Origin: Syntrophus gentianae
GTDB lineage: Bacteria > Desulfobacterota > Syntrophia > Syntrophales > Syntrophaceae
Assembly: GCF_900109885.1 (NCBI RefSeq)
Contig: NZ_FOBS01000003.1
Coordinates: 1 to 64,000 of the forward strand
Reading direction: 5' to 3'
DNA length: 64,000 bases
Below are positions 1-64,000 of the stretch, piece by piece (within the stretch, counting starts at the first letter, position 1; the number at the start of each line of letters is the position of its first letter). The position numbers were made by a program, and so were the translations under genes. The notes beneath the pieces are model-generated. The model was given only the letters and a program-made list of their open reading frames with translations. It did no database searches and was not told where the DNA came from.

Positions 1-170
1 GGGGATTTTGAGTTATCTTCGCCAATCGCCTTGTTGCTTTCCACCATACGGGCATATTTGCGGATGGTCTTGCGATCCACGCGCACTTTCCGCCCGATTT
101 CGCGCTGACTGATGCCATTGGTAAGTAATGTAATTATTGCTGCTTTCTTGTTCGGCTGCAAAACGTTCAT
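1..170 (-). CDS. IS21-family transposase (IstA-like), N-terminal part
   Basis: The gene runs off the left edge of the window. The visible residues from the ATG at 170 begin MNVLQPNKKAAIITLL and continue through GISQREIGRKVRVDRKTIRKY, a helix-turn-helix typical of the N-terminus of IS21-type IstA, the DDE recombinase that binds the element ends. An element end with tandem repeats lies just upstream (283-355), which supports the family call. The catalytic DDE core is outside the window, so it cannot be said whether the element is intact. Confidence 0.7.
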   Translation of the reverse strand, partial: MNVLQPNKKAAIITLLTNGISQREIGRKVRVDRKTIRKYARMVESNKAIGEDNSKS

Positions 171-282
171 CCTTTCTCTTCCTCCCATATGCTTATATAA
201 AATGGGAGTCTGTAACGTTCTGCCAACCGTTTGTGAAGGTGCTTTTGAAAACCTGGTTTTCAGGTCTTAAAAACAACCGCTG

Positions 283-355
283 GGTGGGGGATTTTCAAGT
301 GGCCACAGGTGGGGGATTTTCAAGTGGCCACAGGTGGGGGATTTTGGGTGGCCAC
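283..355. repeat. Three 25-bp tandem repeats at an IS21-type element end
   Basis: Two identical 25-bp units (283-307 and 308-332; core GGTGGGGGATTTTCAAGTGG) are followed by a third, diverged copy (333-355) that again ends in GTGGCCACC. IS21-family elements carry repeated transposase-binding sites inside their termini, and this set lies about 110 bp upstream of an istA start, so it is read as the left end of that element. The target duplication cannot be assigned because the other end is not visible. Confidence 0.65.
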
Positions 356-499
356 CCGGGCGAAAACGGCATCATTTATTTCCACCGATGCGTTTCCGTT
401 GTGGGCGTCAGCTAAAAAGACGATCATTCCAAATGCTCCTTTTCAGCAGAGTACGCTTCAGCTGGATGGACTTTCAACTTGACCGCGTCCTGCAGGGGA

Positions 500-735
500 T
501 CAGGCCTTGCGGTGGAAGACAATGCAGGAATTGCAGCCGCCGAAGCCGAAGGCGTTTTTCAGCAGGAATTCCTGCGGTGCGGAGAGGGCCGTTTCGGAAA
601 TTGACTCCAGGGGGATATCGGGGTCCGGAAGGTAATTGATCGTCGGCAGAACGGTGTTTCGCCCCATCCCCTCCAGGGCCAGAACGGTTTCGATGGTGCT
701 GGAAGCCCCCATGGCGTGGCCGAGTTGGGATTGAG
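500..735 (-). pseudogene. 3-prime fragment of a beta-ketoacyl-ACP synthase (FabF-like)
   Basis: The leftward frame ending at 500 reads SQSQLGHAMGASSTIE, then a TINYLPDPD-like loop, then NAFGFGGCNSCIVFHR. This matches the last ~75 residues of KAS-II condensing enzymes: the catalytic histidine in the LGH motif, the N-x-P segment and the NSFGFGGTNA signature. The upstream ~340 residues, including the active-site cysteine, are absent. Homology stops where an oppositely oriented transposase tail begins (719-735), so a mobile element or deletion has truncated the gene. It is not expected to be functional. Confidence 0.7.
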
Positions 736-1033
736 ACCTGTTTTTCACAGCAAGGAAGAGCGGGCCGATGGGCACTTGTTCATTACGGTGCTGGCTTACC
801 AGGCTGTTCAGGTCCTGCGACGGCGATTGAAAGAACATAAGATCAACCTGAGCTGGGCAAGGCTGAGGGAATTCTTTTCTGTGCAGCAGCGTGTCACGGC
901 CACTTTCAAACAGCGGGACGGCCGGACTCTGCATGTTCGCAAGGCTACCTTTGCTGAGGCGAACTTGAAAGAACTATATGACGCCCTGGGACTTCCCGCT
1001 TCTCCGGGAGGGGTTCAGAAACTGATCATCTGA
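719..1033 (+). pseudogene. C-terminal fragment of an IS1634/IS4-type transposase
   Basis: The frame carries ELGLRPVFHSKEERADGHLF, LAYQAVQVLRRRLK, a VTATFKQRDGRTLHVRKAT stretch and a final YDALGLPASPGG. This is the usual end of IS1634-group DDE transposases, including the Y-x2-K/R-E-R-x3-H-x-F region that holds the last catalytic glutamate. Only about 105 of roughly 550 residues remain. Its 5-prime edge meets the FabF remnant head to head with no start codon context, so it is a dead fragment. The stop at 1033 is probably the natural one. Confidence 0.7.
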
Positions 1034-1136
1034 TGTAAAACTACACGAATGTAGTGCCACTCGCTGTTTTTTTTCGAACGGATCTGGCCGTATTTATTTG
1101 AAATATTTTTATCAGTGTTAAAGATGGGTTATGGAT

Positions 1137-1486
1137 ATGACCTTTATCCCGCAGAAGAAAGACATCATCCTCTCCCCCAGACAGATCAGCAGTCTGGAAA
1201 GCTCCGCCCTGCGCTGGTAGTTCGCAAACTGCCAAGCCGTTACGAAGACTGGCTTATCTCCATGGTGTCGTCACAGCTCAGTCAAGAAATACCTGGTTTT
1301 GATGAGATTGTCTCGCCCGATGACCCAGATTTCAAAGATTCCGGTCTAAAACTGACCAGCCTCATAAGAGTTGGCCGGCTTGCCGTGGTGAATGTTGACT
1401 TACTCTTGGGAAAAATCGGGCAGATAGGTGAAGTCCGCCTGACAAGGATAAGACAGAAACTCTCCGAATGGATTCTGTCCACATAA
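1137..1486 (+). pseudogene. PemK/MazF-family toxin, apparently frameshifted
   Basis: From the ATG at 1137 the frame reads MTFIPQKKDIIL, a typical MazF/PemK start, then goes wrong at the C-run near 1171. The downstream frame continues TDQQSGKLRPALVV and then SSQLSQEIPGFDEIV, SLIRVGRLAVV and LGKIGQIGEV, which fits an MazF-like endoribonuclease to its normal length of about 115 residues. A single-base change at the C-run would restore one frame. No antitoxin gene is visible upstream. It is either a broken toxin or a sequencing slip. An alternative is an intact gene starting in the second frame at 1115, but the N-terminus there does not look like the family. Confidence 0.6.
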
Positions 1487-1807
1487 CGAACCAGCCATTG
1501 AAGCCGACCCGGAAGAATAGCTTGCTTTTTTCAGGTCAGGCCCTGCTCGGGCGGTTGACCCATTTTTTATCCTGTTTCAATCCGAAATCACCGATTCTGA
1601 GAAGGAACTTACCTCACGCTTTGTTATATGGCATCAATAACCGGTAAAATTCATTTTCACCGATCACAGCCGCACACTTATCAAAAGTAATCCGCTACGA
1701 ATAAAGTTCTCCACCAAATCTCATTTTCAATGCCTGCTGATCTCGCAGCCAGGCGATGACATGGGTAAGGCATGCTGCTTTTTGACCACGATTCCATTCC
1801 ATCCAGG
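1487..1807. other. Intergenic stretch with no recognisable gene
   Basis: About 320 bases between the toxin remnant and the efflux operon. Short frames on both strands are broken by stops and none has a convincing ribosome site. The leftward strand around 1620-1735 gives some protein-like words interrupted by a stop, which could be an old fragment, but no family is recognisable. No clear terminator hairpin was found for the efflux operon that ends at 1808. Confidence 0.4.
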
Positions 1808-3013
1808 TCATTCATGCCGCAGGGCCACGATGGGGTCGAGGCGGGCGGCCTTGAGGGCGGGAAAGTAGCCGAAGATCACTCCGACAGCCGCCGAAAAGAG
1901 GAAGGCGACAACGACGATGCCCGCATTGAAGACGAAGGGGACATTCAGCAGGCCGGACAGCCAGAGGGAACCGGCCAGGGCCAGGACGATGCCGAGGAGA
2001 CCGCCGAAGGACGACAGAACGACCGCCTCCACGAGGAACTGCAGCAGCACCTCTCGCTCCAGGGCGCCGATGGCAAGGCGGATGCCGATTTCATGGGTCC
2101 GCTCGGTGACCGAAACGAGCATGATGTTCATGATGCCGATTCCCCCGACGAGCAGGCTGACCGCCGCCACGGCGCTCAGCAGGGCCGTAAGCATCTGCGT
2201 GGTTCCCGTCAGCATCTTGGTGATCTCCTTCATGTCCATCACGTTAAAATTGTCCTCTTCATCGGCGGCGAGGTGGCGACGTTCACGCATCAGTTTCCCG
2301 ATGTCCTGCTGGACCTTTTCCGTCGACGCGCCATCCTGCACGGAAACCTGGATGAGACTGATGTTCTGGCTGCCGGTGACGCGCCGCTGCAGGGTGCGCA
2401 GTGGAATGACCACCAGATCGTCCTGATCTTGCCCCATGGTGCTCTGGCCTTTAGTTTCCAAGAGGCCGATCACCTTGCAGGAAAGTTTCTGCAGGCGGAT
2501 CTTTGCCCCCACCGGGTCCTGATTGCCGAAGAGCTTTTTGCGGACAGTTTCCCCCAGGACGCAGACAGCCGCCCCGGAGCGAAGTTCCGTTTCACTGAAG
2601 GTTCGACCCGTCCGGACGGACCGGTTGGTTACCTTGAAATACGAATTGTCCGTTCCGGTGACGTTCGTGGACCAGTTTTCGTTGCCGGAGACGGCCTGGA
2701 GGCTCTGGGACGAAACGGGGGCCACGGCGGCAATGGAGCGGATGTCTCTGGTGATCGCTTCGGCGTCGCTCACCTTGAAGGGAACCGTGTCGGAAGACTG
2801 ACCGGGTCCCAGTCTTTTGCCCGGCGTCACCATGAGCAGGTTGCTGCCCAGACTGGAGATCTGCTGTGAGACCTGAGCGGTTGCACCACCGCCGATGGTC
2901 ACCATGGTGATGACGGCGGCCACGCCGATGACGATTCCCAGGATGGTCAGAAAGGAACGCAGGACATTTCGCCGAATTTCCCGAAAGGCAAGCAGAATGG
3001 AATTTCCCAGCAT
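1808..3013 (-). CDS. MacB-type ABC transporter permease (FtsX/MacB fold)
   Basis: This 401-residue inner-membrane permease partners the ATPase encoded just upstream and acts with the adaptor and outer-membrane factor of the same operon in tripartite export. It starts AFREIRRNVLRSFLTILGIVIGVAAVI, the conserved elbow and first membrane helix of MacB permeases. A long periplasmic domain (about residues 45-275) follows, then three C-terminal helices (about 280-390) and the family ending FPALKAARLDPIVALRHE. Its start codon touches the ATPase stop at 3013. MacB is usually one chain with the ATPase first; here it is split into two genes, a common arrangement. The substrate is unknown: macrolide, lipopeptide or siderophore-like molecules are all possible. 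Confidence 0.9.
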   Translation of the reverse strand: MLGNSILLAFREIRRNVLRSFLTILGIVIGVAAVITMVTIGGGATAQVSQQISSLGSNLLMVTPGKRLGPGQSSDTVPFKVSDAEAITRDIRSIAAVAPVSSQSLQAVSGNENWSTNVTGTDNSYFKVTNRSVRTGRTFSETELRSGAAVCVLGETVRKKLFGNQDPVGAKIRLQKLSCKVIGLLETKGQSTMGQDQDDLVVIPLRTLQRRVTGSQNISLIQVSVQDGASTEKVQQDIGKLMRERRHLAADEEDNFNVMDMKEITKMLTGTTQMLTALLSAVAAVSLLVGGIGIMNIMLVSVTERTHEIGIRLAIGALEREVLLQFLVEAVVLSSFGGLLGIVLALAGSLWLSGLLNVPFVFNAGIVVVAFLFSAAVGVIFGYFPALKAARLDPIVALRHE

Positions 3014-3726
3014 CAGTTTTTCCTCCCGTTGTTCCTGTCCGACGCAACCAGACCGTCCAGGAAGGAAATGACACGCTTCGCGTAGGCGGCCATGTCCGAT
3101 TCATGCGTCACCATGATGATCGTAATCCCCGATTCCCGGTTCAAAAGGGTGAGCAGTTCCATGATCTCCCGGCTGCGCGCCGTATCGAGATTCCCCGTGG
3201 GCTCGTCGGCCAGCAGCACCGCCGGTCCGGTAACGATGGCCCGGGCGATGGCGACCCGCTGCTGCTGTCCCCCTGACAACTCACCGGGAGTGTGCGTCTC
3301 CCACCCCCTGAGCCCAACTTTTTCCAGGGCCTGCGAGGCGAGCCTCCGTCTTTCGCCTGCCGGGGTGCCGCGGTAGATGAGGGGCAGCTCGACATTTTCG
3401 AGCGCCGAAGTGCGGTTCAGAAGGTTGAAGCCCTGAAAGACAAACCCCTGATAGTGGCGCCGCAGGAGGGCGCGTGAATTCCGGTTCAATTCCCCGACTT
3501 CAACCCCGTTGAAGAGATAGCTCCCCGCAGTGGGCGTATCGAGGCAACCCAGGATATTCATGCAGGTGGACTTGCCTGATCCGCTCGGTCCCATGACGGC
3601 GACGAATTCCCCCGCGTCAATGCGGAGATCGATACCGCGAAGGGCCTCTACCGCCGCCTGTCCCTGTCCAAAGATCTTGGTCACGCCGCGGAGAACAATC
3701 ACGGGCTGTCCTGATGCGTCGCTCAT
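3013..3726 (-). CDS. MacB-type ABC transporter ATPase (LolD/MacB family)
   Basis: This 237-residue cytoplasmic ATPase drives the MacB permease encoded immediately downstream. It has Walker A GPSGSGKST (46-54), a Q-loop in VFQGFNLL, signature LSGGQQQR (150-157), Walker B VLLADEP (170-176) and a switch histidine in MVTHE. The order and spacing are those of the LolD/MacB subfamily, whose members lack a TMD of their own and power mechanotransmission rather than classical transport. The start overlaps the end of the adaptor gene by four bases (ATGA type), indicating translational coupling within the efflux operon. Confidence 0.92.
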   Translation of the reverse strand: MSDASGQPVIVLRGVTKIFGQGQAAVEALRGIDLRIDAGEFVAVMGPSGSGKSTCMNILGCLDTPTAGSYLFNGVEVGELNRNSRALLRRHYQGFVFQGFNLLNRTSALENVELPLIYRGTPAGERRRLASQALEKVGLRGWETHTPGELSGGQQQRVAIARAIVTGPAVLLADEPTGNLDTARSREIMELLTLLNRESGITIIMVTHESDMAAYAKRVISFLDGLVASDRNNGRKN

Positions 3727-5024
3727 TTTTTCCCCTTCACGGAATCGATCACCACGGCGGTTCCGGGTTTCAGGTCACTCTTCAGCACTTCCGTCAGAAC
3801 GCCGTCGGTGGCGCCGACGGTGACGGAAATCGCCTGCGGTTGCCCATCCTTTAAGATCCAGACTTTCTGCTGCTTTTTATCGGCGGCGGCCTCGTGCGAC
3901 GTGGACGAAGAACGGGGCGGGCGCGGCAGCAGCATGCTCACCAGTCCCCCTGAGGATTTCTTCTCCTGCTCCACTGGCGGCGTAAAGCGGAGGGCCGCGC
4001 TGGGCAGCAGGATGGCATTCTCCACACTGTTGACCGTGATGCTTGCCGTAGCCGTCATGCCGGGGCGCAGGGACAAATCTGAATTGTCCACCTTGAGGAC
4101 GGTTGTATAGGTCACAACGCCTTCGGTTGTCGTGGAACCGTAGCGGGCCTGAACGACCCGCGCCGAAAAAGTGCGGTCCGGCCAGGCATCGACGGTAAAG
4201 GTGGCTTCCTGTCCTTCCCGGATCTTTCCCACATCGGCCTCGTCCACATTCACCTGCAGTTCCATCTGGGCCAGATCTTCGGCGAGTTTGAACAGCACCG
4301 GGGTGGTCATGGAGGCGGCGACCGTCTGACCAGGTTCCACACTGCGGGTCAGGACGATGCCGTTGATGGGAGAACGGATTGTCGATTTGGACAGGTCCGT
4401 TTCGCTGGCGGAGAGGGTGGCCTGGGCCTGGGCAACAGCTGCCCGACAGTTGGCCGCATTGGCCTGGGCCCTTGCAAAGGCTGCTTCGGCGGCATCCATT
4501 TCCGTCTGCGAGGGGACCTTGCCCTTGCTGAGTTCCCAAACCCGCTTGTACTGGGCGAGTTTCGCCCGGGTTTCCGCAACGGTGGCGTCTGCCTGAAGGA
4601 CTTTCGCCTTTTCCGCTTCCAGGGCTGCCCGGTACTGGGTGATCGTCGCCTCCAGCTTCGAGGTGTCCAGCTTGGCTAGAATCTGGCCGACCTTCACCTG
4701 GTCGTTGTAGTCAACCTCCACCGTCCGGATCGTGCCGGACAGCTCACTGCCCACCTCCACGGAGTTGGTGGGCTGCAGGGTGCCCGTGGCCGTGACGACT
4801 ACCGTGAGATTTCCGCGCTTTACTTCCTGGGTTTCATAGCGCACCGCCCCGGACGTATCTCTTCCCTTCCAGAAGAAAACGACGGCAACAGCTGTCACCA
4901 GTACAATTGCCAGGAGAGGAATCCGCCATTTTTTCCAGTTGGAAAAGCGGCCCGGCGTTTGATCGATCTCGAGCGTCCGGGTAATATCAGTGGTTTCATC
5001 GGTTGTGTCGGGTTTCTCTTTCAT
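3723..5024 (-). CDS. MacA-like periplasmic adaptor (HlyD/RND membrane fusion protein)
   Basis: The ATG at 5024 is preferred over in-frame starts up to 5090. It follows an AAGGAAAAGAAG ribosome site and lies 25 bases past the upstream stop, whereas the longer form would run into that gene. The protein (about 433 residues) has one N-terminal membrane helix, a lipoyl half-motif (GTLQPTNSVEVGSELSGTI), a coiled-coil hairpin (about residues 100-190), the second lipoyl half (SPINGIVLTRSVEPGQTV) and beta-barrel and membrane-proximal domains. It would bridge MacB to the outer-membrane channel. The C-terminal third carries a K/S/R/P-rich insertion (LLPRPPRSSSTS) before the last domain, probably a flexible loop. 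Confidence 0.88.
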   Translation of the reverse strand: MKEKPDTTDETTDITRTLEIDQTPGRFSNWKKWRIPLLAIVLVTAVAVVFFWKGRDTSGAVRYETQEVKRGNLTVVVTATGTLQPTNSVEVGSELSGTIRTVEVDYNDQVKVGQILAKLDTSKLEATITQYRAALEAEKAKVLQADATVAETRAKLAQYKRVWELSKGKVPSQTEMDAAEAAFARAQANAANCRAAVAQAQATLSASETDLSKSTIRSPINGIVLTRSVEPGQTVAASMTTPVLFKLAEDLAQMELQVNVDEADVGKIREGQEATFTVDAWPDRTFSARVVQARYGSTTTEGVVTYTTVLKVDNSDLSLRPGMTATASITVNSVENAILLPSAALRFTPPVEQEKKSSGGLVSMLLPRPPRSSSTSHEAAADKKQQKVWILKDGQPQAISVTVGATDGVLTEVLKSDLKPGTAVVIDSVKGKK

Positions 5025-5049
5025 TTCTTCTTTTCCTTGCATGATGCTG

Positions 5050-6510
5050 TTATTTTTCATTGGGGGAAGCGAGGGAGGTCCATCCGCCACCCAGGGCCTT
5101 GTAGAGCCGGATCAGATTGGCGATAACCGTTCCATCGCTCTGGGCCAGTTCATCCTGGAAGTTCAAAAGTGAGCGCTGTGCCTCAAGAACGCTGTCGAAA
5201 TCCGCCAGACCGGTCTGGTACTTGTACCCGGCCTGTTCCGCCGCCTTTCGGGCCGCCTGGACCGCGTCCTGTAACGCCTGCCGGCGCTGCTCCTCTTCGG
5301 CATAGGCGGTAAGGGCATTTTCCACTTCCTTGAGCGAGTTCAGAACCGCTGTTTCATAGGCCATCAGGTACTGCTCCTGGAGGGCGTTCTGAACCTCGAT
5401 GTTCTGGCGGATCGCACCGGCATCGAAGATCCGCCAGGTGACCCCGATCCCGCCGCTGCCGGTTTTGCTCCCCGAGGAAAAGAGTTTGCTGGAAGAAAGG
5501 GCCTCCAGACCGATGGAGCCGCTCAAGGTGAATTTGGGATAGAGTTCCGCCTTGGCCACACCGATCCGTGCAGTCTGAGCCGCCAACTGGCGTTCGGCCC
5601 GGCGCACATCGGGACGCTGCCGCAGGACATCTGCGGGGACGCCGACTGCAACGGACGGAGATATGGCCGGTGTGGGTTTGCGCTCCTCAAGCTCTCCATG
5701 GATCTTTCCCGGCTGATCACCCAGCAGCACGGCCAGGTTGTTTTTGGCCTCCTCAAGTCCGGTCCGCAGGGTGGGTATCTGCGAGCGGGTGCTTTCCAGA
5801 TTGTAACGGGCCTGCTGAACGGCGAGGTCGTCGCTTAAGCCTGCCTGCTGCCGCCAAGAGGTCAAGTCAAAGGTTTCACTCTGGGTCGCCAGATTGCTTT
5901 CCGCCACACTCAACCGGGCCTGGTAGGTGCGAACATCCACATAATTGAGCGCCACTTCGGCGAGCAGGGAAACCAGGACGTCGCGCAGATCCTCCTGGCT
6001 GGCCTGCAGATCGGCATCAGCCGCCTCCACGGAGCGTCGGACACCGCCGAAGAGGTCCAACTCCCAACCGGCATCGAGACCTGCCACATAAAAGTTGCTG
6101 GTCTTCCCGGAACCCGTTTCTTCGCTGCTGCGGCTCCGGGTGGCGGAACCTGAGGCATCCACCGTCGGAAACAGTCCGGCCCGAGTGATTCCTCGATTTG
6201 CCCGCGCCTCACGAACCCGCGCCTCAGCTTTCTTCAAGTCACGGTTGCCTGCAACCGCGCGCTTCATCAGGCTCGATAGTTCCGGATCGTTCAGGGTCGT
6301 CCACCATTCCGCCAGAACTGCCGGCTTTTCTCCTTCCGTGGTCAGACCATCCTTCAGAGGGGTATGCCAGTTTCCCGACAGATCCGTTTGCGGAGAAACA
6401 TAATCGGGTCCCACCGTGGCGCAACCCGCAAGGATCAGGACAATCCCTATCACCACGAGGAAGCTCGCGGCAATCCGCTTGCCACCGGTATTCACAGGGG
6501 AACATTTCAT
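5050..6510 (-). CDS. NodT-family outer-membrane efflux lipoprotein (TolC/OprM-like)
   Basis: This 486-residue outer-membrane channel of the tripartite pump has a lipobox L27-A-G-C30 that predicts lipidation at Cys30 after an N-terminal hydrophobic helix. The family words follow in order: VGPDYVSPQ near the mature start, WWTTLNDPELSSLM, GLDAGWELDLFGG, VPADVLRQRPDVRRAERQLAA and YPKFTLSGSIG, in the two-fold repeat of TolC-like proteins. It is the second gene of the operon; its start overlaps the TetR stop by four bases. Presence of its own channel means the pump need not borrow a shared TolC. Confidence 0.92.
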   Translation of the reverse strand: MKCSPVNTGGKRIAASFLVVIGIVLILAGCATVGPDYVSPQTDLSGNWHTPLKDGLTTEGEKPAVLAEWWTTLNDPELSSLMKRAVAGNRDLKKAEARVREARANRGITRAGLFPTVDASGSATRSRSSEETGSGKTSNFYVAGLDAGWELDLFGGVRRSVEAADADLQASQEDLRDVLVSLLAEVALNYVDVRTYQARLSVAESNLATQSETFDLTSWRQQAGLSDDLAVQQARYNLESTRSQIPTLRTGLEEAKNNLAVLLGDQPGKIHGELEERKPTPAISPSVAVGVPADVLRQRPDVRRAERQLAAQTARIGVAKAELYPKFTLSGSIGLEALSSSKLFSSGSKTGSGGIGVTWRIFDAGAIRQNIEVQNALQEQYLMAYETAVLNSLKEVENALTAYAEEEQRRQALQDAVQAARKAAEQAGYKYQTGLADFDSVLEAQRSLLNFQDELAQSDGTVIANLIRLYKALGGGWTSLASPNEK

Positions 6511-7217
6511 GACCTGCGACCTCCGTTTTTAAGAGAGGGGGACGGTTTCCCCTTTTTCGAACCTTGGCCCTGTTCTTCGAAGACTTTACGCAGGGACTGG
6601 ATTCCGGCCAGAGAGAATTTTACGACATGGTCCGCGTAGGCTTCCATGTCGTCGATTTCCGGAGGACCGTCTTCTCCGGCATTCCTTTGTCCCAGTCCTC
6701 TTCTTGCCACGATGGGATTCATGCACTGGCTGATGATGCTCAGTTCACAGAATTTTGCCTTCTGCTCAGGAACCATGGGGCCGAGAAGCTCACGAACGAG
6801 TCCTGCCGTCCTTTGCTGCAGGGGGCCGATCTCCTCGCGGAGAACTTCTTCCAGCAACCCGGTGGGATTGGCCATCTCCCGCTGCATGAACAGGAACTCC
6901 CGATTGTTCTCGTCCGCTATCCGACGCAGGATGGCCGTCACCTGTCCCCGGAGGCGTTCCTCCGGCGGCGCATCGTCACTGACCCCGCCGGAAGGGGGAA
7001 AAGCCTTGATGGATTCGGAAAAGGCATGCCGCCAGGATTCGATGTACAGGGCCTGTTTGCTGCCGAAGTGATAGTTCACCGCCGCGATGTTGGTCCCGGC
7101 CCGTTCGCAGATTTCCGCTATGGTGGTCTCCCGATAGCCCTTTTCCCCGAAGATTTCTCCGGCAGCTATCAGGAGGTGCTGGCGGGTTCTTGCCGCGCCT
7201 TCTCTCGGAACTTTCAT
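6507..7217 (-). CDS. TetR-family repressor of the efflux operon (CecR/YbiH-like)
   Basis: This is a 236-residue regulator. The N-terminal helix-turn-helix reads LLIAAGEIFGEKGYRETTIAEICERAGTNIAAVNYHFGSK, the hallmark TetR motif ending in Y-H-F. The C-terminal ligand domain resembles the DUF1956 type of CecR/YbiH. It is the first gene of the leftward efflux operon and overlaps the channel gene by four bases, so it is expected to repress its own operon and release on binding a pump substrate. The operator candidate at 7243-7282 lies 26 bases upstream of its start. A basic C-terminal tail (GQGSKKGKPSPSLKNGGRR) is unusual. Confidence 0.88.
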   Translation of the reverse strand: MKVPREGAARTRQHLLIAAGEIFGEKGYRETTIAEICERAGTNIAAVNYHFGSKQALYIESWRHAFSESIKAFPPSGGVSDDAPPEERLRGQVTAILRRIADENNREFLFMQREMANPTGLLEEVLREEIGPLQQRTAGLVRELLGPMVPEQKAKFCELSIISQCMNPIVARRGLGQRNAGEDGPPEIDDMEAYADHVVKFSLAGIQSLRKVFEEQGQGSKKGKPSPSLKNGGRRS

Positions 7218-7242
7218 GATCTTCCTCTTGTGGTTTGAAATT

Positions 7243-7282
7243 CTATTGGCTATTTAAAATAATCATTTCAAATTGTCAATAG
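7243..7282 (-). promoter_or_regulatory. Promoter of the efflux operon covered by a 40-bp TetR operator
   Basis: The sequence forms two 20-bp half-sites that match at 16 of 20 positions, with outer arms CTATTG and CAATAG. On the minus strand a TTGACA -35 box (7274-7279), a 17-base spacer and a TAAATA -10 box (7251-7256) lie wholly inside the palindrome. Repressor bound here would block polymerase directly. The position 26 bases before the TetR start fits autoregulation. The pairing is visible in the sequence; binding by this TetR is inferred. Confidence 0.7.
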
Positions 7283-7480
7283 AAAAATTTAAAAATAAGG
7301 GTTTTCCTGATTGTAATGATATTAAGATTGATTTATAAACTTTCCTGCGCTCACTTGAAGGTATCTTGGTTTATTTTCTGCAAGTGATATGAAGTGAGCC
7401 GGGCCGGGGAGAACGGTCGTCCGACCGCGCGGCGGACTGAAAGTCAGCGCTGAAAAAAACAAGCGGGATGATTGAGAAAT

Positions 7481-7837
7481 ATGGAAAAGGAAATTATGAA
7501 CGAAGAGAGAAAAGCTCCATCAGGTGTTGAAATGTCAACCTCCCGGAGGAGGGGAGTGGCGGGGCAGATTGTGAACATCCTCTATTTGCTCTTTAACGGG
7601 GCGTGCCTGAGTGTTTACGGCTACCAGGTCTATCTCTGGCTGACGCAGAGCGCCTGGAAAAAAATTCCCTCGCGTTTGCTCCTGTTCCCCGGTTCAGAGC
7701 ATCCCTTTGCCAGCCACACTGGGCTGACCTGGAGGATCTTCGAGTGGGTCCTCGATGTCGAGCTTGCCTATACGCTCTGCACAATTGCCATGATATTCTA
7801 TGGCCTCAGGTGGCTGGCGGACAGGCGGGCTCAGTAA
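7481..7837 (+). CDS. Small inner-membrane protein of unknown function
   Basis: The predicted protein has about 118 residues; the family is not recognised. A hydrophilic basic N-terminus is followed by a hydrophobic helix (IVNILYLLFNGACLSVYGYQVYLWL), a loop with SAWKKIPSRLLLFPGSEHPF, and a second helix (VLDVELAYTLCTIAMIFYGL). A second in-frame ATG at 7496 has the better ribosome site (AAAAGG five bases upstream) and may be the true start. It stands alone between the divergent efflux operon and the next rightward gene. Confidence 0.55.
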   Translation: MEKEIMNEERKAPSGVEMSTSRRRGVAGQIVNILYLLFNGACLSVYGYQVYLWLTQSAWKKIPSRLLLFPGSEHPFASHTGLTWRIFEWVLDVELAYTLCTIAMIFYGLRWLADRRAQ

Positions 7838-7901
7838 AATAAAGGCCACCTTCCTTTCGTGAGGGGTGGTTCGGTCCTTGTACAGATCGCAGGCCTTTTT
7901 C

Positions 7902-9254
7902 ATGATCAAGATCAGCAATTCCTACAATAGATTCTTTCCTTCCGTGCCGGGCTGCACAGACTCATCCCGGAGCCGGAGAAAAGCGCACTTCTTAAGGATT
8001 TTTCTTCTCGTCATTCTGACTTTTTTCGCCTTCCGTCTTGATGGTCAGGCCCTTGTGGCCGATGAACTTCTCATCGTGGCCAACAGCGCCGTTCCGGAAG
8101 GTGTTGGTCTTGCCCGCTATTACATGGAGAAACGGGCGGTGCCGTCAGCGAATCTCCTTATGGTCAAGACCTCCGTGAACGAACAGATAGGAAGAAGCGA
8201 GTACAATCAGCAAATTGCCGATCCCGTGAGGAAATACCTGGAGAAAAACGATCCTGAGGGGAGGCGGTTCAAGTGCATCGTCCTCATGTACGGCATGCCC
8301 CTGCGGGTTCTCCCGCCGCCCTTGAGTCAGGTTGAGAGTTCTGATCTCAAAAAGCTTCAGGCGACTCTGAAGGAATGGACGGAAAAGGAAAAGCCCCCCG
8401 GCCAGAAGCCACTGGAAAAATCCAAGGAGTTCCAGGCAAAATCGGCTGAACTGAAGAAAAAGATTCAGGTCCTGACGAAGGCCCACTGGAGGGCCTCTGT
8501 CGACTCCGAGCTGGCCCTTGTCCGGGAAAAATCCTATGACCTGGAAGGATGGCTGCCCAACAGGTTTTTTGTCAGCTTCCGGGGCAAGAAAATAAAGAAT
8601 ATGCCGCAATCGGCCATTCTGGTAAGCCGTCTGGAGGGACCGACTCCCGCGATTGTCCGCCGCATCATCGATGACAGCCTTTATGCCGAAGAGCAGGGTC
8701 TGCCCGGCAAGGCCTATTTCGATACGCGGTGGCCCGAAAAGAATCAGCCGAAAAAAGACCAGAAGCTGTCCGCCTATGAGCAGTATGACCAGGCCATCCA
8801 CAACACGGCCCGGATCGTCCGGAAAAGCGGGAGACTTCCCGTCGTCGTCGATGACCGTCCAACGCTTTTTCAACCTGGGGAAGCGCCGGACGCCTCCCTT
8901 TACTGCGGCTGGTATAGCCTGGGGAAGTACATCGATGCCTTCACCTGGGTCAGGGGAGCAGTGGGATACCATGTGGCCAGTTCCGAATGCACGACCCTGA
9001 AGAAGCCGGACAGTAAGGTCTGGTGCAAGGTCATGCTCGAAAAGGGTGTCGCCGCGACGGTTGGCCCGGTGGCGGAGCCCTATCTTCAGTCCTTTCCTGT
9101 TCCCGAGGTCTTTTTCGGCTGCCTTCTCGACGGCAGAGTACCTCTTGCGGAATGCTACGGCCTGTCTAATCCCTTCTGGTCATGGCAGCAGGTCCTGATC
9201 GGCGATCCCCTTTACCGTCCCTTCCTGAGACGGGGATTCCCGACGAAGAGCTAG
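7902..9254 (+). CDS. Exported TIGR03790-family protein
   Basis: About 450 residues. The start at 7902 places a signal peptide at about residues 27-55 (FLRIFLLVILTFFAF followed by a small-residue cleavage zone). The mature part begins ADELLIVANSAVPEGVGLARYYMEKR, the entry motif of TIGR03790, a family of unknown function found in Planctomycetes, Deltaproteobacteria and others, often with caspase-like or surface proteins. Later words such as YCGWYSLG and SSECTTL with GVAATVGPVAEPY also fit that family. An upstream GTG at 7866 is in frame but would only lengthen the pre-sequence. The ribosome site is weak at both. Confidence 0.72.
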   Translation: MIKISNSYNRFFPSVPGCTDSSRSRRKAHFLRIFLLVILTFFAFRLDGQALVADELLIVANSAVPEGVGLARYYMEKRAVPSANLLMVKTSVNEQIGRSEYNQQIADPVRKYLEKNDPEGRRFKCIVLMYGMPLRVLPPPLSQVESSDLKKLQATLKEWTEKEKPPGQKPLEKSKEFQAKSAELKKKIQVLTKAHWRASVDSELALVREKSYDLEGWLPNRFFVSFRGKKIKNMPQSAILVSRLEGPTPAIVRRIIDDSLYAEEQGLPGKAYFDTRWPEKNQPKKDQKLSAYEQYDQAIHNTARIVRKSGRLPVVVDDRPTLFQPGEAPDASLYCGWYSLGKYIDAFTWVRGAVGYHVASSECTTLKKPDSKVWCKVMLEKGVAATVGPVAEPYLQSFPVPEVFFGCLLDGRVPLAECYGLSNPFWSWQQVLIGDPLYRPFLRRGFPTKS

Positions 9255-9393
9255 GACGGAAAAATCGTACAAACTCCCCTTTCTCAAAATCTTGATTATG
9301 ATGATTGCCTGCTTGGGTGGTCTTGACGCCGGTTTTCAGGTTCTCATGACTTCAATTTGCGAACCCTTCGGTGCCGGATTTCGATTGACATGA

Positions 9394-9426
9394 CGCAGGG
9401 AGCCGCTCAAAAAGCTGCTCCCTGCG
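9394..9426. terminator. Hairpin between convergent genes, possible terminator
   Basis: A perfect 10-bp stem (CGCAGGGAGC pairing with GCTCCCTGCG) encloses a 13-base loop, between the stops of the TIGR03790 gene and the leftward PEP-CTERM gene. There is no T-run on either side, so intrinsic termination is uncertain. Confidence 0.4.
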
Positions 9427-9448
9427 CAGTTCTGAAAACGTTCAGGCT

Positions 9449-10261
9449 TTATTTCCTGAATTTGAAACGGAGGAAACCGGCCAGCGAAAGGCCAGAGGCA
9501 AAGAGGAACGCCGCCCCCGGAAGGGGAACCGGTGTCGCTTGATCTGCCCAGTTCACGGCATTGCTGAAGAGCTGCCGGTAATCGGCATTCCCCAGCTCGT
9601 TTTCCGCAATCAAGGTGGAGAAACTGATCACGCGCCCTGAACCATAATCCCAGCCGACAAGTCCGGAATAGCCTGTATTGACTGACCCGCCATAACTGGA
9701 AGTATAGAAGGTATGGGTTCCTACCTTTGCCGTTAATCGCGATTCCGTTCCCGACAGGTTGGTCAGACTGAAGGTATAGGATGCCCCGGGGAGATTGTAA
9801 TTGATGATGGAATCCGTCTCATTCTGAAAATAGATGGTTGGGGATGCGCTTGTGTAATAGCCGGAAGAGGTAGCCGGAATCGCCTCAGCAAGCGTTGAAA
9901 ATCTTCCTTGCCCCATGATCCAGAGAGTCCATTCAGAGGTAACCAGCCCCCCGCCGGCGCTTACGAAATTCTTCAAGGCCAGCTGGCCATCATTCGGCAT
10001 GTCGCTGCCCCAACTGTAATTGGGCATCAGGAGGACAACATCATGCCCAACCAGAGACGCCGAGTTGTTAAAACTGGAGTAAACATCCCCGATCGTGACC
10101 GAATGGCCGAAACCGGTCAGGACATCTGTAACCCTTGTGTTTTCAGCAGGATCCCCGGCACCGATCACATAAACCGACGCGGCGCCCGCTTCCATGGCCG
10201 ACAAGCCAAGCAGGAGCATCAAGATTGCGATAAACACCCTTTTAAAAGACTTGGAAAACAT
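9449..10261 (-). CDS. PEP-CTERM sorting-domain protein
   Basis: This is an exported protein of about 270 residues. The ATG at 10261 is chosen because it follows an AAAGGAG site; a longer in-frame start exists. A signal peptide (VFIAILMLLLGLSAMEAGA) leads into a domain starting SVYVIGAGDPAENTRVTDVL, reminiscent of a flavodoxin/ThuA-like fold, with GHDVVLLMPNYSWG and LVGWDYGSGRVISF. The tail is the sorting signal: VPLPGAAFLFASGLSLAGF then RFKFRK, that is a P-x-P motif, a hydrophobic helix and a basic end, cut by an exosortase. No exosortase gene is in the window, so it must be elsewhere. PEP-CTERM proteins accompany exopolysaccharide export, and a polysaccharide cluster lies 36 kb away. Confidence 0.8.
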   Translation of the reverse strand: MFSKSFKRVFIAILMLLLGLSAMEAGAASVYVIGAGDPAENTRVTDVLTGFGHSVTIGDVYSSFNNSASLVGHDVVLLMPNYSWGSDMPNDGQLALKNFVSAGGGLVTSEWTLWIMGQGRFSTLAEAIPATSSGYYTSASPTIYFQNETDSIINYNLPGASYTFSLTNLSGTESRLTAKVGTHTFYTSSYGGSVNTGYSGLVGWDYGSGRVISFSTLIAENELGNADYRQLFSNAVNWADQATPVPLPGAAFLFASGLSLAGFLRFKFRK

Positions 10262-10420
10262 GCTATGACTCCTTTCCATTTAAAAACAATTTGGGAAATA
10301 ATACAGGACGTTGCTGACTTATTCAATCGGGGATACCCTGATTTTTCTGCTTCTAAAATCCTTACGATAGAGCCAAAGGCTTTTTTAAGAGAGTCTCTGA
10401 TCGGCAGGCATATAATTTGA

Positions 10421-10449
10421 TTGACATTCAAGTTTCTTTTATTTACTCT
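10421..10449 (+). promoter_or_regulatory. Sigma-70 type promoter ahead of the prfC leader
   Basis: TTGACA (10421-10426), a 17-base spacer and TACTCT (10444-10449). A start near 10456 would give a transcript that meets the terminator at 10494-10521 after about 60 bases, 40 bases short of prfC. Confidence 0.5.
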
Positions 10450-10493
10450 ACAGCCCAATAAAAGTAGTGCCTTATCATACAACTGACATGAAA

Positions 10494-10521
10494 CGGGCCT
10501 CATCAGGCCCGCTTTTTTTTT
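10494..10521 (+). terminator. Intrinsic terminator in the prfC leader
   Basis: CGGGCCT and AGGCCCG pair over a four-base CATC loop and are followed by a run of nine T. This is a textbook rho-independent terminator on the plus strand, only 40 bases before the prfC start and with no gene ending just upstream. It could be an attenuator or the end of a short RNA. Confidence 0.75.
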
Positions 10522-10560
10522 AATATTTCGAAGACAGCAGAAAGGATTTCAGAAGCAGCG

Positions 10561-12150
10561 ATGCACCAGAAAGAAATTGAACAGCGCCGAACCTTCGGCA
10601 TTATCAGCCATCCGGACGCCGGAAAGACGACCTTGACGGAAAAACTGCTCCTCTTCGGGGGGGCGATCCAGTTGGCCGGGACGGTCAAGGCCCGCAAAGC
10701 CACCCGTCACGCCACCAGCGACTGGATGGCCATCGAAAAGGAAAGGGGCATCTCCGTCACGACCTCGGTGATGAAGTTTCATTACCGGGATTTTGAAATC
10801 AACCTCCTCGATACGCCGGGGCATCAGGACTTCTCCGAAGACACCTACCGGGTTCTCACCGCCGTGGACAGCGCGGTCATGGTCATTGACGGGGCCAAAG
10901 GCGTGGAGCCCCAGACGGAAAAACTCATGGAGATCTGCCTGCTCCGCAATACGCCGGTGATTACCTTCATCAACAAGCTGGACCGGGACGTTCTGTCGCC
11001 CCTGGACCTCCTGGCCGATATCGAAAAAAAGCTGCAGATCGAGTGTGTCCCCATGTCCTGGCCCATCGGAATGGGCAAGAGTTTCCGGGGCGTCTACAAC
11101 CTCTATCGCAAGGAACTGCAACTCTTTACGCCGGGGGCAAAAACCCGGAGCGGGGAGGTCTTTGTCATCCGGGATCTCGATGATCCGGAACTGGACAAAC
11201 GGCTCGGATCCCAGGCCGCCGAACTTCGTGAAGACATCGACCTGATGGAAGGTGCGGCCAATCCCTTTGTCTATGAGCATTTCCTCAAGGCAAACCAGAC
11301 GCCGGTTTTCTTTGGCAGCGCCATCAACAACTTCGGCGTGCGGGAACTTCTGGATGCCATTGTGGAACTGGCCCCCAGCCCTCGTCCCCGCCAGGCGACC
11401 ACCCGCGAGGTCTTGCCCTCCGAGGAGCAGTTTTCCGGTTTTGCCTTCAAGATTCAGGCGAATATGGACACAGCCCACCGCGACCGTATCGCCTTTGTCC
11501 GGATCTGTTCCGGAAAGTTCACCCGGGGAATGAAGGTCCGCCACAATCGGCTGGGTAAAGAGGTGACGCTGGCCAATGCAACCATCTTCATGGCACAGGA
11601 TCGCGCTTCTGTGGAGGAGGCCTATCCAGGCGACATCATCGGCATTCACAACCATGGAACCATCCGGATCGGTGATACTTTCTCCGAAGGGGAGGAACTG
11701 AAATTCACGGGCATTCCCAACTTCGCCCCGGAACATTTCTGCCGGGTCCGGCTGAAGAACCCCCTGAAGATCAAACAGCTTCAAAAGGGACTCACCCAGC
11801 TTTCGGAGGAGGGCATCGTTCAGGTTTTCCGTCCCCTGACGAACAATGACTACATCCTGGGCGTGGTGGGCGTTCTGCAGTTTGACGTGACCATGGCCCG
11901 CCTCTTCAGCGAATACAGCGTTGAAGCGGATTACGAGCCGGCGGATTATGCCGCCGCCCGCTGGGTCACCTGCGCCGATCGGGAAAAGCTGGCAGTCTTC
12001 GAAAAAAAATACCGGAACAATCTTGCTCTCGATTCCGAAGGAAATCTGATATACTTGGCCATGAGTGAGTGGCGCCTCTCCAACACCATGGAGGAATGGC
12101 CCGACATCACGATGCACAAGACGATGGAGCACAGCCAGCGCCTCAGTTAA
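10561..12150 (+). CDS. prfC: Peptide chain release factor 3
   Basis: This 529-residue translational GTPase recycles RF1/RF2 from the ribosome after peptide release. The G-domain motifs are G1 SHPDAGKT (16-23), the switch region with [12 protein letters not shown]3 DTPGHQDF and G4 NKLDRD. The RF3-specific words [18 protein letters not shown] and [12 protein letters not shown] separate it from EF-G, and the length equals that of E. coli RF3. The ATG is preceded by AAAGGATTTCAGAAGC, a modest site. It is likely transcribed through the leader terminator described above, possibly with the thioesterase gene 26 bases downstream. Confidence 0.96.
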
Positions 12151-12176
12151 TGCGGCAGGAGAGGAAGGAGCAAAGA

Positions 12177-12641
12177 ATGACGGACAAAGCCTTTCAGGAT
12201 TTCTACCCCGATGAATTCGCCCATTGTTACGGGTGTGGGCGGCTGAATGAAGCGGGATTGCAGATCAAGAGCTACTGGGATGGGGAAGAAAGCGTCTGCC
12301 GGTATACCCCGGAACCCTTTTTTACCGGTGGTTTCCCGGGATATTTCTATGGTGGGTTGATCTCTTCTCTGATCGACTGCCACAGCGCCGCAACCGCGTC
12401 GGCGGCAAAATTGCGTGCCGATGGCTTTGCCCTGGGCGAGAAACCCCTATCCCGCTTTGTTACTGCATCCCTGAAGATTGATTTCCTCAAGCCGACGCCT
12501 ATGGGCAAGATTATCGATTTGAGATCAAGAGTCCTGGAAATCAAAAGCCGGAAGATCATTGTCAGCACCACCTTGTCCGCGGAAGACGAGATTCGCGCCA
12601 AAGGCGAGGCCATTATGGTGCAGCTTCCGGAAAACAGATGA
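12177..12641 (+). CDS. Hotdog-fold thioesterase (PaaI-like)
   Basis: A 154-residue protein. The ATG at 12177 follows a strong AGGAAGGAG site, so the longer open frame reaching back into prfC is not used. HCYGCGRLNEAGLQI at the N-terminus is the C-x-G-C-G-x-x-N-x-x-G motif of PaaI/4HBT hotdog proteins, and a GGLISSLIDCHSAATA helix carries the position of the active acidic/asparagine residue. The C-terminal half has the long hotdog strands (SRFVTASLKIDFLKPTPMG). It would hydrolyse an acyl-CoA of unknown identity. Confidence 0.75.
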   Translation: MTDKAFQDFYPDEFAHCYGCGRLNEAGLQIKSYWDGEESVCRYTPEPFFTGGFPGYFYGGLISSLIDCHSAATASAAKLRADGFALGEKPLSRFVTASLKIDFLKPTPMGKIIDLRSRVLEIKSRKIIVSTTLSAEDEIRAKGEAIMVQLPENR

Positions 12642-12773
12642 CCATAAAGGCATCCTGGAGATTCCTCTGTTCCGTCCAATCAAATAACGAAATCATCCTC
12701 TTCAAAATAGGCTGGCCACACCCCATTCATAAAAAATATAGGTGCATATTTGCGTCTATATTCGCTCAATTAG

Positions 12774-12789
12774 GTAGCTTATAAGCTAC
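12774..12789. promoter_or_regulatory. Perfect 16-bp palindrome upstream of a sigma-54 promoter
   Basis: GTAGCTTATAAGCTAC reads the same on both strands and is centred about 95 bp upstream of the -24 element at 12876. The distance is normal for a sigma-54 enhancer site, although the sequence differs from the TTGCA-N4-TGCAA sites elsewhere in the window. Confidence 0.4.
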
Positions 12790-12874
12790 TCTATCTCTTC
12801 TGTTATTTATCCTGTAATTGGAAAATCCTTTTGTATACAGATGGTTATTTATCGCTCTTAGACTGATGCAATAT

Positions 12875-12890
12875 TGGCATAAAGAATGCC
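12875..12890 (+). promoter_or_regulatory. Sigma-54 promoter for the DUF5320-like genes
   Basis: TGGCATAAAGAATGCC has GG at 12876-12877 and GC at 12888-12889 with exactly ten bases between, and a near-consensus TGGCA at -24 and ATGC at -12. Transcription would start near 12901, about 120 bases ahead of the first small gene. The same GGCAT-N6-ATGCC core is seen at 36928-36944 on the other strand. Confidence 0.75.
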
Positions 12891-13020
12891 TTTAACATAA
12901 ATTAAAGAGCGTGCCGAATGTTATTGGTCCAAGTACTTTGGAGAATGTCTTTTCCCGCAGAGAATCAAAGTCGGCGTGCCCGGAAAAGGGATCGCAATAT
13001 TCGGAAGGGAGGTCATCATC

Positions 13021-13230
13021 ATGCCAAGAGGAGATGGAACAGGCCCCATGAGGCCAGGGGGCGGAAGAGGTCGAGGCCGTGGACTGGGTCGGATGGGAGG
13101 CCCCATTGCGGCTGGACCAGGTGGATTCTGTGTGTGTCCACAATGCGGCCACAGGGAGCCTCATAAAATAGGAACACCCTGCGCTCAGCAGAAATGCCCA
13201 CAGTGCGGAACCGCAATGGCCAGGGAATAG
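13021..13230 (+). CDS. Small Gly/Arg-rich zinc-ribbon protein
   Basis: A 69-residue protein with a good ribosome site (GGAAGGGAGG). It begins MPRGDGTGPM, the same opening as the DUF5320 protein that follows, then has a low-complexity Gly/Arg stretch (PGGGRGRGRGLGRMGG) and a C-terminal ribbon with CPQCG-x10-C-x5-CPQCG, which should bind one zinc or iron. Such proteins occur beside NifX/Mrp-type genes in anaerobes, and this one lies downstream of a sigma-54 promoter. No precise function is known. Confidence 0.75.
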   Translation: MPRGDGTGPMRPGGGRGRGRGLGRMGGPIAAGPGGFCVCPQCGHREPHKIGTPCAQQKCPQCGTAMARE

Positions 13231-13289
13231 AATCAAATACTCAGAGACGTTAGGTATTAGGATAGAGTTTAAGGAAGGAGGGTGAAATC

Positions 13290-13616
13290 ATGCCAAGAGG
13301 AGATGGAACAGGTCCCATGGGAATAGGTCCGATGACCGGGCGCGGAGCCGGACTCTGCTCACGGCTCGGTGCAACAGGATACTCGGATGTCCCGCCGGCC
13401 TATGGGATGGGATACGGCCGGGGGTGGAGAAATCGATTTTTCGCCTCAGGATTATTTGGGTGGATGCGACCCGCAGGTTATGCCGCACCGTATCAGAGGC
13501 CTGATCCGGAGTTGGAAAAGCAGATGCTTAAAAGAGAGGCTGACACTCTGAGAGCAGAGCTGAACTATCTACAGAAGCGTCTGGACGAAATGGAATCCGA
13601 AAAGCCTTCGGAATAA
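13290..13616 (+). CDS. DUF5320 domain protein
   Basis: A 108-residue protein with AAGGAGGGTG ahead of the ATG. The N-terminus MPRGDGTGPMGIGPMTGRGAGLC is the DUF5320 signature. The middle is rich in Gly/Tyr/Trp (GYGRGWRNRFFASG). The end (DPELEKQMLKREADTLRAELNYLQKRLDEME) is a heptad-patterned coiled coil likely to oligomerise. The family is small, anaerobe-enriched and of unknown function, commonly near nitrogenase-cofactor-like (NifX) and Mrp genes, as in this window. It is probably co-transcribed with the preceding zinc-ribbon gene. Confidence 0.82.
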   Translation: MPRGDGTGPMGIGPMTGRGAGLCSRLGATGYSDVPPAYGMGYGRGWRNRFFASGLFGWMRPAGYAAPYQRPDPELEKQMLKREADTLRAELNYLQKRLDEMESEKPSE

Positions 13617-13639
13617 GGAACGTTTCATGGATCGTTTTC

Positions 13640-13680
13640 ATTACGGCCGCACCGATAAAATTCTTCGGTGCGGCCGTAAT
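13640..13680 (+). terminator. Strong hairpin after the DUF5320 gene
   Basis: A perfect 15-bp stem (ATTACGGCCGCACCG and its complement) with an 11-base loop, 23 bases past the DUF5320 stop. No T-run follows, so it may stabilise the mRNA 3-prime end or act with Rho. Confidence 0.5.
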
Positions 13681-13779
13681 GCGGGAACCTTAAGCTTGAA
13701 ATGACGTAAGTAATTATGGCGGCTGCTCGGCCAACGTGATAGAAGAGAATGATCAAGATTCAGAGGATTACAGGACTTA

Positions 13780-14781
13780 ATGAATGCAAAGCAAGAGACG
13801 CCGCTTCTGGACAGACACCACCGGACCATCAATTATCTGCGTCTTTCCATAACAGACCGCTGCAATCTGAGATGTGTTTACTGTATGCCCGAAGAAGGGA
13901 TATCCTTTCTTCCCCACAAGGAAATCCTGACCTATGAAGAAATGCTCCGTCTCGTTGAGCTTTGCGTCGCGAATGGAATCCGGAAAATCAGGCTGACCGG
14001 CGGAGAACCTCTCGTGCGCAAGGGCGTTATCGGTTTCATTGAAAAACTGAACAAGATAGAAAAGCTGAAAGAAATCACCCTGACCACCAACGGCGTCCTC
14101 CTGAAAGAATTTGCCCGTGATCTCCGGAAATCCGGTATCTGCCGGATCAATGTGAGCATGGATACCCTGAAGCCCGAGAAATTCAACGCAATAACCCGGC
14201 GGCCTCTCTTCGAACGGGTATGGGAGGGAATTGAAGAGGCCGAATCCGTTGGAATGGCCCCCATCAAACTCAATGTGGTTGCCATGAAGGGTTTCAATGA
14301 TGATGAGATCCTGGATTTCGCCCGCCTGACCCACCGAAAACCCTATCATGTGCGTTTCATTGAAATGATGCCCATCGGGGCAGCCGATGCCCGGATGAAA
14401 GGCTTTATTTCCCGTCAAGAGATTCTTGAACGGATTTCATCCCTGGGTTCACTCCACCGGTTGGAACCCGAATTGATGGCCGGTCCGGCAGAAGTGTACG
14501 CTCTGGAAGGCGCCAAGGGAAAGATCGGGGTTATCGGAGCCTTGAGCCACCACTTTTGTGCGACCTGCAATCGGCTCCGCTTGACCGCAGACGGACAGTT
14601 GCGGGGATGCCTGTTTTCCGACAAGGAAACAGACCTCAAAACCGCTTTAAGGCAGGGAAAAGACGACGGCTATTTATCCGATCTTATTCGGGATACGATT
14701 TTAAACAAGCCCAAAGGTCACAATCTGGATTTGAACAATCCCCGCAAATGCGTTCGCCCGATGAGCCGCATCGGTGGGTAG
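13780..14781 (+). CDS. moaA: GTP 3',8-cyclase (molybdenum cofactor synthesis)
   Basis: This 333-residue radical SAM enzyme converts GTP to 3',8-cyclo-7,8-dihydro-GTP, the first step of molybdopterin synthesis. The N-terminal cluster motif is C28-N-L-R-C32-V-Y-C35, followed by LTGGEPLVRKG and ITLTTNG for SAM binding. The MoaA-specific second 4Fe-4S site lies in HHFCATCNRLRL and then GCLFS, and the usual GTP-anchoring arginines are present. The protein ends PMSRIGG; the C-terminal double glycine is essential in MoaA and is present. It heads a closely spaced rightward run of genes to 19 kb. Confidence 0.97.
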   Translation: MNAKQETPLLDRHHRTINYLRLSITDRCNLRCVYCMPEEGISFLPHKEILTYEEMLRLVELCVANGIRKIRLTGGEPLVRKGVIGFIEKLNKIEKLKEITLTTNGVLLKEFARDLRKSGICRINVSMDTLKPEKFNAITRRPLFERVWEGIEEAESVGMAPIKLNVVAMKGFNDDEILDFARLTHRKPYHVRFIEMMPIGAADARMKGFISRQEILERISSLGSLHRLEPELMAGPAEVYALEGAKGKIGVIGALSHHFCATCNRLRLTADGQLRGCLFSDKETDLKTALRQGKDDGYLSDLIRDTILNKPKGHNLDLNNPRKCVRPMSRIGG

Positions 14782-14816
14782 CTAAGGATTAAGCAAAGAC
14801 AGGAGGAGCTCGTTAC

Positions 14817-15341
14817 ATGGCGATTTATTCATACGGGGACCGGGTGCCCAGGATCGGCAAGAATGTTTATGTCAGCGATTCGGCCCGGGTGATTGGAGAT
14901 GTTGAAATTGGCGATGAGTGTTACATCGGCCATGGTGTCATCCTACGGGGGGATTATGGCAGCATCCGATTGGGTCCGGGCACGGCCATCGAGGAAAATG
15001 CCGTGATTCATATCCGCCCGGACGGACTGAGTGTTCTTGGGGAGCGGGTGACTGTCGGTCACGGGGCGATTGTGCACGGCGATCGGATCGATGATTTCGC
15101 TGTCATCGGAATGGGGGCAGTGATCAGCCTGCATTCCGAGGTTGGGAAATGGGCCATTGTCGGCGAAGGTGCGGTTATTCCCATGGACACCAAGATTCCT
15201 GCGGAAAAAATCGTCGGGGGCGTACCGGGAAAGGTGATCGGCGATGTCCTGCCCAGGCACAAGGAGTTCTGGACATGGGGCAAACAGCTCTACGTAGATC
15301 TCGCCAAGGCATATCCGGAAAAGTTCAAACGTCTCGATTAG
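14817..15341 (+). CDS. Gamma-class carbonic anhydrase family protein
   Basis: This 174-residue left-handed beta-helix protein has hexapeptide repeats (VIGDVEIGDECYIGHGVILRGD). Metal-ligand histidines are in ENAVIHIRPDG and in VTVGHGAIVHGD, the H-x-n-H-x4-H arrangement of gamma carbonic anhydrases. A C-terminal helix completes the trimer-forming fold. The acidic loop residues needed for fast catalysis in the archaeal prototype are not obvious, so this may be a slow or ferripyochelin-binding-type homologue. The ribosome site is GGAGGAGCTC, and the gene starts 35 bases after moaA. Confidence 0.85.
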   Translation: MAIYSYGDRVPRIGKNVYVSDSARVIGDVEIGDECYIGHGVILRGDYGSIRLGPGTAIEENAVIHIRPDGLSVLGERVTVGHGAIVHGDRIDDFAVIGMGAVISLHSEVGKWAIVGEGAVIPMDTKIPAEKIVGGVPGKVIGDVLPRHKEFWTWGKQLYVDLAKAYPEKFKRLD

Positions 15342-15388
15342 GAAAAGAAACTTGATTTCATTTCTTTTTTGCTTTTGAGGTTATTCTT

Positions 15389-16138
15389 ATGGAACTGGAT
15401 GAACGAATGTACCGTTTTTTTGAGGACAGAGCCCGGGATGTTCTTGTTGAAACTGTGACCCTGGGGCTCGGCTATTCGGCCGTGACCACCTCTGACGGGG
15501 GGATCGGCATCGCCTATACCTATTTTGTCAACAAGGGAAGCTGCACCTTTATCGGCAAATACTATGATTTCGAGGGAAAGCCGGCCCTGGAGCTTCTGGA
15601 AAAAATCAAAAGCCCTCATCCCCTTGAGAAGACCATGGCCGTTGCCCTTGTAAATGCCCTCAACTACCAGCATGCCCTTTCCCTGCCGGAAGATAAGGAT
15701 AACTCGGTCCTTTTGGAAAGCTTTCAGATCGGGGAGAAAACGCGGGTCGCCATGGTCGGTGATTTCGCACCCGTGGCCAGGATTATGGAAGAAAGGGGCG
15801 CTCTTCTGGAGGTCATCGATATCGCCAGGAACATCGGGAACAAGGCGGATTTTTACGACAAGCTCAAGAACTGGGCACAGGTGATGATTCTAACCTCGAC
15901 TTCGATTTTGAACAACACGGCGGAAGAAATTTTCCAATATACCGGCAAGGGGGTGAAAACCGTTCTGCTTGGTCCCAGCACGCCCATGATCGGGGAAGTC
16001 TTTTCGCACCTGCCGGTGCACATGCTGGCCGGTACGGTGCCGATCGACAAGGACAGGGTGCTCAAAGCAGTCCGTCATGGTGTGGGAACAAGGGTCATCC
16101 AGAGGTTCAGCCGGAAATCCTATCTTTCTTTACTGTGA
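15389..16138 (+). CDS. DUF4213/DUF364 (Rossmann-like, heavy-metal chelation) protein
   Basis: A 249-residue protein. The N-terminal half (GLGYSAVTTSDGGIGIAYTY, then ALVNALNYQHAL) fits DUF4213, which has an enolase-N-like fold. The C-terminal half (VAMVGDFAPVARIMEERGALLEVIDI, ILTSTSILNNTAEEI and VLLGPSTPMI) fits DUF364, a Rossmann-like domain proposed to bind metals or metal-organic ligands. Members often sit next to molybdenum or tungsten cofactor and metal transport genes, which agrees with moaA two genes upstream. The role is not established experimentally as far as known. Confidence 0.82.
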   Translation: MELDERMYRFFEDRARDVLVETVTLGLGYSAVTTSDGGIGIAYTYFVNKGSCTFIGKYYDFEGKPALELLEKIKSPHPLEKTMAVALVNALNYQHALSLPEDKDNSVLLESFQIGEKTRVAMVGDFAPVARIMEERGALLEVIDIARNIGNKADFYDKLKNWAQVMILTSTSILNNTAEEIFQYTGKGVKTVLLGPSTPMIGEVFSHLPVHMLAGTVPIDKDRVLKAVRHGVGTRVIQRFSRKSYLSLL

Positions 16139-16171
16139 TCTGAACCGTGCCGATTTTTGAAGGAGCAAAGG

Positions 16172-16723
16172 GTGAAAGAAATAAATTCTAAGGATAAGAA
16201 TCAAGACAGCGGATCGTTAACCAAGTCGGGAATGGAGGAAGCCGTCATCCTCTATCGGCCCATCGGCGTCATTCACAGTGAACATACCGTTCCGGAAAAG
16301 ACGCCCATCCAGCCTGTTTACGCCCGGGGATGCAAGGGAGAAGCGGAAATATACCCGGAGTTCGAGCAGGGATTGAGCGATCTGGATGGTTTTTCCCACC
16401 TCTATCTCATCTATCATCTCCATCGGGCAGAGTCGGCGCAACTGATGGTCAAACCTTTTCTCCAGGATGTCATGCGGGGTATTTTTTCAACCCGGGCGCC
16501 CCGTCGCCCCAATCCCATCGGACTGAGCATCGTCGAACTGATCCAACGAAAAGGAAATGTCCTTCATCTTGACGGGGTGGACATCCTGGACGGAACGCCT
16601 CTCCTGGACATCAAACCCTACACGGCAAAATTCGACTTCTTTCAGACCACGAGCAACGGTTGGCAGGACGAGGTGGACGAGGAAACAGCCAGGCAAAGGG
16701 GAAAGCGCGGCTATGGCAGATAA
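16172..16723 (+). CDS. trmO: tRNA-Thr m6t6A37 methyltransferase (TsaA/TrmO family)
   Basis: The GTG at 16172 is chosen because AAGGAGCAAAGG precedes it. The 183-residue product has the TsaA beta-barrel words YRPIGVIHSEH, GFSHLYLIYHLHR and the signature FSTRAPRRPNPIGLSIVEL, then VDILDGTPLLDIKPY. TrmO uses SAM to methylate N6 of t6A37 in threonine tRNA. The extra C-terminal barrel domain seen in E. coli TrmO is missing, as in many bacterial and archaeal homologues. Some homologues near metal genes have been speculated to do other chemistry. Confidence 0.85.
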   Translation: MKEINSKDKNQDSGSLTKSGMEEAVILYRPIGVIHSEHTVPEKTPIQPVYARGCKGEAEIYPEFEQGLSDLDGFSHLYLIYHLHRAESAQLMVKPFLQDVMRGIFSTRAPRRPNPIGLSIVELIQRKGNVLHLDGVDILDGTPLLDIKPYTAKFDFFQTTSNGWQDEVDEETARQRGKRGYGR

Positions 16724-16739
16724 GGGAGGAATGAAAATC

Positions 16740-17741
16740 ATGGCGGCTTATGAATCCGAAGGTGAAAATCATTTTCGATATGTTTACGGACCTGTTCCCT
16801 CGCGGCGCCTGGGCCGCTCACTGGGGGTGGATGCCATTCCCTTCAAGACATGCACTTTTGATTGCGTTTACTGCCAGCTTGGCCGGACCACCCACAAGAC
16901 GATTGAGAGGAAGGAATACGTTTCCGCCGAGGCGGTTCTGGACGAAGTGAAACGGAAGCTGGCGGAGGGAGACATCCCGGATTACATCACTTTTTCAGGA
17001 TCCGGAGAGCCGACATTGAACAGCCGGATCGGCGATATGATCCGCGGGATCAAGGAAATGACGGATGTTCCGGTGGCTGTTCTGACCAATGGTTCCCTGT
17101 TGTGGAGAAAAGAGGTTCAGGAGGAATTGATGGCAGCCGATCTTGTCATCCCCTCGCTGGATGCCGGAGATGAACAACTGTTCCAATACGTGAACCGGCC
17201 CCATGGAGATCTTTCCTTTGAGCGGGTGGTCGACGGACTGATCGAATTTACCCGCCGATTTCCGGGGCAGGTGTGGCTTGAAATCCTGCTGCTGAAAGGT
17301 GTGACCGGCTTATCTTCTCATGTCGAAAAGATTGTCGCCTTGGCCAAGCGCATTGCACCGGCGCGAATTCAACTGAATACGGTCTGCCGTCCACCCGCGG
17401 AGGAATTCGCCTTTCCTCTTTCTACGGAAGAAATGCTGTCATTAAAAGAACTCTTTCCTGGACGAGTGGAAGTCATCCTTGAGGATCATTCAGATCGTTC
17501 CGAAGCTTCGGCTTTTTCCGAAAGCAGGGAAGAAGACGTCCTGGGCCTGTTGCGCAGACGTCCCTGCACCTCCGAGGATATTGCGGAAGGTCTCGGCATC
17601 CATGTAACAGAGGCGCTCAAGCGCCTGAACGTCCTGGTGGACCTTGGCAAGGTGCATTCCATCGTTTCAGGTGGACGGAACTTCTACATTGTAACGGGTT
17701 CGAAATCGTCTTTGAGGTCGCAAGAAGAAGGGGATCAATGA
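16740..17741 (+). CDS. Radical SAM protein with C-terminal winged helix (COG0731-like)
   Basis: A protein of about 333 residues. ATG 16740 is preferred because GGGAGGA lies about ten bases upstream; in-frame starts at 16713 and 16731 also exist. It opens YVYGPVPSRRLGRSLGVD and then CTFDCVYCQLG, the C-x3-C-x2-C site of a radical SAM subgroup related to wyosine synthases. FSGSGEPTLN and VLTNGSLL contribute to SAM binding. The final ~70 residues (LLRRRPCTSEDIAEGLGIHVTEALKRLNVL) form a winged helix-turn-helix. The substrate is unknown. The stop overlaps the start of the next gene by four bases. Confidence 0.85.
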   Translation: MAAYESEGENHFRYVYGPVPSRRLGRSLGVDAIPFKTCTFDCVYCQLGRTTHKTIERKEYVSAEAVLDEVKRKLAEGDIPDYITFSGSGEPTLNSRIGDMIRGIKEMTDVPVAVLTNGSLLWRKEVQEELMAADLVIPSLDAGDEQLFQYVNRPHGDLSFERVVDGLIEFTRRFPGQVWLEILLLKGVTGLSSHVEKIVALAKRIAPARIQLNTVCRPPAEEFAFPLSTEEMLSLKELFPGRVEVILEDHSDRSEASAFSESREEDVLGLLRRRPCTSEDIAEGLGIHVTEALKRLNVLVDLGKVHSIVSGGRNFYIVTGSKSSLRSQEEGDQ

Positions 17742-19003
17742 AGAAGCCTGCGGTCGGCGGTGGGAATCAGTCTCCCCTCCGGTCGGAAGTTCATGACGAT
17801 CCAGAAACGAAATTGATCGGCAGGGTCGCCCTCTATGCCTTCTTGTTGAATCTCGGCCTGGCGGTCATGAAAGGTTGCCTTGCGTTTTTTTCAAGCAGTC
17901 TCGCCGTCACCGCGGGAGCCATCGATTCCGCAACCGATTCCTTCGCTTCCCTCGCTCTCTACGGAGGTCTGAAGCTTTCGACAAGAAGGACCCCTTCCTT
18001 TCCTCTGGGGCTTTACAAAATCGAAAACCTCCTCTCCGTCTTTGTGGCGCTGTCCATCTTTTTTGCCGGCTTTGAAATCGCGCGGGAACTGTTCACCCGA
18101 GACGCTTTATCCCCGCGAATTTCGCTGGGCGTCGTAGTCCTTCTCGTGGTGGGGGTGGCAGCGACCTGCGCATTCGGCCAGTATGCCATTCGGATTGGCA
18201 GACAGACGGAGTCGCCTACCCTGATTGCGGAAGGCCGGCATCGGCAGGTGGATGTCTTGTCTTCCCTGGTCGTGCTGGTTTCCGTCTTGCCGGATTATTT
18301 CGGATGGCATTTTTCTCTGTACGGACTCTCCATCGATCAGATTGCCGCCGGAGCTCTTTTGATCTTTATTGCCCGTGCCGGTTGGGATTTGCTTTCCGAT
18401 GGTATGAGGGTCCTGCTGGATGCATCCCTCGACTTTGAAACTCTTGACTCAGCCAGAAGCATCTTGAGGGATCACCCCATGGTGGTGAGTGTCAAATCGC
18501 TTTCCGGGCGCAACGCGGGACGTTTCCGCTTTCTCCAGGCAAATGTGATCCTGCGGACCGGCGATCTCGAAAAAGCTCATCAGATCAGCCAGGAGCTTGA
18601 ACACAGCATCCGGGAGAAGATCCCTCACGTGGAACATGTGGACATTTCCTACGAACCTCAACCCCGCACCCACATCCGGATTGCCGTTCCCCTTTCAGAT
18701 GCCGCCGGCACGGTCAGCCGTCATTTCGGTGAATCTCCCTTCTTCGCCATTCTGACTCTTCGACTTGCCAATCATGGCCTCGAGGAAAAGGACATCATCG
18801 AGAATCCCCACAAAGACCTGAAAACGGCCAAAGGCATCCATGTGGCGGAGTGGCTCGTCCAGAAAAAAGTCGATCAGGTCTTCATCGCCGAGGATCTTTC
18901 CCATAAAGGCCCCAGCTATGTTTTCAGCAACGCCGGGGTGACAACACAAAGGACCGATGCGGAAAGTATCAAAGAGATTCTTGAAAATCTCAAGGCAGAG
19001 TAA
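17738..19003 (+). CDS. Cation diffusion facilitator fused to a NifX/NifB-type cofactor domain
   Basis: A 421-residue protein. Residues ~25-225 hold the cation-diffusion-facilitator membrane domain, with helices such as VALYAFLLNLGLAVMKG and the metal-site motif DSATDSFASL in helix 2, and a second acidic/histidine set in helix 5 (GRHRQVDVLSSLVV). Residues ~225-305 form the cytoplasmic ferredoxin-like domain with HVEHVDISYEPQ. From ~307 an added dinitrogenase iron-molybdenum-cofactor (NifX/ORP) domain begins RIAVPLSDAAGTVSRHFGES and ends with FSNAGVTTQRT. It is expected to export a divalent metal, with the NifX domain perhaps sensing metal or a cluster. It is translationally coupled to the radical SAM gene. 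Confidence 0.88.
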   Translation: MKKPAVGGGNQSPLRSEVHDDPETKLIGRVALYAFLLNLGLAVMKGCLAFFSSSLAVTAGAIDSATDSFASLALYGGLKLSTRRTPSFPLGLYKIENLLSVFVALSIFFAGFEIARELFTRDALSPRISLGVVVLLVVGVAATCAFGQYAIRIGRQTESPTLIAEGRHRQVDVLSSLVVLVSVLPDYFGWHFSLYGLSIDQIAAGALLIFIARAGWDLLSDGMRVLLDASLDFETLDSARSILRDHPMVVSVKSLSGRNAGRFRFLQANVILRTGDLEKAHQISQELEHSIREKIPHVEHVDISYEPQPRTHIRIAVPLSDAAGTVSRHFGESPFFAILTLRLANHGLEEKDIIENPHKDLKTAKGIHVAEWLVQKKVDQVFIAEDLSHKGPSYVFSNAGVTTQRTDAESIKEILENLKAE

Positions 19004-19082
19004 ATTTCCAGGAACAGAATCATCTCTTGGGATGGGGATCGGGGGTCAGGCGATACATTCCGTAACAATGGCGGAATCAATT
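18993..19082 (-). pseudogene. Remnant of the 3-prime end of a DUF6125-type gene
   Basis: On the minus strand this segment reads as IDSAIVTECIA, then a stop, then frame-shifted residues. The intact homologue at 22627-23364 ends IDPAIVTECIACPPDPH and beyond. The nucleotide match continues through the NifX tail, giving a duplicated block 18840-19082 versus 22478-22719. The cysteine codon after IA has become TGA, so this is a dead copy. Confidence 0.7.
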
Positions 19083-19092
19083 TGGAGAATTT

Positions 19093-19119
19093 CCAGGAGG
19101 CCTTTTTAAGGCCTCCTGG
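19093..19119. terminator. Perfect 12-bp hairpin between convergent genes
   Basis: CCAGGAGGCCTT and AAGGCCTCCTGG pair around a TTT loop. It lies between the CDF-NifX gene and the leftward PNPOx-like gene and may end transcription from both sides. Only weak T-rich sequence follows on the plus strand. Confidence 0.5.
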
Positions 19120-19201
19120 GCGATGGGTTTGTTTTAAGGTGTAGGGGGCTTCAATTGTTGATAGATCAGTTTCAGTGTCCAATAATAGGCTTGAAGTATT
19201 T

Positions 19202-19612
19202 CTAAACCAGCAGCTTTCCGGCACCCGCCCCGGGGGTAACCCCGTAAATCTCATCAATTTTCAGAATTACGATGCCTTTGGATCTTAAGGGAAAACCTGC
19301 GGAATTACCAAGTTCTTCAATCCATTTGGCCGTTTCTTCGTAACGTTTGCCACTGGTCTCAATGACAATGGTCCCTTTTAACTGGTATCCCTCATGACCT
19401 TCCCAGAAGGTCACAGATGCTTTGGGATTCTCCTTCATGTTGTCCAGGGTCTTGTTAAAAAACTGATCCGACAGAAGAATGGTTTCATCGTCGATGATTT
19501 TTTTAGCGCCCACCGGTACCGCATTTGGGATACCATCTCCGGTTGCCGTGGCCAGGACAACTGCGGGCACCCTCTTAAAAAAATCCTTCATACGGTCTGT
19601 CATTTTTGCCAT
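19202..19612 (-). CDS. Pyridoxamine 5'-phosphate oxidase-like flavoprotein
   Basis: A 136-residue split-barrel protein. The N-terminal stretch DFFKRVPAVVLATATGDGIPNAVPVG is the FMN-binding start of the PNPOx-like fold, followed by SDQFFNKTLDNMKENPKASVTFW, typical of the small general-stress/FMN-binding members. It is too short to be a true pyridoxine oxidase. The start follows an AGGAGGAAAAATC site. It likely binds FMN or F420-like cofactors and reduces an unknown substrate. Confidence 0.82.
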   Translation of the reverse strand: MAKMTDRMKDFFKRVPAVVLATATGDGIPNAVPVGAKKIIDDETILLSDQFFNKTLDNMKENPKASVTFWEGHEGYQLKGTIVIETSGKRYEETAKWIEELGNSAGFPLRSKGIVILKIDEIYGVTPGAGAGKLLV

Positions 19613-19758
19613 GATTTTTCCTCCTGTAATTCGTTTTTTCGTTCATGGTCCTCATGGTGGGTCTCCCGTAAACAGGCCGTACTAATCGACGGGTTGTTGT
19701 GTCCTGTCCCGGCGCTGAAGGTACGGTTGTTATTGAAACGGATCACCTGCTTATTATG

Positions 19759-20340
19759 TTACTTTACGTTTGTTACTGCCGTATAGGGCGTATCACCCTG
19801 GCAGCTTAGGCAGCTTTCGCCATGCCTTAACGGATATGCCTCACCACAGACCCTGCAAATGCCCACCGGTCCCATTTTTTTGCGACGTACTTTTTCAGGT
19901 TCGACTTGTACGAGTTGGATGCCGAGCAATCCTGTACCTGCTTCCCTGATCTGCTCCAACAGCAGATCAGTGTCCTGTTCGTTCTTTTTCTTCTTTTTTA
20001 GATACCAGTCGCGCACTTCTGGCCAATATTCAAGTTTTTTTGTATCCAGAAAACTCCTTACACCCTTTCCATTATATTTTTCATACAGCGTAACCGCAAA
20101 TCGACCAAAATTGATGATGCTCAGCCATCCGTTGCCGATGGTACAGGGGGTCAGAATCTGGATGGCATCAGGAAGGCAAACCGGTGTTTCGCATATGGCA
20201 TCAAAAAACTCCCCTTCAGGCAGATTCTTCATCGCTAGATCAACCATAAAACCGCCGATAATCATGCCTGGCGCAAGATTACCGTGAAAGGACCTGATCA
20301 GGTTGAGATATTCTTCATAGGAATAGGCGCAAATGTTCAT
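19759..20340 (-). CDS. FmdE-like protein with C-terminal zinc ribbon
   Basis: A 193-residue protein. The N-terminal domain (SFHGNLAPGMIIGGFMVDLAM, then CETPVCLPDAIQILTPCTIGNG) matches subunit E of formylmethanofuran dehydrogenase, whose conserved H, C and D residues lie in these motifs. A lysine-rich linker (KKKKKNEQD) leads to a C-terminal ribbon CRVCGEAYPLRHGESCLSCQG. FmdE homologues in organisms without methanogenesis are often next to molybdenum or metal uptake genes, as here, and may act in metal or cofactor handling. The start has GAGGAG eleven bases upstream. Confidence 0.85.
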   Translation of the reverse strand: MNICAYSYEEYLNLIRSFHGNLAPGMIIGGFMVDLAMKNLPEGEFFDAICETPVCLPDAIQILTPCTIGNGWLSIINFGRFAVTLYEKYNGKGVRSFLDTKKLEYWPEVRDWYLKKKKKNEQDTDLLLEQIREAGTGLLGIQLVQVEPEKVRRKKMGPVGICRVCGEAYPLRHGESCLSCQGDTPYTAVTNVK

Positions 20341-20559
20341 AAATTATCAACTCCTCTTTCAATATACAGTAATAAGCGTGGCTCACACACTCCCCTGTCT
20401 GTCGACCCCTCTCCCGGCTCCCCTTTTCCCGCTTACCAATAAATATCAAATCAAAACATCACAAAGCATACCAGAAGCGACAAAGGGCTTTTAGAATAAT
20501 AATATTCAGTGATGGCAGGTATTTATAATATTAAGAGACGAGAGGGACGGAAAATACAA

Positions 20560-20606
20560 TTGCGATGATGCAACTATTACTTTGAAAGGAGATTGCATTA
20601 CTGCGG
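20560..20606. promoter_or_regulatory. Candidate pair of sigma-54 activator sites
   Basis: TTGCG-ATGA-TGCAA (20560-20573) and an imperfect TTGCA-TTAC-TGCGG (20593-20606) have centres 33 bp apart, the same distance as the pair at 27013-27059. They match the TTGCA-N4-TGCAA element of the two Fe-S ATPase operons. A weak sigma-54-like GG-N10-GC at 20381-20394 on the minus strand lies toward the FmdE-like gene; otherwise the pair may be left from a decayed copy. Confidence 0.5.
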
Positions 20607-20620
20607 CTATGGATAATCTG

Positions 20621-20701
20621 GAAATACGGGGACTCCTGTCATCAACGATGCGATCACGAGCGATGCGCGCACCGTAGGACTTCACGAGATTGTTGATTTC
20701 T
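20621..20701 (+). pseudogene. Internal fragment of a DUF89 gene
   Basis: One frame reads GTPVINDAITSDARTVGLHEIVDF, which corresponds to GAPVINDATMVDARLLRLHEIVEV in the intact DUF89 protein at 21575. Only about 27 codons are present and the frame then runs into the ribbon-helix-helix remnant. It is a deletion scar from a second copy. Confidence 0.7.
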
Positions 20702-20723
20702 GCCTTATCGCAGGAGCGTATCC

Positions 20724-20986
20724 ATGAAAAAGAAAAAGGAATCATCACCTTCAAGGTCAATGCTGATCTGCTGGAGGTCATCAAAAACATACCCAACCGC
20801 TCGGAGTCCATCAGGGAGGTAATCATGACGGCCCTTGAAAATGTCTGTCCACCATGCAACGGGACAGGGATCCTGACGCCGAAGCAGAAGGAGCATTGGC
20901 AGATTTTCGCCCGACACCATACCGTCAAAAAGTGTGAAGATTGCAATAAACTTTTCATCGAGTGTGCCAACACAGAAAATAAGTAA
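20724..20986 (+). pseudogene. Degenerate copy of the ribbon-helix-helix metal regulator
   Basis: The frame GIITFKVNADLLEVIKNIPNRSE, then IMTALENVCPPCNGTGILTPKQKEHW and KCEDCNKLFIEC, is about 80 percent identical to the intact regulator at 38762. The ATG at 20724 is out of frame by one base because of a change in the A-rich start (atgaaaaagaaaaagg). The promoter and operator present at the intact copy are replaced by a DUF89 fragment. It could still be made from an upstream TTG, but is more likely dead. Confidence 0.65.
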
Positions 20987-21015
20987 CGGATCATGAGGAC
21001 TTGCATATGGGGAAA

Positions 21016-21149
21016 CCTTTTTTACCACTGCCGGCCTGGCGATAAGCTATGGACCGGACCTGCCCGCGGGGGCAACTACTATCATCATCACCGGTATTGC
21101 ATGCCGGTTTGTTGTATCAGGGTTGAAAATATTCCGGCTGCGGTGTTGA
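21016..21149 (+). pseudogene. 3-prime remnant of a znuB-type permease gene
   Basis: The sequence aligns with the last ~130 bases of the intact permease at 41486-41615: TTTACCACTG, AGCTATGGACCGGA, GGGGCAAC, ending CGGCTGCGGTGTTGA. The left boundary (about 21016) lies directly after the regulator remnant, so a znuA-znuC-znuB interior of about 2.4 kb has been lost from this second copy. Confidence 0.75.
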
Positions 21150-21321
21150 CGGAATCAATTTATCCTGAGGGTTACGTTCTGTAGAAAGTAGCATTTTTGC
21201 ACCGGTATTTGATATCTTGAGTCGCATACAAGCACTTATGCATTCTGTCATCAGATTCCTTATCTCTAAAAATAACAATTATTAACAATTCGTTAGCCAT
21301 ATTGCTTCAGGCGAGCAATGT

Positions 21322-21338
21322 GGGCACGAGAAATGCCC
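21322..21338 (+). promoter_or_regulatory. Sigma-54 promoter ahead of the DUF89 gene
   Basis: GGGCACGAGAAATGCCC has GG at 21323-21324 and GC at 21335-21336 with ten bases between, and matches the consensus at GGCACG and TGC. Just upstream, TTGCT-N7-AGCAA (21302-21318) forms an inverted repeat. The start would be near 21347, 230 bases before the DUF89 ATG. Confidence 0.7.
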
Positions 21339-21416
21339 TTATGTTTCATACAAGGGCATGCATAACTTAAACAAAAAAATAACGACCGTGTCTAAACGAC
21401 ACGCAACAGGTGAATC

Positions 21417-21572
21417 ATGTCAAATGTAAAACGGATCGTCGCTATCGGTGGATCGGCCGCCGTCCCCAAGGCGGCTGCAGGAGCCGAGATCACTATCATA
21501 CAGAAAGACTTTCTATCGGGGAAAATGAACAACAAGCAGCGACCGGCAATTTTAAGGCACAGGTGTATCTGA
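21417..21572 (+). pseudogene. N-terminal scrap of a CoA-disulfide-reductase-like flavoprotein
   Basis: From an ATG with an upstream ACAGG site the frame reads MSNVKRIVAIGGSAAVPKAA and then AEITIIQKD before losing similarity and stopping after 51 codons. Pyridine-nucleotide disulfide reductases start IVVIGGSAAGPKAA, then about nine residues, then AEITIIQ; those residues are deleted here and the dinucleotide-fold glycine is replaced by Val. The scrap may be translated as a leader for the DUF89 gene that starts three bases after its stop. Confidence 0.6.
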
Positions 21573-21574
21573 TC

Positions 21575-22429
21575 ATGAAAACATCCCTGGATTGCATTCC
21601 CTGCTTTATTAGGCAGGCCCTGGACGTGGCAAGGATGGTAACGGCAGACATCACCGTTCATGAGTGGATTGTCCGCGATGTGCTGCGATGGACCAGCGAG
21701 ATGAATCTCGAACAGACGCCTCCTCTTTTGGGACAGCGCATCCACCGACGGCTGAGGGAGATCACCGGGGTGGAAGATCCATACCGAATCGCTAAAAACC
21801 ATCATAACAGCATGGCTTTGAATCTCCTTCCCGAGTTGAAGGCCGAGATCGACGCCGTGTCGGATCCTTTGATGATGGCCGTTCGCCTGGCTATTGCAGG
21901 GAACATCATCGACATGGGCGTGAACGGAAACTTTGCGGAAACAGATTTGCGGCATTCCATTGACCAGACCCTGGCGGAGCCTTTTTCCGGGGACCAGGAT
22001 GGATTTCGACAAGCTGTTGCTAAAGCCCGGAACATCCTGTACCTGGCCGATAACGCGGGAGAGATTGTCTTTGATCGCCTCCTTATCGAGCAACTTTCAC
22101 CGGAGCGAGTGACATTGGTGGTACGGGGGGCACCTGTCATCAACGATGCAACTATGGTCGATGCACGGCTCTTGAGACTGCATGAGATCGTTGAAGTCAT
22201 TGACAATGGTTCGGATGCCCCGGGCACGATCCTCGACGATTGCAGTCACGACTTCAACCGACGCTTTGCCGAGGCTGACCTTGTTTTTGCCAAGGGACAA
22301 GGCAACTTCGAGACGCTCAGCAATGAAAATCGAACCATTTATTTTCTGTTCAAGGCCAAGTGCCCCGTGATTGCCTCCCATGTCGGTCTACCGGTCGGAA
22401 CTCATGTGCTGGCACAATCCCCTTTGTAA
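21575..22429 (+). CDS. DUF89 (ARMT1-like) metal-dependent phosphatase family protein
   Basis: A 284-residue protein. The start at MKTSLDCIPCFIRQALD carries the conserved C-x2-C of prokaryotic DUF89 proteins. Further motifs are RIAKNHHNSMAL, NIIDMGVN, ILYLADNAGEIVFDRLL (with the metal-binding D-N), RGAPVINDATMVDA, NGSDAPG and ADLVFAKGQGNFETL. Related proteins are cobalt/manganese-dependent phosphatases of damaged metabolites. The gene lies under a sigma-54 promoter and among metal genes. A 27-codon fragment of a second copy lies 0.9 kb upstream. Confidence 0.88.
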   Translation: MKTSLDCIPCFIRQALDVARMVTADITVHEWIVRDVLRWTSEMNLEQTPPLLGQRIHRRLREITGVEDPYRIAKNHHNSMALNLLPELKAEIDAVSDPLMMAVRLAIAGNIIDMGVNGNFAETDLRHSIDQTLAEPFSGDQDGFRQAVAKARNILYLADNAGEIVFDRLLIEQLSPERVTLVVRGAPVINDATMVDARLLRLHEIVEVIDNGSDAPGTILDDCSHDFNRRFAEADLVFAKGQGNFETLSNENRTIYFLFKAKCPVIASHVGLPVGTHVLAQSPL

Positions 22430-22465
22430 GGGGCCCGTTATAAGGATATTTACGGCCCTGTTCCT

Positions 22466-22640
22466 TTAAGGAATCCGCGTGGCGAAGTGGCTCGTTGAGT
22501 AGAAAGTTGATCAGGTTTCCATGGCCAAGGATCTCTCACCTAAAGGCCCCATCTATGTAATCAGCAACGCCGGAGTCACTGCGCAAAGGACCGATGTGAG
22601 AAGCCTTGAAGAGATTCTCAAAAATCTTAAGGCAGAGTAA
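22466..22640 (+). pseudogene. Remnant of a NifX-domain C-terminus
   Basis: The frame VAKWLVE, stop, KVDQVSMAKDLSPKGPIYVISNAGVTAQRTD to LKNLKAE mirrors the end of the CDF-NifX fusion (VAEWLVQKKVDQVFIAEDLSHKGP and on). An in-frame TAG interrupts it and nothing upstream is coding. Its final codons overlap the stop of the convergent DUF6125 gene, the same overlap found at the other copy near 19.0 kb. Confidence 0.75.
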
Positions 22641-23364
22641 ATTTCCAGGAACAGAACCATCCCTCGGGATGCGGATCGGGGGGACAGGCGATACATTCCG
22701 TAACAATGGCGGGATCAATGGTCCGGGCAAAGGTTGAGTACTCAATGATTCCGCCTGACTTGCAGGGATAGTCCTCCATGCCCTTGCGGTTCCGGATTTC
22801 CTGCACCCGGCAGTGGCTCATTCTATAAATCAGCGTCCGTTCATCGGGTCGTTCAAAAATATGTTCATTGATGTTCGTATAGAGACGATGTTTCAGCGCC
22901 TCTTCAAGGGCTTCCAGGCCGCCTTTTTCCGGGAGGTCGATCAGGGTTTTGATGTGAAAGGCCTCCAGCGGAGAGAAGCGGCTCCAGCATATGTCTGTGC
23001 ATCTCTTGGCCGTAAACATATCGAAATTTTTCTCCACACTCTGGAACCAGACCCCGTCGGCAGCCAGCCAGTTGATTGAGAGGGCGGCAAGAATTTCCCG
23101 CAACTCTTCTTCGGATTTCTCCTTCAGCTGATTTGGGATGCCCTTCGTATCGGTCTCAAATCCCAGGAGCCGTCCCATGCGCTTCATTAGAATGGGGAAA
23201 GCGGTCTGCCAGGTTTCTTCTTCCAGTTCCATGGCGGTCTGCAAGCCAAGCTGATATTCAACCTCCTTGAACCATAATCCATAGTGAAGGAGAGTAAGCC
23301 TCAATCCGTCAACAATCTGCGAAATCATCCTTTCCTTCTGATCTATTGCGTCATTTCCTTCCAT
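22627..23364 (-). CDS. DUF6125 family protein
   Basis: A 245-residue soluble protein. The N-terminal half is helical (VDGLRLTLLHYGLWFKEVEYQLG). The middle has GVWFQSVEKNFDMFTAKRCTDICWSRFSP, and the C-terminal third is cysteine-rich (MSHCRVQEIRNRKGM, YPCKSGG, ECIACPPDPH, WFCSW). The pattern resembles DUF6125 and could bind a metal or Fe-S centre through the four to six late cysteines, but no function is known. A candidate -24/-12 element reads GGAAATATGATTGC on the minus strand near 23423-23436, with a poor -24. Confidence 0.65.
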   Translation of the reverse strand: MEGNDAIDQKERMISQIVDGLRLTLLHYGLWFKEVEYQLGLQTAMELEEETWQTAFPILMKRMGRLLGFETDTKGIPNQLKEKSEEELREILAALSINWLAADGVWFQSVEKNFDMFTAKRCTDICWSRFSPLEAFHIKTLIDLPEKGGLEALEEALKHRLYTNINEHIFERPDERTLIYRMSHCRVQEIRNRKGMEDYPCKSGGIIEYSTFARTIDPAIVTECIACPPDPHPEGWFCSWKFTLP

Positions 23365-23611
23365 AAAAAAATCCCTGTCCTTTCTTTACTGTCGTTTCTT
23401 TTAAAACAAGGGTCGCATAATCGCAATCATATTTCCTGTCTTTTTTTCTTTTAATATTGTAATGACTTTACATTGCTGAATATTATTCTCCTATAAGCCC
23501 TTTGCCGCTTCAGGTATGTTTTATGATGTCTATTAGGGATAGGTGCTTAGATTTGAGAAGGTTCCATCCATGGAATGTGGAACCGGAAGTTGGGAAATTC
23601 AGAGGAACGAT

Positions 23612-24655
23612 ATGGCTGTGAATGAGCGGGGAATTCGAGAGGCTCTCAAGGTCGTCCTGGATCCGGAGCTGAAGAAGAGCCTCCTGGACTTGGGAATGAT
23701 TCGGGATATTTCCGTGGAAGAGGGGCAGGTCAGCCTGAGCCTGGCGCTCACAACTGCAAAATGTCCCAGAAAGGATGACATCGTAGACGAAATCAAGCGC
23801 GTGCTTGGCAGACTTCCGGGTGTCAGCGGGGTAAATATTAAACTGTCTACGTTGAACAGGGAAGAACTCACGCAGTTGTTTCCGAAACACCCTTTGGTCG
23901 GCCTGGAAAAGGTGCGACATGTACTGGCTGTGGCGAGCGGCAAAGGCGGGGTAGGGAAGACAACCATAGCGATCAATGTGGCCTTGGCACTGGCCGGAAA
24001 AGGCCTTCGGATCGGCCTTCTCGATGCGGATGTTTATGGTCCGAGCGTTCCGGTCATGCTGGCCATCGAGGGCTCTCCGGAAGAGGAAAACAAGACGATC
24101 ATCCCAATAGAAAAGTTCGGGCTCCGGGTCATGTCGTTGGGCATGATCACAGAAAAAGGTCAGCCCATTGTCTGGAGAGGGCCGCTCGTTTCCAAAGCGA
24201 TAAAGCAATTGCTGGGAGAGGTGATGTGGGGCGAACTGGATTATCTGGTCGTGGATCTCCCGCCCGGGACTGGAGATCCTTCCATCACAATCGCGCAATC
24301 CATTCCCAATGCGTCCATCCTTATGGTGACTACACCGCAGGAGGTTGCCCTGGCCGATGTCCGAAGGGCTATTGACCTGTTCAAGAAATTTGAGATGGGT
24401 ATCGTCGGCCTGGTAGAGAACATGTCTTATTTCTCACAGGACTCTTCCGGGAAACCGATTGCGATTTTTGGCCGGGGCGGAGGTGAAAAATTAAGCAGAG
24501 AGTTCGGACTGCCCCTGCTGGGGAAGATCCCCATCGAACTGGAGATTGGAAAAGGAGGCGACTCCGGCATACCCCTGATGATTTCTTCGCCGAATTCCGA
24601 AACAGGCCGCATCTTCCAAGGTATTGCTGAGAAAATCCTCTCTGCTGCACGGTAG
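23612..24655 (+). CDS. Mrp/ApbC-type Fe-S carrier ATPase with N-terminal DUF59 domain
   Basis: ATG 23612 follows AGAGGAAC and starts the conserved MIP18/DUF59 domain (ALKVVLDPELKKSLLDLGMIRDI). The 347-residue product then has the deviant Walker A ASGKGGVGKTT, the switch motifs DADVYGPSVPVML, VIWRGP-like IVWRGPLVSKAIKQLL, and DYLVVDLPPGTGDP. Mrp/NBP35 proteins bind a bridging 4Fe-4S cluster at a dimer interface and pass it to apoproteins. The C-x-x-C usually found late in the chain is not evident here (SYFSQDSSGKPIAIFG at that place), which is worth noting. It precedes a sigma-54 activator gene. Confidence 0.88.
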   Translation: MAVNERGIREALKVVLDPELKKSLLDLGMIRDISVEEGQVSLSLALTTAKCPRKDDIVDEIKRVLGRLPGVSGVNIKLSTLNREELTQLFPKHPLVGLEKVRHVLAVASGKGGVGKTTIAINVALALAGKGLRIGLLDADVYGPSVPVMLAIEGSPEEENKTIIPIEKFGLRVMSLGMITEKGQPIVWRGPLVSKAIKQLLGEVMWGELDYLVVDLPPGTGDPSITIAQSIPNASILMVTTPQEVALADVRRAIDLFKKFEMGIVGLVENMSYFSQDSSGKPIAIFGRGGGEKLSREFGLPLLGKIPIELEIGKGGDSGIPLMISSPNSETGRIFQGIAEKILSAAR

Positions 24656-24848
24656 AAGGGAGGAAGCGAGCCTTTTCGATAAGGTTGTCTTCAACTCCTG
24701 CCTGGCTCTTTCAATATCTCTCATTGACATACAAATCTCTTCTGCCTATAAACTCACAGAGGCGATGCCTTGGATAAATAAAGCTGGCTTTCTGTTGAAA
24801 ACTTTATAAACAGAATCTTTCCGAATAAGTGAATCTCCAAAAACAACA

Positions 24849-26216
24849 ATGAGTGAACACAGCGAAAAGGCCTCTCCCCGGGAACGGGACATCATTCTTG
24901 ACTCCATTGCCGATGGCGTTTTTTCCGTGAACGACCAGTGGCGTATTACCTCCTTCAATCGTGCCGCAGAGAAGATTACAGGCGTTTCCTATGAGGATGC
25001 TATCGGACAGCGCTGCAAGGATGTGCTCAAGGCGGAGATCTGCGACCGTGGCTGCCTCCTGAAGAAAACCATGCAGACGGAGAAACCGGTCGTCAACCGC
25101 ACGGTCTATATTGTCAATGCCGAAGGCCGGCGATTGCCCATCAGCATCTCCACGGCGCTGCTGCGCGATGAAACAGACCAGATTATCGGCGCAGTGGAAA
25201 CCTTCCGGGATCTCAGTCTGGAGGAACAGCTGCGCAAGAAGATCGAAAAACGCTATTCCTTTGAAGACATTATCTCCCGGAATCATCGGATGCACGAACT
25301 GTTCAGCATCCTTCCTGATATGGCGAACAGCACCAGCACCGTACTTATCGAAGGCGAAAGCGGCACGGGAAAGGAACTGGTTGCCAGGGCCATTCATAAT
25401 CTCAGTCCACGGAAAAGCAAACCCTTCATCGCCGTCAATTGCGGCGCTCTGCCGGATACGCTTCTGGAGTCGGAACTCTTTGGTTACAAGGCCGGCGCCT
25501 TTACGGATGCCCGAAAGGACAAACCCGGCCGTTTCAAGCTGGCGGAGAAAGGAACCCTATTCCTGGATGAAATCGGGGATATCTCGCCGGCCATGCAGGT
25601 TCGACTGCTGCGCGTTCTTCAGGAAAAGACTTATGAACCTTTGGGCGCAGTGGAAAGCATCCGGCATGATGTCCGGATTATAGCGGCAACAAATAGAAAA
25701 CTCTTGGATCTGGTCAAGGAAGGGAAATTCCGGGAAGATCTCTACTATCGAATCAACATTGTGCGGCTGGAGCTTCCTCCCTTGCGGGAGAGAATGGAAG
25801 ATGTTCCCCTGCTGGTTGATCATTTTCTTGAACATTTCAATGTCCTCCAGGGTAGGGAAATTTCCGGAGTAACCGACCAGGCCCTGGCCTGTCTTATGAC
25901 CTATTCTTATCCGGGCAATATCCGGGAACTGGAGAACATCATTGAACGCGCTTTTATCCTCTGCAAATCGGGCATGATTGACCGGACACATCTGCCGGAG
26001 CCGGTTTGCGGGATCTCCGGCACTGAAGAGATCCCGGCGTGGGACGCCATGTCCTTCCGGGACATGGAAGCGATTTTTCTGACCAATGTTCTCCGGAGGA
26101 ACTCCTGGAACAAAAGCCGGACCGCGAAGGAACTAGGGATTCATAAAAGCACGCTTTTCCGAAAGCTTAAGGCCCTGGGAATTTGTTCACCCGGAAGGGT
26201 TCAGGAAAAGGACTGA
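24849..26216 (+). CDS. Sigma-54 dependent activator with cysteine-containing PAS domain
   Basis: A 455-residue activator. A PAS domain (about 15-120) starts ILDSIADGVFSVNDQWRITSFN and carries C56-x8-C65-x3-C69, a set kept in the paralogue at 37136. The AAA+ domain (about 140-380) has Walker A GESGTGKE (169-176), sigma-54 contact loop GAFTDA (216-221; usual form GAFTGA), Walker B TLFLDEIGDI and sensor motifs. The C-terminal Fis helix-turn-helix reads NKSRTAKELGIHKSTLFRKLK. No receiver domain is present, so the signal is probably redox, cluster or metal sensed by the PAS domain. It likely controls the NifX-Fe-S ATPase operon that follows. Confidence 0.92.
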   Translation: MSEHSEKASPRERDIILDSIADGVFSVNDQWRITSFNRAAEKITGVSYEDAIGQRCKDVLKAEICDRGCLLKKTMQTEKPVVNRTVYIVNAEGRRLPISISTALLRDETDQIIGAVETFRDLSLEEQLRKKIEKRYSFEDIISRNHRMHELFSILPDMANSTSTVLIEGESGTGKELVARAIHNLSPRKSKPFIAVNCGALPDTLLESELFGYKAGAFTDARKDKPGRFKLAEKGTLFLDEIGDISPAMQVRLLRVLQEKTYEPLGAVESIRHDVRIIAATNRKLLDLVKEGKFREDLYYRINIVRLELPPLRERMEDVPLLVDHFLEHFNVLQGREISGVTDQALACLMTYSYPGNIRELENIIERAFILCKSGMIDRTHLPEPVCGISGTEEIPAWDAMSFRDMEAIFLTNVLRRNSWNKSRTAKELGIHKSTLFRKLKALGICSPGRVQEKD

Positions 26217-26263
26217 CGGCAGAAAAGTGCGCCTCCGCTCGTATTGTGGATGAGAAGGCCCCA

Positions 26264-26536
26264 TCATCTGGCACGGCGACGATTTGAAAACTCAATCCCC
26301 CAGCGGAGTAAAGCCAATACACCGAGGAAGGCCAGAGACAGTGAACTCCAGACCAGAGCCTCGAAGGCCAGCAGATAATGCTGGGCCGGATCAAGAGCAA
26401 TCCGCATCAGAATGCCCCCCACAAGAAGCAGGGGAATCAGTGCCGCCAGTCTCCATTTTCCTTTCCAGCGGCGAAGGGCAAAGATCTCTGCGATCAGAAA
26501 ACCCAAAAAAAGTGTAAAAACAAGATCCATTAGCAT
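26264..26536 (-). CDS. Small three-helix membrane protein, unknown
   Basis: A 90-residue protein with helices LVFTLFLGFLIAEIFAL, WRLAALIPLLLVGGILM and FEALVWSSLSLAFLGVLALL and a basic tail (NRRRAR). It lies convergent to the activator gene, with only 48 bases between them. No family is recognised. Charge pattern and hydrophobicity support it as real. Confidence 0.6.
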   Translation of the reverse strand: MLMDLVFTLFLGFLIAEIFALRRWKGKWRLAALIPLLLVGGILMRIALDPAQHYLLAFEALVWSSLSLAFLGVLALLRWGIEFSNRRRAR

Positions 26537-26616
26537 GGCAAATCTTCTTTCTTATCCTATGCCTGTCAGGCATCATGGATGAGCACCGAACAGCCATCCG
26601 AAAGAGCTTTTGGAAT

Positions 26617-26871
26617 TCAACCTTTGTCGTCTTTGAGAAACAACTGGTGATATTCGGGCTCCGTCAGATATTTCTTCAGCATTTTACTCGCTGTATCAAA
26701 GACTTCTGCTAAATCCTCATCAGTCATCCGCTTCAGAATCGTATTCATCAGAGAGTCATCGGAAAATTTCTGCAGATACAGGTGCACCGTATGCTCATCA
26801 GTCTGCCTGTCCAGACCATATCCTACGAAACCATCATAGGTTTCCACAAACTCATGGGAGTGCTTTGCCAT
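26617..26871 (-). CDS. Small soluble protein of unknown function, divergent from the NifX operon
   Basis: The start at 26871 (MAKHSHEFVETYDGFVGYGLD) is chosen because GAGGATATC precedes it; a longer frame exists. The 84-residue product is acidic and helical (LMNTILKRMTDEDLAEVFDTASKMLKKYL), with a histidine-containing N-terminus. No family is recognised. It diverges from the NifX gene at 27191, and the activator sites at 27013-27059 lie between them, so both may share regulation. Confidence 0.55.
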   Translation of the reverse strand: MAKHSHEFVETYDGFVGYGLDRQTDEHTVHLYLQKFSDDSLMNTILKRMTDEDLAEVFDTASKMLKKYLTEPEYHQLFLKDDKG

Positions 26872-27012
26872 CAAGATATCCTCATTGTTTTTTGGGGAGC
26901 AATAAATCAAATTCGGTGAAAGATATCAATCCTCAAATGGGCGAAAGAGGAGCGATACGATCCTTTGCCTCCCCTTTTGGGGAAAAGCGCAGCAGTAACC
27001 GACGGGAAGCAG

Positions 27013-27059
27013 TTGCAACAATGCAATATATTCTTAAGAATGATGTTGCGTTATTGCAA
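27013..27059. promoter_or_regulatory. Pair of TTGCA-N4-TGCAA activator sites
   Basis: TTGCA-ACAA-TGCAA (27013-27026, perfect) and TTGCG-TTAT-TGCAA (27046-27059, one mismatch) have centres 33 bp apart, near three helical turns. They lie 90-136 bp upstream of the -24 element proposed at 27148. The same motif occurs at 37044-37087 before the other operon. This is the expected geometry for a sigma-54 activator; which of the two activators binds is unknown. Confidence 0.75.
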
Positions 27060-27147
27060 CTAATTGTCCTGCCCATCCTTTCTTAGAACATGGTAAATGC
27101 CTATATATATTAGAAATTTGTCTTTTTCAAAGGAGGTTTGATCCAAC

Positions 27148-27163
27148 TGGCATGCTTCCTGAT
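27148..27163 (+). promoter_or_regulatory. Weak sigma-54 type promoter of the NifX-ATPase operon
   Basis: TGGCATGCTTCCTGAT has a good TGGCAT at -24 and TG at the right place, but GA instead of GC at -12. It is proposed because of its distance to the activator sites and because a start near 27175 would lie just ahead of the GGGGAG ribosome site of the gene starting at 27191. Confidence 0.4.
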
Positions 27164-27190
27164 ATTTATGACGACCGGGGAGTGAAAAAT

Positions 27191-27595
27191 ATGAAATCAG
27201 CCCTTCCGGTTTGCGGGCAGGATATTGCCCTCGTTTTTGATGATGCAGATTTCCTGCTTCTTATCGAGGCCGGGGAAACGGGATCTCTCAGAGAGGAACG
27301 GTTGCGTTGCTCTGGAAATTCGATGATTGACCGGGCAAACCAGCTGAGATCTCTGGATGTGGATCTCCTGATCTGCGGCGCTATTTCCTGTCCTTTGCAA
27401 AGAATGATCGAGGCGCAGGGAATCGACGTCATTCCCTTTGTGCGCGGAAAGGCGACGGAGGTTTTTGATGCCTATTGCAGGAACCGTCTTGAGGACCAAC
27501 GCTTCTTGATGCCGGGAAGGCGCACTCTCTCGAATGGGCGTCTCTGCCGCGGACAGCAGAAGCGACGGCGTGCCAGGGGAGATGAAAAGGCATAG
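27191..27595 (+). CDS. NifX/NifB-type (orange-protein family) cofactor-binding protein
   Basis: ATG 27191 is chosen: GGGGAGTG lies ten bases upstream and MKSALPVCGQDIALVFDDADFLLLIEA aligns with the usual start of this domain; the upstream ATG at 27152 would lie ahead of the proposed transcript start. The ~134-residue protein has the core alpha/beta fold (VDLLICGAISCPLQRMIEAQGIDVIPF) and a basic C-terminal extension (GQQKRRRARGDEK). Relatives bind FeMo-co precursors or, in Desulfovibrio orange protein, a Mo-Cu sulfide cluster. Its histidine/cysteine content is low, with cysteines in the PVCG and ISCP motifs as candidate ligands. Confidence 0.82.
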   Translation: MKSALPVCGQDIALVFDDADFLLLIEAGETGSLREERLRCSGNSMIDRANQLRSLDVDLLICGAISCPLQRMIEAQGIDVIPFVRGKATEVFDAYCRNRLEDQRFLMPGRRTLSNGRLCRGQQKRRRARGDEKA

Positions 27596-27650
27596 AAATT
27601 AAAGAGAAATTATACATTTCAAGAATATTTGTAAAGGAACAATCCGAACA

Positions 27651-28502
27651 TTGAAAATTGCTGTAGCGGGCGGAAGGGGGGGGACAGGGAAAACCACCTT
27701 GGCAATCAATTTTGCACAGGCTTTGGCAAAGGGCGGGCATGAAGTGACCCTGCTGGACTGCGATGTGGAAGAACCCAATATCCGCCTTTTTCTTCCTTCG
27801 GAAATTGAATCTGTTTCGTCTGTGGAAATTTCATTTCCTGATGTGACACGGGAAAAGTGCACAGGATGCCGGGTTTGCGCAGAAGTCTGCGAGTATCAAG
27901 CCATAGCTGTCCTTGGGAACAAAGTCTTCATTTTTCCTGAACTTTGTCAAGCCTGCGGAGCCTGCGCCTGGTTCTGTCCGCAAAAGGCGATTCGGGAGAT
28001 CCCACGGGAGATCGGCAAGATCCAGATGGGAAGAAAAGGGCGTATTCGCCTCATCGGGGGGCGGCTCAATGAAGGAGAGGTCCTATCGCCGGTGATCATC
28101 AAGCGGGTCAAGGAACGTGGCCTTGACGGAAGCATTGCCGTCATCGATGCTCCTTCAGGCGCCTCATGGCCCGTTATGGCCGCAGTTCGCGATACGGATG
28201 GGGTTCTGCTGGTTACGGAGCCCACTCCCTTTGGTCTTCATGACTTGAAGCCTGCAGTAGAAATGTTACGACGACTGGAACTTCCTTGCGCTGTGGCCAT
28301 TAATCGTAGCACTCTGGGGGAAAAGGATCTGTGGCGTTATTGCTTAAGCGAACAGCTTCCCATTGTTCTTGAAATTCCCGACGACCGGCGGATTGCTGAG
28401 GCGTGTTCGCAGGGCAAAACGCTTTTGGAAGCATTCCCCGAATACCGGGAGATTTTCCTTCAGGGATGGCAGAACTTGCAGGAAACTTTCGGAGTATCTT
28501 AG
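27651..28502 (+). CDS. MinD-type ATPase with inserted 2[4Fe-4S] ferredoxin domain (first of pair)
   Basis: A 283-residue protein with a TTG start at 27651 (AAAGGAAC about 15 bases upstream). The deviant Walker A is GGRGGTGKTT (7-16). A ferredoxin insert with two C-x2-C-x2-C-x3-C sets (CTGCRVCAEVC and CQACGACAWFC) lies at about residues 67-110, followed by VLLVTEPTPFGLHDL and AINRSTLG. Such ATPases occur as pairs with ORP/NifX proteins in anaerobes; Desulfovibrio homologues are part of the orange-protein complex. The next gene encodes the partner. It resembles the protein at 35951-36802 across its length. Confidence 0.88.
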   Translation: MKIAVAGGRGGTGKTTLAINFAQALAKGGHEVTLLDCDVEEPNIRLFLPSEIESVSSVEISFPDVTREKCTGCRVCAEVCEYQAIAVLGNKVFIFPELCQACGACAWFCPQKAIREIPREIGKIQMGRKGRIRLIGGRLNEGEVLSPVIIKRVKERGLDGSIAVIDAPSGASWPVMAAVRDTDGVLLVTEPTPFGLHDLKPAVEMLRRLELPCAVAINRSTLGEKDLWRYCLSEQLPIVLEIPDDRRIAEACSQGKTLLEAFPEYREIFLQGWQNLQETFGVS

Positions 28503-28621
28503 GCCAATGCAGTGCTTTAAATTATTAGTATTTCCGCTTTTGGAATCTGCGCCGGGAAATCATTTCCGATCTCGGCGCTCTTTTGCACAGGAATCAAAGG
28601 GTTTTAATAAATGGTAGCCAA

Positions 28622-29509
28622 GTGAAGGAAATGGCGGTCGTCAGCGGGAGAGGCGGAGCAGGAAAAACCAGTATCGTGGCGAGTTTTGCCCTTCTTGCAA
28701 AGAGAAAAGTACTGGTTGATTGCGATGTGGAGGCTGCGAATCTCCATCTGATCCTGACTCCAACGGTCGAGCATGAGGAAGATTTTTGTGCAGGCGGCAA
28801 GGCCAGGATTCGACCTGAGCGATGCACCGCCTGCGGTTTCTGTATGCGCCTATGCCGCTTCGGAGCTATTTTTTTCAAAGAAGAGATGGGCAAAACCCCT
28901 GGAATGGCGAAACCCGTCATTCGTCGTCTTCTGTGCAACGGATGCAAACTCTGTGTGCGGATTTGTCCTGAAGAGGCCATAGATTTCGAACCTCACGTGG
29001 AGAGTCGGATGCTTGTGTCTAAAACGGATTACGGCCCCATGGTTCATGCCAGACTCGGCATGGACCTGAAAAATGCCGGACAGCTGGTGGCGGCCGTCCG
29101 AAAAAAGGCACGGAGCGTCGCCGCAGAAAAAGGGCTGGATCAGGTAATCATTGACGGATCGTCGGGCTTCGGCCTTGCAGTCAGTCAGTCCATTACGGGA
29201 ACGGATCTTGTCCTGGCCGTTTTTGAACCAAACGTGTCGGGCGAACAGGATTTTCTGCGACTGGCGGAGTTGACAGCTCATTTCCGGATTCCGCTAATGG
29301 TTTGTGTCAACAAGTGGGACTTGAATAAGGAGATGACGGAAAAGATTGAGGATTTAACGATAGAAAGGAATGCCCGGCCATTGGGGCGGGTGCGTTATGA
29401 CCGGAATGTCGCCAACGCCATGATCGCTGGGAAAAGTGTTGTGGAATTTGCCAGGGGTGGGGCGGCGGACGATATCAGGAAACTATGGGAGAAGATTTCT
29501 GAAAGTTGA
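28622..29509 (+). CDS. MinD-type ATPase with inserted 2[4Fe-4S] ferredoxin domain (second of pair)
   Basis: The GTG at 28622 (VKEMAVVSGRGGAGKTS) aligns with the MKELVVISGKGG start of the paralogue at 35079-35954, so it is preferred to the TTG at 28583. The ~295-residue product has deviant Walker A SGRGGAGKTS, clusters CTACGFCMRLC and CNGCKLCVRIC, the YGPMVHARLG motif and ADP-ribose-like switch DGSSGFG, and VCVNKWDLN. The DGPPGVGCP motif of the paralogue is DGSSGFGLA here, losing both prolines. It likely forms a heterodimer with the preceding ATPase. Confidence 0.88.
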   Translation: MKEMAVVSGRGGAGKTSIVASFALLAKRKVLVDCDVEAANLHLILTPTVEHEEDFCAGGKARIRPERCTACGFCMRLCRFGAIFFKEEMGKTPGMAKPVIRRLLCNGCKLCVRICPEEAIDFEPHVESRMLVSKTDYGPMVHARLGMDLKNAGQLVAAVRKKARSVAAEKGLDQVIIDGSSGFGLAVSQSITGTDLVLAVFEPNVSGEQDFLRLAELTAHFRIPLMVCVNKWDLNKEMTEKIEDLTIERNARPLGRVRYDRNVANAMIAGKSVVEFARGGAADDIRKLWEKISES

Positions 29510-29608
29510 CCAATATGACGGCAAAGGCGCCTTCCCGGTCAAAGATAAAACATCAGATCCTATCGACCTATATAAGATAAGCAATTAAAGGAAAAGGAGA
29601 AAAGCGTT

Positions 29609-30502
29609 ATGGGTTCATGTGATTCATGCAATTCAGGTAATTCAGGTAATTCACCGGAGTGTGGAGGTTGCTCAACGGAGGGCGGCCAGACGGATATTTC
29701 TAAGGCGAATCTCAGCGATGACGAGAAGGTGAAAATAAACATGCAGCGTATCGCCCACAAAATCCTGGTTCTTTCGGGAAAGGGGGGTGTCGGCAAGAGT
29801 ACCGTTGCGGTCAATCTGGCGACCGCCCTGGCCCTCCAGGGAAGGCGCGTGGGGCTTCTGGATGTGGATTTTCACGGGCCAAGCATCCCCACACTCCTTC
29901 ATCTGGAGGGAAAAAGGCCGGAGGCAACGGAGAATGGGCTGCTTCCCATTACGATTGAAGGCGGCATGAAGGTAATGTCCATTGGGTTTCTTCTGCAACG
30001 GCCGGATGACGCCGTGATCTGGCGGGGACCGCTGAAGATTGGTGCAATCAAACAACTGCTGGGCGATGTGGCCTGGGGAGATTTGGACTATCTCGTCATC
30101 GATTTCCCGCCGGGGACGGGAGACGAACCGCTCACCGTGGCCCAGACGATTCCTGAGGCGGACGGCGCCGTAGTGGTGACGACGCCCCAGGACGTATCAA
30201 CCATTGATGTCAGCAAATCCGTGACGTTCTGCCGGCAATTGAACATCCCCGTTCTGGGCGTGGTTGAAAACATGAGTGGCCTGATCTGTCCGCACTGCTC
30301 GAAGCTTATCGACCTGTTCAAACAGGGGGGCGGCGAGGAAATGGCCAAACGGATGGGCGTGCCCTTTCTGGGCCGAATCCCTCTTGATCCCCAGATTGTG
30401 CAATCGTCGGATGAGGGACGGCCCTTCGTCTATCACCATTCGAATACGGAAGCCGCGGCTGCCTTCCAAGGGATTGTCGAACCGCTGCTCGATCTCCGGT
30501 GA
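29609..30502 (+). CDS. Mrp/NBP35-type Fe-S carrier ATPase with cysteine-rich N-terminus
   Basis: A 297-residue protein with a clear AAGGAAAAGGAG site. The N-terminus MGSCDSCNSGNSGNSPECGGC offers four cysteines (4, 7, 18, 21), as in NBP35. The ATPase core has SGKGGVGKST, DVDFHGPSIPTLLHL, IWRGPLKIGAIKQLL, DYLVIDFPPGTGDEP, and the bridging-cluster C-P-H-C in LICPHCSKL. Unlike the Mrp-ORP fusion of Desulfovibrio it has no C-terminal NifX domain; separate NifX proteins are encoded nearby. The S-G-N-S-G-N-S stretch comes from a short DNA repeat (aattcaggt). Fifth step of the rightward operon. Confidence 0.92.
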   Translation: MGSCDSCNSGNSGNSPECGGCSTEGGQTDISKANLSDDEKVKINMQRIAHKILVLSGKGGVGKSTVAVNLATALALQGRRVGLLDVDFHGPSIPTLLHLEGKRPEATENGLLPITIEGGMKVMSIGFLLQRPDDAVIWRGPLKIGAIKQLLGDVAWGDLDYLVIDFPPGTGDEPLTVAQTIPEADGAVVVTTPQDVSTIDVSKSVTFCRQLNIPVLGVVENMSGLICPHCSKLIDLFKQGGGEEMAKRMGVPFLGRIPLDPQIVQSSDEGRPFVYHHSNTEAAAAFQGIVEPLLDLR

Positions 30503-30565
30503 GCTGCGAACCAAGAGATGTATCTTCGATGAAATCAGTCGGAGTGGAAACTTCATGGAGCCGGT

Positions 30566-31294
30566 ATGCAAATTCGCATCGTAGCGACAGGTTCAACACC
30601 TCAGGAAAGGAGGGAAGGGCGGTGGGGTCTTTCTCTCCTTCTTGGAGAATCGGTGCTCCTGGACACCTTCGGTATGGCGGACCTGTTCTGGGATAATCTC
30701 TGCAAAGTGCGAGGAGATGTCTCCCGGATCAGGCATGTCGTTCTTTCCCACGAGCACTGGGATCATATAGAGGGCCTGGAAAAGCTTGCGGAAAAGAATT
30801 CAACGGTAACCGTTTACATCTGCCCTCACACGGAAGCTTCAGTAAAGGCTTGGATCAGGGGATTCGGAATGCCGGTTGTTGAAGTAGACGATTGGCTTGA
30901 AATTGAAAAGGGCGTTTTCATATCGGGTGAAATTGCCGGAACCTGGAGTGGAAATCCTCTGTGGGAACAGATTGTGGTGATTCAAGAGCAGCCGTGGCTT
31001 TCCGTTCTGACTGGATGCGCTCACCCGGGGCTCTTTCCTATTCTTCAGCGTGTGCAAAACCGGTTTGCCGATCCAATCACCCTGCTGATGGGCGGTTTCC
31101 ATCTGATGAACAGTACGGAAGAAGGGATTGCGGCAGCTGTCACTGCTCTTCGAATGTTCGGTGTTCAACGGATTGCACCAACACACTGTACGGGAGAGCC
31201 CGCGGTCTCCATTCTCCGGGAAACCTTCGGCAATCGTTTTGTTCCGGTGGAGGAGGGCGGCCTGATCAATAGCCGTGAAAAGATACAGGAATGA
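30566..31294 (+). CDS. Metallo-beta-lactamase fold hydrolase (COG1237-like)
   Basis: A 242-residue protein. The HxHxDH metal motif is LSHEHWDHIEGL, with further ligands in LTGCAHPGL and in the late IAPTHCTGE histidine. The substrate half matches the 7,8-dihydropterin-6-methyl-transferase/MBL family (GLSLLLGESVLLDTFGMADLF). Such proteins are frequent beside NifX, Mrp and Fe-S ATPase genes in anaerobes; in vivo substrates are unknown. The gene lies 64 bases after the Mrp gene and is probably in the same operon. Confidence 0.85.
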   Translation: MQIRIVATGSTPQERREGRWGLSLLLGESVLLDTFGMADLFWDNLCKVRGDVSRIRHVVLSHEHWDHIEGLEKLAEKNSTVTVYICPHTEASVKAWIRGFGMPVVEVDDWLEIEKGVFISGEIAGTWSGNPLWEQIVVIQEQPWLSVLTGCAHPGLFPILQRVQNRFADPITLLMGGFHLMNSTEEGIAAAVTALRMFGVQRIAPTHCTGEPAVSILRETFGNRFVPVEEGGLINSREKIQE

Positions 31295-31433
31295 TCTTCA
31301 TGTCGAAAACAGGCAAAGCGAAAGGTGAAGATGACTCATGTTGAAAATTTTTTACGGATAGACGAATAACGAATAAAAATTGACTTCCGGAGTCTTTGAT
31401 TCCGGAAGTTCCGTATAGAGGACACAGGAAAAA

Positions 31434-31979
31434 ATGTTTTTACCGAATAAAATTTTCTTTACAAAGGGCGTTGGAAATCATCGGGCGGAGCTGCACTCTT
31501 TTGAACTGGCCCTCCGGGATGCGGGAATTGAAAAATGCAATCTGGTACAGGTATCCAGTATCATGCCGCCCGGCTGCCGGATCATCTCGCGGGCTGAAGG
31601 CCTGCGGTTACTGAAGCCCGGGTCGATTACCTATTGCGTCATGAGTCGATGCGCCAGCAACGAGCCCAGAAGGCTGCTGGCTGCATCGGTCGGTTGTGCC
31701 ATTCCAGCGGATAAAACCACTTATGGCTACATCAGTGAACACCATGCCTTCGGGCAGACGGAGAAGCAGGCCGGCGAATATGCCGAAGATCTGGCGGCAG
31801 CCATGCTGGCGTCCACGCTGGGCATCGACTTTAATATCGAGGAAAGCTGGGATGAAAAAAAAGAAATTTTCAAAATCAGCGGAAAGATCGTTGGTACGAG
31901 AAACGTCACTCAGTCCAGCATTGTAAAAAGTACGGATTATACAACCGTCCTGGCGGCTGCCGTTTTTGTTTTTTCCTGA
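31434..31979 (+). CDS. Pyruvoyl-dependent arginine decarboxylase
   Basis: A 181-residue proenzyme. It should convert arginine to agmatine and CO2 after self-cleavage in the V40-S41-S42-I43 site of [13 protein letters not shown]; Ser42 becomes the pyruvoyl group. Other family words are [32 protein letters not shown] and [10 protein letters not shown]. The length is right for a complete enzyme. The start follows a GAGGACACAGGAAAA site. Placement inside an Fe-S/ORP operon is unexpected; it may feed polyamine synthesis, and its transcription may start independently in the 140-base gap upstream. Confidence 0.9.
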
Positions 31980-32053
31980 AATTCAAATGTAATGCGATCC
32001 GCTGCAACCTGTGCGGAGCATCGATTAAAAAAAGGAGTGACCAGATTACGCTG

Positions 32054-32758
32054 ATGACGATCTTCAGTATGATTGGCGTTGCTTTGGCTATGACGCTGGT
32101 GGCTCTTCTCTGGTTCGGCCTGCACTATTGTCTGAATTCTCTTATGAAGGACCCGGATGGTATTGCCAAAGTAACAGGTTCGTGCGGCGATACCATGGAG
32201 ATTGCCCTGAAATTCAATGGCCCACGGGTGGAAGATGTCCATTGCTGGACCGATGGTTGCGCGATCAGCAAAATGTGCGTGGAGACAGTGGGAATGCTTG
32301 CCCGCGGCAAGAACGTGGCAGAGCTCGAAAAAATCGATACATCGGCCATTCTGGAACGGGTGGGGAATCTTCCCGATACGCATATGCATTGTGCTGTTCT
32401 CGCTGAAACGACATTGCATAAGGCAGTTTCCGTTTATAAACTCAAGAATCCAGTTATTGCGTCTTGTGAAACAGGATGCCGCAAGGAGTATGCTCTGGAT
32501 AACGGTTTACACCATGAGGTCGGCGCATCCCCGGCAGAAAAATTGAATTATGTCGTGTACCTTTTTCCTTCCTCGAACTATGTGATGAAGGCTGAAAGAA
32601 TCCTCAAAGAATTTGGAATTGACCATAAGATTATTCCCGTCCCCCGTCATCTCAGCTCCAACTGCGGTGTTTGCCTCCGGATTCCACAGGATCAGCAGCA
32701 AAGGGTCAGCGAAACGCTGAGGGAAAAGGTATCCTGGGAACAAATGGCCGTTCTCTGA
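32054..32758 (+). CDS. Membrane-anchored IscU-like domain fused to DUF3343
   Basis: A 234-residue protein. An N-terminal membrane helix (MIGVALAMTLVALLWFGLHYCL) is followed by an IscU/NifU-type scaffold domain with the three expected cysteine places: TGSCGDTM, DGCAISKMC, and MHCAVLAETTLHKAV. The C-terminal ~75 residues (VVYLFPSSNYVMKAERILKEFGIDHKIIPVPRHLSSNCGVCLRI) are DUF3343, a small domain found beside Se- and Fe-S-related proteins and carrying two further cysteines. The combination suggests a membrane-bound cluster scaffold. AAGGAG lies at 32033, a long way from this ATG, but no other in-frame start fits. Confidence 0.8.
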   Translation: MTIFSMIGVALAMTLVALLWFGLHYCLNSLMKDPDGIAKVTGSCGDTMEIALKFNGPRVEDVHCWTDGCAISKMCVETVGMLARGKNVAELEKIDTSAILERVGNLPDTHMHCAVLAETTLHKAVSVYKLKNPVIASCETGCRKEYALDNGLHHEVGASPAEKLNYVVYLFPSSNYVMKAERILKEFGIDHKIIPVPRHLSSNCGVCLRIPQDQQQRVSETLREKVSWEQMAVL

Positions 32759-32944
32759 AAAGAAAATAATCCAGACAGAACGCATCGCCATGAAGGATTA
32801 TCCATTTACTTTTGCAGACGAAGCCTTGAAAAAGTATTCTTCATGGGTTAGTGATGTTTGTCCTGGAAACGGAAGAAAGAAAAATTTCTGATGTCTTTAA
32901 CCGCTGGGACATCAATCTTTGAAGAAAAGGGAATAGCTGGAAAG

Positions 32945-33610
32945 ATGTGGGAATATACGGATAAGGTCATGGAACATTTTTGGAACCCCCGCAATGTTGG
33001 GGAAGTTGAAAATCCCGACGGTCTGGGAGAAGTCGGTTCCATTGCCTGTGGTGATGCACTGCGCCTTACCTTTAAAGTGGACGAAAACAAGAGGATCACG
33101 GAAGCGAAATTCAAAAGCTTCGGCTGTGCCAGCGCTATTGCGGCGGCGTCGGCCTTGACGGAAATGCTCAAAGGCCTTACGGTAGAAGACGCTGAAAAGA
33201 TTACAAATCAGGACATTGCGGCTTCCCTTGGGGGGCTTCCTAAGCAAAAGATGCACTGTTCCGTTCTCGGAGAACAGGTTCTTGAAAAGGCCATTGCCTA
33301 TTATCGGGGGAACCCGGCAGATAACAAAGAAGAGATGATCTGTGAATGTTTCGGCGTGACGGAGCTGGAAATACAAAAGGCTTTGAAGGAGAACAACCTG
33401 ACGACCGTGGAAGAGGTGACAAACTATACGAAAGCGGGAGGCGGTTGTGGAAGCTGTCACGAAAGGATTCAGGGGATTATCGATTGGGTTCGATCCGCAG
33501 CACGCAAGCCCCGCGAACCGAAATTAATAACGATCCGGAACATCCTCATGGTCGAGAAGAGCGGGAAAGAAAATATTGAAAAAAATCAGGCAGGCACATT
33601 GCCTGGTTGA
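32945..33610 (+). CDS. NifU-like Fe-S cluster scaffold with BFD-like 2Fe-2S domain
   Basis: ATG 32945 (MWEYTDKVMEHFWNPRNVGEV) is the usual NifU/IscU start and has GGAAAG upstream; a longer frame from 32891 is possible. The N-terminal scaffold keeps the three cluster cysteines (IACGDALR, FGCASAIAAAS, KMHCSVL). The C-terminal half has the bacterioferritin-associated-ferredoxin fold with C-E-C and GGGCGSCHERI holding a 2Fe-2S centre. The third NifU domain (Nfu type) is absent. It is the last gene of the rightward operon, facing the leftward operon over the terminator at 33659. Confidence 0.9.
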   Translation: MWEYTDKVMEHFWNPRNVGEVENPDGLGEVGSIACGDALRLTFKVDENKRITEAKFKSFGCASAIAAASALTEMLKGLTVEDAEKITNQDIAASLGGLPKQKMHCSVLGEQVLEKAIAYYRGNPADNKEEMICECFGVTELEIQKALKENNLTTVEEVTNYTKAGGGCGSCHERIQGIIDWVRSAARKPREPKLITIRNILMVEKSGKENIEKNQAGTLPG

Positions 33611-33658
33611 GCGAAGAAATTGCTGGTTAAAAAAAGCGGATCTGATGAGTTCATTTCC

Positions 33659-33688
33659 CCTCAAGGGGGCGGTAACGCCCCCTTGAGG
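33659..33688. terminator. Bidirectional hairpin between the two Fe-S operons
   Basis: A perfect 13-bp stem (CCTCAAGGGGGCG) with a GTAA tetraloop lies in the 98-base gap between converging genes. The AT-rich flanks are short, and no long T-run is present, but the symmetry and place fit a shared terminator. Confidence 0.65.
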
Positions 33689-33708
33689 CATGGCAGAACC
33701 CGAAGAAA

Positions 33709-34086
33709 TCAGTCCAGCAGTCCTTGAATCTGCTTCAGTGTTCTAATTAATATTTCAGCTTCCTTCATGCCGGGTTGTCTCGGCAGTTGCGTCATGATGC
33801 CGAGCCCCTCGCTGGCCTCATGGAATTCTTCAGGGGATAAACTGCTTACAACAGCACAATTGATCATGGGATTGATTCTGAGCAGCCTTTTCGATAACTC
33901 GAGGGCCGTCATGTCTCCCAGGTCTTCATCGGCAACAACGAGATCAACCGTCTTGCTTGAAAGCCTTGTCAGAGCTTCTTCACCGGAGGTCGACATCTCC
34001 AGTTCAATATCGTCTTTTCCGCTTAACGACGAGGACAGGCCTCTTAACGAGTCTTTACTGTGGCTCACCAATAGCAATTTAAGCAT
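33709..34086 (-). CDS. Degenerate response-regulator receiver protein
   Basis: A ~125-residue stand-alone domain; the start at 34086 has GAGG seven bases upstream. The fold is that of CheY receivers (LLLVSHSKDSLRGL, then DLVVADEDLGDMTALELSKRL, then AVVSSLSPEE), but the acidic pair after the first strand is SHS and the conserved lysine region reads LPRQPG. The phospho-acceptor aspartate position is kept. It therefore may not be controlled by ordinary phosphorylation. It is the last gene of the leftward ORP operon, separated from the NifX gene by a strong hairpin. Confidence 0.7.
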   Translation of the reverse strand: MLKLLLVSHSKDSLRGLSSSLSGKDDIELEMSTSGEEALTRLSSKTVDLVVADEDLGDMTALELSKRLLRINPMINCAVVSSLSPEEFHEASEGLGIMTQLPRQPGMKEAEILIRTLKQIQGLLD

Positions 34087-34127
34087 CGCATTCCTCAAAT
34101 CAGCACGTATCAACAATGAAAAACACA

Positions 34128-34166
34128 GGGTACATGGCAATAGGGGAAACCTATTGCCATGTACCC
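34128..34166 (-). terminator. Perfect 17-bp hairpin inside the leftward operon
   Basis: The stem GGGTACATGGCAATAGG pairs exactly with CCTATTGCCATGTACCC around a GGAAA loop, between the NifX stop and the receiver gene start. With no T-run it may protect the upstream mRNA or partly end transcription, lowering expression of the receiver gene. Confidence 0.5.
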
Positions 34167-34197
34167 TTCGCCCGATTCTTCTTGAGCAAGTTCATTC

Positions 34198-34557
34198 TTA
34201 CCAATGACCTTCCACATTTTCCTTGTCTGCAAATTTCAGCTTTCCGTCAAGGAAGGATTGAACCGCCTCTCTGACCGTGCCGGAGGCGTCGCTGGCTACT
34301 TTTATCCCGGCGGCATTTAATGTCTTAAAGGCATTTGGACCGCAAAAGCCGGTGAGCAGGACCTCGGCGCCTTTATTGTGGATACTGGCCGCGGCCTGTA
34401 TTCCAGCCCCTTTAAGAGAATTTACATTCTCCTGGTTGTCAAGAACTTCAATAATCAACGTTTCCGAATCCACGATCAGAATGTAGGCGGCCCTGCCGAA
34501 GCGGGGGTCTACCGGTGAATCCAGTTCCCTGCCCTGTGATGTAACGGCAATTTTCAT
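34198..34557 (-). CDS. NifX/ORP-family cofactor-binding protein
   Basis: A 119-residue protein starting MKIAVTSQGRELDSPVDPRFGRAAYILIVD, the canonical opening of the dinitrogenase iron-molybdenum cofactor domain (PF02579), with the D-x-R-F-G-R metal-site motif. Later come NVNSLKGAGIQAAASIHNKGAEVLLTGFCGPNAF. Homologues from Desulfovibrio (orange proteins) bind a Mo-Cu-sulfur cluster non-covalently. The start follows AAAGGAGATCC. It lies 17 bases downstream of a second, more divergent NifX gene in the same operon. Confidence 0.9.
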   Translation of the reverse strand: MKIAVTSQGRELDSPVDPRFGRAAYILIVDSETLIIEVLDNQENVNSLKGAGIQAAASIHNKGAEVLLTGFCGPNAFKTLNAAGIKVASDASGTVREAVQSFLDGKLKFADKENVEGHW

Positions 34558-34574
34558 CTTGGATCTCCTTTCGC

Positions 34575-34955
34575 TTAACGTCCACCACCGCCGCAGACCT
34601 GGTCATCCGCTATCCTGGGCAGTATTCCGGCGATAAGGTCTTCAACAACGGGTCTTATCTCAGGTCGTGTCACGTCGTAGTAGACATTGATCCCGACCTG
34701 CCGGAAACCCATCAGGGGCCTCATGCCAATGCCGCCGACAACCAGCGCATTCACGTTATGCTGGGCGAGGAGATTTACAGGAACCATGCATCCACCCTGG
34801 ATATGGCTCTGATTGGGAATCGTGGTTACTTTCTCAATCTCGCCATTCTTGACATCCACCAAGGTAAACACATCACAATGGCCGAAGTGACCTGACCTGT
34901 GCCCATCCAGCCCCCCGGCTTCCATTGATGGGATCGCTATTCTTCCTTCTTTCAT
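34575..34955 (-). CDS. NifX/ORP-family protein with His-rich start and glycine tail
   Basis: A 126-residue protein. It opens RIAIPSMEAGGLDGHRSGHFGHCDVFTLVD, so the usual D-x-R-F-G-R is replaced by HRSGHFGHC, adding three histidines and a cysteine as possible metal ligands. VNALVVGGIGMRPLMGFRQVGINVYYD is the second half of the fold; the protein ends CGGGGR. This variant of the NifX domain is commonly encoded beside the paired ferredoxin-ATPases. The ribosome site AAGGAGGAAAT is strong. Confidence 0.9.
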   Translation of the reverse strand: MKEGRIAIPSMEAGGLDGHRSGHFGHCDVFTLVDVKNGEIEKVTTIPNQSHIQGGCMVPVNLLAQHNVNALVVGGIGMRPLMGFRQVGINVYYDVTRPEIRPVVEDLIAGILPRIADDQVCGGGGR

Positions 34956-35078
34956 TTTTTATTTCCTCCTTGATATGATAATATTTTTAAATGTTTGAAA
35001 TTAATCAAAAATCAGAATTCATTGACTGCCGAGTTTCCAGTCCAAGTGTGAAATGAAAACCAGAAAAAACTTGCCCTG

Positions 35079-35954
35079 TCACGACTGATGAATTCCAAGT
35101 CTTTCCGTAACTTTTTCCCATATTTGTCTGACTCGGTCAGCGGTTTGTGATCGGGGATCATATTCAAACAGGGTCTGCCCCTGAACCATGGCCTTTGTAA
35201 AAACAGGGTCAAAGGGTATCCCTTCGAGAACTTCCATATTTCCTGCGCGTGCCGTATCTTCTATTGCCTTGGTCTCATCCCGGTTCAGATCAAATTTGTT
35301 GACGCAGACCATGGCGGGCACCTTGAACTGTTCAGCCAGTTCCGCGACCCTGATCATATCGTGCTTTCCCGATAAGGTAGGTTCCACGACGATGAGAACG
35401 GCGGTGGCTGTTCCGATGGAAGCAATGACCGGACACCCAACCCCGGGAGGGCCATCCGTCAATATCAGTTCAAGCTTCTTTTCTTCAGCCAGCTTTGTCG
35501 CCTGCTGTCTTACAACCGTAACAAGCCTTCCGGAATTCTCCTCCGCGATTCCCAGCCTGGCGTGAACCATGGGGCCGAAACGTGTTTCGGAGATAAACCA
35601 TTCTCCGCAGGTATTGATTGGGAAATCGATGGCCTTTTCCGGGCAGAAATACACGCACACACCGCAACCCTCACAATCGATGGGTGCTACATTGAACCCT
35701 TCATCGATGGCGCTCCAGTTGCACAGATCTCGACAAAGACCGCATTCCGAGCATTTCTCGTGATTTATGATCGCCTTATGGCCCCCCTGAAAGTCATACC
35801 TCTCAACAATCTTCGGCGCTGTGAGCAGATGGAGGTCTGCTGCATCCACATCGGCATCGCAAAGGACCATGCCTTTTGCGAGAGCTGCAAAGGCCGCGGT
35901 CAGGCTTGTCTTTCCCGTTCCACCTTTTCCACTTATTACGACCAATTCTTTCAT
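35079..35954 (-). CDS. MinD-type ATPase with inserted ferredoxin domain (second of leftward pair)
   Basis: A 291-residue protein. Motifs: deviant Walker A SGKGGTGKTS, CSECGLCRDLC and CEGCGVCVYFC cluster sites (about residues 70-110), RFGPMVHARLG, LTDGPPGVGCPVIASI, and NKFDLN for nucleotide base binding. It overlaps the preceding ATPase gene by four bases, so the pair is made together, probably as a heterodimer. The Desulfovibrio orange-protein complex includes such a pair. Close in sequence to the rightward-operon protein at 28622. Confidence 0.92.
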   Translation of the reverse strand: MKELVVISGKGGTGKTSLTAAFAALAKGMVLCDADVDAADLHLLTAPKIVERYDFQGGHKAIINHEKCSECGLCRDLCNWSAIDEGFNVAPIDCEGCGVCVYFCPEKAIDFPINTCGEWFISETRFGPMVHARLGIAEENSGRLVTVVRQQATKLAEEKKLELILTDGPPGVGCPVIASIGTATAVLIVVEPTLSGKHDMIRVAELAEQFKVPAMVCVNKFDLNRDETKAIEDTARAGNMEVLEGIPFDPVFTKAMVQGQTLFEYDPRSQTADRVRQIWEKVTERLGIHQS

Positions 35955-36802
35955 GAAAAGTTTCCCCGTTTCACAATTGCTTCAATACGTTGATATAGTT
36001 CGAGAAATTTTTCCTTCCACCCGGGTATACTCTCAACCAGAAGTTCGCCGCGGGAATATGCCTCGGCAATGTCCCGTTGGAAGGGGATTTCCATTAAAAT
36101 CGGGAGAGACTCCTCCCTGGCGTATTCCTTCACCTTCTCATCGCCCATATCGCAGCGGTTAATTACCAAACCGCAGGGGATTCCGAGAATCCTGACTGCC
36201 CCTAAAGCCAGACTCAGATCATGAAGTCCAAAGGGGGTCGGCTCCGTGACGAGGAGGACAAAATCCGTTCCTTTCATGGCTGTGATCACGGGACAGGAAG
36301 TGCCAGGCGGCGCATCGATAATGGTCAGTCCATCCCTGTCTGCCTGGGAGCGGACTTTTCTGATCAGCGGAGGAGACATGGCTTCACCGATTTTTAAATG
36401 ACCGTCGAGAAATTCCAGTTCTTTCCGCTGTCCTTTCCGGATCGTTCCCAATTCACGCTCCTTCCATCGGATGGCATTTTCTGGACAGACCCGCATGCAC
36501 CCTCCGCAGCTATGACAGAGATGTTCAAAGGTCAGAACCGTCTTGCCCAGAACAGCGATTGCCCTGAACTGGCAGATTTCCGCACATTTCCCACAGCCGC
36601 TGCATTTTTCTTCATCAATCTCAGGGACGGGCGTCGTAACGGTGCGGGTGTATTCAAGGACCGGGTTGAGAAACAGATGTGCATTGGGCTCCTCCACGTC
36701 ACAATCAAGGAGACGGACTTTCCCGCTTACGGAAACAGCCAGATTTGTCGCTACCGTCGTTTTCCCCGTTCCACCCTTGCCGCTTGCCACGCTGATAATC
36801 AT
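35951..36802 (-). CDS. MinD-type ATPase with inserted ferredoxin domain (first of leftward pair)
   Basis: A 283-residue protein. The start at 36802 (MIISVASGKGGTGKTT) has TGGAG seven bases upstream; the longer open frame beyond it crosses the promoter and activator sites. Cluster sites are CSGCGKCAEIC and CHSCGGCMRVC, then IIDAPPGTSCPVITAM and VLLVTEPTPFGLHDL. It is the first gene of the leftward operon, about 115 bases below the sigma-54 promoter start. It is the orthologue-like partner of the protein at 27651, keeping the DAPPG motif that is DAPSG there. Confidence 0.92.
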   Translation of the reverse strand: MIISVASGKGGTGKTTVATNLAVSVSGKVRLLDCDVEEPNAHLFLNPVLEYTRTVTTPVPEIDEEKCSGCGKCAEICQFRAIAVLGKTVLTFEHLCHSCGGCMRVCPENAIRWKERELGTIRKGQRKELEFLDGHLKIGEAMSPPLIRKVRSQADRDGLTIIDAPPGTSCPVITAMKGTDFVLLVTEPTPFGLHDLSLALGAVRILGIPCGLVINRCDMGDEKVKEYAREESLPILMEIPFQRDIAEAYSRGELLVESIPGWKEKFLELYQRIEAIVKRGNFS

Positions 36803-36927
36803 TCTCGATCTCCAGACAATTTTTTTAACTGTACATCCAACAGATGGTTGGACGGTCATTTCCTCTCTACGATGAATCTCTGCTCGATGTAATGCTTTAG
36901 AAAGGATGCAGATGACATCCTTCCATA

Positions 36928-36944
36928 GGGCATTTAGTATGCCG
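36928..36944 (-). promoter_or_regulatory. Sigma-54 promoter of the leftward ORP operon
   Basis: On the minus strand the sequence is CGGCATACTAAATGCCC: GG (36942-36943) and GC (36930-36931) with ten bases between, and good GGCA and TGC elements. The start would be near 36917. Activator sites lie 100-145 bp upstream. Nearly the same sequence occurs at 12875. Confidence 0.8.
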
Positions 36945-37043
36945 TCATGGAGATTGGCAGCGGTTATTCGCGTATCTTGTTGTATTATTTGGTAGATTTC
37001 AGATAAAAATATCTCGGCGGGAGGATGAAAAACGTCTGTAGTT

Positions 37044-37087
37044 TTGCAATAATGCAATTAGACTATTGCGTATGTGCAATAATGCAA
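37044..37087. promoter_or_regulatory. Cluster of three TTGCA-N4-TGCAA activator sites
   Basis: TTGCA-ATAA-TGCAA (37044-37057, perfect), TTGCG-TATG-TGCAA (37066-37079) and GTGCA-ATAA-TGCAA (37074-37087, overlapping the second). They lie between the activator gene stop (37136) and the sigma-54 promoter at 36928. This is a classical upstream activator region and shares its motif with 27013-27059. Confidence 0.8.
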
Positions 37088-37135
37088 AGCTATTTGATGG
37101 ATTTCATCTCAAAGGGTAGGAGCAGGGGGCATGAA

Positions 37136-38503
37136 TCATTTATAACGTCCATCCTGTTTAGGCAGTTCGATATTCAGTCGCTTGATTTTTCGCCAGAGAG
37201 TCGCAGGGTGCATCCCCAGCCGGGCCGCCGTGCGTTTCCTGTTCCAATTATTTTCAGCCAGAGCGTTATAGATAAAATCCTTTTCCTGCCCCTTCAGGGA
37301 AATCTGTTTCGGGGAAAGGGCATCATGATTTTCGTTGCCTGAACCTCGGGCCAGGGAATCGGGGAGATGTTTGCTGTCTATAAGGCCGTTTTTGCAGACG
37401 ACCATCGCATATTCGATAATATTTTCCAACTCGCGGATATTGCCGGGATAATCATGTGACATGAGGATCGCCATCGCCTCAGGTTGAATGCCCTGAATGT
37501 CCTTTCCCTTGTGACGATTGAATTTGCTGATAAAATATTCCGCCAGGAGTGGAATATCCTCCTTTCGATCCCTTAAGGGTGGAAGAAATAATTTTACCAC
37601 ATTGATCCTGTAATAGAAGTCTGTCCGGAAAGCCCCTTCTTTGACAAGCTTTTCCAAATCCTTGTTCGTTGCTGCAATAATCCGCACGTCAACCTTTTCC
37701 GATTTCGTTCCTCCCAGAGGCTCAAAAACCTTTTCCTGGAGGACGCGGAGGAGGCGAACCTGCATGGCCGGAGATATGTCTCCGATCTCGTCCAGAAACA
37801 AAGTGCCGCCATGGGCGAGGGTGATACGTCCGGGTTTGTCTTTTTTTGCATCCGTAAAGGCCCCGGCCTTGTAGCCGAACAGTTCCGATTCAAGGAGATT
37901 GTCCGGCACCGCCCCGCAGTTGATGGTGATCATGGGGCCATCCTTTCTTGAACTTACGGAATGAATGGCCTTTGCAAACAGCTCCTTTCCTGTTCCGCTC
38001 TCGCCTGAAAGGATAACCGTGGCATCGCTATCGGACAGCTGTTCCACAATGTGGAAGAGACGATGCATCTCTTTGTTTTTGCTGATGATGTCATGAAAGG
38101 ACTGGCGGTTGTAAAGTTCCTTGCGCAGATCCTCCACCAGGCTGAGATCCCGGAACGTCTCAACCCCACCGACAACTTGCTGTTTTTTATTTTTGAGGAG
38201 GGCCGTGGAGATACTGATGGGAACGCGTTCCCCTTTTGCATTTTCGATAAAGATGGATTGATTGACAACGGGTTGACCGGTATCGACGGTATGCCTGAGA
38301 GAACAGGAGTCTTCGCAGATGCTGGCCCTGAAAACTTCCCGGCATTGCCTACCCAGTGCCTTTTCTTTCGGGATGCCCGTTATGCTCTCCGCTGCGCGGT
38401 TAAAGGATGTGATCTTCCATTCAGAATCAACGGTGAAAACACCGTCCGTAATGCTGTCAAGAATGATCTGCGTCTGGCTTTCTTTATCTTTATCTTTATT
38501 CAT
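37136..38503 (-). CDS. Sigma-54 dependent activator of the leftward ORP operon
   Basis: A 455-residue paralogue, exactly the same length as the activator at 24849. The PAS domain (about 13-118) keeps C54-x8-C63-x3-C67. The AAA+ domain has Walker A GESGTGKE, the loop GAFTDA, TLFLDEIGDI and RDRKEDIPLLAEYF. The C-terminal Fis motif is NRKRTAARLGMHPATLWRKIK. It sits directly upstream of, and co-directional with, the operon it probably controls, as DVU2106 does in the Desulfovibrio orp region. Sensing is likely through the PAS cysteines or a bound cofactor. Confidence 0.93.
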   Translation of the reverse strand: MNKDKDKESQTQIILDSITDGVFTVDSEWKITSFNRAAESITGIPKEKALGRQCREVFRASICEDSCSLRHTVDTGQPVVNQSIFIENAKGERVPISISTALLKNKKQQVVGGVETFRDLSLVEDLRKELYNRQSFHDIISKNKEMHRLFHIVEQLSDSDATVILSGESGTGKELFAKAIHSVSSRKDGPMITINCGAVPDNLLESELFGYKAGAFTDAKKDKPGRITLAHGGTLFLDEIGDISPAMQVRLLRVLQEKVFEPLGGTKSEKVDVRIIAATNKDLEKLVKEGAFRTDFYYRINVVKLFLPPLRDRKEDIPLLAEYFISKFNRHKGKDIQGIQPEAMAILMSHDYPGNIRELENIIEYAMVVCKNGLIDSKHLPDSLARGSGNENHDALSPKQISLKGQEKDFIYNALAENNWNRKRTAARLGMHPATLWRKIKRLNIELPKQDGRYK

Positions 38504-38706
38504 TTCATAATCGATGGATCATTTTATTGATCTCTTCCATGTCTGCCGCTGAGTCCTTATAATTGTTCGTCCCTGTCCTCCTTTACCACCAAATTGCCGG
38601 GAATTGCCACCGTTTCTTTCCCTTTCCCAGGTTGAAAGAATTCGCACGGATAGCTTTTATCCGGCCTTTGTGCCAGCGATAATCACCCTTTTCAGGCTAA
38701 TGGGCC

Positions 38707-38741
38707 TTGACAGGTTCAGTATTACTAAGTAATACTGAACC
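38707..38741 (+). promoter_or_regulatory. Promoter overlapped by a perfect 29-bp repressor palindrome
   Basis: TTGACA (38707-38712), 17-base spacer and TAATAC (38730-38735). GGTTCAGTATTAC-TAA-GTAATACTGAACC (38713-38741) fills the spacer and the -10 box with a perfect 13-bp inverted repeat. The next gene, 21 bases away, is a ribbon-helix-helix protein, so autorepression and metal-dependent control of the zinc operon are likely. Confidence 0.8.
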
Positions 38742-38761
38742 AGGTTTTCAGGAGTGCAATC

Positions 38762-39025
38762 ATGAAAAAAAAAGAAGGAATTATCACGTTCAAGGTCAAT
38801 GAGGATCTTTTAGAAATTATCAAGAGTATACCCAATCGTTCGGAGTTCATCAGGGCCGCGATCATGACGGCCCTTGAAAATGTCTGTCCCCTCTGTAGCG
38901 GGACCGGAATGCTGACACCGAAGCAGAAAGAACATTGGGATATATTTGCGGAGCACCACGCGGTAAAAAAATGTGAAGACTGTCAGGAACTGTTTATCGA
39001 GTGCACGAGAGTCGAAAATAAATAA
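38762..39025 (+). CDS. Ribbon-helix-helix regulator with CxxC metal site
   Basis: An 87-residue protein. The ATG follows CAGGAGTG. The N-terminal strand and helices (EGIITFKVNEDLLEIIKSIPNRSEFIRAAIMTAL) are a CopG/NikR-like ribbon-helix-helix. The C-terminal half carries CPLCSGTGMLTPKQKEHW and KCEDCQELFIEC, four to five cysteines with two histidines (EHHAVKK), a good zinc-sensing site. It is upstream of zinc ABC transporter genes and next to a perfect palindrome, so it is proposed to repress the operon when zinc (or nickel) is plentiful. A decayed copy lies at 20724. Confidence 0.85.
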   Translation: MKKKEGIITFKVNEDLLEIIKSIPNRSEFIRAAIMTALENVCPLCSGTGMLTPKQKEHWDIFAEHHAVKKCEDCQELFIECTRVENK

Positions 39026-39103
39026 CGTTCCCCCGACTACGCCGCCGTGCCACTTGAACGGAGAACAATTTTATGGAGCTGACTCTGAAAGGAGAATCGT
39101 CAT

Positions 39104-40006
39104 ATGAAAAAGTCCTTTGTAGCTTACATGGTTCTGGTTCTCATGCTTGTTTTCCCGCCGTTGGCCCGGGGGGAGATGGGAAAAACCAAGGTCCCCGTAT
39201 TTGTGAGCATTGTTCCCCAGGCTTATTTCCTTGAGCGAATAGGCGGAAAGCATGTGGATGTGAATGTCCTCATCGGTAAAGGGCAGTCCCCTCACAGTTA
39301 CGAGCCGACACCCAAACAGATGGCGAAGCTTGCCGCGGCAAAGGCCTATTTTTGCATCGGCGTGACCAGCGAAAAAGGGATACTAAGAAAAATCAGGCAG
39401 TCCCACCGGAACCTTCTCATTGTGGAAACGCAGAGGGGGATCGTTTACCGCTATCTTGACGGCCATGATCACGATCACGGTGAAATGCATGGGAAAAGGC
39501 ATTCGGCGGTGGGGGAAAAAGAGCCGGATCCCCATATCTGGATGGATCCTAAACTTGTAAAGATCCAGGCCCGGAATATCCAGGCCGCCCTGGAGCGCCT
39601 GGACCCTGCACACAAGGGGGAATATTCGGAAAATCTGAGAGTCTTTCAGCAGGACCTTGACCGGGTAAATGGAAGAATTGCCCGTTCCCTTGCCCCATTC
39701 AGGGGCAGCAGCATGTATGTCTTTCATCCCGCCTTCGGATATTTTGCCGACGCATATGGACTGAAACAGGTGGCTATCGAGATCGAAGGCAAGGAGCCCA
39801 GTGCGCGGCAACTGGCTGAACTGATCGACAGGGCGAAAAAAGAGCGGGTCAAAGTCATGTTTGTGCAGCCGCAGTTCTCAAGAAAGGGTGCGGAGGCCGT
39901 TGCGAAAGCGATCGGGGGTGTCGTAGTTCCCATCGATCCGCTGGCGCGGGATTATCTTGCCAACTTGGATAGGGTCGCCGCTGCTGTCGAGCAAGGGCTT
40001 CGTTGA
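39104..40006 (+). CDS. znuA: Zinc ABC transporter substrate-binding protein
   Basis: A 300-residue periplasmic protein with signal peptide (VAYMVLVLMLVFPPLARG). Family words: VSIVPQAYFLERIGGKHVDV, GQSPHSYEPTPKQMAKL (first metal histidine), the histidine-rich loop GHDHDHGEMHGKRH, DPHIWMDPKLVK (second histidine) and VFHPAFGYFADAYGL (third), with EPSARQLAELI. The His-rich loop is typical of zinc rather than manganese binders. It follows the regulator gene by 78 bases and overlaps the region of the ATPase start. Confidence 0.9.
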   Translation: MKKSFVAYMVLVLMLVFPPLARGEMGKTKVPVFVSIVPQAYFLERIGGKHVDVNVLIGKGQSPHSYEPTPKQMAKLAAAKAYFCIGVTSEKGILRKIRQSHRNLLIVETQRGIVYRYLDGHDHDHGEMHGKRHSAVGEKEPDPHIWMDPKLVKIQARNIQAALERLDPAHKGEYSENLRVFQQDLDRVNGRIARSLAPFRGSSMYVFHPAFGYFADAYGLKQVAIEIEGKEPSARQLAELIDRAKKERVKVMFVQPQFSRKGAEAVAKAIGGVVVPIDPLARDYLANLDRVAAAVEQGLR

Positions 40007-40017
40007 AAAGAAGAATA

Positions 40018-40761
40018 ATGGAAAAGAATCAAGTTGTTACCTTTCAGGATGTCAGCTTTTCCTATGGAGGGATGCCGATTCTGGAAGATGTGAGTTTCTC
40101 GATTCCGGAACGGACCTTTATTTCCATTGTCGGTCCCAATGCCGGGGGAAAAACGACGCTGTTGAAACTCATGCTGGGTCTTCTGAAACCCTCCAAGGGA
40201 ACGATCGAGGTTTTTGGACAGTATCCCGAGAAGGCGCGCACTCGTATCGGCTATATGCCCCAATATGTTCAGTTTGATCCGAACTTTCCCGTTAGTGTTT
40301 TGGAAGTTGTCCTGATGGGCCGTCTCGGTGCCGGCAAAGGCATGCGAATCGGGCCCTATTCGAAAACGGACAAGGCGATTGCCCTTGAAGCGCTTCAAGA
40401 GCTGGAGATGGAAAAGGCAAAGAACAGACCTTTTATCGTTCTTTCCGGGGGGCAGCGCCAGCGGGTCCTTATTGCCCGGGCTTTGGCTGCCGAACCGGAC
40501 CTGCTTCTCCTGGATGAACCGACGTCCAATGTAGACATGGCAGTGGAAACGGAGCTATTTGAACTGCTTAACTCGATGAGCCAAACCATCACGATTGTCG
40601 TGGTCAGCCATGATCTGGGATTTGTATCCCAGTATGTCGAGAGTGTCGTATGTGTCAATCGTCAGGTCATGATGCACCCCACCACAGCGGTTACCGGCGA
40701 GGTGATCAGCGAATGTTATGGATCCAATATCCGCATGGTGCGGCATAATCACAAGGGCTGA
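40018..40761 (+). CDS. znuC: Zinc ABC transporter ATPase
   Basis: A 247-residue ATPase. ATG 40018 is chosen over an in-frame TTG at 40003. It has Walker A GPNAGGKTT, Q-loop YMPQYVQFD, signature LSGGQRQR, Walker B LLLLDEPTSNVD and switch VSHDLGFVS. The spacing and YMPQ word place it in the MZT (Mn/Zn/Fe chelate) ABC group. It powers the permease encoded nine bases downstream. Confidence 0.93.
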   Translation: MEKNQVVTFQDVSFSYGGMPILEDVSFSIPERTFISIVGPNAGGKTTLLKLMLGLLKPSKGTIEVFGQYPEKARTRIGYMPQYVQFDPNFPVSVLEVVLMGRLGAGKGMRIGPYSKTDKAIALEALQELEMEKAKNRPFIVLSGGQRQRVLIARALAAEPDLLLLDEPTSNVDMAVETELFELLNSMSQTITIVVVSHDLGFVSQYVESVVCVNRQVMMHPTTAVTGEVISECYGSNIRMVRHNHKG

Positions 40762-40769
40762 AAGAAAAA

Positions 40770-41615
40770 ATGATTACTTTCCTTACGGATCTGCCACGAT
40801 ATCCCTTCCTCCAGTACGCCCTTGTTACCGGCATGCTGGTGAGCGTTGCCTGTGGGATAATCGGCAGCTACGTCGTCACCAAGCGTATCACATACATTGC
40901 TGGAAGCATTGCCCATACCGTTTTGGGCGGTCTCGGCGCTGCGCGCTATTGCCAGACGGTCTATAACCTGGAATGGTTTCACCCTCTCTACGGTGCTGTC
41001 TTTGCTGCCCTTGCATCGGCGGTGATTATTGGCGTGGTGAGTATGAAGGCGCGTCAACGGGAGGACACGGTTATTGGCTCCCTGTGGGCCATCGGCATGG
41101 CTGCCGGCATCCTCTTCATTTACAAGACCCCTGGTTACAGCGAAGATCTGATGAGTTATCTCTTTGGAAGCATCCTTATGGTTTCTCCCCGGGACCTCTG
41201 GATGATCGCCGGTCTCGATGCCCTGATCGTGCTCATCAGCGCGCTCTTCTATAACCAGTTCCTTGCTTTGTGTTTCGATGAGGAATTTGCCCGACTCCGG
41301 GGAATCCATGTGGAATGGTATTATCTGTTGCTCCTCTGTCTCACGGCCCTGACGGTAGTTCTCCTCGTCACGGTTGTCGGCATCGTCATGGTCATTGCAC
41401 TGATTACCCTTCCTGCTGCCGTCGCCGGCGAGTTGACAAAGAGGCTATGGCACATGATGGCGCTCTCTACGTTACTGACTCTTCTTTTTACCACTGCTGG
41501 ACTTGCGGTCAGCTATGGACCGGATCTACCGGCAGGGGCAACAACGATCATTATCTCTGGCGTCACATACTTGCTCGTTGTCTGCGGGGTGAGAATCTTC
41601 CGGTTGCGGCAATGA
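40770..41615 (+). CDS. znuB: Zinc ABC transporter permease
   Basis: A 281-residue membrane protein with about eight helices. It opens FLQYALVTGMLVSVACGIIGSYVVTKRITYIAGSIAHTVLGGLGAARY, the conserved start of the ABC-3 family, and has DEEFARLRGIHVEWYYLLLLCLTALTVVLLVTVVGIVMVIALITLPAA, the family coupling and transport segment. The last ~45 codons are repeated as a degenerate fragment at 21016-21149, which shows a second zinc operon once lay there. Confidence 0.93.
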   Translation: MITFLTDLPRYPFLQYALVTGMLVSVACGIIGSYVVTKRITYIAGSIAHTVLGGLGAARYCQTVYNLEWFHPLYGAVFAALASAVIIGVVSMKARQREDTVIGSLWAIGMAAGILFIYKTPGYSEDLMSYLFGSILMVSPRDLWMIAGLDALIVLISALFYNQFLALCFDEEFARLRGIHVEWYYLLLLCLTALTVVLLVTVVGIVMVIALITLPAAVAGELTKRLWHMMALSTLLTLLFTTAGLAVSYGPDLPAGATTIIISGVTYLLVVCGVRIFRLRQ

Positions 41616-41926
41616 CGGAAGATCGCATGGCCAAGACCGGGCATTGCAAAATCGACCTTGGCGCCGGTTCAGGAATAGCTTTTATCTTCTTCCAATGCAA
41701 TCTCCCCCTATTAAGCTTAAGATCAGCCCCGCTGTTTTTGTTTGACACGGAATTCATCCTGTGGCAGGATGTATTTCAATTTCGTAATCAATTCTAACAG
41801 TTATCAAAATTGAACGTCAGCATCTCAACCGTTGGTCATTTCCCGGCAGGCAGGAGGCCGGTTTTCGAGGTTTTCATGGCTCTTTCAGCCATCCACGCCC
41901 CATGCCGGGAATCCTGAGGTGATTTC
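41616..41926. other. Intergenic stretch with an inverted repeat
   Basis: No gene is apparent in these ~310 bases. A short perfect inverted repeat CATCCTG-TGG-CAGGATG (41755-41771) follows a TTGACA hexamer at 41742; no clear -10 box fits the usual spacing, so a promoter with operator is only a possibility. No T-run terminator was seen for the zinc operon. Confidence 0.35.
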
Positions 41927-42310
41927 ATGCATCTTCCTTTACTGGCTCTCTTGCTGCTCATTGGACTCTTTTCCGGAATCGCCGCCGGTCTCTTTGGGAT
42001 CGGAGGAGGCGTGCTCATCGTTCCCGCCCTCATCTATCTTGCCGGTTTTTCCACCCATGCCGCGATCGGAACGAGCCTTGCCGTCCTGCTTCCTCCTGTG
42101 GGACTGGCCGCTGTCCTGGAGTATTACCGCCATGGACAGGTTAATCTGAAGGCTGCCGTCATTGTCGCAGCCGCCCTGTTTGTGGGAGGCTGGCTGGGGG
42201 CGATCCTCGCAAATCGCCTTCCGGCTCCCTATCTGAAACTGACTTTCGGGATTTTTGTCATGGGGATGGGGATCTATCTTGTATTCGGGGCCGTTCGCCA
42301 ACTTTCCTGA
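41927..42310 (+). CDS. Half-size TauE/SafE-family membrane protein
   Basis: A 127-residue protein with four helices. It contains one copy of the TauE/SafE repeat: SGIAAGLFGIGGGVLIVPAL near the N-terminus with THAAIGTSLAVLLP. Full-length anion exporters have two such halves (~250 residues), so this would have to work as a homodimer or with another half. The ending YLVFGAVRQLS looks natural, and the ATG follows TGAGGTGATTTC. The substrate (sulfite, sulfonate or other anion) is unknown. Confidence 0.82.
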   Translation: MHLPLLALLLLIGLFSGIAAGLFGIGGGVLIVPALIYLAGFSTHAAIGTSLAVLLPPVGLAAVLEYYRHGQVNLKAAVIVAAALFVGGWLGAILANRLPAPYLKLTFGIFVMGMGIYLVFGAVRQLS

Positions 42311-42346
42311 AGAAAAAACCCGGCTAAGGCCCAAGGAGGCAGAAAC

Positions 42347-42598
42347 ATGACCCTGCAAGGAATCCGCAGTGCCCTGGGTTGGTGCACCTTGATGAATCTC
42401 TGTCTGCTGCTGGTGTGGTTCTCAGCTTTTACTCTGGCCCACGGCGAGATGTATTCCCTTCATGGCCGATGGTTTCACTTATCGGTTGAGACCTTCGATG
42501 CGATTCATTATACTGGCATGGCGCTGTTCAAGATCGGGATCTGGCTGTTCAACCTGACGCCCTGGCTGGTCCTGCACATTGCCGGCCGCAGAGTTTAA
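42347..42598 (+). CDS. DUF6868 small membrane protein
   Basis: An 83-residue protein with AAGGAGG ahead of the ATG. Two to three helices: LGWCTLMNLCLLLVWFSAFTLAH and TGMALFKIGIWLFNLTPWLVL, with HGRWFHLSVETFDAIHY between them. This matches a family of small membrane proteins, DUF6868, of unknown role. It is probably co-transcribed with the preceding half-exporter. Confidence 0.7.
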   Translation: MTLQGIRSALGWCTLMNLCLLLVWFSAFTLAHGEMYSLHGRWFHLSVETFDAIHYTGMALFKIGIWLFNLTPWLVLHIAGRRV

Positions 42599-42625
42599 AA
42601 CATATCCTTATTAAGGAGGACAAAA

Positions 42626-43204
42626 ATGAAATACGGCACTAAATTGATCGCTGCAGTCTGTCTGGCTCTTGCCCTTGCCCTGCCGGCCTATTCTCTTGAG
42701 TTTGCCGCGGATATGATCGTGAAGCACGGCAATTCAAAACAGACGGGCAATACGGCCATGAAGGGAGAAAAAATGCGGACTCAGATGACCGGACAGCCTT
42801 CCTACACGATCGTTCGTCCGGACAAGAGAGTCACCTGGATGGTCATGCCCGGCCAGCGTTCCTACATGGAGATGAAGTACGACCCCAATCAGGCCGTTCA
42901 GGCGGGAAATGCGCCAAAAGCCGAAGTTTCCAGAAAACTGATCGGTTCGGAGACGGTCAACGGCTATCCGGCAAAGAAATACGAGGTCACCGTCAAAACG
43001 GGTGGAAAAACGGAAAGGATCTTTCAGTGGATCGCCACAGGGTTTGAAATCCCGGTAAAGACCGCCGCAGTCGATGGCAGTTGGAGTACGGAATATCTCA
43101 ATATCAAGAAAACCGCTGCCGACAGTCTCTTTGAAGTTCCCGCAGGCTACCAGAAGATGTCCATGCCGGCCATGCCGGGAATGCCGAAGATGCCCAGACA
43201 TTAA
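42626..43204 (+). CDS. Exported DUF4412-like protein
   Basis: A 192-residue protein with signal peptide (LIAAVCLALALALPAYS) and AAGGAGG ribosome site. The mature part (FAADMIVKHGNSKQTGNTAMKGEKMRTQM, then MPGQRSYMEMKY and GYPAKKYEVTVKTGGKTERIFQWIA) follows the LolA/LppX-like half-barrel pattern of DUF4412. The C-terminus has a Met/Pro-rich tail (MSMPAMPGMPKMPRH) that could bind copper or other soft metals. It probably binds lipid or a hydrophobic ligand in the periplasm. Confidence 0.75.
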   Translation: MKYGTKLIAAVCLALALALPAYSLEFAADMIVKHGNSKQTGNTAMKGEKMRTQMTGQPSYTIVRPDKRVTWMVMPGQRSYMEMKYDPNQAVQAGNAPKAEVSRKLIGSETVNGYPAKKYEVTVKTGGKTERIFQWIATGFEIPVKTAAVDGSWSTEYLNIKKTAADSLFEVPAGYQKMSMPAMPGMPKMPRH

Positions 43205-43216
43205 TAAGGATCCCGC

Positions 43217-44494
43217 ATGCGGTCCGGAAAACGCCCCGATTTTGAAAAGAGCGACCTGTTGAAAACGATCCTGGCCTGTCAGGAGGAGGAATACCCCTTT
43301 CTGGAGAGCCTTTATCAGGATCTTCACCGTTTCCCGGAGCTTTCGGGAAAAGAAGAGGAAACGTCCCGCCGGATGGCGGCGGAGATGGAAGAGGCCGGAT
43401 TCCGGACGACGTCGCACATTGGCGGCTATGGCGTGGTCGGAGTGCTGGAGAATGGTTCCGGTCCAGCCGTCATGGTCCGGGCTGATCTCGATGCCCTGCC
43501 TGTCGGGGAAAAGACCGGCCTTCCTTATGCCAGCCGGGTCAGGACGCTCACGGAAGCAGGTTCGGAAGTCGGCGTCATGCATGCCTGCGGTCATGATATT
43601 CACATGACCGTTCTTGCCGGTACGGCACGTCTGCTGGGGCGATTCCGTCACGCCTGGCAGGGTTCCCTGATCCTGGTCGCCCAGCCGGCGGAAGAAAACG
43701 CCAGCGGCGCCGCGGCCATGATCGCCGATGGCCTCTTTTCCCGATTCCCCCGTCCCGACTTTGCCCTCGGACTCCATGTCCTTCCCGAACCGGCGGGAAC
43801 ACTTTTTTTTCATGAAGGATACTGGTTCGCCGGTTCGTCGACCGTGGAGTTGACCGTTTACGGCAAGGGGGGGCATGCCGCCCGGCCCCATGAAGCGATC
43901 GATCCCATCGTTCTATCGGCCCAGATGATCCTGGCCTTTCAGACCCTGGTCAGCCGGGAAACCGATCCGACGGAGACCGTGGTGCTGACCGTCTCCTCCA
44001 TTCACGCCGGTGCAAGGGACAACATCATTCCGGAAAAGGCCTTTTTCCAGATCAGCATCCGGGCCTTGAGCCGTGAACAGCACGACCGGATGATCCGCTC
44101 CCTCAAACGGACGGCGGATGGGATCGCCTGGGCCGCCGGACTTCCAGAGGACCGGTTCCCCCGGCTTTCTGTGCGGGGCTACACCCCGGCCCTTTACAAT
44201 GACCCGAATCTTACCCGCAGAATTGTTCGCCGGTTCCACCGGACCTTTGGCCGTTCCAGGGTTCTTGAAATGCCGGTTTTGACCGTATCGGAGGATTTTG
44301 CCCATTTCGGGCTGACGGAACCACGGATTCCCCTCTGCTTTTTCGGGCTGGGGATGGCGGATCCGCAGGGAAGCATGCCGTCGCTTCACAGTCCCTATCT
44401 GGCGCCCATCCCGAAACCGACGATCCAGACCGGAATCGCCGCCATGACGGCAGCCGTTCTGGAATTAATTTCCCTCCCGGAGCAGGCAGGATAA
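43217..44494 (+). CDS. M20-family amidohydrolase
   Basis: A 425-residue enzyme. Motifs: LHRFPELSGKEEETS, VMVRADLDALPVGEKTGLPY, MHACGHDIHMTVLAG with metal-binding Cys/His, AQPAEENASGAAAMI (Glu-Glu), LHVLPEPAGT, and VSEDFAHFG with a final PSLHSPYLAP histidine. This matches amino-acid N-acyl/carbamoyl hydrolases (IAL/HipO/AMA type), which use two Mn or Zn ions. ATG 43217 with AAGGA. It is 13 bases after the exported protein, likely co-transcribed. Confidence 0.93.
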   Translation: MRSGKRPDFEKSDLLKTILACQEEEYPFLESLYQDLHRFPELSGKEEETSRRMAAEMEEAGFRTTSHIGGYGVVGVLENGSGPAVMVRADLDALPVGEKTGLPYASRVRTLTEAGSEVGVMHACGHDIHMTVLAGTARLLGRFRHAWQGSLILVAQPAEENASGAAAMIADGLFSRFPRPDFALGLHVLPEPAGTLFFHEGYWFAGSSTVELTVYGKGGHAARPHEAIDPIVLSAQMILAFQTLVSRETDPTETVVLTVSSIHAGARDNIIPEKAFFQISIRALSREQHDRMIRSLKRTADGIAWAAGLPEDRFPRLSVRGYTPALYNDPNLTRRIVRRFHRTFGRSRVLEMPVLTVSEDFAHFGLTEPRIPLCFFGLGMADPQGSMPSLHSPYLAPIPKPTIQTGIAAMTAAVLELISLPEQAG

Positions 44495-44581
44495 TAGAAA
44501 GCAAATCCAAGCGATGCAGAGATAGAGATTCGATTGAGGACAGAAAATATTTTTTAATTCTACAAATCAGGAGGTGTCGAG

Positions 44582-45064
44582 ATGCAGGTACTGGTGATGT
44601 ATTTTTCCCGAACGGGACACACGAAGTTGCTGGCAGAGGCGATCGCCCAAGGCGTTGGGGAGGTGGATTCGGTTAACTGTCTGCTGAAACCGATTGCCGA
44701 GGTTACCAAGGAAGACTTTGTCCGTTCTGATGGAATCATCGTCGGCTCCCCCGTTTATTTTGGCGGAATGGCCGGGGAGGTGAAGGCCCTGCTGGATTCC
44801 TTCGTCGGTGTGCGTCCGAAAATGGCCGATAAGGTCGGTGCCGCCTTTGCCACTTCGGGAGACCTCTCCGGCGGCAAGGAAACGACCTTGATCTCTCTCC
44901 TGCAGGCCCTTTTGATCTATGGGATGATCATTGTGGGAGATCCCATGGATGCGACCGGGCATTACGGCGTTTCCTGCGTGGGTGAGCCGGATGCGGCAGC
45001 GAAGGCCAATGGGATTAAACTGGGCAAACGGTTAGCCACGCTGGTCAAAAAACTGAAAGGATAA
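44582..45064 (+). CDS. Flavodoxin/WrbA-like FMN reductase
   Basis: A 160-residue protein. MQVLVMYFSRTGHTKLLAEAIAQGV is the FMN-phosphate loop, followed by DGIIVGSPVYFGGMAGEVKALLDSFVGV (WrbA-type word) and ATSGDLSGGKETTL. It is shorter than WrbA (198) because the C-terminal segment is compact. It likely reduces quinones or acts as an electron carrier. The start has CAGGAGGTG, a strong site. Confidence 0.85.
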   Translation: MQVLVMYFSRTGHTKLLAEAIAQGVGEVDSVNCLLKPIAEVTKEDFVRSDGIIVGSPVYFGGMAGEVKALLDSFVGVRPKMADKVGAAFATSGDLSGGKETTLISLLQALLIYGMIIVGDPMDATGHYGVSCVGEPDAAAKANGIKLGKRLATLVKKLKG

Positions 45065-45065
45065 T

Positions 45066-45521
45066 TCAGGGCGCCTTCAGGCTCATGGCCATGCGCCGCA
45101 GGGCATCCTTAAAAAGGACATCCATCCGGGTTTCGGAAATGATCTTTTCCACAAAGCCAATTCCGAAACTCGGATGACGGATGACATCGCCGCGGGAATA
45201 GGAATCTTGAAGGGAATAGATCCGGACTTCCCCTTCATCCTTCAGGTCCCCGATCTTCTGCGTCCATTCCATGAGCACCGGTTTTACCTTTTCAGGCTTC
45301 GAGGAGGAGGGGGGCGTTGCCCTGTCCCTTGTTCTCGTTCGTTTCAGGAGCGTGACACCGGATTGCTTTTCCGGCTTCGTCCCGCGATACTTGTGTTCTG
45401 CACCGCAGGTTCTGCATTTGACCTTCTGGATGATTCCTCCCACTTCGAAGAGGACCACATGGGATAAGGTCAGTTTGCAGCGAAGACAGTAAGCATCAAT
45501 CAGATCGCCAACGGAAGACAT
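45066..45521 (-). CDS. Zinc-finger protein of unknown function
   Basis: A 151-residue protein. The N-terminus has AYCLRCKLTLSHVVLFEVGGIIQKVKCRTCGAEHKY, a C-x2-C...C-x2-C ribbon. A charged, proline/serine-rich linker follows, then a C-terminal domain (YSRGDVIRHPSFGIGFVEKIISETRMDVLFKDALRRMAM) that resembles the short beta-domain of CarD/TRCF-like or UvrD-tail DNA-handling proteins. Homologues appear in deltaproteobacteria. Only one base separates its stop from that of the flavodoxin gene. Confidence 0.7.
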   Translation of the reverse strand: MSSVGDLIDAYCLRCKLTLSHVVLFEVGGIIQKVKCRTCGAEHKYRGTKPEKQSGVTLLKRTRTRDRATPPSSSKPEKVKPVLMEWTQKIGDLKDEGEVRIYSLQDSYSRGDVIRHPSFGIGFVEKIISETRMDVLFKDALRRMAMSLKAP

Positions 45522-46331
45522 GAAAACTCCTCAAATCATTATTCCAGGGGGAAACGAGACAAAGAGGAGACAGAACCTGCCGTCTCCCGCTGTCGAAAGG
45601 GTTAAGAAAAAACCGAAATACAATAACCACGAAGATATTTTTTTCCGAAACAAGAGAAAGTCGAGAATATCCGATGCAGGCGAAAAGCGTTATCTGATCC
45701 GGAAGTTGTTAAATCAGCTTCGATCCCCCAAAAGTGATGCACTGCTTTATCACATCAGGACGGGCAAGGAAAACAATTTTTATTTGATGCGCCATGACCC
45801 TCGACACTACCTGATAATAACAGGGTCAAACAAGGGCCGGAACAATATCTTCCTCATCTTTTGCAGGCAATGACTGAGATCACGCCTATGGAAAGGTTAA
45901 AAGCGATTGACTTTCCCGATGGTTTTTACTAGTGTCTGCTGGCGTTTTTATCTTGAGCATGATGGCCGTCCTTTGTAGAATACATACTTTTGGATTTCGG
46001 CTCGCGAAACAACTTTCTGACGATATCTTGACAATGATTTATAACCGTCCTGGGTCATCTTTGTTTCAGTCGCGCCGCTCTTGATACCGGATGTTACCTC
46101 ATGAAATCAGCGGTCGTTCCCAGGAAGCGGGAATTTATTCTGAGCCCTTCACGACCTTCATATTTGAAAAGGCCTGCCTGCCGTCCCGTTTTATCCGGGA
46201 CAACTCTTCTTCAAAAGAGAAAAAATGACAAAAATCTCGGATTTTGAACGATCATGCTTTGAATAAGGATCATTAGAGAATTGTTGAATAGAAATGCAAT
46301 AATCTAAATTTTACTGCAGAAAGGAAGGTTT
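45522..46331. other. Long intergenic stretch before the polysaccharide cluster
   Basis: About 800 bases. A 117-codon frame (45520-45873) overlaps the start of the zinc-finger gene, has basic, low-complexity content and no clear ribosome site, so it is not called. The rest is AT-rich with scattered stops and no visible hairpin with T-run. A promoter for the nucleotide-sugar dehydrogenase at 46332 probably lies near its end, but no clean -35/-10 pair stands out. The gene has a GAAAGGAAGG site. Confidence 0.35.
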
Positions 46332-47981
46332 ATGAGCCCTGAAGAAAGATTGCAGTCTGTCAGCCCGAGTGGCGAAATCTTTGCCCTGCCTCTACCGGAA
46401 GATTATCCTGGGGAATTTGAGCGATTGAAACAGGTAGTCCAGGCGCAACGCGACCTGGGTCGGGAAATCGTCGTCGTGATGGGCCTCGGTTTTGTCGGTG
46501 CGGTCATGGCCGGCGTCGTGGCCGATGCCGTCGACAAATCGACGGGCAAGTCGAACAAGTTCGTGATCGGCGTACAGAGGCCATCGGTGCGGTCTTTCTG
46601 GAAGATCCCCTTGTTCAACCGGGGAATCTCTCCTGTCGAGGCGGAGGATCCGGAGGTTGTCCCGCTCATCCGCCGTTGCGTCACAGAGAAGAAGACGCTC
46701 CTCGCTACCTTCACGGAAGATGCCCTTTCCCTTGCCGATGTTGTTGTCGTGGATGTGCAGTGTGATTACTTCAAGGAGGACCTGGGAGATGTCCGAACGG
46801 GTCATGCGGAGATTGCCGCACTGGAAGAGAGTCTGCGGATCATCGGTGACAGGATTCAGCCGGAATGCATGGTCCTGATCGAAACGACGGTACCCCCCGG
46901 AACCACGGAATACATAGCCTATCCCCTCGTCAAGAAAGCCTTTGAAAGGCGCGGCTTTAATTCCGCTGAGCCCCTGCTGGCTCATTCCTTTGAACGGGTC
47001 ATGCCCGGCAGGGAATACGTGGCCTCCATCCGCGATTTCTGGCGGGTCTGCAGCGGGGTGAACGATACGGCCCGGCAGCGGGTGACCCGGTTCCTCTCGG
47101 ATATTCTGAATGTAGAGAAATTCCCCTTGACCGTGCTGGACCGGCCCATCGAAAGCGAAACCTGCAAGATCGTGGAAAACTCTTTCCGGGCAACCCTCCT
47201 GGCCTTTCTGGATGAGTGGAGCATCTTTGCCGAACGCAACGGCGTGGATCTCATCAAGGTCATTCAGGCGATCAAGGTGCGTCCCACGCACTCGAACATG
47301 ATCTTCCCGGGCCCCGGCATCGGCGGTTACTGCCTTCCCAAGGACGGCGGACTGGGCGTGTGGGCCTACCGGACTCTCATGGGGTTTGAGGATGATATTT
47401 TCAAACTGACGCCCATGGCCATCGACATCAACGACACCCGGGCGCTCCATGCCGCGGAACTGGTTCGCGACGCCTTGCGCAACATGGGAAAGATTGTGGC
47501 CGCTTCAAAAATCGCCGTTCTCGGCGCGTCCTATCGCGAAGATGTGGGCGATACCCGTTACAGCGGTTCGGAGATGCTCGTGCGCAAACTGACGGAAATG
47601 GGTGGGGAGATTTCCGTCCATGATCCCTATGTCCAGCACTGGTGGGAGTTTGAAAAACAGGACACCTATCCCGCACCGGGCAATTCGTGGGCCAGGTTCT
47701 TCCGCAACCAGGAAAAACTGACGGAACTTCGTATCCAGCAGAATCTGGGAGAGGCGCTGAAGGGTGCGGACGCTGTGGTACTGGCCGTCCGCCACCAGAC
47801 TTACCTGGCTCTTTCCCCGGATGACCTGTTGGAAAAAGTCGGCAAGCCCTTTGCCGTGGTGGACTGCTTCGGCATCCTGGATGACAGCCGGATCTGCCGT
47901 TATCTTTCCCTTGGCTGTGAAGTCAAGGGATTGGGCCGCGGGCACATCAAACGGTTGAAGGATCAATTGAAAAATATCTGA
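46332..47981 (+). CDS. Nucleotide-sugar dehydrogenase (UDP-glucose/UDP-ManNAc type)
   Basis: A 549-residue enzyme. It should oxidise C6 of a nucleotide sugar to the uronic acid with two NAD. Motifs: VVVMGLGFVGAVMAG (dinucleotide fold), ETTVPPGTTEYI, ESETCKIVENSFRATLLAFLDEW, the active cysteine GIGGYCLPKD, and a C-terminal SKIAVLGASYREDVGDTRYSGSEML. The chain is ~110 residues longer than typical, mainly from an N-terminal extension of about 45 residues and extra length in the last domain, as in some Wbp/Tvi-like variants. It opens the polysaccharide cluster. Confidence 0.88.
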   Translation: MSPEERLQSVSPSGEIFALPLPEDYPGEFERLKQVVQAQRDLGREIVVVMGLGFVGAVMAGVVADAVDKSTGKSNKFVIGVQRPSVRSFWKIPLFNRGISPVEAEDPEVVPLIRRCVTEKKTLLATFTEDALSLADVVVVDVQCDYFKEDLGDVRTGHAEIAALEESLRIIGDRIQPECMVLIETTVPPGTTEYIAYPLVKKAFERRGFNSAEPLLAHSFERVMPGREYVASIRDFWRVCSGVNDTARQRVTRFLSDILNVEKFPLTVLDRPIESETCKIVENSFRATLLAFLDEWSIFAERNGVDLIKVIQAIKVRPTHSNMIFPGPGIGGYCLPKDGGLGVWAYRTLMGFEDDIFKLTPMAIDINDTRALHAAELVRDALRNMGKIVAASKIAVLGASYREDVGDTRYSGSEMLVRKLTEMGGEISVHDPYVQHWWEFEKQDTYPAPGNSWARFFRNQEKLTELRIQQNLGEALKGADAVVLAVRHQTYLALSPDDLLEKVGKPFAVVDCFGILDDSRICRYLSLGCEVKGLGRGHIKRLKDQLKNI

Positions 47982-48261
47982 AGAAAGTTTTACTCCGAAT
48001 AGAATCGGAATCTCTATGAGCACCCAAACAGTTGAATTGTTCTGGAAGTTCCTGTATAAGCCCTGTTTGTGCTTTTTTGCCGATCCTTTCTTCAGTAACG
48101 GTATATAATTGGAGATTGGAAAAGAAATGCTGAAAGTTATACCGAAAAGCCTTGTTTTGATGCTGCGTGAAATGTCGATTATGTAATCGAGGAAGCGGAG
48201 CTTTGTTTCAAAATAATTAACCATTTAAAACCATTCAACCTGAAAGATAAAAAGGGATCTC

Positions 48262-49425
48262 ATGCACTTCATTGATCTGGCTGCTCAGCAGCAGCGAATC
48301 CGCAAAATACTGGAAGAAAAAGTACTGAGAGTCATGGATCACGGCCAGTACATCATGGGTCCGGAAATCAAGATGCTGGAGGAGGAACTGGCCGCCTTCA
48401 CCGGGGTGAAACATGCCGTCGCCTGTTCTTCGGGGACAGATGCCCTCCTGATGGCCCTGATGGCTTATGGTGTCGGTCCGGGGGATGCGATTTTCACCAC
48501 TCCCTTCACCTTCATCGCGACGGCGGAAGTGGTGGCTTTGCTGGGCGCAACGCCGGTTTTTGTGGATATTGATCCCAGGACATACAACATCGATCCGGAG
48601 AAACTGGAATTGGCCATTTCCGCCGTGAAAGAGAACAATCCTCAGCTTTATCCCCTGCCGGCAACCCGGAATTCGCAGACGCTGACGCCTCGGGGGATTA
48701 TCCCCGTGGATCTCTTCGGATTGCCGGCGGATTACGACCTGATAAAGGCCATAGCCCAGGAGCATGGCCTTTTTGTCGTCGAGGATGCGGCGCAAGCCTT
48801 CGGTGCGGAATACCACGGGAAAAAGGCCGGCTCGCTGGCCGATATTGCCTGCACCTCCTTCTTTCCTGCAAAGCCTTTGGGGGGATACGGTGACGGCGGG
48901 ATGTGCTTTACCGACAGTGACACCCTGGCGGATTCCATGATTTCCGTGCGGATACATGGAATGGGAAGCGACAGGTACGACAACATCCGGGTCGGAATCA
49001 ACGGTCGGCTCGACACGCTTCAGGCGGCTATTCTCCTGGCCAAGTTTTCTCTCTTTCCCGAAGAAGTGACCCTGCGGCAACAGGTTGCCGAACGCTATTC
49101 GTCCCTGCTGGCGGAAAATGAATCCATCGTGGTTCCTTATGTCCCCGAGGGGTATCTTTCCGTCTGGGCTCAATATTCTCTTCTTGCCTGCGACGGCGCA
49201 CTAAGGTCAGCCCTGCAGGATGCCCTGCAGAAAGAGGGAATTCCTACCGCGGTTTACTATCCGAAACCCTTACACGTTCAGACCGCTTTTACAGCCCTCG
49301 GCTACAAACCGGGAGATTTTCCCGTAAGCGACAACTGTGCGGAGCGGATCTTCAGCCTTCCCATGCATCCTTACTTGAAGGAGGATGACCAGAAAAGAAT
49401 TGCCGCTGTGATCAATCGGATTTGA
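48262..49425 (+). CDS. DegT/DnrJ/EryC1-type sugar aminotransferase
   Basis: A 387-residue PLP enzyme. The Schiff-base lysine is K204 in SFFPAKPLGGYGDGG, and the CSSGTDALLMALMAYG and VEDAAQAFGAEYHGKKAG words place it with WbpE/WlbC-like aminotransferases that make 3-amino sugars on UDP-hexuronates. An insertion of about 20 residues (AVKENNPQLYPLPATRNSQT) precedes the fourth strand. It fits with the dehydrogenase upstream. ATG follows AAAAGGGATC. Confidence 0.9.
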   Translation: MHFIDLAAQQQRIRKILEEKVLRVMDHGQYIMGPEIKMLEEELAAFTGVKHAVACSSGTDALLMALMAYGVGPGDAIFTTPFTFIATAEVVALLGATPVFVDIDPRTYNIDPEKLELAISAVKENNPQLYPLPATRNSQTLTPRGIIPVDLFGLPADYDLIKAIAQEHGLFVVEDAAQAFGAEYHGKKAGSLADIACTSFFPAKPLGGYGDGGMCFTDSDTLADSMISVRIHGMGSDRYDNIRVGINGRLDTLQAAILLAKFSLFPEEVTLRQQVAERYSSLLAENESIVVPYVPEGYLSVWAQYSLLACDGALRSALQDALQKEGIPTAVYYPKPLHVQTAFTALGYKPGDFPVSDNCAERIFSLPMHPYLKEDDQKRIAAVINRI

Positions 49426-49571
49426 GCAAAAAGATCCGACAGAATAATGAAGACTATCGCCATTATTGTTGCAGAATATCGGATAAAGAATCTTACATGC
49501 AATATTTCGCTACCGAAGATTTAAAGCATTAAGCTCAGGCGATACTTGCGGGGTTGTGAACAGGTTTCGTT

Positions 49572-51020
49572 ATGTCACTGAGAGACAAGGCAGCAAAAGG
49601 TTTGAAATGGACGACTTTCTCTACGGTCTTCAGTGCTTTTTTGAATTTCACTCAAATGGCAATTCTTGCCCATTTGCTGAGTCCCGTGGATTTCGGCCTT
49701 ATGGGCATGGTTCTTATTGTGGTGGGTTTCGGACAGATCTTTTCGGATATGGGGGTATCAAGTGCCATCATTTATCGGCAGGATACAACGAGAGAACAGC
49801 TGTCCAGTCTTTACTGGTTGAATATTGTTTCCGGCATCGTAGCATGCTGTATGATACTTATTGCCAACCCGTTTATTATCGCTTTTTACCACGAGCCACG
49901 TCTCCATGGTCTCATACAAATAGCTTCTTTGATTTTTCTGGTTACTCCTTTTGGACAGCAGTATCAGATTTTGTTGCAGAAAGAGCTTCAGTTCAATCGA
50001 TTGGCCGGGATAACCATTCTAGGTTATTTAACGAATGCGGTGGTATCAATTCTACTTGCCTGGGCAGGGCGCGGTGTTTATTCACTCATTTGGGGACAGT
50101 TTGCCAATTCTGTTGTGCGAGTTATGGCCCTGATTCTTACAAACCCGAACCAGTGGAGGCCGACCCTTCACTTTTCTTTTAGTGATTTAAAAGGATACCT
50201 CGGTTTTGGCTTCTATCAGATGGGTGACAAGACAGCCAATTACTTTAATGTTTATTTGATTCAGATTCTTCTAGGATCAATGCTTGGAGCAAAAGCTCTG
50301 GGTTATTATACCCTTGCATTCGATCTCGTCTATAAACCGACCTCAGCGATCACGCCAATTATCACGCGTGTTGCTTTTCCCGTTTTTTCCAAAATTCAGG
50401 AAAACAAACTGCTAATGAAGAAAGGATACATGAAGGTCCTTCAATTACTTTCGTCTGTGAATTTTCCTGTCACCCTTGGAATGGCTGCCCTTGCCCCTGT
50501 GGCTGTTCCTGTTATTTATGGAGAGCGGTGGATGCCTTCTGTGATATTGATTCAAATATTGGCCTTCATTGCCTTACTGAGGTCGTCTGGCAGTCCTGTA
50601 AGCGCGTTGATGTTGGGAAACGGTAAAGCTGATTGGGGATTTCACTGGAGTGTGGGTAAGATGGTCTTCCAGATTCCTGGCCTGTATCTCGGGGCTAAGT
50701 TGGGTGGTGCAGTGGGGGCGACCGTGGCATTCCTGTGTCTGCAGTTGGCTATTTCAACTTTCGCCTATCTTTTGCTCATTCGGCCACTTCTGGGATCCTG
50801 TTTGAAGGAGTATTTAGGAAGCATGTGGCCTGCGCTTTGGTTGAGCTTAGTCATGGCACTGGGCATTATTCTCGTCGCTGCGGGTTTTCAGAACATCAAA
50901 CAGATCCATCTCCTCATGTTCCAGATTTTATGCGGCATTGGAATTTATGGGGCATTGATGTTCTTAAGCAATAGGTCATTGATGTTCGAGATTGTTGAAC
51001 TGGTTTGGAAAAAGAAGTGA
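49572..51020 (+). CDS. Wzx-type polysaccharide flippase (MOP/PST superfamily)
   Basis: A 482-residue protein with about 14 helices. It begins LRDKAAKGLKWTTFSTVFSAFLNFTQMAILAHLLSPVDFGLMGM, the PST/WzxC opening, with DMGVSSAIIYRQD shortly after. It flips lipid-linked repeat units across the inner membrane. The start is preceded by GGTTTCGTT, a weak site. The stop overlaps the GTG of the next gene. Confidence 0.9.
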   Translation: MSLRDKAAKGLKWTTFSTVFSAFLNFTQMAILAHLLSPVDFGLMGMVLIVVGFGQIFSDMGVSSAIIYRQDTTREQLSSLYWLNIVSGIVACCMILIANPFIIAFYHEPRLHGLIQIASLIFLVTPFGQQYQILLQKELQFNRLAGITILGYLTNAVVSILLAWAGRGVYSLIWGQFANSVVRVMALILTNPNQWRPTLHFSFSDLKGYLGFGFYQMGDKTANYFNVYLIQILLGSMLGAKALGYYTLAFDLVYKPTSAITPIITRVAFPVFSKIQENKLLMKKGYMKVLQLLSSVNFPVTLGMAALAPVAVPVIYGERWMPSVILIQILAFIALLRSSGSPVSALMLGNGKADWGFHWSVGKMVFQIPGLYLGAKLGGAVGATVAFLCLQLAISTFAYLLLIRPLLGSCLKEYLGSMWPALWLSLVMALGIILVAAGFQNIKQIHLLMFQILCGIGIYGALMFLSNRSLMFEIVELVWKKK

Positions 51021-52267
51021 AATTCGCCTTATTGAACAGTGTGATCATGAATGGCGGGGATGCCGGAATTGTTTATGGCATCAGGGATGCTATCCGGGAA
51101 ATCCTTCCCGAGGCTCAGCTCTCCATTTTTGCACGCCGGGCCCGGGATGCTGAAGCTTATTACCCTGATTTGAGACTATTGCCCATGCTTCAGGATACAT
51201 GGCCGAGACAGAGGACTTTGGCTTATGGACTTCGCGAAAGCTTTCCATTGAGGAGCAATCTTTGTCTTTTGATTCCAGGTGAAAAGGAATTCTATAAGCA
51301 GCTGCGTTCCATGGATGCAATAATTTATTGCGGAGGTGGATATATCAACAACCTCTATTCTACCGGAGTGCTGTTTCGCATCATCGAGGACACATTGGAG
51401 ATGGGAATTCCACATATGGCCTACGCTCATTCCATCGGTCCTTTCTTTGACGACCGAAGCAGGACGGCGGCGGCCGCCCTGCTGAGCCGATTCGATGCCG
51501 TGACCACAAGGGATGAGGCAAGTTACAGGCTCCTTCATGAAATGGGAACCAACTGTAAAGAAACCCACTTCACTGCCGATGCCGCCTTTGCAATGCAAAT
51601 CGCCACAGATGCCACAATGCCCCTGCAGGATCTTGAAGAGCTAAAGCGCATTTACGCATTCAAGAGTCACGGTGGGGGTGCGCCATTATTTTTCATGAGT
51701 GTCAGGGAATGGGGTTTTCCAGGTAGTGAAGAGTCCTCTTCGCTTAAGAAAAACTACAGATCTGAGTTGCAACGCTTTATTCTGCAGGTAATTGCCGAGA
51801 GCAACTGCCGGATTTGTTTTGTTTCCACCTGTCAGGGGAGAAAAGAATATGGTTATGATGATTCGCGTTTTGCCGCAGAACTTCTCAAAGAACTGCAGCC
51901 CTTTCCCGAAGATCGAGTTTATATTTGCGGCCATCCGTTCGCGCCATCTTCTTATCCTCTGCTTATAGGCCGTTGTGCTGACCTGGTTGTGAGCATGCGC
52001 ATGCACTTCATCATTTTTTCCATCATGGGAGGTGTTCCGTTTATCGCAATCGCTTATGAGAAAAAATCCCAAGAGCTTGCAAGGCAGGTAGGATTGGATG
52101 GCTATTGCCATGAACTGTCTAATTTAAAGGGTGATATACTTTACAAAAATTTTATTGATCTCAGAGAACATTTGGTTGATTCCCGCGCGACGATTAACTC
52201 GGCGTTTCGTATATTACGGGAACGATCGCAGGAGAATGCCAGAGTTCTGAGGAGTGTTATAACCTGA
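51017..52267 (+). CDS. Polysaccharide pyruvyl transferase family protein
   Basis: The GTG at 51017 overlaps the flippase stop and is chosen over a TTG at 51005. The ~416-residue product has NGGDAGIVYGIRDAI (start), DAIIYCGGGYINNLYSTGVLFRI, YAHSIGPFFDDRSRT, DAVTTRDEASYRLLHEMG and a late MRMHFIIFSIMGGVPFIAI. This is the PssM/WcaK-type family, which adds pyruvate ketals from phosphoenolpyruvate to sugars, though other members are sugar transferases. Confidence 0.88.
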   Translation: MKFALLNSVIMNGGDAGIVYGIRDAIREILPEAQLSIFARRARDAEAYYPDLRLLPMLQDTWPRQRTLAYGLRESFPLRSNLCLLIPGEKEFYKQLRSMDAIIYCGGGYINNLYSTGVLFRIIEDTLEMGIPHMAYAHSIGPFFDDRSRTAAAALLSRFDAVTTRDEASYRLLHEMGTNCKETHFTADAAFAMQIATDATMPLQDLEELKRIYAFKSHGGGAPLFFMSVREWGFPGSEESSSLKKNYRSELQRFILQVIAESNCRICFVSTCQGRKEYGYDDSRFAAELLKELQPFPEDRVYICGHPFAPSSYPLLIGRCADLVVSMRMHFIIFSIMGGVPFIAIAYEKKSQELARQVGLDGYCHELSNLKGDILYKNFIDLREHLVDSRATINSAFRILRERSQENARVLRSVIT

Positions 52268-52393
52268 GGTATTATCCGCCTTCAAGTAAAATTCCTGAAG
52301 CCAATGTTAAATATTACCTCCTTGCCTTCAAAAACAGAAACACCGGCAGCTGGATAAACTGATTTTATTATTATCTCAAAGTAAAAACAAACC

Positions 52394-53488
52394 ATGAAAA
52401 TCGCAATTTTTACATCCTATTGGAATCCTCCAAATTTTAGAGGCGGCATCAGTCGAGTCATCTTTGAACTCCGGAAAGAATGGCAGAAGGAGGGACACAC
52501 GGTGGACATTTATGCGTGTGATACCATCCCTGATAAGGAAGCCGGCATATTCAGGATACCGATCCCACCCATTCCATTACGGGGGCTGTGGATGAAACTA
52601 TACCTGTTACTTTTTTCACAACTGGATAAGTATGATATCCTGTTTCCTCAATCCGCCTTCCAGTCCCTTCTCCTTGACAAGAAGAGGTGTATCCCCTTTG
52701 TCCACACACTGTCTAATGTTGAACACCTGGCTCCTTGGCACTTCTGGAAATATGCCATAGCTCCTTTAGAAAAATATGCCCTTCGCAACATCAGGGGCTG
52801 TTTCACTTTGGACGATAAAACGGTAGAGATCCTAAGAAAAGAGCATCATGTGCCAGATTCGAAAATCCTCAAAATTTACAATGGTGTCGATTATAATGTC
52901 TTTTGTCCCGGGCCGCAAAAAAAGCAGCAAGAGTTCATGGTTCTTTCCGCTGGCCGGTTTATCCCCCGGAAACGTTTTGACCTTTTAATCAGAGCCTTTG
53001 CCGCTTTTGTTGATCAATATGGAGATGCAAAGCTTGTCATAGCCGGGGATGGTGAACTGAAGGAAGATCTTCGCGAGCTTGTACATCGTCTTCATATTGA
53101 TGAAAGGGTTTTCTTTCCCGGCATGGTCGACGAAAGTGCCATGCTGGAACTATACCGCTCGGCGTCGATTTTCGTCTTACCCTCAATTTCGGAAGGAATG
53201 CCGATGGTCGTCCTGGAAGCTCAAGCTTGTTCCTTGCCGGTGGTGCTGGCTGGTTTTGAATCTGCCCGGGAATTGGTTATGGAAGGAAAAACGGGTTATA
53301 TCGTTAAAGAGGCAGATCCAAAGGTATGGGCAGAAATATTCGGTAGGTTCTATAATCAACCTGAACTGGTCAGGTCTTTTGGCGAAGCATCACGGAAGCG
53401 GATCGTTGATGAATTCGGATGGTCGGCGGTGGCGAACAGGATCCATAATCATTTTCAAAATATTCTCGCTGAAATGTCCGGGATATGA
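52394..53488 (+). CDS. Glycosyltransferase family 4
   Basis: A 364-residue GT-B enzyme. The acceptor half starts IAIFTSYWNPPNFRGGISRVIFELRKEW. The donor half has IYNGVDYNVFCPG, VLSAGRFIPRKRFDLLIRAF, VIAGDGELKEDL and the E-x7-E motif SEGMPMVVLEAQACSLPVV. It transfers a sugar from a nucleotide donor to the lipid-linked chain at the cytoplasmic face. Its stop overlaps the next start (ATGA). Confidence 0.9.
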   Translation: MKIAIFTSYWNPPNFRGGISRVIFELRKEWQKEGHTVDIYACDTIPDKEAGIFRIPIPPIPLRGLWMKLYLLLFSQLDKYDILFPQSAFQSLLLDKKRCIPFVHTLSNVEHLAPWHFWKYAIAPLEKYALRNIRGCFTLDDKTVEILRKEHHVPDSKILKIYNGVDYNVFCPGPQKKQQEFMVLSAGRFIPRKRFDLLIRAFAAFVDQYGDAKLVIAGDGELKEDLRELVHRLHIDERVFFPGMVDESAMLELYRSASIFVLPSISEGMPMVVLEAQACSLPVVLAGFESARELVMEGKTGYIVKEADPKVWAEIFGRFYNQPELVRSFGEASRKRIVDEFGWSAVANRIHNHFQNILAEMSGI

Positions 53489-54894
53489 TGAACATGCATT
53501 GGGCACAGGTAGAATCCGACCAATCGCAAAGGAAAACATTTCCAACCAAACGCGTGGGACGTTTTTTTGCGTTTGTGATCGTATGGATCCTCACCATGAC
53601 GGTGCTGATCCCTCACGTGGTGATTGGCGGGGTCAGCATCGGGGTAGATGATGCCTGTGCGGCGTTTCTACTTATGGCTTACACCATTTATGCGGGTTAT
53701 CTTCTCCTGAAAACCAATAACCTTTCATTACACAAAGATTGGCTGTTCGTTGCAGGTTTATGGGTATCCCTGATCGTCACCGGGATTGTTTTCAGCATAA
53801 TTGGTGGACTTGTTTATGTAAATCAGTTCCGCCTCCCGACAGAAATGTGGCAATATGTAAAACGGCTGCTTTTCTTTTACACGACCTGTCATGTTTCCTA
53901 TAGAGGTCTCGTTTCGTCCGGAAATTTCTGCCGCTGTATGCTATACGTTCTCTTGATTGCATTTTTTATTGGCTTAATCCAGATCATGCCGGGGAGCATC
54001 GGTGATCAATTGGCCGGTCTTTATGCGAGAACGGAAAGTAAACTCGCAAGCATGGAGAAATCATTTGAGACCCTGAGAAACTGCGGTGTTGCGGGCCATT
54101 CCACTGCCTGGGGGGGATTTGCCGTATTCGGGGTCGCGGTTTCTCTGGGTGGAATCTTGTCGCGCCGAGAGGATCATGTTAAAAGACCTTTTTATCGTTT
54201 TCAGCTGTGGACGCTTCTCGTTCTTGCCTTCATCAATACCCTGTTTTCCGGATCACGGGTGGCCATGGCAGCCCTTTTGGCCGTCTATCTTGCAGCTACC
54301 TTTGTTGGAGTTATCCAGGCACGCCGAAAGTTCCGTTTTTTCCTCACTTATGTTGCAGGGTTTGTTTTGATGGGCATCGGGTTTGCCTATGTGCTTTGGG
54401 ATAGACTTGTATTCCTAGCCTTTCGGTATGGCGCTCTCGTTGAGCAATCAGGCGGCGGGAGGGCCGAACAGGTGAAAGCGGCTATGTCTCTGTTAAGAGA
54501 CGGACAGGGCTGGCTATTCGGCATTGGCAACGCGGCTCAGAGGGCAATGGCAACTTCATTTGGAACAGAGGTAGAACCTGTATATCTTCTGGTCAATTAT
54601 GGCATTCTTGGTTTGTCCCTGCGCTACGGTTTGCTGATGATCATTTTTATCTATGCCTGGCGACAACTTAAGCGGGCAGCACATTATGACCGAGATTTGA
54701 CGATGGCAACGATCCTCGCCTTGACTGGTTACACAGTTTTTTCCCTTGGCTATTTTTTCTACCAAGAGCTATATTCAGGAATGGTGCCTTGGCTTTTATT
54801 CGGGTGGGTTGTAGGCGCTTATTACCGGGAGAATTTTCTACGACGTTATAGATCTACCAGTTCAACTCATTCTTTCAGAGAGGTGTTGTCATGA
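53485..54894 (+). CDS. O-antigen ligase/Wzy-like polymerase
   Basis: A 469-residue protein with about 12 helices. The large periplasmic loop near the end holds VEQSGGGRAEQVKAAMSLLRDGQGWLFGIGNAAQRAM, matching the Wzy_C/WaaL domain pattern, followed by VNYGILGLSLRYGLLMII. It polymerises or ligates repeat units on the periplasmic side. Start overlaps the glycosyltransferase stop; its own stop overlaps the next start. Confidence 0.85.
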   Translation: MMNMHWAQVESDQSQRKTFPTKRVGRFFAFVIVWILTMTVLIPHVVIGGVSIGVDDACAAFLLMAYTIYAGYLLLKTNNLSLHKDWLFVAGLWVSLIVTGIVFSIIGGLVYVNQFRLPTEMWQYVKRLLFFYTTCHVSYRGLVSSGNFCRCMLYVLLIAFFIGLIQIMPGSIGDQLAGLYARTESKLASMEKSFETLRNCGVAGHSTAWGGFAVFGVAVSLGGILSRREDHVKRPFYRFQLWTLLVLAFINTLFSGSRVAMAALLAVYLAATFVGVIQARRKFRFFLTYVAGFVLMGIGFAYVLWDRLVFLAFRYGALVEQSGGGRAEQVKAAMSLLRDGQGWLFGIGNAAQRAMATSFGTEVEPVYLLVNYGILGLSLRYGLLMIIFIYAWRQLKRAAHYDRDLTMATILALTGYTVFSLGYFFYQELYSGMVPWLLFGWVVGAYYRENFLRRYRSTSSTHSFREVLS

Positions 54895-55733
54895 GTAAAA
54901 CAGAGAAACTTATAACTGTTGCTGTTGCTTTGTGGATATGTATTGTTTTAGCAGGATCTCCTGCCTTTGGAAAAACGATTCAAAAACCGGTTGTCTACTC
55001 CTATTATTGGCCGATTGGCGAAGGACAGAAGGATCTGCTGAAGTGGAACATGGAGTCACCTAACGTCATTGATGTCGTATGGCAGGATACACCGCAATGG
55101 CTTGAAGCCAAGGCTTATTGGGAAAAGAGAGGAAAGACCATCCTGTATCGTGTCCGTCACTTCCGGGAGATCAATACGGAAGAGGAAATGTATGACGCGT
55201 TTAAAAGATACATGGAGAACTCAAAGGGTATCGCAATAGATGAAATAGTGACTCATAAGTTACCAAAAGAGCGGGCAAAAATGTTTACCAACGCCCTGAG
55301 AAGAATTCGTGCCGCTTATCCTGACAAGATCATAGCCGTTTGGTGTTCTGGTAACTGGGATACAGACAATTCTTTTGTGCTGAAAGCGATCAGAGATTAT
55401 GCCGATATGTTTCTTCCGGAGATATACATTCCCCAAAGAACCGCGGAAAGAAAGGGTTTGGGAGAATTTAAACGCTATCTGAAGGATGCCGAAGAGTTGG
55501 CTCCCGGAATCACGAAAAAAACCGTGGTGGGTATAGGTCTGCACGCCAAAATGGCTAATGATACATCGCCATCGCAAAGCTTCAGCGAGCATATCTCCGC
55601 ACAGATAGCACTATTGGGAACGGAACCCTTCTTCCGCAACATTCTGGGTGTTGCCCTGTATGCACCGGTTTATATGCCAGCCCAGGATCAGAAGGCCGTC
55701 GACGGGGCGCTTAAAAAGTACTTCAGGCGATGA
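54891..55733 (+). CDS. Exported protein in the polysaccharide cluster, possible TIM-barrel hydrolase
   Basis: A 280-residue protein with a signal peptide (LITVAVALWICIVLAGSPAFG). The mature domain (VVYSYYWPIGEGQKDLLKWNMESPNVIDVVWQDT, then KGIAIDEIVTHKLPKERA, IIAVWCSGNWDT, DMFLPEIYIPQRTAE and VGIGLHAKMAND) has the strand-helix rhythm of a glycosidase-like TIM barrel with an acidic pair at IAIDEIV. No family is recognised for certain. It is translationally coupled to Wzy and may trim the polymer in the periplasm. Confidence 0.65.
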   Translation: MSKTEKLITVAVALWICIVLAGSPAFGKTIQKPVVYSYYWPIGEGQKDLLKWNMESPNVIDVVWQDTPQWLEAKAYWEKRGKTILYRVRHFREINTEEEMYDAFKRYMENSKGIAIDEIVTHKLPKERAKMFTNALRRIRAAYPDKIIAVWCSGNWDTDNSFVLKAIRDYADMFLPEIYIPQRTAERKGLGEFKRYLKDAEELAPGITKKTVVGIGLHAKMANDTSPSQSFSEHISAQIALLGTEPFFRNILGVALYAPVYMPAQDQKAVDGALKKYFRR

Positions 55734-55810
55734 GGTTGATGAATTCATGCTTTTGAAGCTCGAGAAAATCAACCGGGTCATTCAGCAGTGGACTATAATT
55801 TGTGATATTA

Positions 55811-56938
55811 ATGAATATTCTTAATATTTGCACTTTTTACTTACGTGCATCGGTTTTTAAGAATATGTTCGACCGGTTGATCCAGCAGGGCCATCAGATA
55901 AGTGTATTTGCTCCCGTTCAACATGGAACCTCTCCTAAACCTTTGTACGGGGGCATGCTTGATGGCTATGCTAAAGTGGTTCCCTGCTATCATAAAAATG
56001 ACCGTTTTTGGTTCACTTATAAACAGAACAAGATTTATGATGCATTGCTCGCAAGTTTCGACATTAATCAGTTTGATATAATCCACTCGCACACGCTTTT
56101 TTCCGGAGGGTATGTATCATATAAAATCCATAAAATTTGCGGTATTCCTTACGTCATTACTGTTCGAAATACGGATGTGAATTTTTTTTTCAAATACGCT
56201 CTTCATTTGCGCAAAACTGGAATTGAAATACTGAGAAATGCCTCAAAAATCATATTTATTTCAACCAGGTATAGGGAAAAATTTTTTAATAACTTTTGCA
56301 CGCAATCCAACCGAGAGCTATTGCAGGAAAAGAGTCAGGTAATCAGTAATGGAATTGAGGATTTCTGGATAGAAAATATTAACGATCAGAAGTCTTCCCC
56401 GGATAAAGAGCATCTTAAGCTTATTTTTGCCGGTCAAATCAAGAAAGGTAAAAATATCCCCATCATCATCAATGCTTGTAATATCTTAAAAGAAAGAGGT
56501 TATGGAATAAAACTGACGGTGATAGGGAAAATAATGGATAAAAAGTTGGGTAACGATATCATAAAATCACCTTTCGTAGAGTACCTGCCTTTTGTTCAGA
56601 AGGAAGAACTGATAAATATTTATCGTGAACATGATATCTTCGTGATGCCTTCTAAACACGAGACTTTCGGCAGGGTCTATGCTGAAGCGATTACGCAGGG
56701 ATTGCCCATTATTTACACCAAAGGCGAAGGATTCGATGGCCTGTTTGAGAACGGCTTTGTCGGGTACGCGGTGAAGAGTGCCGATCAGATCGAAATAGCA
56801 GACAAAATCGAGGATATTATCAAAAATTATCATCAGATCAGCACGAACTGTATAAAAAGTGCGGGCAATTTCGATTGGGACGCTTCGATGAGAGCCATAA
56901 CCGGAGTTTATGAAGAAGCCCTGTCCTACAGGGGATAA
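55811..56938 (+). CDS. Glycosyltransferase family 4, AT-rich
   Basis: The start MNILNICTFYLRASVFKNMFD at 55811 is preferred to 55802. The 375-residue product has HSHTLFSGGYVSYKIHKICGIPYVITVRNTDVN, IFISTRYREKFF, LKLIFAGQIKKGKNI and the donor motif SKHETFGRVYAEAITQGLPII. The coding region is clearly richer in A and T than the genes before 55.7 kb, with many AAA/ATA/AAT codons, which hints at recent acquisition. Confidence 0.88.
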   Translation: MNILNICTFYLRASVFKNMFDRLIQQGHQISVFAPVQHGTSPKPLYGGMLDGYAKVVPCYHKNDRFWFTYKQNKIYDALLASFDINQFDIIHSHTLFSGGYVSYKIHKICGIPYVITVRNTDVNFFFKYALHLRKTGIEILRNASKIIFISTRYREKFFNNFCTQSNRELLQEKSQVISNGIEDFWIENINDQKSSPDKEHLKLIFAGQIKKGKNIPIIINACNILKERGYGIKLTVIGKIMDKKLGNDIIKSPFVEYLPFVQKEELINIYREHDIFVMPSKHETFGRVYAEAITQGLPIIYTKGEGFDGLFENGFVGYAVKSADQIEIADKIEDIIKNYHQISTNCIKSAGNFDWDASMRAITGVYEEALSYRG

Positions 56939-56941
56939 ATA

Positions 56942-58060
56942 ATGAATGTCGGGATACTGACATATCACAATACAATTAATTATGGAGCATCTCTACAGGC
57001 CTATGCAACGCAGGAAATAATTTCCGGATTGGGAGGAAATCCCGAAATTATCGACTATGTAAGCCGTCACCGCGCGAAAAGCTATAGTATGCCCGACCTT
57101 ATCAAGGCACAACTGTCAAAGAGCAATTATACTACAGCGGCACGGATGTTATTGGGATGGTATTTTGTCGATAAGCGTAAAAGAAAATTCGATGCATTTT
57201 ATGAAAAGTATCTGAAAAAAGGCAGACCTTTTCGCTCTCGAGAAGAAATAACGAGTGCACCCCCACAATACGATCGCTATATCGTCGGAAGTGATCAAGT
57301 TTGGAACTATGATCATAATGGTCATGATACAACTTATTTATTAGATTTTGTAAGGGATAAGGAAAAAACAGCATCATACGCGTCCAGTTTCGGTCTGGAA
57401 AAAATCGCACCGGAAATGCAAAATGCATATAAGGAGGCGTTGAGTTGTATAAACTGGCTTTCAGTAAGGGAAGACGGGGGAAGAAAGATTATCAGGGACC
57501 TTATCGGAAGAGAGGCTGAACTTGTCCTTGATCCTGTGTTGCTGTTAAATCGAGAACAGTGGAGAGATTTGTCATCAAAGACCTTTCCCTGCCGTAAAAA
57601 GTATGTTCTTGTTTATATAACCAAAGGAGAGGACTTTGACCGTTTCAGACAAATCACACAATATGATTTGTCTGAATACATGACCGCAAAAATTTCGCGT
57701 TCAACAAGCGTGCGTGATTTTTTAGCGCCTTCCATCAGTATCAAATATGCCATATCTCCTGAAGAATTTTTGAGTCTTGTTGATCATGCTTCACTTGTTT
57801 TCACTTCGTCATTTCACTGCACGGCATTTTCTATCATCTTTCAAAAGCAGTTTGTTGCAGCTCTATCAGCAGGCAGGGGAAAGGATGAACGAATAGCTTC
57901 AATATTGAACCTTTTGGGGCTGGAAAAGAGAATACTCACCTCGAGTTCAACTGTGGAACAGATCGAGCGCCCCATTAACTATTCGGAAGTCAATGCCAAA
58001 CTCAACGTCCTTAAGTCACAGTCAATTAACTTTCTAAAACAGGTTCTGGATACGCCTTAA
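56942..58060 (+). CDS. Polysaccharide pyruvyl transferase family protein (second)
   Basis: A 372-residue protein. The N-terminus VGILTYHNTINYGASLQAYATQEIIS with NPEIIDY is the family opening for the type paired with Fe-S FrhB-like proteins. YDRYIVGSDQVWN, DKEKTASYASSFGL, WLSVREDGGRKI, LVLDPVLLL and VFTSSFHCTAFSIIF complete it. The stop shares a base with the next gene's ATG. The substrate is unknown; the pairing with the Fe-S protein suggests modification of a carbohydrate with a redox step. Confidence 0.88.
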   Translation: MNVGILTYHNTINYGASLQAYATQEIISGLGGNPEIIDYVSRHRAKSYSMPDLIKAQLSKSNYTTAARMLLGWYFVDKRKRKFDAFYEKYLKKGRPFRSREEITSAPPQYDRYIVGSDQVWNYDHNGHDTTYLLDFVRDKEKTASYASSFGLEKIAPEMQNAYKEALSCINWLSVREDGGRKIIRDLIGREAELVLDPVLLLNREQWRDLSSKTFPCRKKYVLVYITKGEDFDRFRQITQYDLSEYMTAKISRSTSVRDFLAPSISIKYAISPEEFLSLVDHASLVFTSSFHCTAFSIIFQKQFVAALSAGRGKDERIASILNLLGLEKRILTSSSTVEQIERPINYSEVNAKLNVLKSQSINFLKQVLDTP

Positions 58061-59205
58061 TGGCGAAGCTATGTTCACATGATGAGTGTACGGGGTGCCT
58101 TGCCTGCGTAAACGTTAGGTGTGCTTCTTTGTTATGTGAGACGGACCAGGAAGGTTTTATCCGACCTGTTGTCCAAGAAAGTTGCACCAATTGTGGACGT
58201 TGCTCCAAGGTATGCCCAAAGCTTGTGGTGAAAAGGGCTTCCAATGATTATAAAGCCCGATACTATGCCTGTGCCGCAAAGGATCAGGATGTCCTTATGC
58301 GAAGCTCATCAGGTGGACTGTTTTCCCTTCTTGCTCGGCAAGTGCTGAAAAAGAAAGGGATCGTTTATGGCGCTGCATTTAATGAGAATATGCACCTGGA
58401 ACATATTGCCGTGGATACCGAAGATAAACTTCCTCTTCTATGCGGGTCAAAGTATCTTCAGAGCGATATTGACGGGTGTTATTTTCAGATCCAGAAGTTG
58501 TTGCAGGAAGGGCGTACCGTTTTATTCTGTGGGCTTCCCTGTCAGGTGGATGGCCTTAACTGCTATTTAGAGACAGACAATTTCGAAAGGCTGATAACAG
58601 TCGATATTTTATGTAAAGGGGTTCCATCTCCCGGTGTTTTTTCAGCTTTTATAGCTCAGCAGGAAAAGAACGTCGGCAGAAAAATAGTTAACGTTACGTT
58701 CCGCGATAAATCGTCTGGTTGGGGTAACGCCATCATGGGGATTTATTTGAGCAATGGGATCGTTATCAAGCATCCACTCACTCAAACAACCTTTGGTGCT
58801 GCCTTCTCCACCAATTTAATTATGCGTAAGAGCTGTTACCAGTGTTCTTATCGGAGTATGCATCGCGTTGGGGACATTACATTGGGTGATTTCTGGGGGA
58901 TAGGCAAGGATAGTAATCTTTATGAAGCAAGGGAAAAGGGGGTTTCTTTTTTATCGATTAATACTTCAAAAGGGGAGGAGCGCTTCTCAGAAATAGGAGC
59001 GTCTATTAATTATGAATCGGCGGATATTTCCAACGCCATATCCAATAACAGTGCTCTTCGAACTTCTTATTATTCAAACAAAAAAAGAGAAGACTTTTTC
59101 AATAAATTTACGATTAATCCCCAGAAGGCATTAGCGCACTATACTGTAGCCCACCGTATGCTGGTATTCTTGAGAAACAGCTTAAAAGGTTTTAATCGGG
59201 TTTGA
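58060..59205 (+). CDS. FrhB-like Fe-S oxidoreductase (coenzyme F420 hydrogenase beta family)
   Basis: A 381-residue protein. Two ferredoxin-type sites are at the N-terminus: CTGCLACVNVRC and CTNCGRCSKVC. The FrhB domain follows: SSSGGLFSLLARQVLKKKGIVYGAAF, GSKYLQSDIDGCYFQIQKLL, LFCGLPCQVDGL, VDILCKGVPSP, VTFRDKSSGWG, and CYQCSYRSMHRVGDITLGDFWG. Such proteins are found beside pyruvyl transferases in polysaccharide clusters of many bacteria lacking F420; FAD is likely the cofactor. The reaction is unknown. Confidence 0.9.
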   Translation: MAKLCSHDECTGCLACVNVRCASLLCETDQEGFIRPVVQESCTNCGRCSKVCPKLVVKRASNDYKARYYACAAKDQDVLMRSSSGGLFSLLARQVLKKKGIVYGAAFNENMHLEHIAVDTEDKLPLLCGSKYLQSDIDGCYFQIQKLLQEGRTVLFCGLPCQVDGLNCYLETDNFERLITVDILCKGVPSPGVFSAFIAQQEKNVGRKIVNVTFRDKSSGWGNAIMGIYLSNGIVIKHPLTQTTFGAAFSTNLIMRKSCYQCSYRSMHRVGDITLGDFWGIGKDSNLYEAREKGVSFLSINTSKGEERFSEIGASINYESADISNAISNNSALRTSYYSNKKREDFFNKFTINPQKALAHYTVAHRMLVFLRNSLKGFNRV

Positions 59206-59225
59206 TAATCGAAAAAGACGAGAGA

Positions 59226-60455
59226 ATGCGTATAATCTACTTGCACCAGTATTTTACCACTCCAGAAAAGGCAGGTGGAACACGATCTTATGAAATGGCG
59301 CGTCGATTGGTCGCAGCTGGCCATGAAGTGCATATGGTTACTACGTGGCGGGAGCCCATAAAAAAAGCAGACTGGTTTGATACGGTTGAGGCTGGTATTC
59401 AGGTACACTGGCTGCCGGTACCATATTCAAATTATATGAATTACAATGACCGTATTCGTTCTTTCATTCGGTTCGCATGGTCCTCTGCGAAAAAAGCGGC
59501 TTCTCTGCCTGGGGATGTCGTTTTTGCCACCAGCACGCCCTTGACCATTGCCCTGCCTGCCGTCTATGCGGCACACCGTAAACGGATCCCCATGGTTTTT
59601 GAAGTCCGGGATCTCTGGCCGGAGATCCCGATCGTCATGAAGGCGATCAAGGGCAGAATACCCATTCGATTGGCTTATCGCCTGGAACGATTTGCTTATG
59701 ATCATTCCGCCGCCGTTGTGGCATTGTCCCCCGGCATGAGGGACGGTGTTGCCCGTCGTGGCTATCGGGAAAAGGATATCCATATCATTCCCAACAGCTG
59801 TGATCTGGATCTCTTTCAAGTACCCAAAGATGCTGGCGAAAATTTTCGATCAAAGTATGAATGGTTGGGTGATCGGCCCTTGGTCGTATATACGGGTGCT
59901 TTCGGCCGTATTAACGGGGTTTCGTATTTTGCCAATTTAGCGGCTGAGATACAGGATCTTGCACCGGAGGTGCGCTTTCTGTCTGTCGGTGACGGGTATG
60001 AGTATAGCCTTGTTGAGTCATTGGCAAAAAAACTGGGCATTCTCAATAAAAATTTCGTCATGATGCAGGCTATTCCTAAGAATGAAATACCGGCCTTGTT
60101 ATCGGCAGCGACAATGGCGACATCGTTTGTTATTAATCTTCCCGAGATGTGGTCCAATTCTGCAAATAAGTTTTTTGATGCCCTTGCGGCCGGTCGTCCC
60201 ATCGCGATTAATTATGGCGGCTGGCAGGCGGATCTCATTGAAAAAGCAGATTCCGGCATTGTTTTGCCACCTGACGATATCCCCCAAGCAGCTAAACGGC
60301 TTGTCAATGCTCTGAACGATAAGAAATGGCTTGACAATGCTCGTGCTGCTTCGGCGAATTTGGCGAAAACACAATTTGACCGTAATCGGTTGGCCAAGCA
60401 GCTAGAAAGTGTTCTTGCAGAAGTTTTCAAGCGCAAAAGGATCATGAAAAGTTAA
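59226..60455 (+). CDS. Glycosyltransferase family 4 (WbuB-like)
   Basis: The start MRIIYLHQYFTTPEKAGGTRSYEMARRL at 59226 has GACGAGAGA ahead; a longer frame from 59202 is possible. The 409-residue product has FEVRDLWPEIPIVM, VALSPGMRDGVARRGY, IIPNSCDLDLF and VVYTGAFGRINGVSYFANLA, the WbuB/PglA subgroup words. It would add a sugar to a bacillosamine- or GlcNAc-type primer, in keeping with the PglC-like gene 18 bases downstream. Confidence 0.9.
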   Translation: MRIIYLHQYFTTPEKAGGTRSYEMARRLVAAGHEVHMVTTWREPIKKADWFDTVEAGIQVHWLPVPYSNYMNYNDRIRSFIRFAWSSAKKAASLPGDVVFATSTPLTIALPAVYAAHRKRIPMVFEVRDLWPEIPIVMKAIKGRIPIRLAYRLERFAYDHSAAVVALSPGMRDGVARRGYREKDIHIIPNSCDLDLFQVPKDAGENFRSKYEWLGDRPLVVYTGAFGRINGVSYFANLAAEIQDLAPEVRFLSVGDGYEYSLVESLAKKLGILNKNFVMMQAIPKNEIPALLSAATMATSFVINLPEMWSNSANKFFDALAAGRPIAINYGGWQADLIEKADSGIVLPPDDIPQAAKRLVNALNDKKWLDNARAASANLAKTQFDRNRLAKQLESVLAEVFKRKRIMKS

Positions 60456-60473
60456 ATGCAGGGATTATAGATC

Positions 60474-61133
60474 TTGTTAAAGAAGGCAGGACTGAAAAAA
60501 AATAGCGTTTATCAAAAAACTGGCAAGCGCATCCTTGATCTGGTGGTGGTGATCCCATCCTTGATCGTGTTAGCTCCGCTGTTAGCAATCATCGGTGAAA
60601 TTGTTCGTGTAAAATTGGGTGAGCCTAGGCTATTCAGGCAATGCCGTCCTGGTATTCATGGTAAACCCTTTACAACTTACAAGTTCCGCACCATGACGGA
60701 TGCGCGGGACACCGCTGGCAACCTTCTGCCAGATGCCGAGCGTCTAACAGCTTTCGGAAGTTTTTTGAGAAGCACAAGCCTGGATGAGCTACCGGAGTTG
60801 TGGAATGTACTGAAAGGTGAAATGAGTTTGGTCGGACCGCGGCCGCTCTTGATGATTTATTTGGATCGTTACACTGAAGAGCAGGCACGGCGTCATGAGG
60901 TGCGGCCGGGGATCACCGGTTGGGCGCAGATCAATGGGCGTAACGCCCTGAGCTGGGAAGATAAGTTCAAACTGGATGTCTGGTATGTTGAACATGTTTC
61001 GTTTTGGCTGGATATTCGGATCATCGTCATGACGATTTGGAAAATCCTGAAGCGTGATGGAATCAATCAACCGGGACAAGTTACGATGGAAGAATTTAAT
61101 CCTCATGACGACAAGAAAGAACTTCTTGTATGA
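60474..61133 (+). CDS. Initiating phospho-sugar transferase (PglC/WcaJ C-terminal type)
   Basis: A 219-residue protein, TTG start. One re-entrant N-terminal helix (ILDLVVVIPSLIVLAPLLAIIGEIV) then FRQCRPGIHGKPFTTYKFRTMTDARD, LRSTSLDELPELWNVLKGEMSLVGPRPLL and RHEVRPGITGWAQINGRNALSWEDKFKLDVWYVEH. The D-E catalytic pair is in LDELPE. The short form without extra helices is PglC-like and moves a phospho-sugar, probably a diacetyl-bacillosamine-type unit, onto undecaprenyl phosphate. Confidence 0.92.
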   Translation: MLKKAGLKKNSVYQKTGKRILDLVVVIPSLIVLAPLLAIIGEIVRVKLGEPRLFRQCRPGIHGKPFTTYKFRTMTDARDTAGNLLPDAERLTAFGSFLRSTSLDELPELWNVLKGEMSLVGPRPLLMIYLDRYTEEQARRHEVRPGITGWAQINGRNALSWEDKFKLDVWYVEHVSFWLDIRIIVMTIWKILKRDGINQPGQVTMEEFNPHDDKKELLV

Positions 61134-62191
61134 GTATGAATCAAATCGCTGTTTATGGGGCTGGTGGGTTCGGTCGGGAAGTGGCATGTACAGCAAATTC
61201 TGCCATGAGCGATGGGGAAAGTGTCGAAGTCGTCTGTTTTATTGATGATGACGAAGCGGTTTCTGGAACACTGTTGAATGATCTTGAAGTATTGACCCTT
61301 AAACAGGCAAAAGAGAAATATCCGGCTGCGCGCGTGGTTAGTGGCCTCGGCGTGCCGAAAATGCGCGAAGCCACGATAGAAAAAGCCCGTGCTGCCGGCT
61401 TCGACTTTGCGACGCTGGTTCATCGGCGAACTGAGATGTCAAAATGGATTGAAGTCGGGGAAGGGACGATCATCTGTGCTGGAAATATCCTGACGACAAA
61501 CATTGTTTTAGGAAAGCATGTACAGATCAATCTACACTGTACGATCGGCCATGACGTGGTGATTGATGATTATGTCACTCTTGCTCCCGGGGTGCATGTG
61601 TCCGGCTATGTGCACATTGGTAAACGGGCGTATATTGGTACCGGTGCCGTGATTATCGGCGGCACGCGGAACAATCCCCTTACCATTGGCGATGATGTGA
61701 TCATAGGAGCTGGAGCGTGCGTAACAAAATCTATAGGTTACAGAAAATGGGAGGAGTCCCCGCCCGCCCTTTACAAGAAAGAGGCGGAAGGAGATCGTTT
61801 TGAAGGCTGGACGTTTCCTGAAATCGAAGAAGGCGTACTGACCAAATACAACTGGCTTGTTCAGAATTTAAAGAATTTTTCCCTCGGTTTCAAAACAGAT
61901 ATTGGGGCCTTTACTTATATCAATGCGAAATATGGCGTTACCATTGAAGATTTCGTTCAGGTTGGTTCTCATTGCTCCATTTACTCCACTTCAACAATCG
62001 ACAATAAAAAGGGTCCGGTTGTGTTGAAGAGGAACTGCCGAGTTGGATCTCACAGTGTAATCATGCCTGGGGTAACGGTAGGGGAAAATGCCGTGATCGG
62101 AGCGTGCAGTTTTGTGAATGTAGATATTCCAGCTAATGTCGTTGCTATGGGGATACCGGCAAGGATTACAAGAGTCTTAAAGGAACCGTAA
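61130..62191 (+). CDS. Acyltransferase with two left-handed beta-helix domains (PglD/NeuD-like plus second)
   Basis: A 353-residue protein. Residues ~1-205 are a NeuD/PglD-type enzyme: IAVYGAGGFGREVACTANSA, a sugar-nucleotide Rossmann part, then hexapeptide turns NLHCTIGHDVVIDDYVTLAPGVHVSGYVHIGKRAYIGTGAVI with the catalytic histidine in IGHD. A linker with GWTFPEIEEGV leads to a second beta-helix (KTDIGAFTYINAKYGVTIEDFVQVGSHCSIYSTSTID) ending VVAMGIPARITRVLKE. Two acylations of one sugar, or an N- and an O-acetylation, could be carried out by one chain. Start overlaps the PglC-like stop. Confidence 0.88.
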   Translation: MSMNQIAVYGAGGFGREVACTANSAMSDGESVEVVCFIDDDEAVSGTLLNDLEVLTLKQAKEKYPAARVVSGLGVPKMREATIEKARAAGFDFATLVHRRTEMSKWIEVGEGTIICAGNILTTNIVLGKHVQINLHCTIGHDVVIDDYVTLAPGVHVSGYVHIGKRAYIGTGAVIIGGTRNNPLTIGDDVIIGAGACVTKSIGYRKWEESPPALYKKEAEGDRFEGWTFPEIEEGVLTKYNWLVQNLKNFSLGFKTDIGAFTYINAKYGVTIEDFVQVGSHCSIYSTSTIDNKKGPVVLKRNCRVGSHSVIMPGVTVGENAVIGACSFVNVDIPANVVAMGIPARITRVLKEP

Positions 62192-62241
62192 ATAAAATGA
62201 AGCAAAATATGGCGTTTGATAGGAAAAATATGGTATAAAAG

Positions 62242-63411
62242 ATGAGAGAGATTCCCCCTTGGCCTTTTTTTTCTGCCGATGAAATAGATGCTGTGATGCA
62301 GGTTCTGCGGTCCGGGCATGTCAACTACTGGACGGGGGAGGAAGGTCGGCGTTTTGAGAGAGAGTTTGCTGACTGGATCGGAGTTTCACATGCCGTTGCG
62401 ATGGCCAACGGAACTGTTGCTTTGGAGGCGGCACTGCATGCACTTGGTATCGGTCCTGGTGATGAGGTTATCGTAACGCCGCGCACTTTCATCGCTTCGG
62501 CTAGCTGTGTTGTACTCCAGGGTGCGAAACCTGTGTTTGCTGATATCGATCGAGACAGTCAGAATATTTCTGTAGAATCAATTCAGAAAGTGCTCTCACC
62601 GAAGACAAAGGCGATTATTGCCGTCCATCTTGCCGGATGGTCCTGCAATATGGACGCAATTCTAGATTTGGCCAGTCAGTATAATCTCAAAGTGATTGAG
62701 GATTGTGCCCAGGCGCACGGTGCGAAGTACAAAGGAAAGCCCATTGGATCATTCGGCCATGCATCGGCATTTTCTTTCTGTCAAGACAAGATTATGACGA
62801 CAGGCGGCGAGGGAGGGATGCTCTTGACAGATGACGATGAGATCTGGTCCCTGTCGTGGGCTTATAAAGATCATGGTAAAAGTTACAATAGCGTTTACCA
62901 TAAGGAACATCCCCCGGGATTCCGCTGGCTCCATGACAGCTTCGGGACGAACTGGCGCATGACGGAGATGCAGGCAGCCATCGGTCGTATTCAGTTACGG
63001 AAATTAACCCACTGGGTAGAAATCCGACGACGCAATGCTGCGATTCTTTCGGAACGGTTTGCGAAACTAGATGCCTTACGCCTAACGATCCCGCCGCCAG
63101 ACGTTTTTCATTCCTATTATAAATACTACGTTTTTGTACGTCCGGAGAGATTGAAAGCTGGATGGGATCGGGACCGGATCATGAATCGAATTGTGGAGGA
63201 GGGCATCCCCTGCTTTAGCGGGAGTTGCAGTGAGATTTATCTGGAGAAAGCCTTTATGGAAAGCGAATTTCAGCAGACGGACAGGCTTCCTGTGGCGAAA
63301 GAACTTGGGGCGACCAGTCTGATGTTTCTCGTTCACCCCGGCCTTTCTCCTGATAATATGACGACTATGGCGGATGTTGTGAAAAAGGTTATCGAGGAAG
63401 CGAGCCGATGA
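62242..63411 (+). CDS. DegT-type aminotransferase (PglE-like)
   Basis: A 389-residue PLP enzyme. The lysine is K183 in FSFCQDKIMTTGGEGGML. The start WPFFSADEIDAVMQVLRSGHVNYWTGEEG and the IEDCAQAHGAKYKGKPIG word match UDP-4-amino-sugar synthases such as PglE. It would aminate the 4-keto sugar made by the dehydratase that follows, ahead of acetylation by the upstream acyltransferase. Ends overlapping the next start. Confidence 0.92.
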   Translation: MREIPPWPFFSADEIDAVMQVLRSGHVNYWTGEEGRRFEREFADWIGVSHAVAMANGTVALEAALHALGIGPGDEVIVTPRTFIASASCVVLQGAKPVFADIDRDSQNISVESIQKVLSPKTKAIIAVHLAGWSCNMDAILDLASQYNLKVIEDCAQAHGAKYKGKPIGSFGHASAFSFCQDKIMTTGGEGGMLLTDDDEIWSLSWAYKDHGKSYNSVYHKEHPPGFRWLHDSFGTNWRMTEMQAAIGRIQLRKLTHWVEIRRRNAAILSERFAKLDALRLTIPPPDVFHSYYKYYVFVRPERLKAGWDRDRIMNRIVEEGIPCFSGSCSEIYLEKAFMESEFQQTDRLPVAKELGATSLMFLVHPGLSPDNMTTMADVVKKVIEEASR

Positions 63412-64000
63412 AAACTCAATCTGTCCACAAAATTGATTATCAAGAGCAGGGGGGAGTATCTTTTGTTCGATGGTTGGTCGATGAACTGGTGGTTCCATCG
63501 TTGTATAAACGTTTTCTCTTTTTTCTACTCTTAGACGCAGTCCTGTTTACTTTGTCCCTCTATCTTGCCTTTCTATTCCATTTCAATCATGCGGCAACAG
63601 AACACTATACTGTCTTGGCAGAGGAGGTATTACCCTTTTTTCTTGTCATTAAACTGGGGGCTTTTTATATATTCCGGGTATATGGCATGACATGGCGTTA
63701 TGTGGGGATCAGGGATATGGTCAACCTGACCCTTGCACTGTTTCTGGCTGAACTGTTTCTGGCGTTCCTGAGCCATCCCGGCGTCCTTCCTTCCGAAATG
63801 GCCCTCAGCGGCCTTCCGAAACCGATCATTTTTATGGATGGTCTGGTCTCTCTTGTCCTGGCCGCAGAGTTGCGATTGTCTAAACGAATGTATCTAGAGA
63901 TTCTCAGCCGTCAGGGGCGGGTTTCCCACGGGAAGACAACCCTCATTGTGGGAGCGGGCAACACGGGCGAAATGATCCTGCGGGATATGATGCGCCAGCG
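63408..64000 (+). CDS. PglF/CapD-type nucleoside-diphosphate-sugar dehydratase, N-terminal part
   Basis: The gene leaves the window at its right edge; ~197 residues are visible. The N-terminal membrane part (FLLFFLLLDAVLFTLSLYLAFLFHF, then EEVLPFFLVIKLGAFYIFRVYGMTWRYVGIRDM and a further two helices) is followed by KTTLIVGAGNTGEMILRDMMRQ, the first CoA-like Rossmann site of the FlaA1/PglF family. The second SDR domain with the S-x24-Y-x3-K site is not visible. It would form UDP-4-keto-6-deoxy-sugar, the first step of the bacillosamine route. Confidence 0.9.
   Translation, partial: MKTQSVHKIDYQEQGGVSFVRWLVDELVVPSLYKRFLFFLLLDAVLFTLSLYLAFLFHFNHAATEHYTVLAEEVLPFFLVIKLGAFYIFRVYGMTWRYVGIRDMVNLTLALFLAELFLAFLSHPGVLPSEMALSGLPKPIIFMDGLVSLVLAAELRLSKRMYLEILSRQGRVSHGKTTLIVGAGNTGEMILRDMMRQ

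Follow-up and report, generated by a model that had tools for sequence, protein, structure and literature searches.

The zinc-uptake (znu) operon in the window, by which we mean the whole 64,000-nucleotide stretch of Syntrophus gentianae contig NZ_FOBS01000003.1 that was analysed, is headed by a gene for an 87-aa ribbon-helix-helix (RHH) protein with a Cys/His C-terminal domain. The comparisons with related genomes described below indicate that this protein is probably a dedicated repressor of zinc uptake, unrelated to Zur, that would act through the sequence GTAWTAC-N3-GTAWTAC. In most bacteria, control of zinc uptake is the job of Zur, which is unrelated to RHH proteins. The features of the locus, with the evidence for each in parentheses, are as follows.

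38707..38712, + strand: −35 hexamer TTGACA (sequence; promoter scan; similar hexamer at orthologous operators)
38713..38741, no strand: perfect 29-bp inverted repeat GGTTCAGTATTAC-TAA-GTAATACTGAACC (sequence)
38719..38735, no strand: putative conserved operator core GTATTAC-TAA-GTAATAC, consensus GTAWTAC-N3-GTAWTAC (comparison of orthologous loci)
38730..38736, + strand: −10 region, inside the right box (sequence; promoter scan)
38750..38754, + strand: ribosome-binding site AGGAG (sequence)
38762..39025, + strand: 87-aa RHH regulator with C-terminal Cys/His domain, CxxC...H...H...CxxC...C (Pfam; alignments; AlphaFold model)
39104..40006, + strand: znuA-type zinc-binding protein (Pfam ZnuA, 2.2e-70; 1pq4 match)
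40018..40761, + strand: znuC-type ATPase (profile matches)
40770..41615, + strand: znuB-type permease, ABC-3 (profile matches)

Promoter, putative operator core and linked transporter genes

A preliminary description of this DNA had read the repeat as a 29-bp operator over a TTGACA/TAATAC promoter. The exact inverted repeat was confirmed over the promoter at 38713-38741, with TTGACA at 38707-38712, and its end lies 20 bases from the regulator ATG (38762). The −10 box TAATAC (38730-38735) corresponds to a 17-bp spacer, whereas an 18-bp spacer gives AATACT, which is the closer −10 match in the promoter scan; under either choice, the −10 is contained in the right half-site of the repeat. The extent of the operator had been overstated, because the 6-bp outer arms hold almost no information across 44 loci. 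The GGTTCA/TGAACC arms are particular to the window's genome, carry no information in relatives, and may be incidental; we therefore rejected the full 29 bp as the operator and retained the inner 17 bp (38719-38735), which are kept in relatives.

A scan of related genomes revealed that this 17-bp core recurs in the promoters of 44 of the 46 orthologous loci examined (the window's own included), with at least 12 of the 14 fixed positions of GTAWTAC-N3-GTAWTAC. Matches at 13 or more of the 17 positions were seen in 91% of loci compared with 0.7% of shuffles, and the information profile is limited to the 17 bp and one G immediately before them. The base pairs at the middle of the two boxes vary by genome (T/A, A/A, T/T, or A/T), so that the boxes exist equally as inverted or direct repeats. 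Further, 25 of the 44 operators have a TTGACA-like hexamer beginning 9-12 bases before their first box, which places the second box over the −10. The footprint is missing at two orthologous loci, in genomes G153 and G149. At the latter (L069, G149:C13), the RHH gene and znuA look frameshifted and the operator looks truncated, which would seem to reflect either joint decay of regulator and operator or poor assembly.

The RHH gene has orthologues in 19 of the 155 genomes searched within the order and in ∼31 of the 395 genomes sampled from the phylum, a count that leaves out three more matches at E near 1e-4, and one further orthologue lies in a contig labelled Phycisphaerae. This last contig (L010, PWPN01000312.1) carries an RHH-znuACB cassette with the operator 215 bases upstream, and may represent inter-phylum transfer or mis-binning. 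The RHH regulator is tied to zinc uptake by its gene neighborhood, because the RHH gene lies upstream of znu transporter genes on the same strand in all 46 loci; znuA is found downstream in 40 and znuC in 45. Six loci have an RHH-znuC-znuB arrangement without znuA, and one (in G210) has RHH-znuA without znuC. In this G210 locus (L093, G210:C242), the znuA that follows the RHH gene is of another lineage (28% identity), znuC and znuB are both absent, and the RHH operon is convergent with, and adjoins, a NikR-like gene.

The description of a zinc operon behind the regulator held, as znuA, znuC, and znuB follow it in the window. The znuA product has a His-rich loop and the ligand motifs PHSYEP, DPHIWMDP, and FHPAFGYF, with His as the third ligand; manganese-type substrate-binding proteins have Glu at this position. 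Among solved structures, its nearest relative is 1pq4, a zinc-uptake protein (E=1e-65), and zinc-type ligand motifs recur in most relatives whose ZnuA was readable. Judged by these motifs, the transporter after the RHH gene is of the zinc type. The genetic linkage to zinc importer genes and the operator shared among these are features of zinc uptake regulators as a functional class.

Operator copies elsewhere and a decayed second gene copy

Of 39 RHH-positive genomes, 17 contain the exact operator and none the reversed control pattern; the operator is also present in a single one of 30 RHH-negative genomes. In G254, whose znuA has moved out of the RHH operon, this separate znuA is preceded by GTATTACTAAGTAATAC and is divergent from a porin-like gene, and in G455 a stray operator precedes the same porin-like gene. 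In G322, G206, and G345, the genes downstream of the stray operator encode a small membrane protein and a TonB receptor, and in G499 a stray copy is followed by an outer-membrane-like gene close to a DtxR-type gene. The TonB receptors scored best against haem/siderophore receptor models and not ZnuD, so that their role in zinc uptake would be a putative one. A second, exact copy in G499, GTAATAC-AAA-GTAATAC, lies near a contig end (L162 2271, G499:C44) with no clear target and no evident zinc gene nearby, and a TetR-like fragment is found beyond it. No convincing second operator was found in the window's own genome, in which the operon is the sole evident target; a near match within a glycosyltransferase gene was rejected as chance.

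The window also contains the remains of a second locus of this type.

20711..20988, + strand: decayed second RHH gene copy (76% DNA identity; ATG out of frame)
21019..21154, + strand: remnant of a second znuB 3' end (75.7% identity to 41485-41620)

The znuB remnant comprises the last ∼45 codons and lies directly behind the decayed RHH copy. The operator is missing here because similarity begins only at the ribosome-binding site. A fragment resembling gene 22126-22194 sits just upstream of the 20711-21154 remnant.

The RHH protein, its proposed mechanism and the alternatives

The regulator matches Pfam RHH_1 with 20.7 bits, narrowly passing the cut-off of 20.5, and its cysteines are arranged as C42-x2-C45, C71-x2-C74, and C81, which bears out the view of a cysteine-rich RHH protein with C-x2-C pairs. 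The ITFKV strand (F10, K11) and the NRSxFIR motif of the RHH domain are conserved (16 orthologues aligned; 46 inspected), and the RHH helices are placed at 14-21 and 26-40 by the alignments and the AlphaFold model. This AlphaFold2 model, which is of low confidence (pLDDT 64), shows a hairpin and a third helix besides the two helices of the RHH domain, and a fold search with it gave no usable match. The regulator had no Fur-fold (PF01475) match, and Pfam and NCBIfam searches found no ACT-like nickel domain; its identity with NikR was ruled out by its 87-aa length, its Cys/His-rich C terminus, and the absence of the ACT domain. In the C-terminal part, C42, C45, H66, C71, and C81 are kept in all 46 orthologues, and C74 is missing in one.

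We propose that the 17-bp core serves as the operator for the RHH protein, whose gene starts shortly after it. The two boxes are each nearly self-symmetric with centers 10 bp apart, i.e. one helical turn, so that two RHH dimers probably bind next to each other on the same face of the DNA; the indifference to inverted or direct repeats would be expected if each box takes one two-fold symmetric dimer. The dimers would cover the −10 region and block RNA polymerase, and, because the operator lies over the promoter of regulator-znuA-znuC-znuB, the operon would be autorepressed. The C-terminal Cys/His domain would bind zinc, and the zinc-loaded protein would bind the operator and repress, such that zinc shortage would release the repressor and lead to more zinc import. 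Within this scheme, we infer that the protein binds the operator, that it represses rather than activates, that two dimers assemble there, and that the effector is zinc.

It is rather unlikely, but conceivable, that the RHH protein autoregulates through the operator while the zinc of its Cys domain is structural, the signal being redox, manganese or nickel, or protein turnover. Consistent with such a role, there is a weak resemblance between the C-terminal domain and the zinc domains of DnaJ and anti-TRAP, which are structural; a solved-structure profile search gave only weak matches, confined to the zinc-knuckle part. In addition, searches of the open-access literature turned up no RHH zinc sensor. 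However, the linkage of the RHH gene to zinc-type transporters and the near-invariance of H58, H66, and C81 in addition to both CxxC pairs argue against a purely structural zinc.

The window's genome also has three Fur paralogs, all away from the znu operon. Two are probably PerR-like because their neighbors are rubrerythrin and catalase genes. The third is Zur-like, adjoins an ArsP_2 permease gene on contig C13 (G000:C13:56271-56703; in L107 3294-4760 the Zur-like gene is followed by this ArsP_2-type putative metal exporter gene), and is preceded by a Zur box, TGCAAATGAGTTGCA, with a single mismatch. Although the genome keeps this protein, whose own promoter carries a Zur box, it is most improbable that it, or some other regulator, controls znu with the palindrome as its site: the GTAWTAC footprint follows RHH genes and not Fur genes, and no Zur box was found at the window's znu promoter, the closest match differing from it at 4 of the 12 fixed positions. 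On account of the absent box, we rejected a role for Zur at the znu promoter of the window.

The preliminary description had held that Zur boxes at this promoter would speak against it, and none were found there, whereas they are present at Zur-linked operons of the same order. In RHH-negative genomes of the order, a Fur-family gene lies immediately upstream in 19 of 30 znuA loci, the Zur-like paralog is the best match for 18 of these 19 genes, and TGCAAC-N3-GTTGCA is present with up to 2 mismatches at 16 of the 19 loci. The Zur site that was predicted for Desulfovibrio has this sequence as its core (PMC545781). A genome of the same genus (G073) has a znu locus of the Zur type. Zur-linked znuABC are only ∼23-38% identical to the window's transporter (an exception, L142, is intermediate, with up to 46%). 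By contrast, the permeases linked to RHH genes mostly share 60-90% identity with one another, indicating that regulator and transporter lineage travel together. The idea that one regulator simply replaced the other on a common transporter was rejected because the Zur-linked transporters are of a different lineage.

The 29-bp repeat occurs once in the 3.7-Mb genome when up to 3 mismatches are allowed, and in order-2 Markov simulations (n=15) inverted-repeat arms were mostly 9-10, with 1 of 15 attaining 14. Because the 64-kb window has three more perfect inverted repeats whose arms reach at least 13, the palindrome is unusual in its length without being singular, and this length by itself proves little; its significance comes from conservation. 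The longest repeat found in the window (34127-34167, perfect, 18-bp arms) sits near the start of the minus-strand ORF 33709-34140. Despite these other long repeats, a chance or structural inverted repeat (terminator or cruciform) without regulatory role is scarcely credible, given that the palindrome has no T-run and lies upstream of the likely transcription start, and this reading of the 17-bp core is refuted by its conservation across families in linkage to one gene family.

Comparison with known regulators

To our knowledge, the known regulators of zinc uptake are Zur of the Fur family and AdcR of the MarR family, and NikR is the only known RHH metalloregulator. We found no description of an RHH zinc-uptake regulator in the open-access literature, and an earlier report in a subscription paper is possible. 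A 2004 reconstruction noted znuABC in some delta-proteobacteria without identifiable Zur or Zur site and raised a possible alternative mechanism for them (PMC545781). The RHH family, which comes with a definite operator and regulon, offers a concrete and testable answer for at least part of these organisms. The shared footprint, the znu linkage, and the absent Zur box support the suggestion that such a regulator would be a class apart from Zur. Accompanied by its own znuACB as a cassette, it may well add another structural class to the bacterial zinc-uptake regulators, in which an RHH repressor with its own Cys/His zinc-sensing site stands in for Zur in several families of the phylum and has a small regulon including znuA, TonB receptors, and porins. 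Control of uptake operons in response to metals is a known kind of regulation, which here would be exerted through the RHH fold; if the proposal is true, zinc-responsive control of uptake arose again in this fold.

The regulator would resemble NikR in being an RHH metalloregulator of a metal uptake operon with a palindromic operator. NikR has a C-terminal ACT-type nickel domain, in place of which the 87-aa protein described here has a Cys/His domain. The NikR operator in delta-proteobacteria is GTGTTAC-N13/14-GTAACAC (PMC545781), with half-sites 13-14 bp apart compared with 3 bp for the boxes of the RHH regulator. AdcR is a non-Fur repressor of zinc uptake, as this protein would be, but belongs to the MarR family (PMC8879271), which is unrelated to RHH proteins. 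Anti-TRAP and the DnaJ zinc domains share a CPxCxGxG zinc-knuckle resemblance but have no RHH domain and are not DNA-binding regulators of metal uptake. MetJ/Arc-type RHH repressors bind adjacent near-symmetric boxes, one per dimer; the boxes of the RHH regulator are likewise adjacent and near-symmetric, but these repressors have no metal domain and differ in box and targets. Finally, Zur has the same job, as proposed here, and the same slot before znuA, and its operator, too, is a short inverted repeat with 3 bp at its center, but its fold is unrelated and its box is TGCAAC-N3-GTTGCA rather than GTAWTAC-N3-GTAWTAC.
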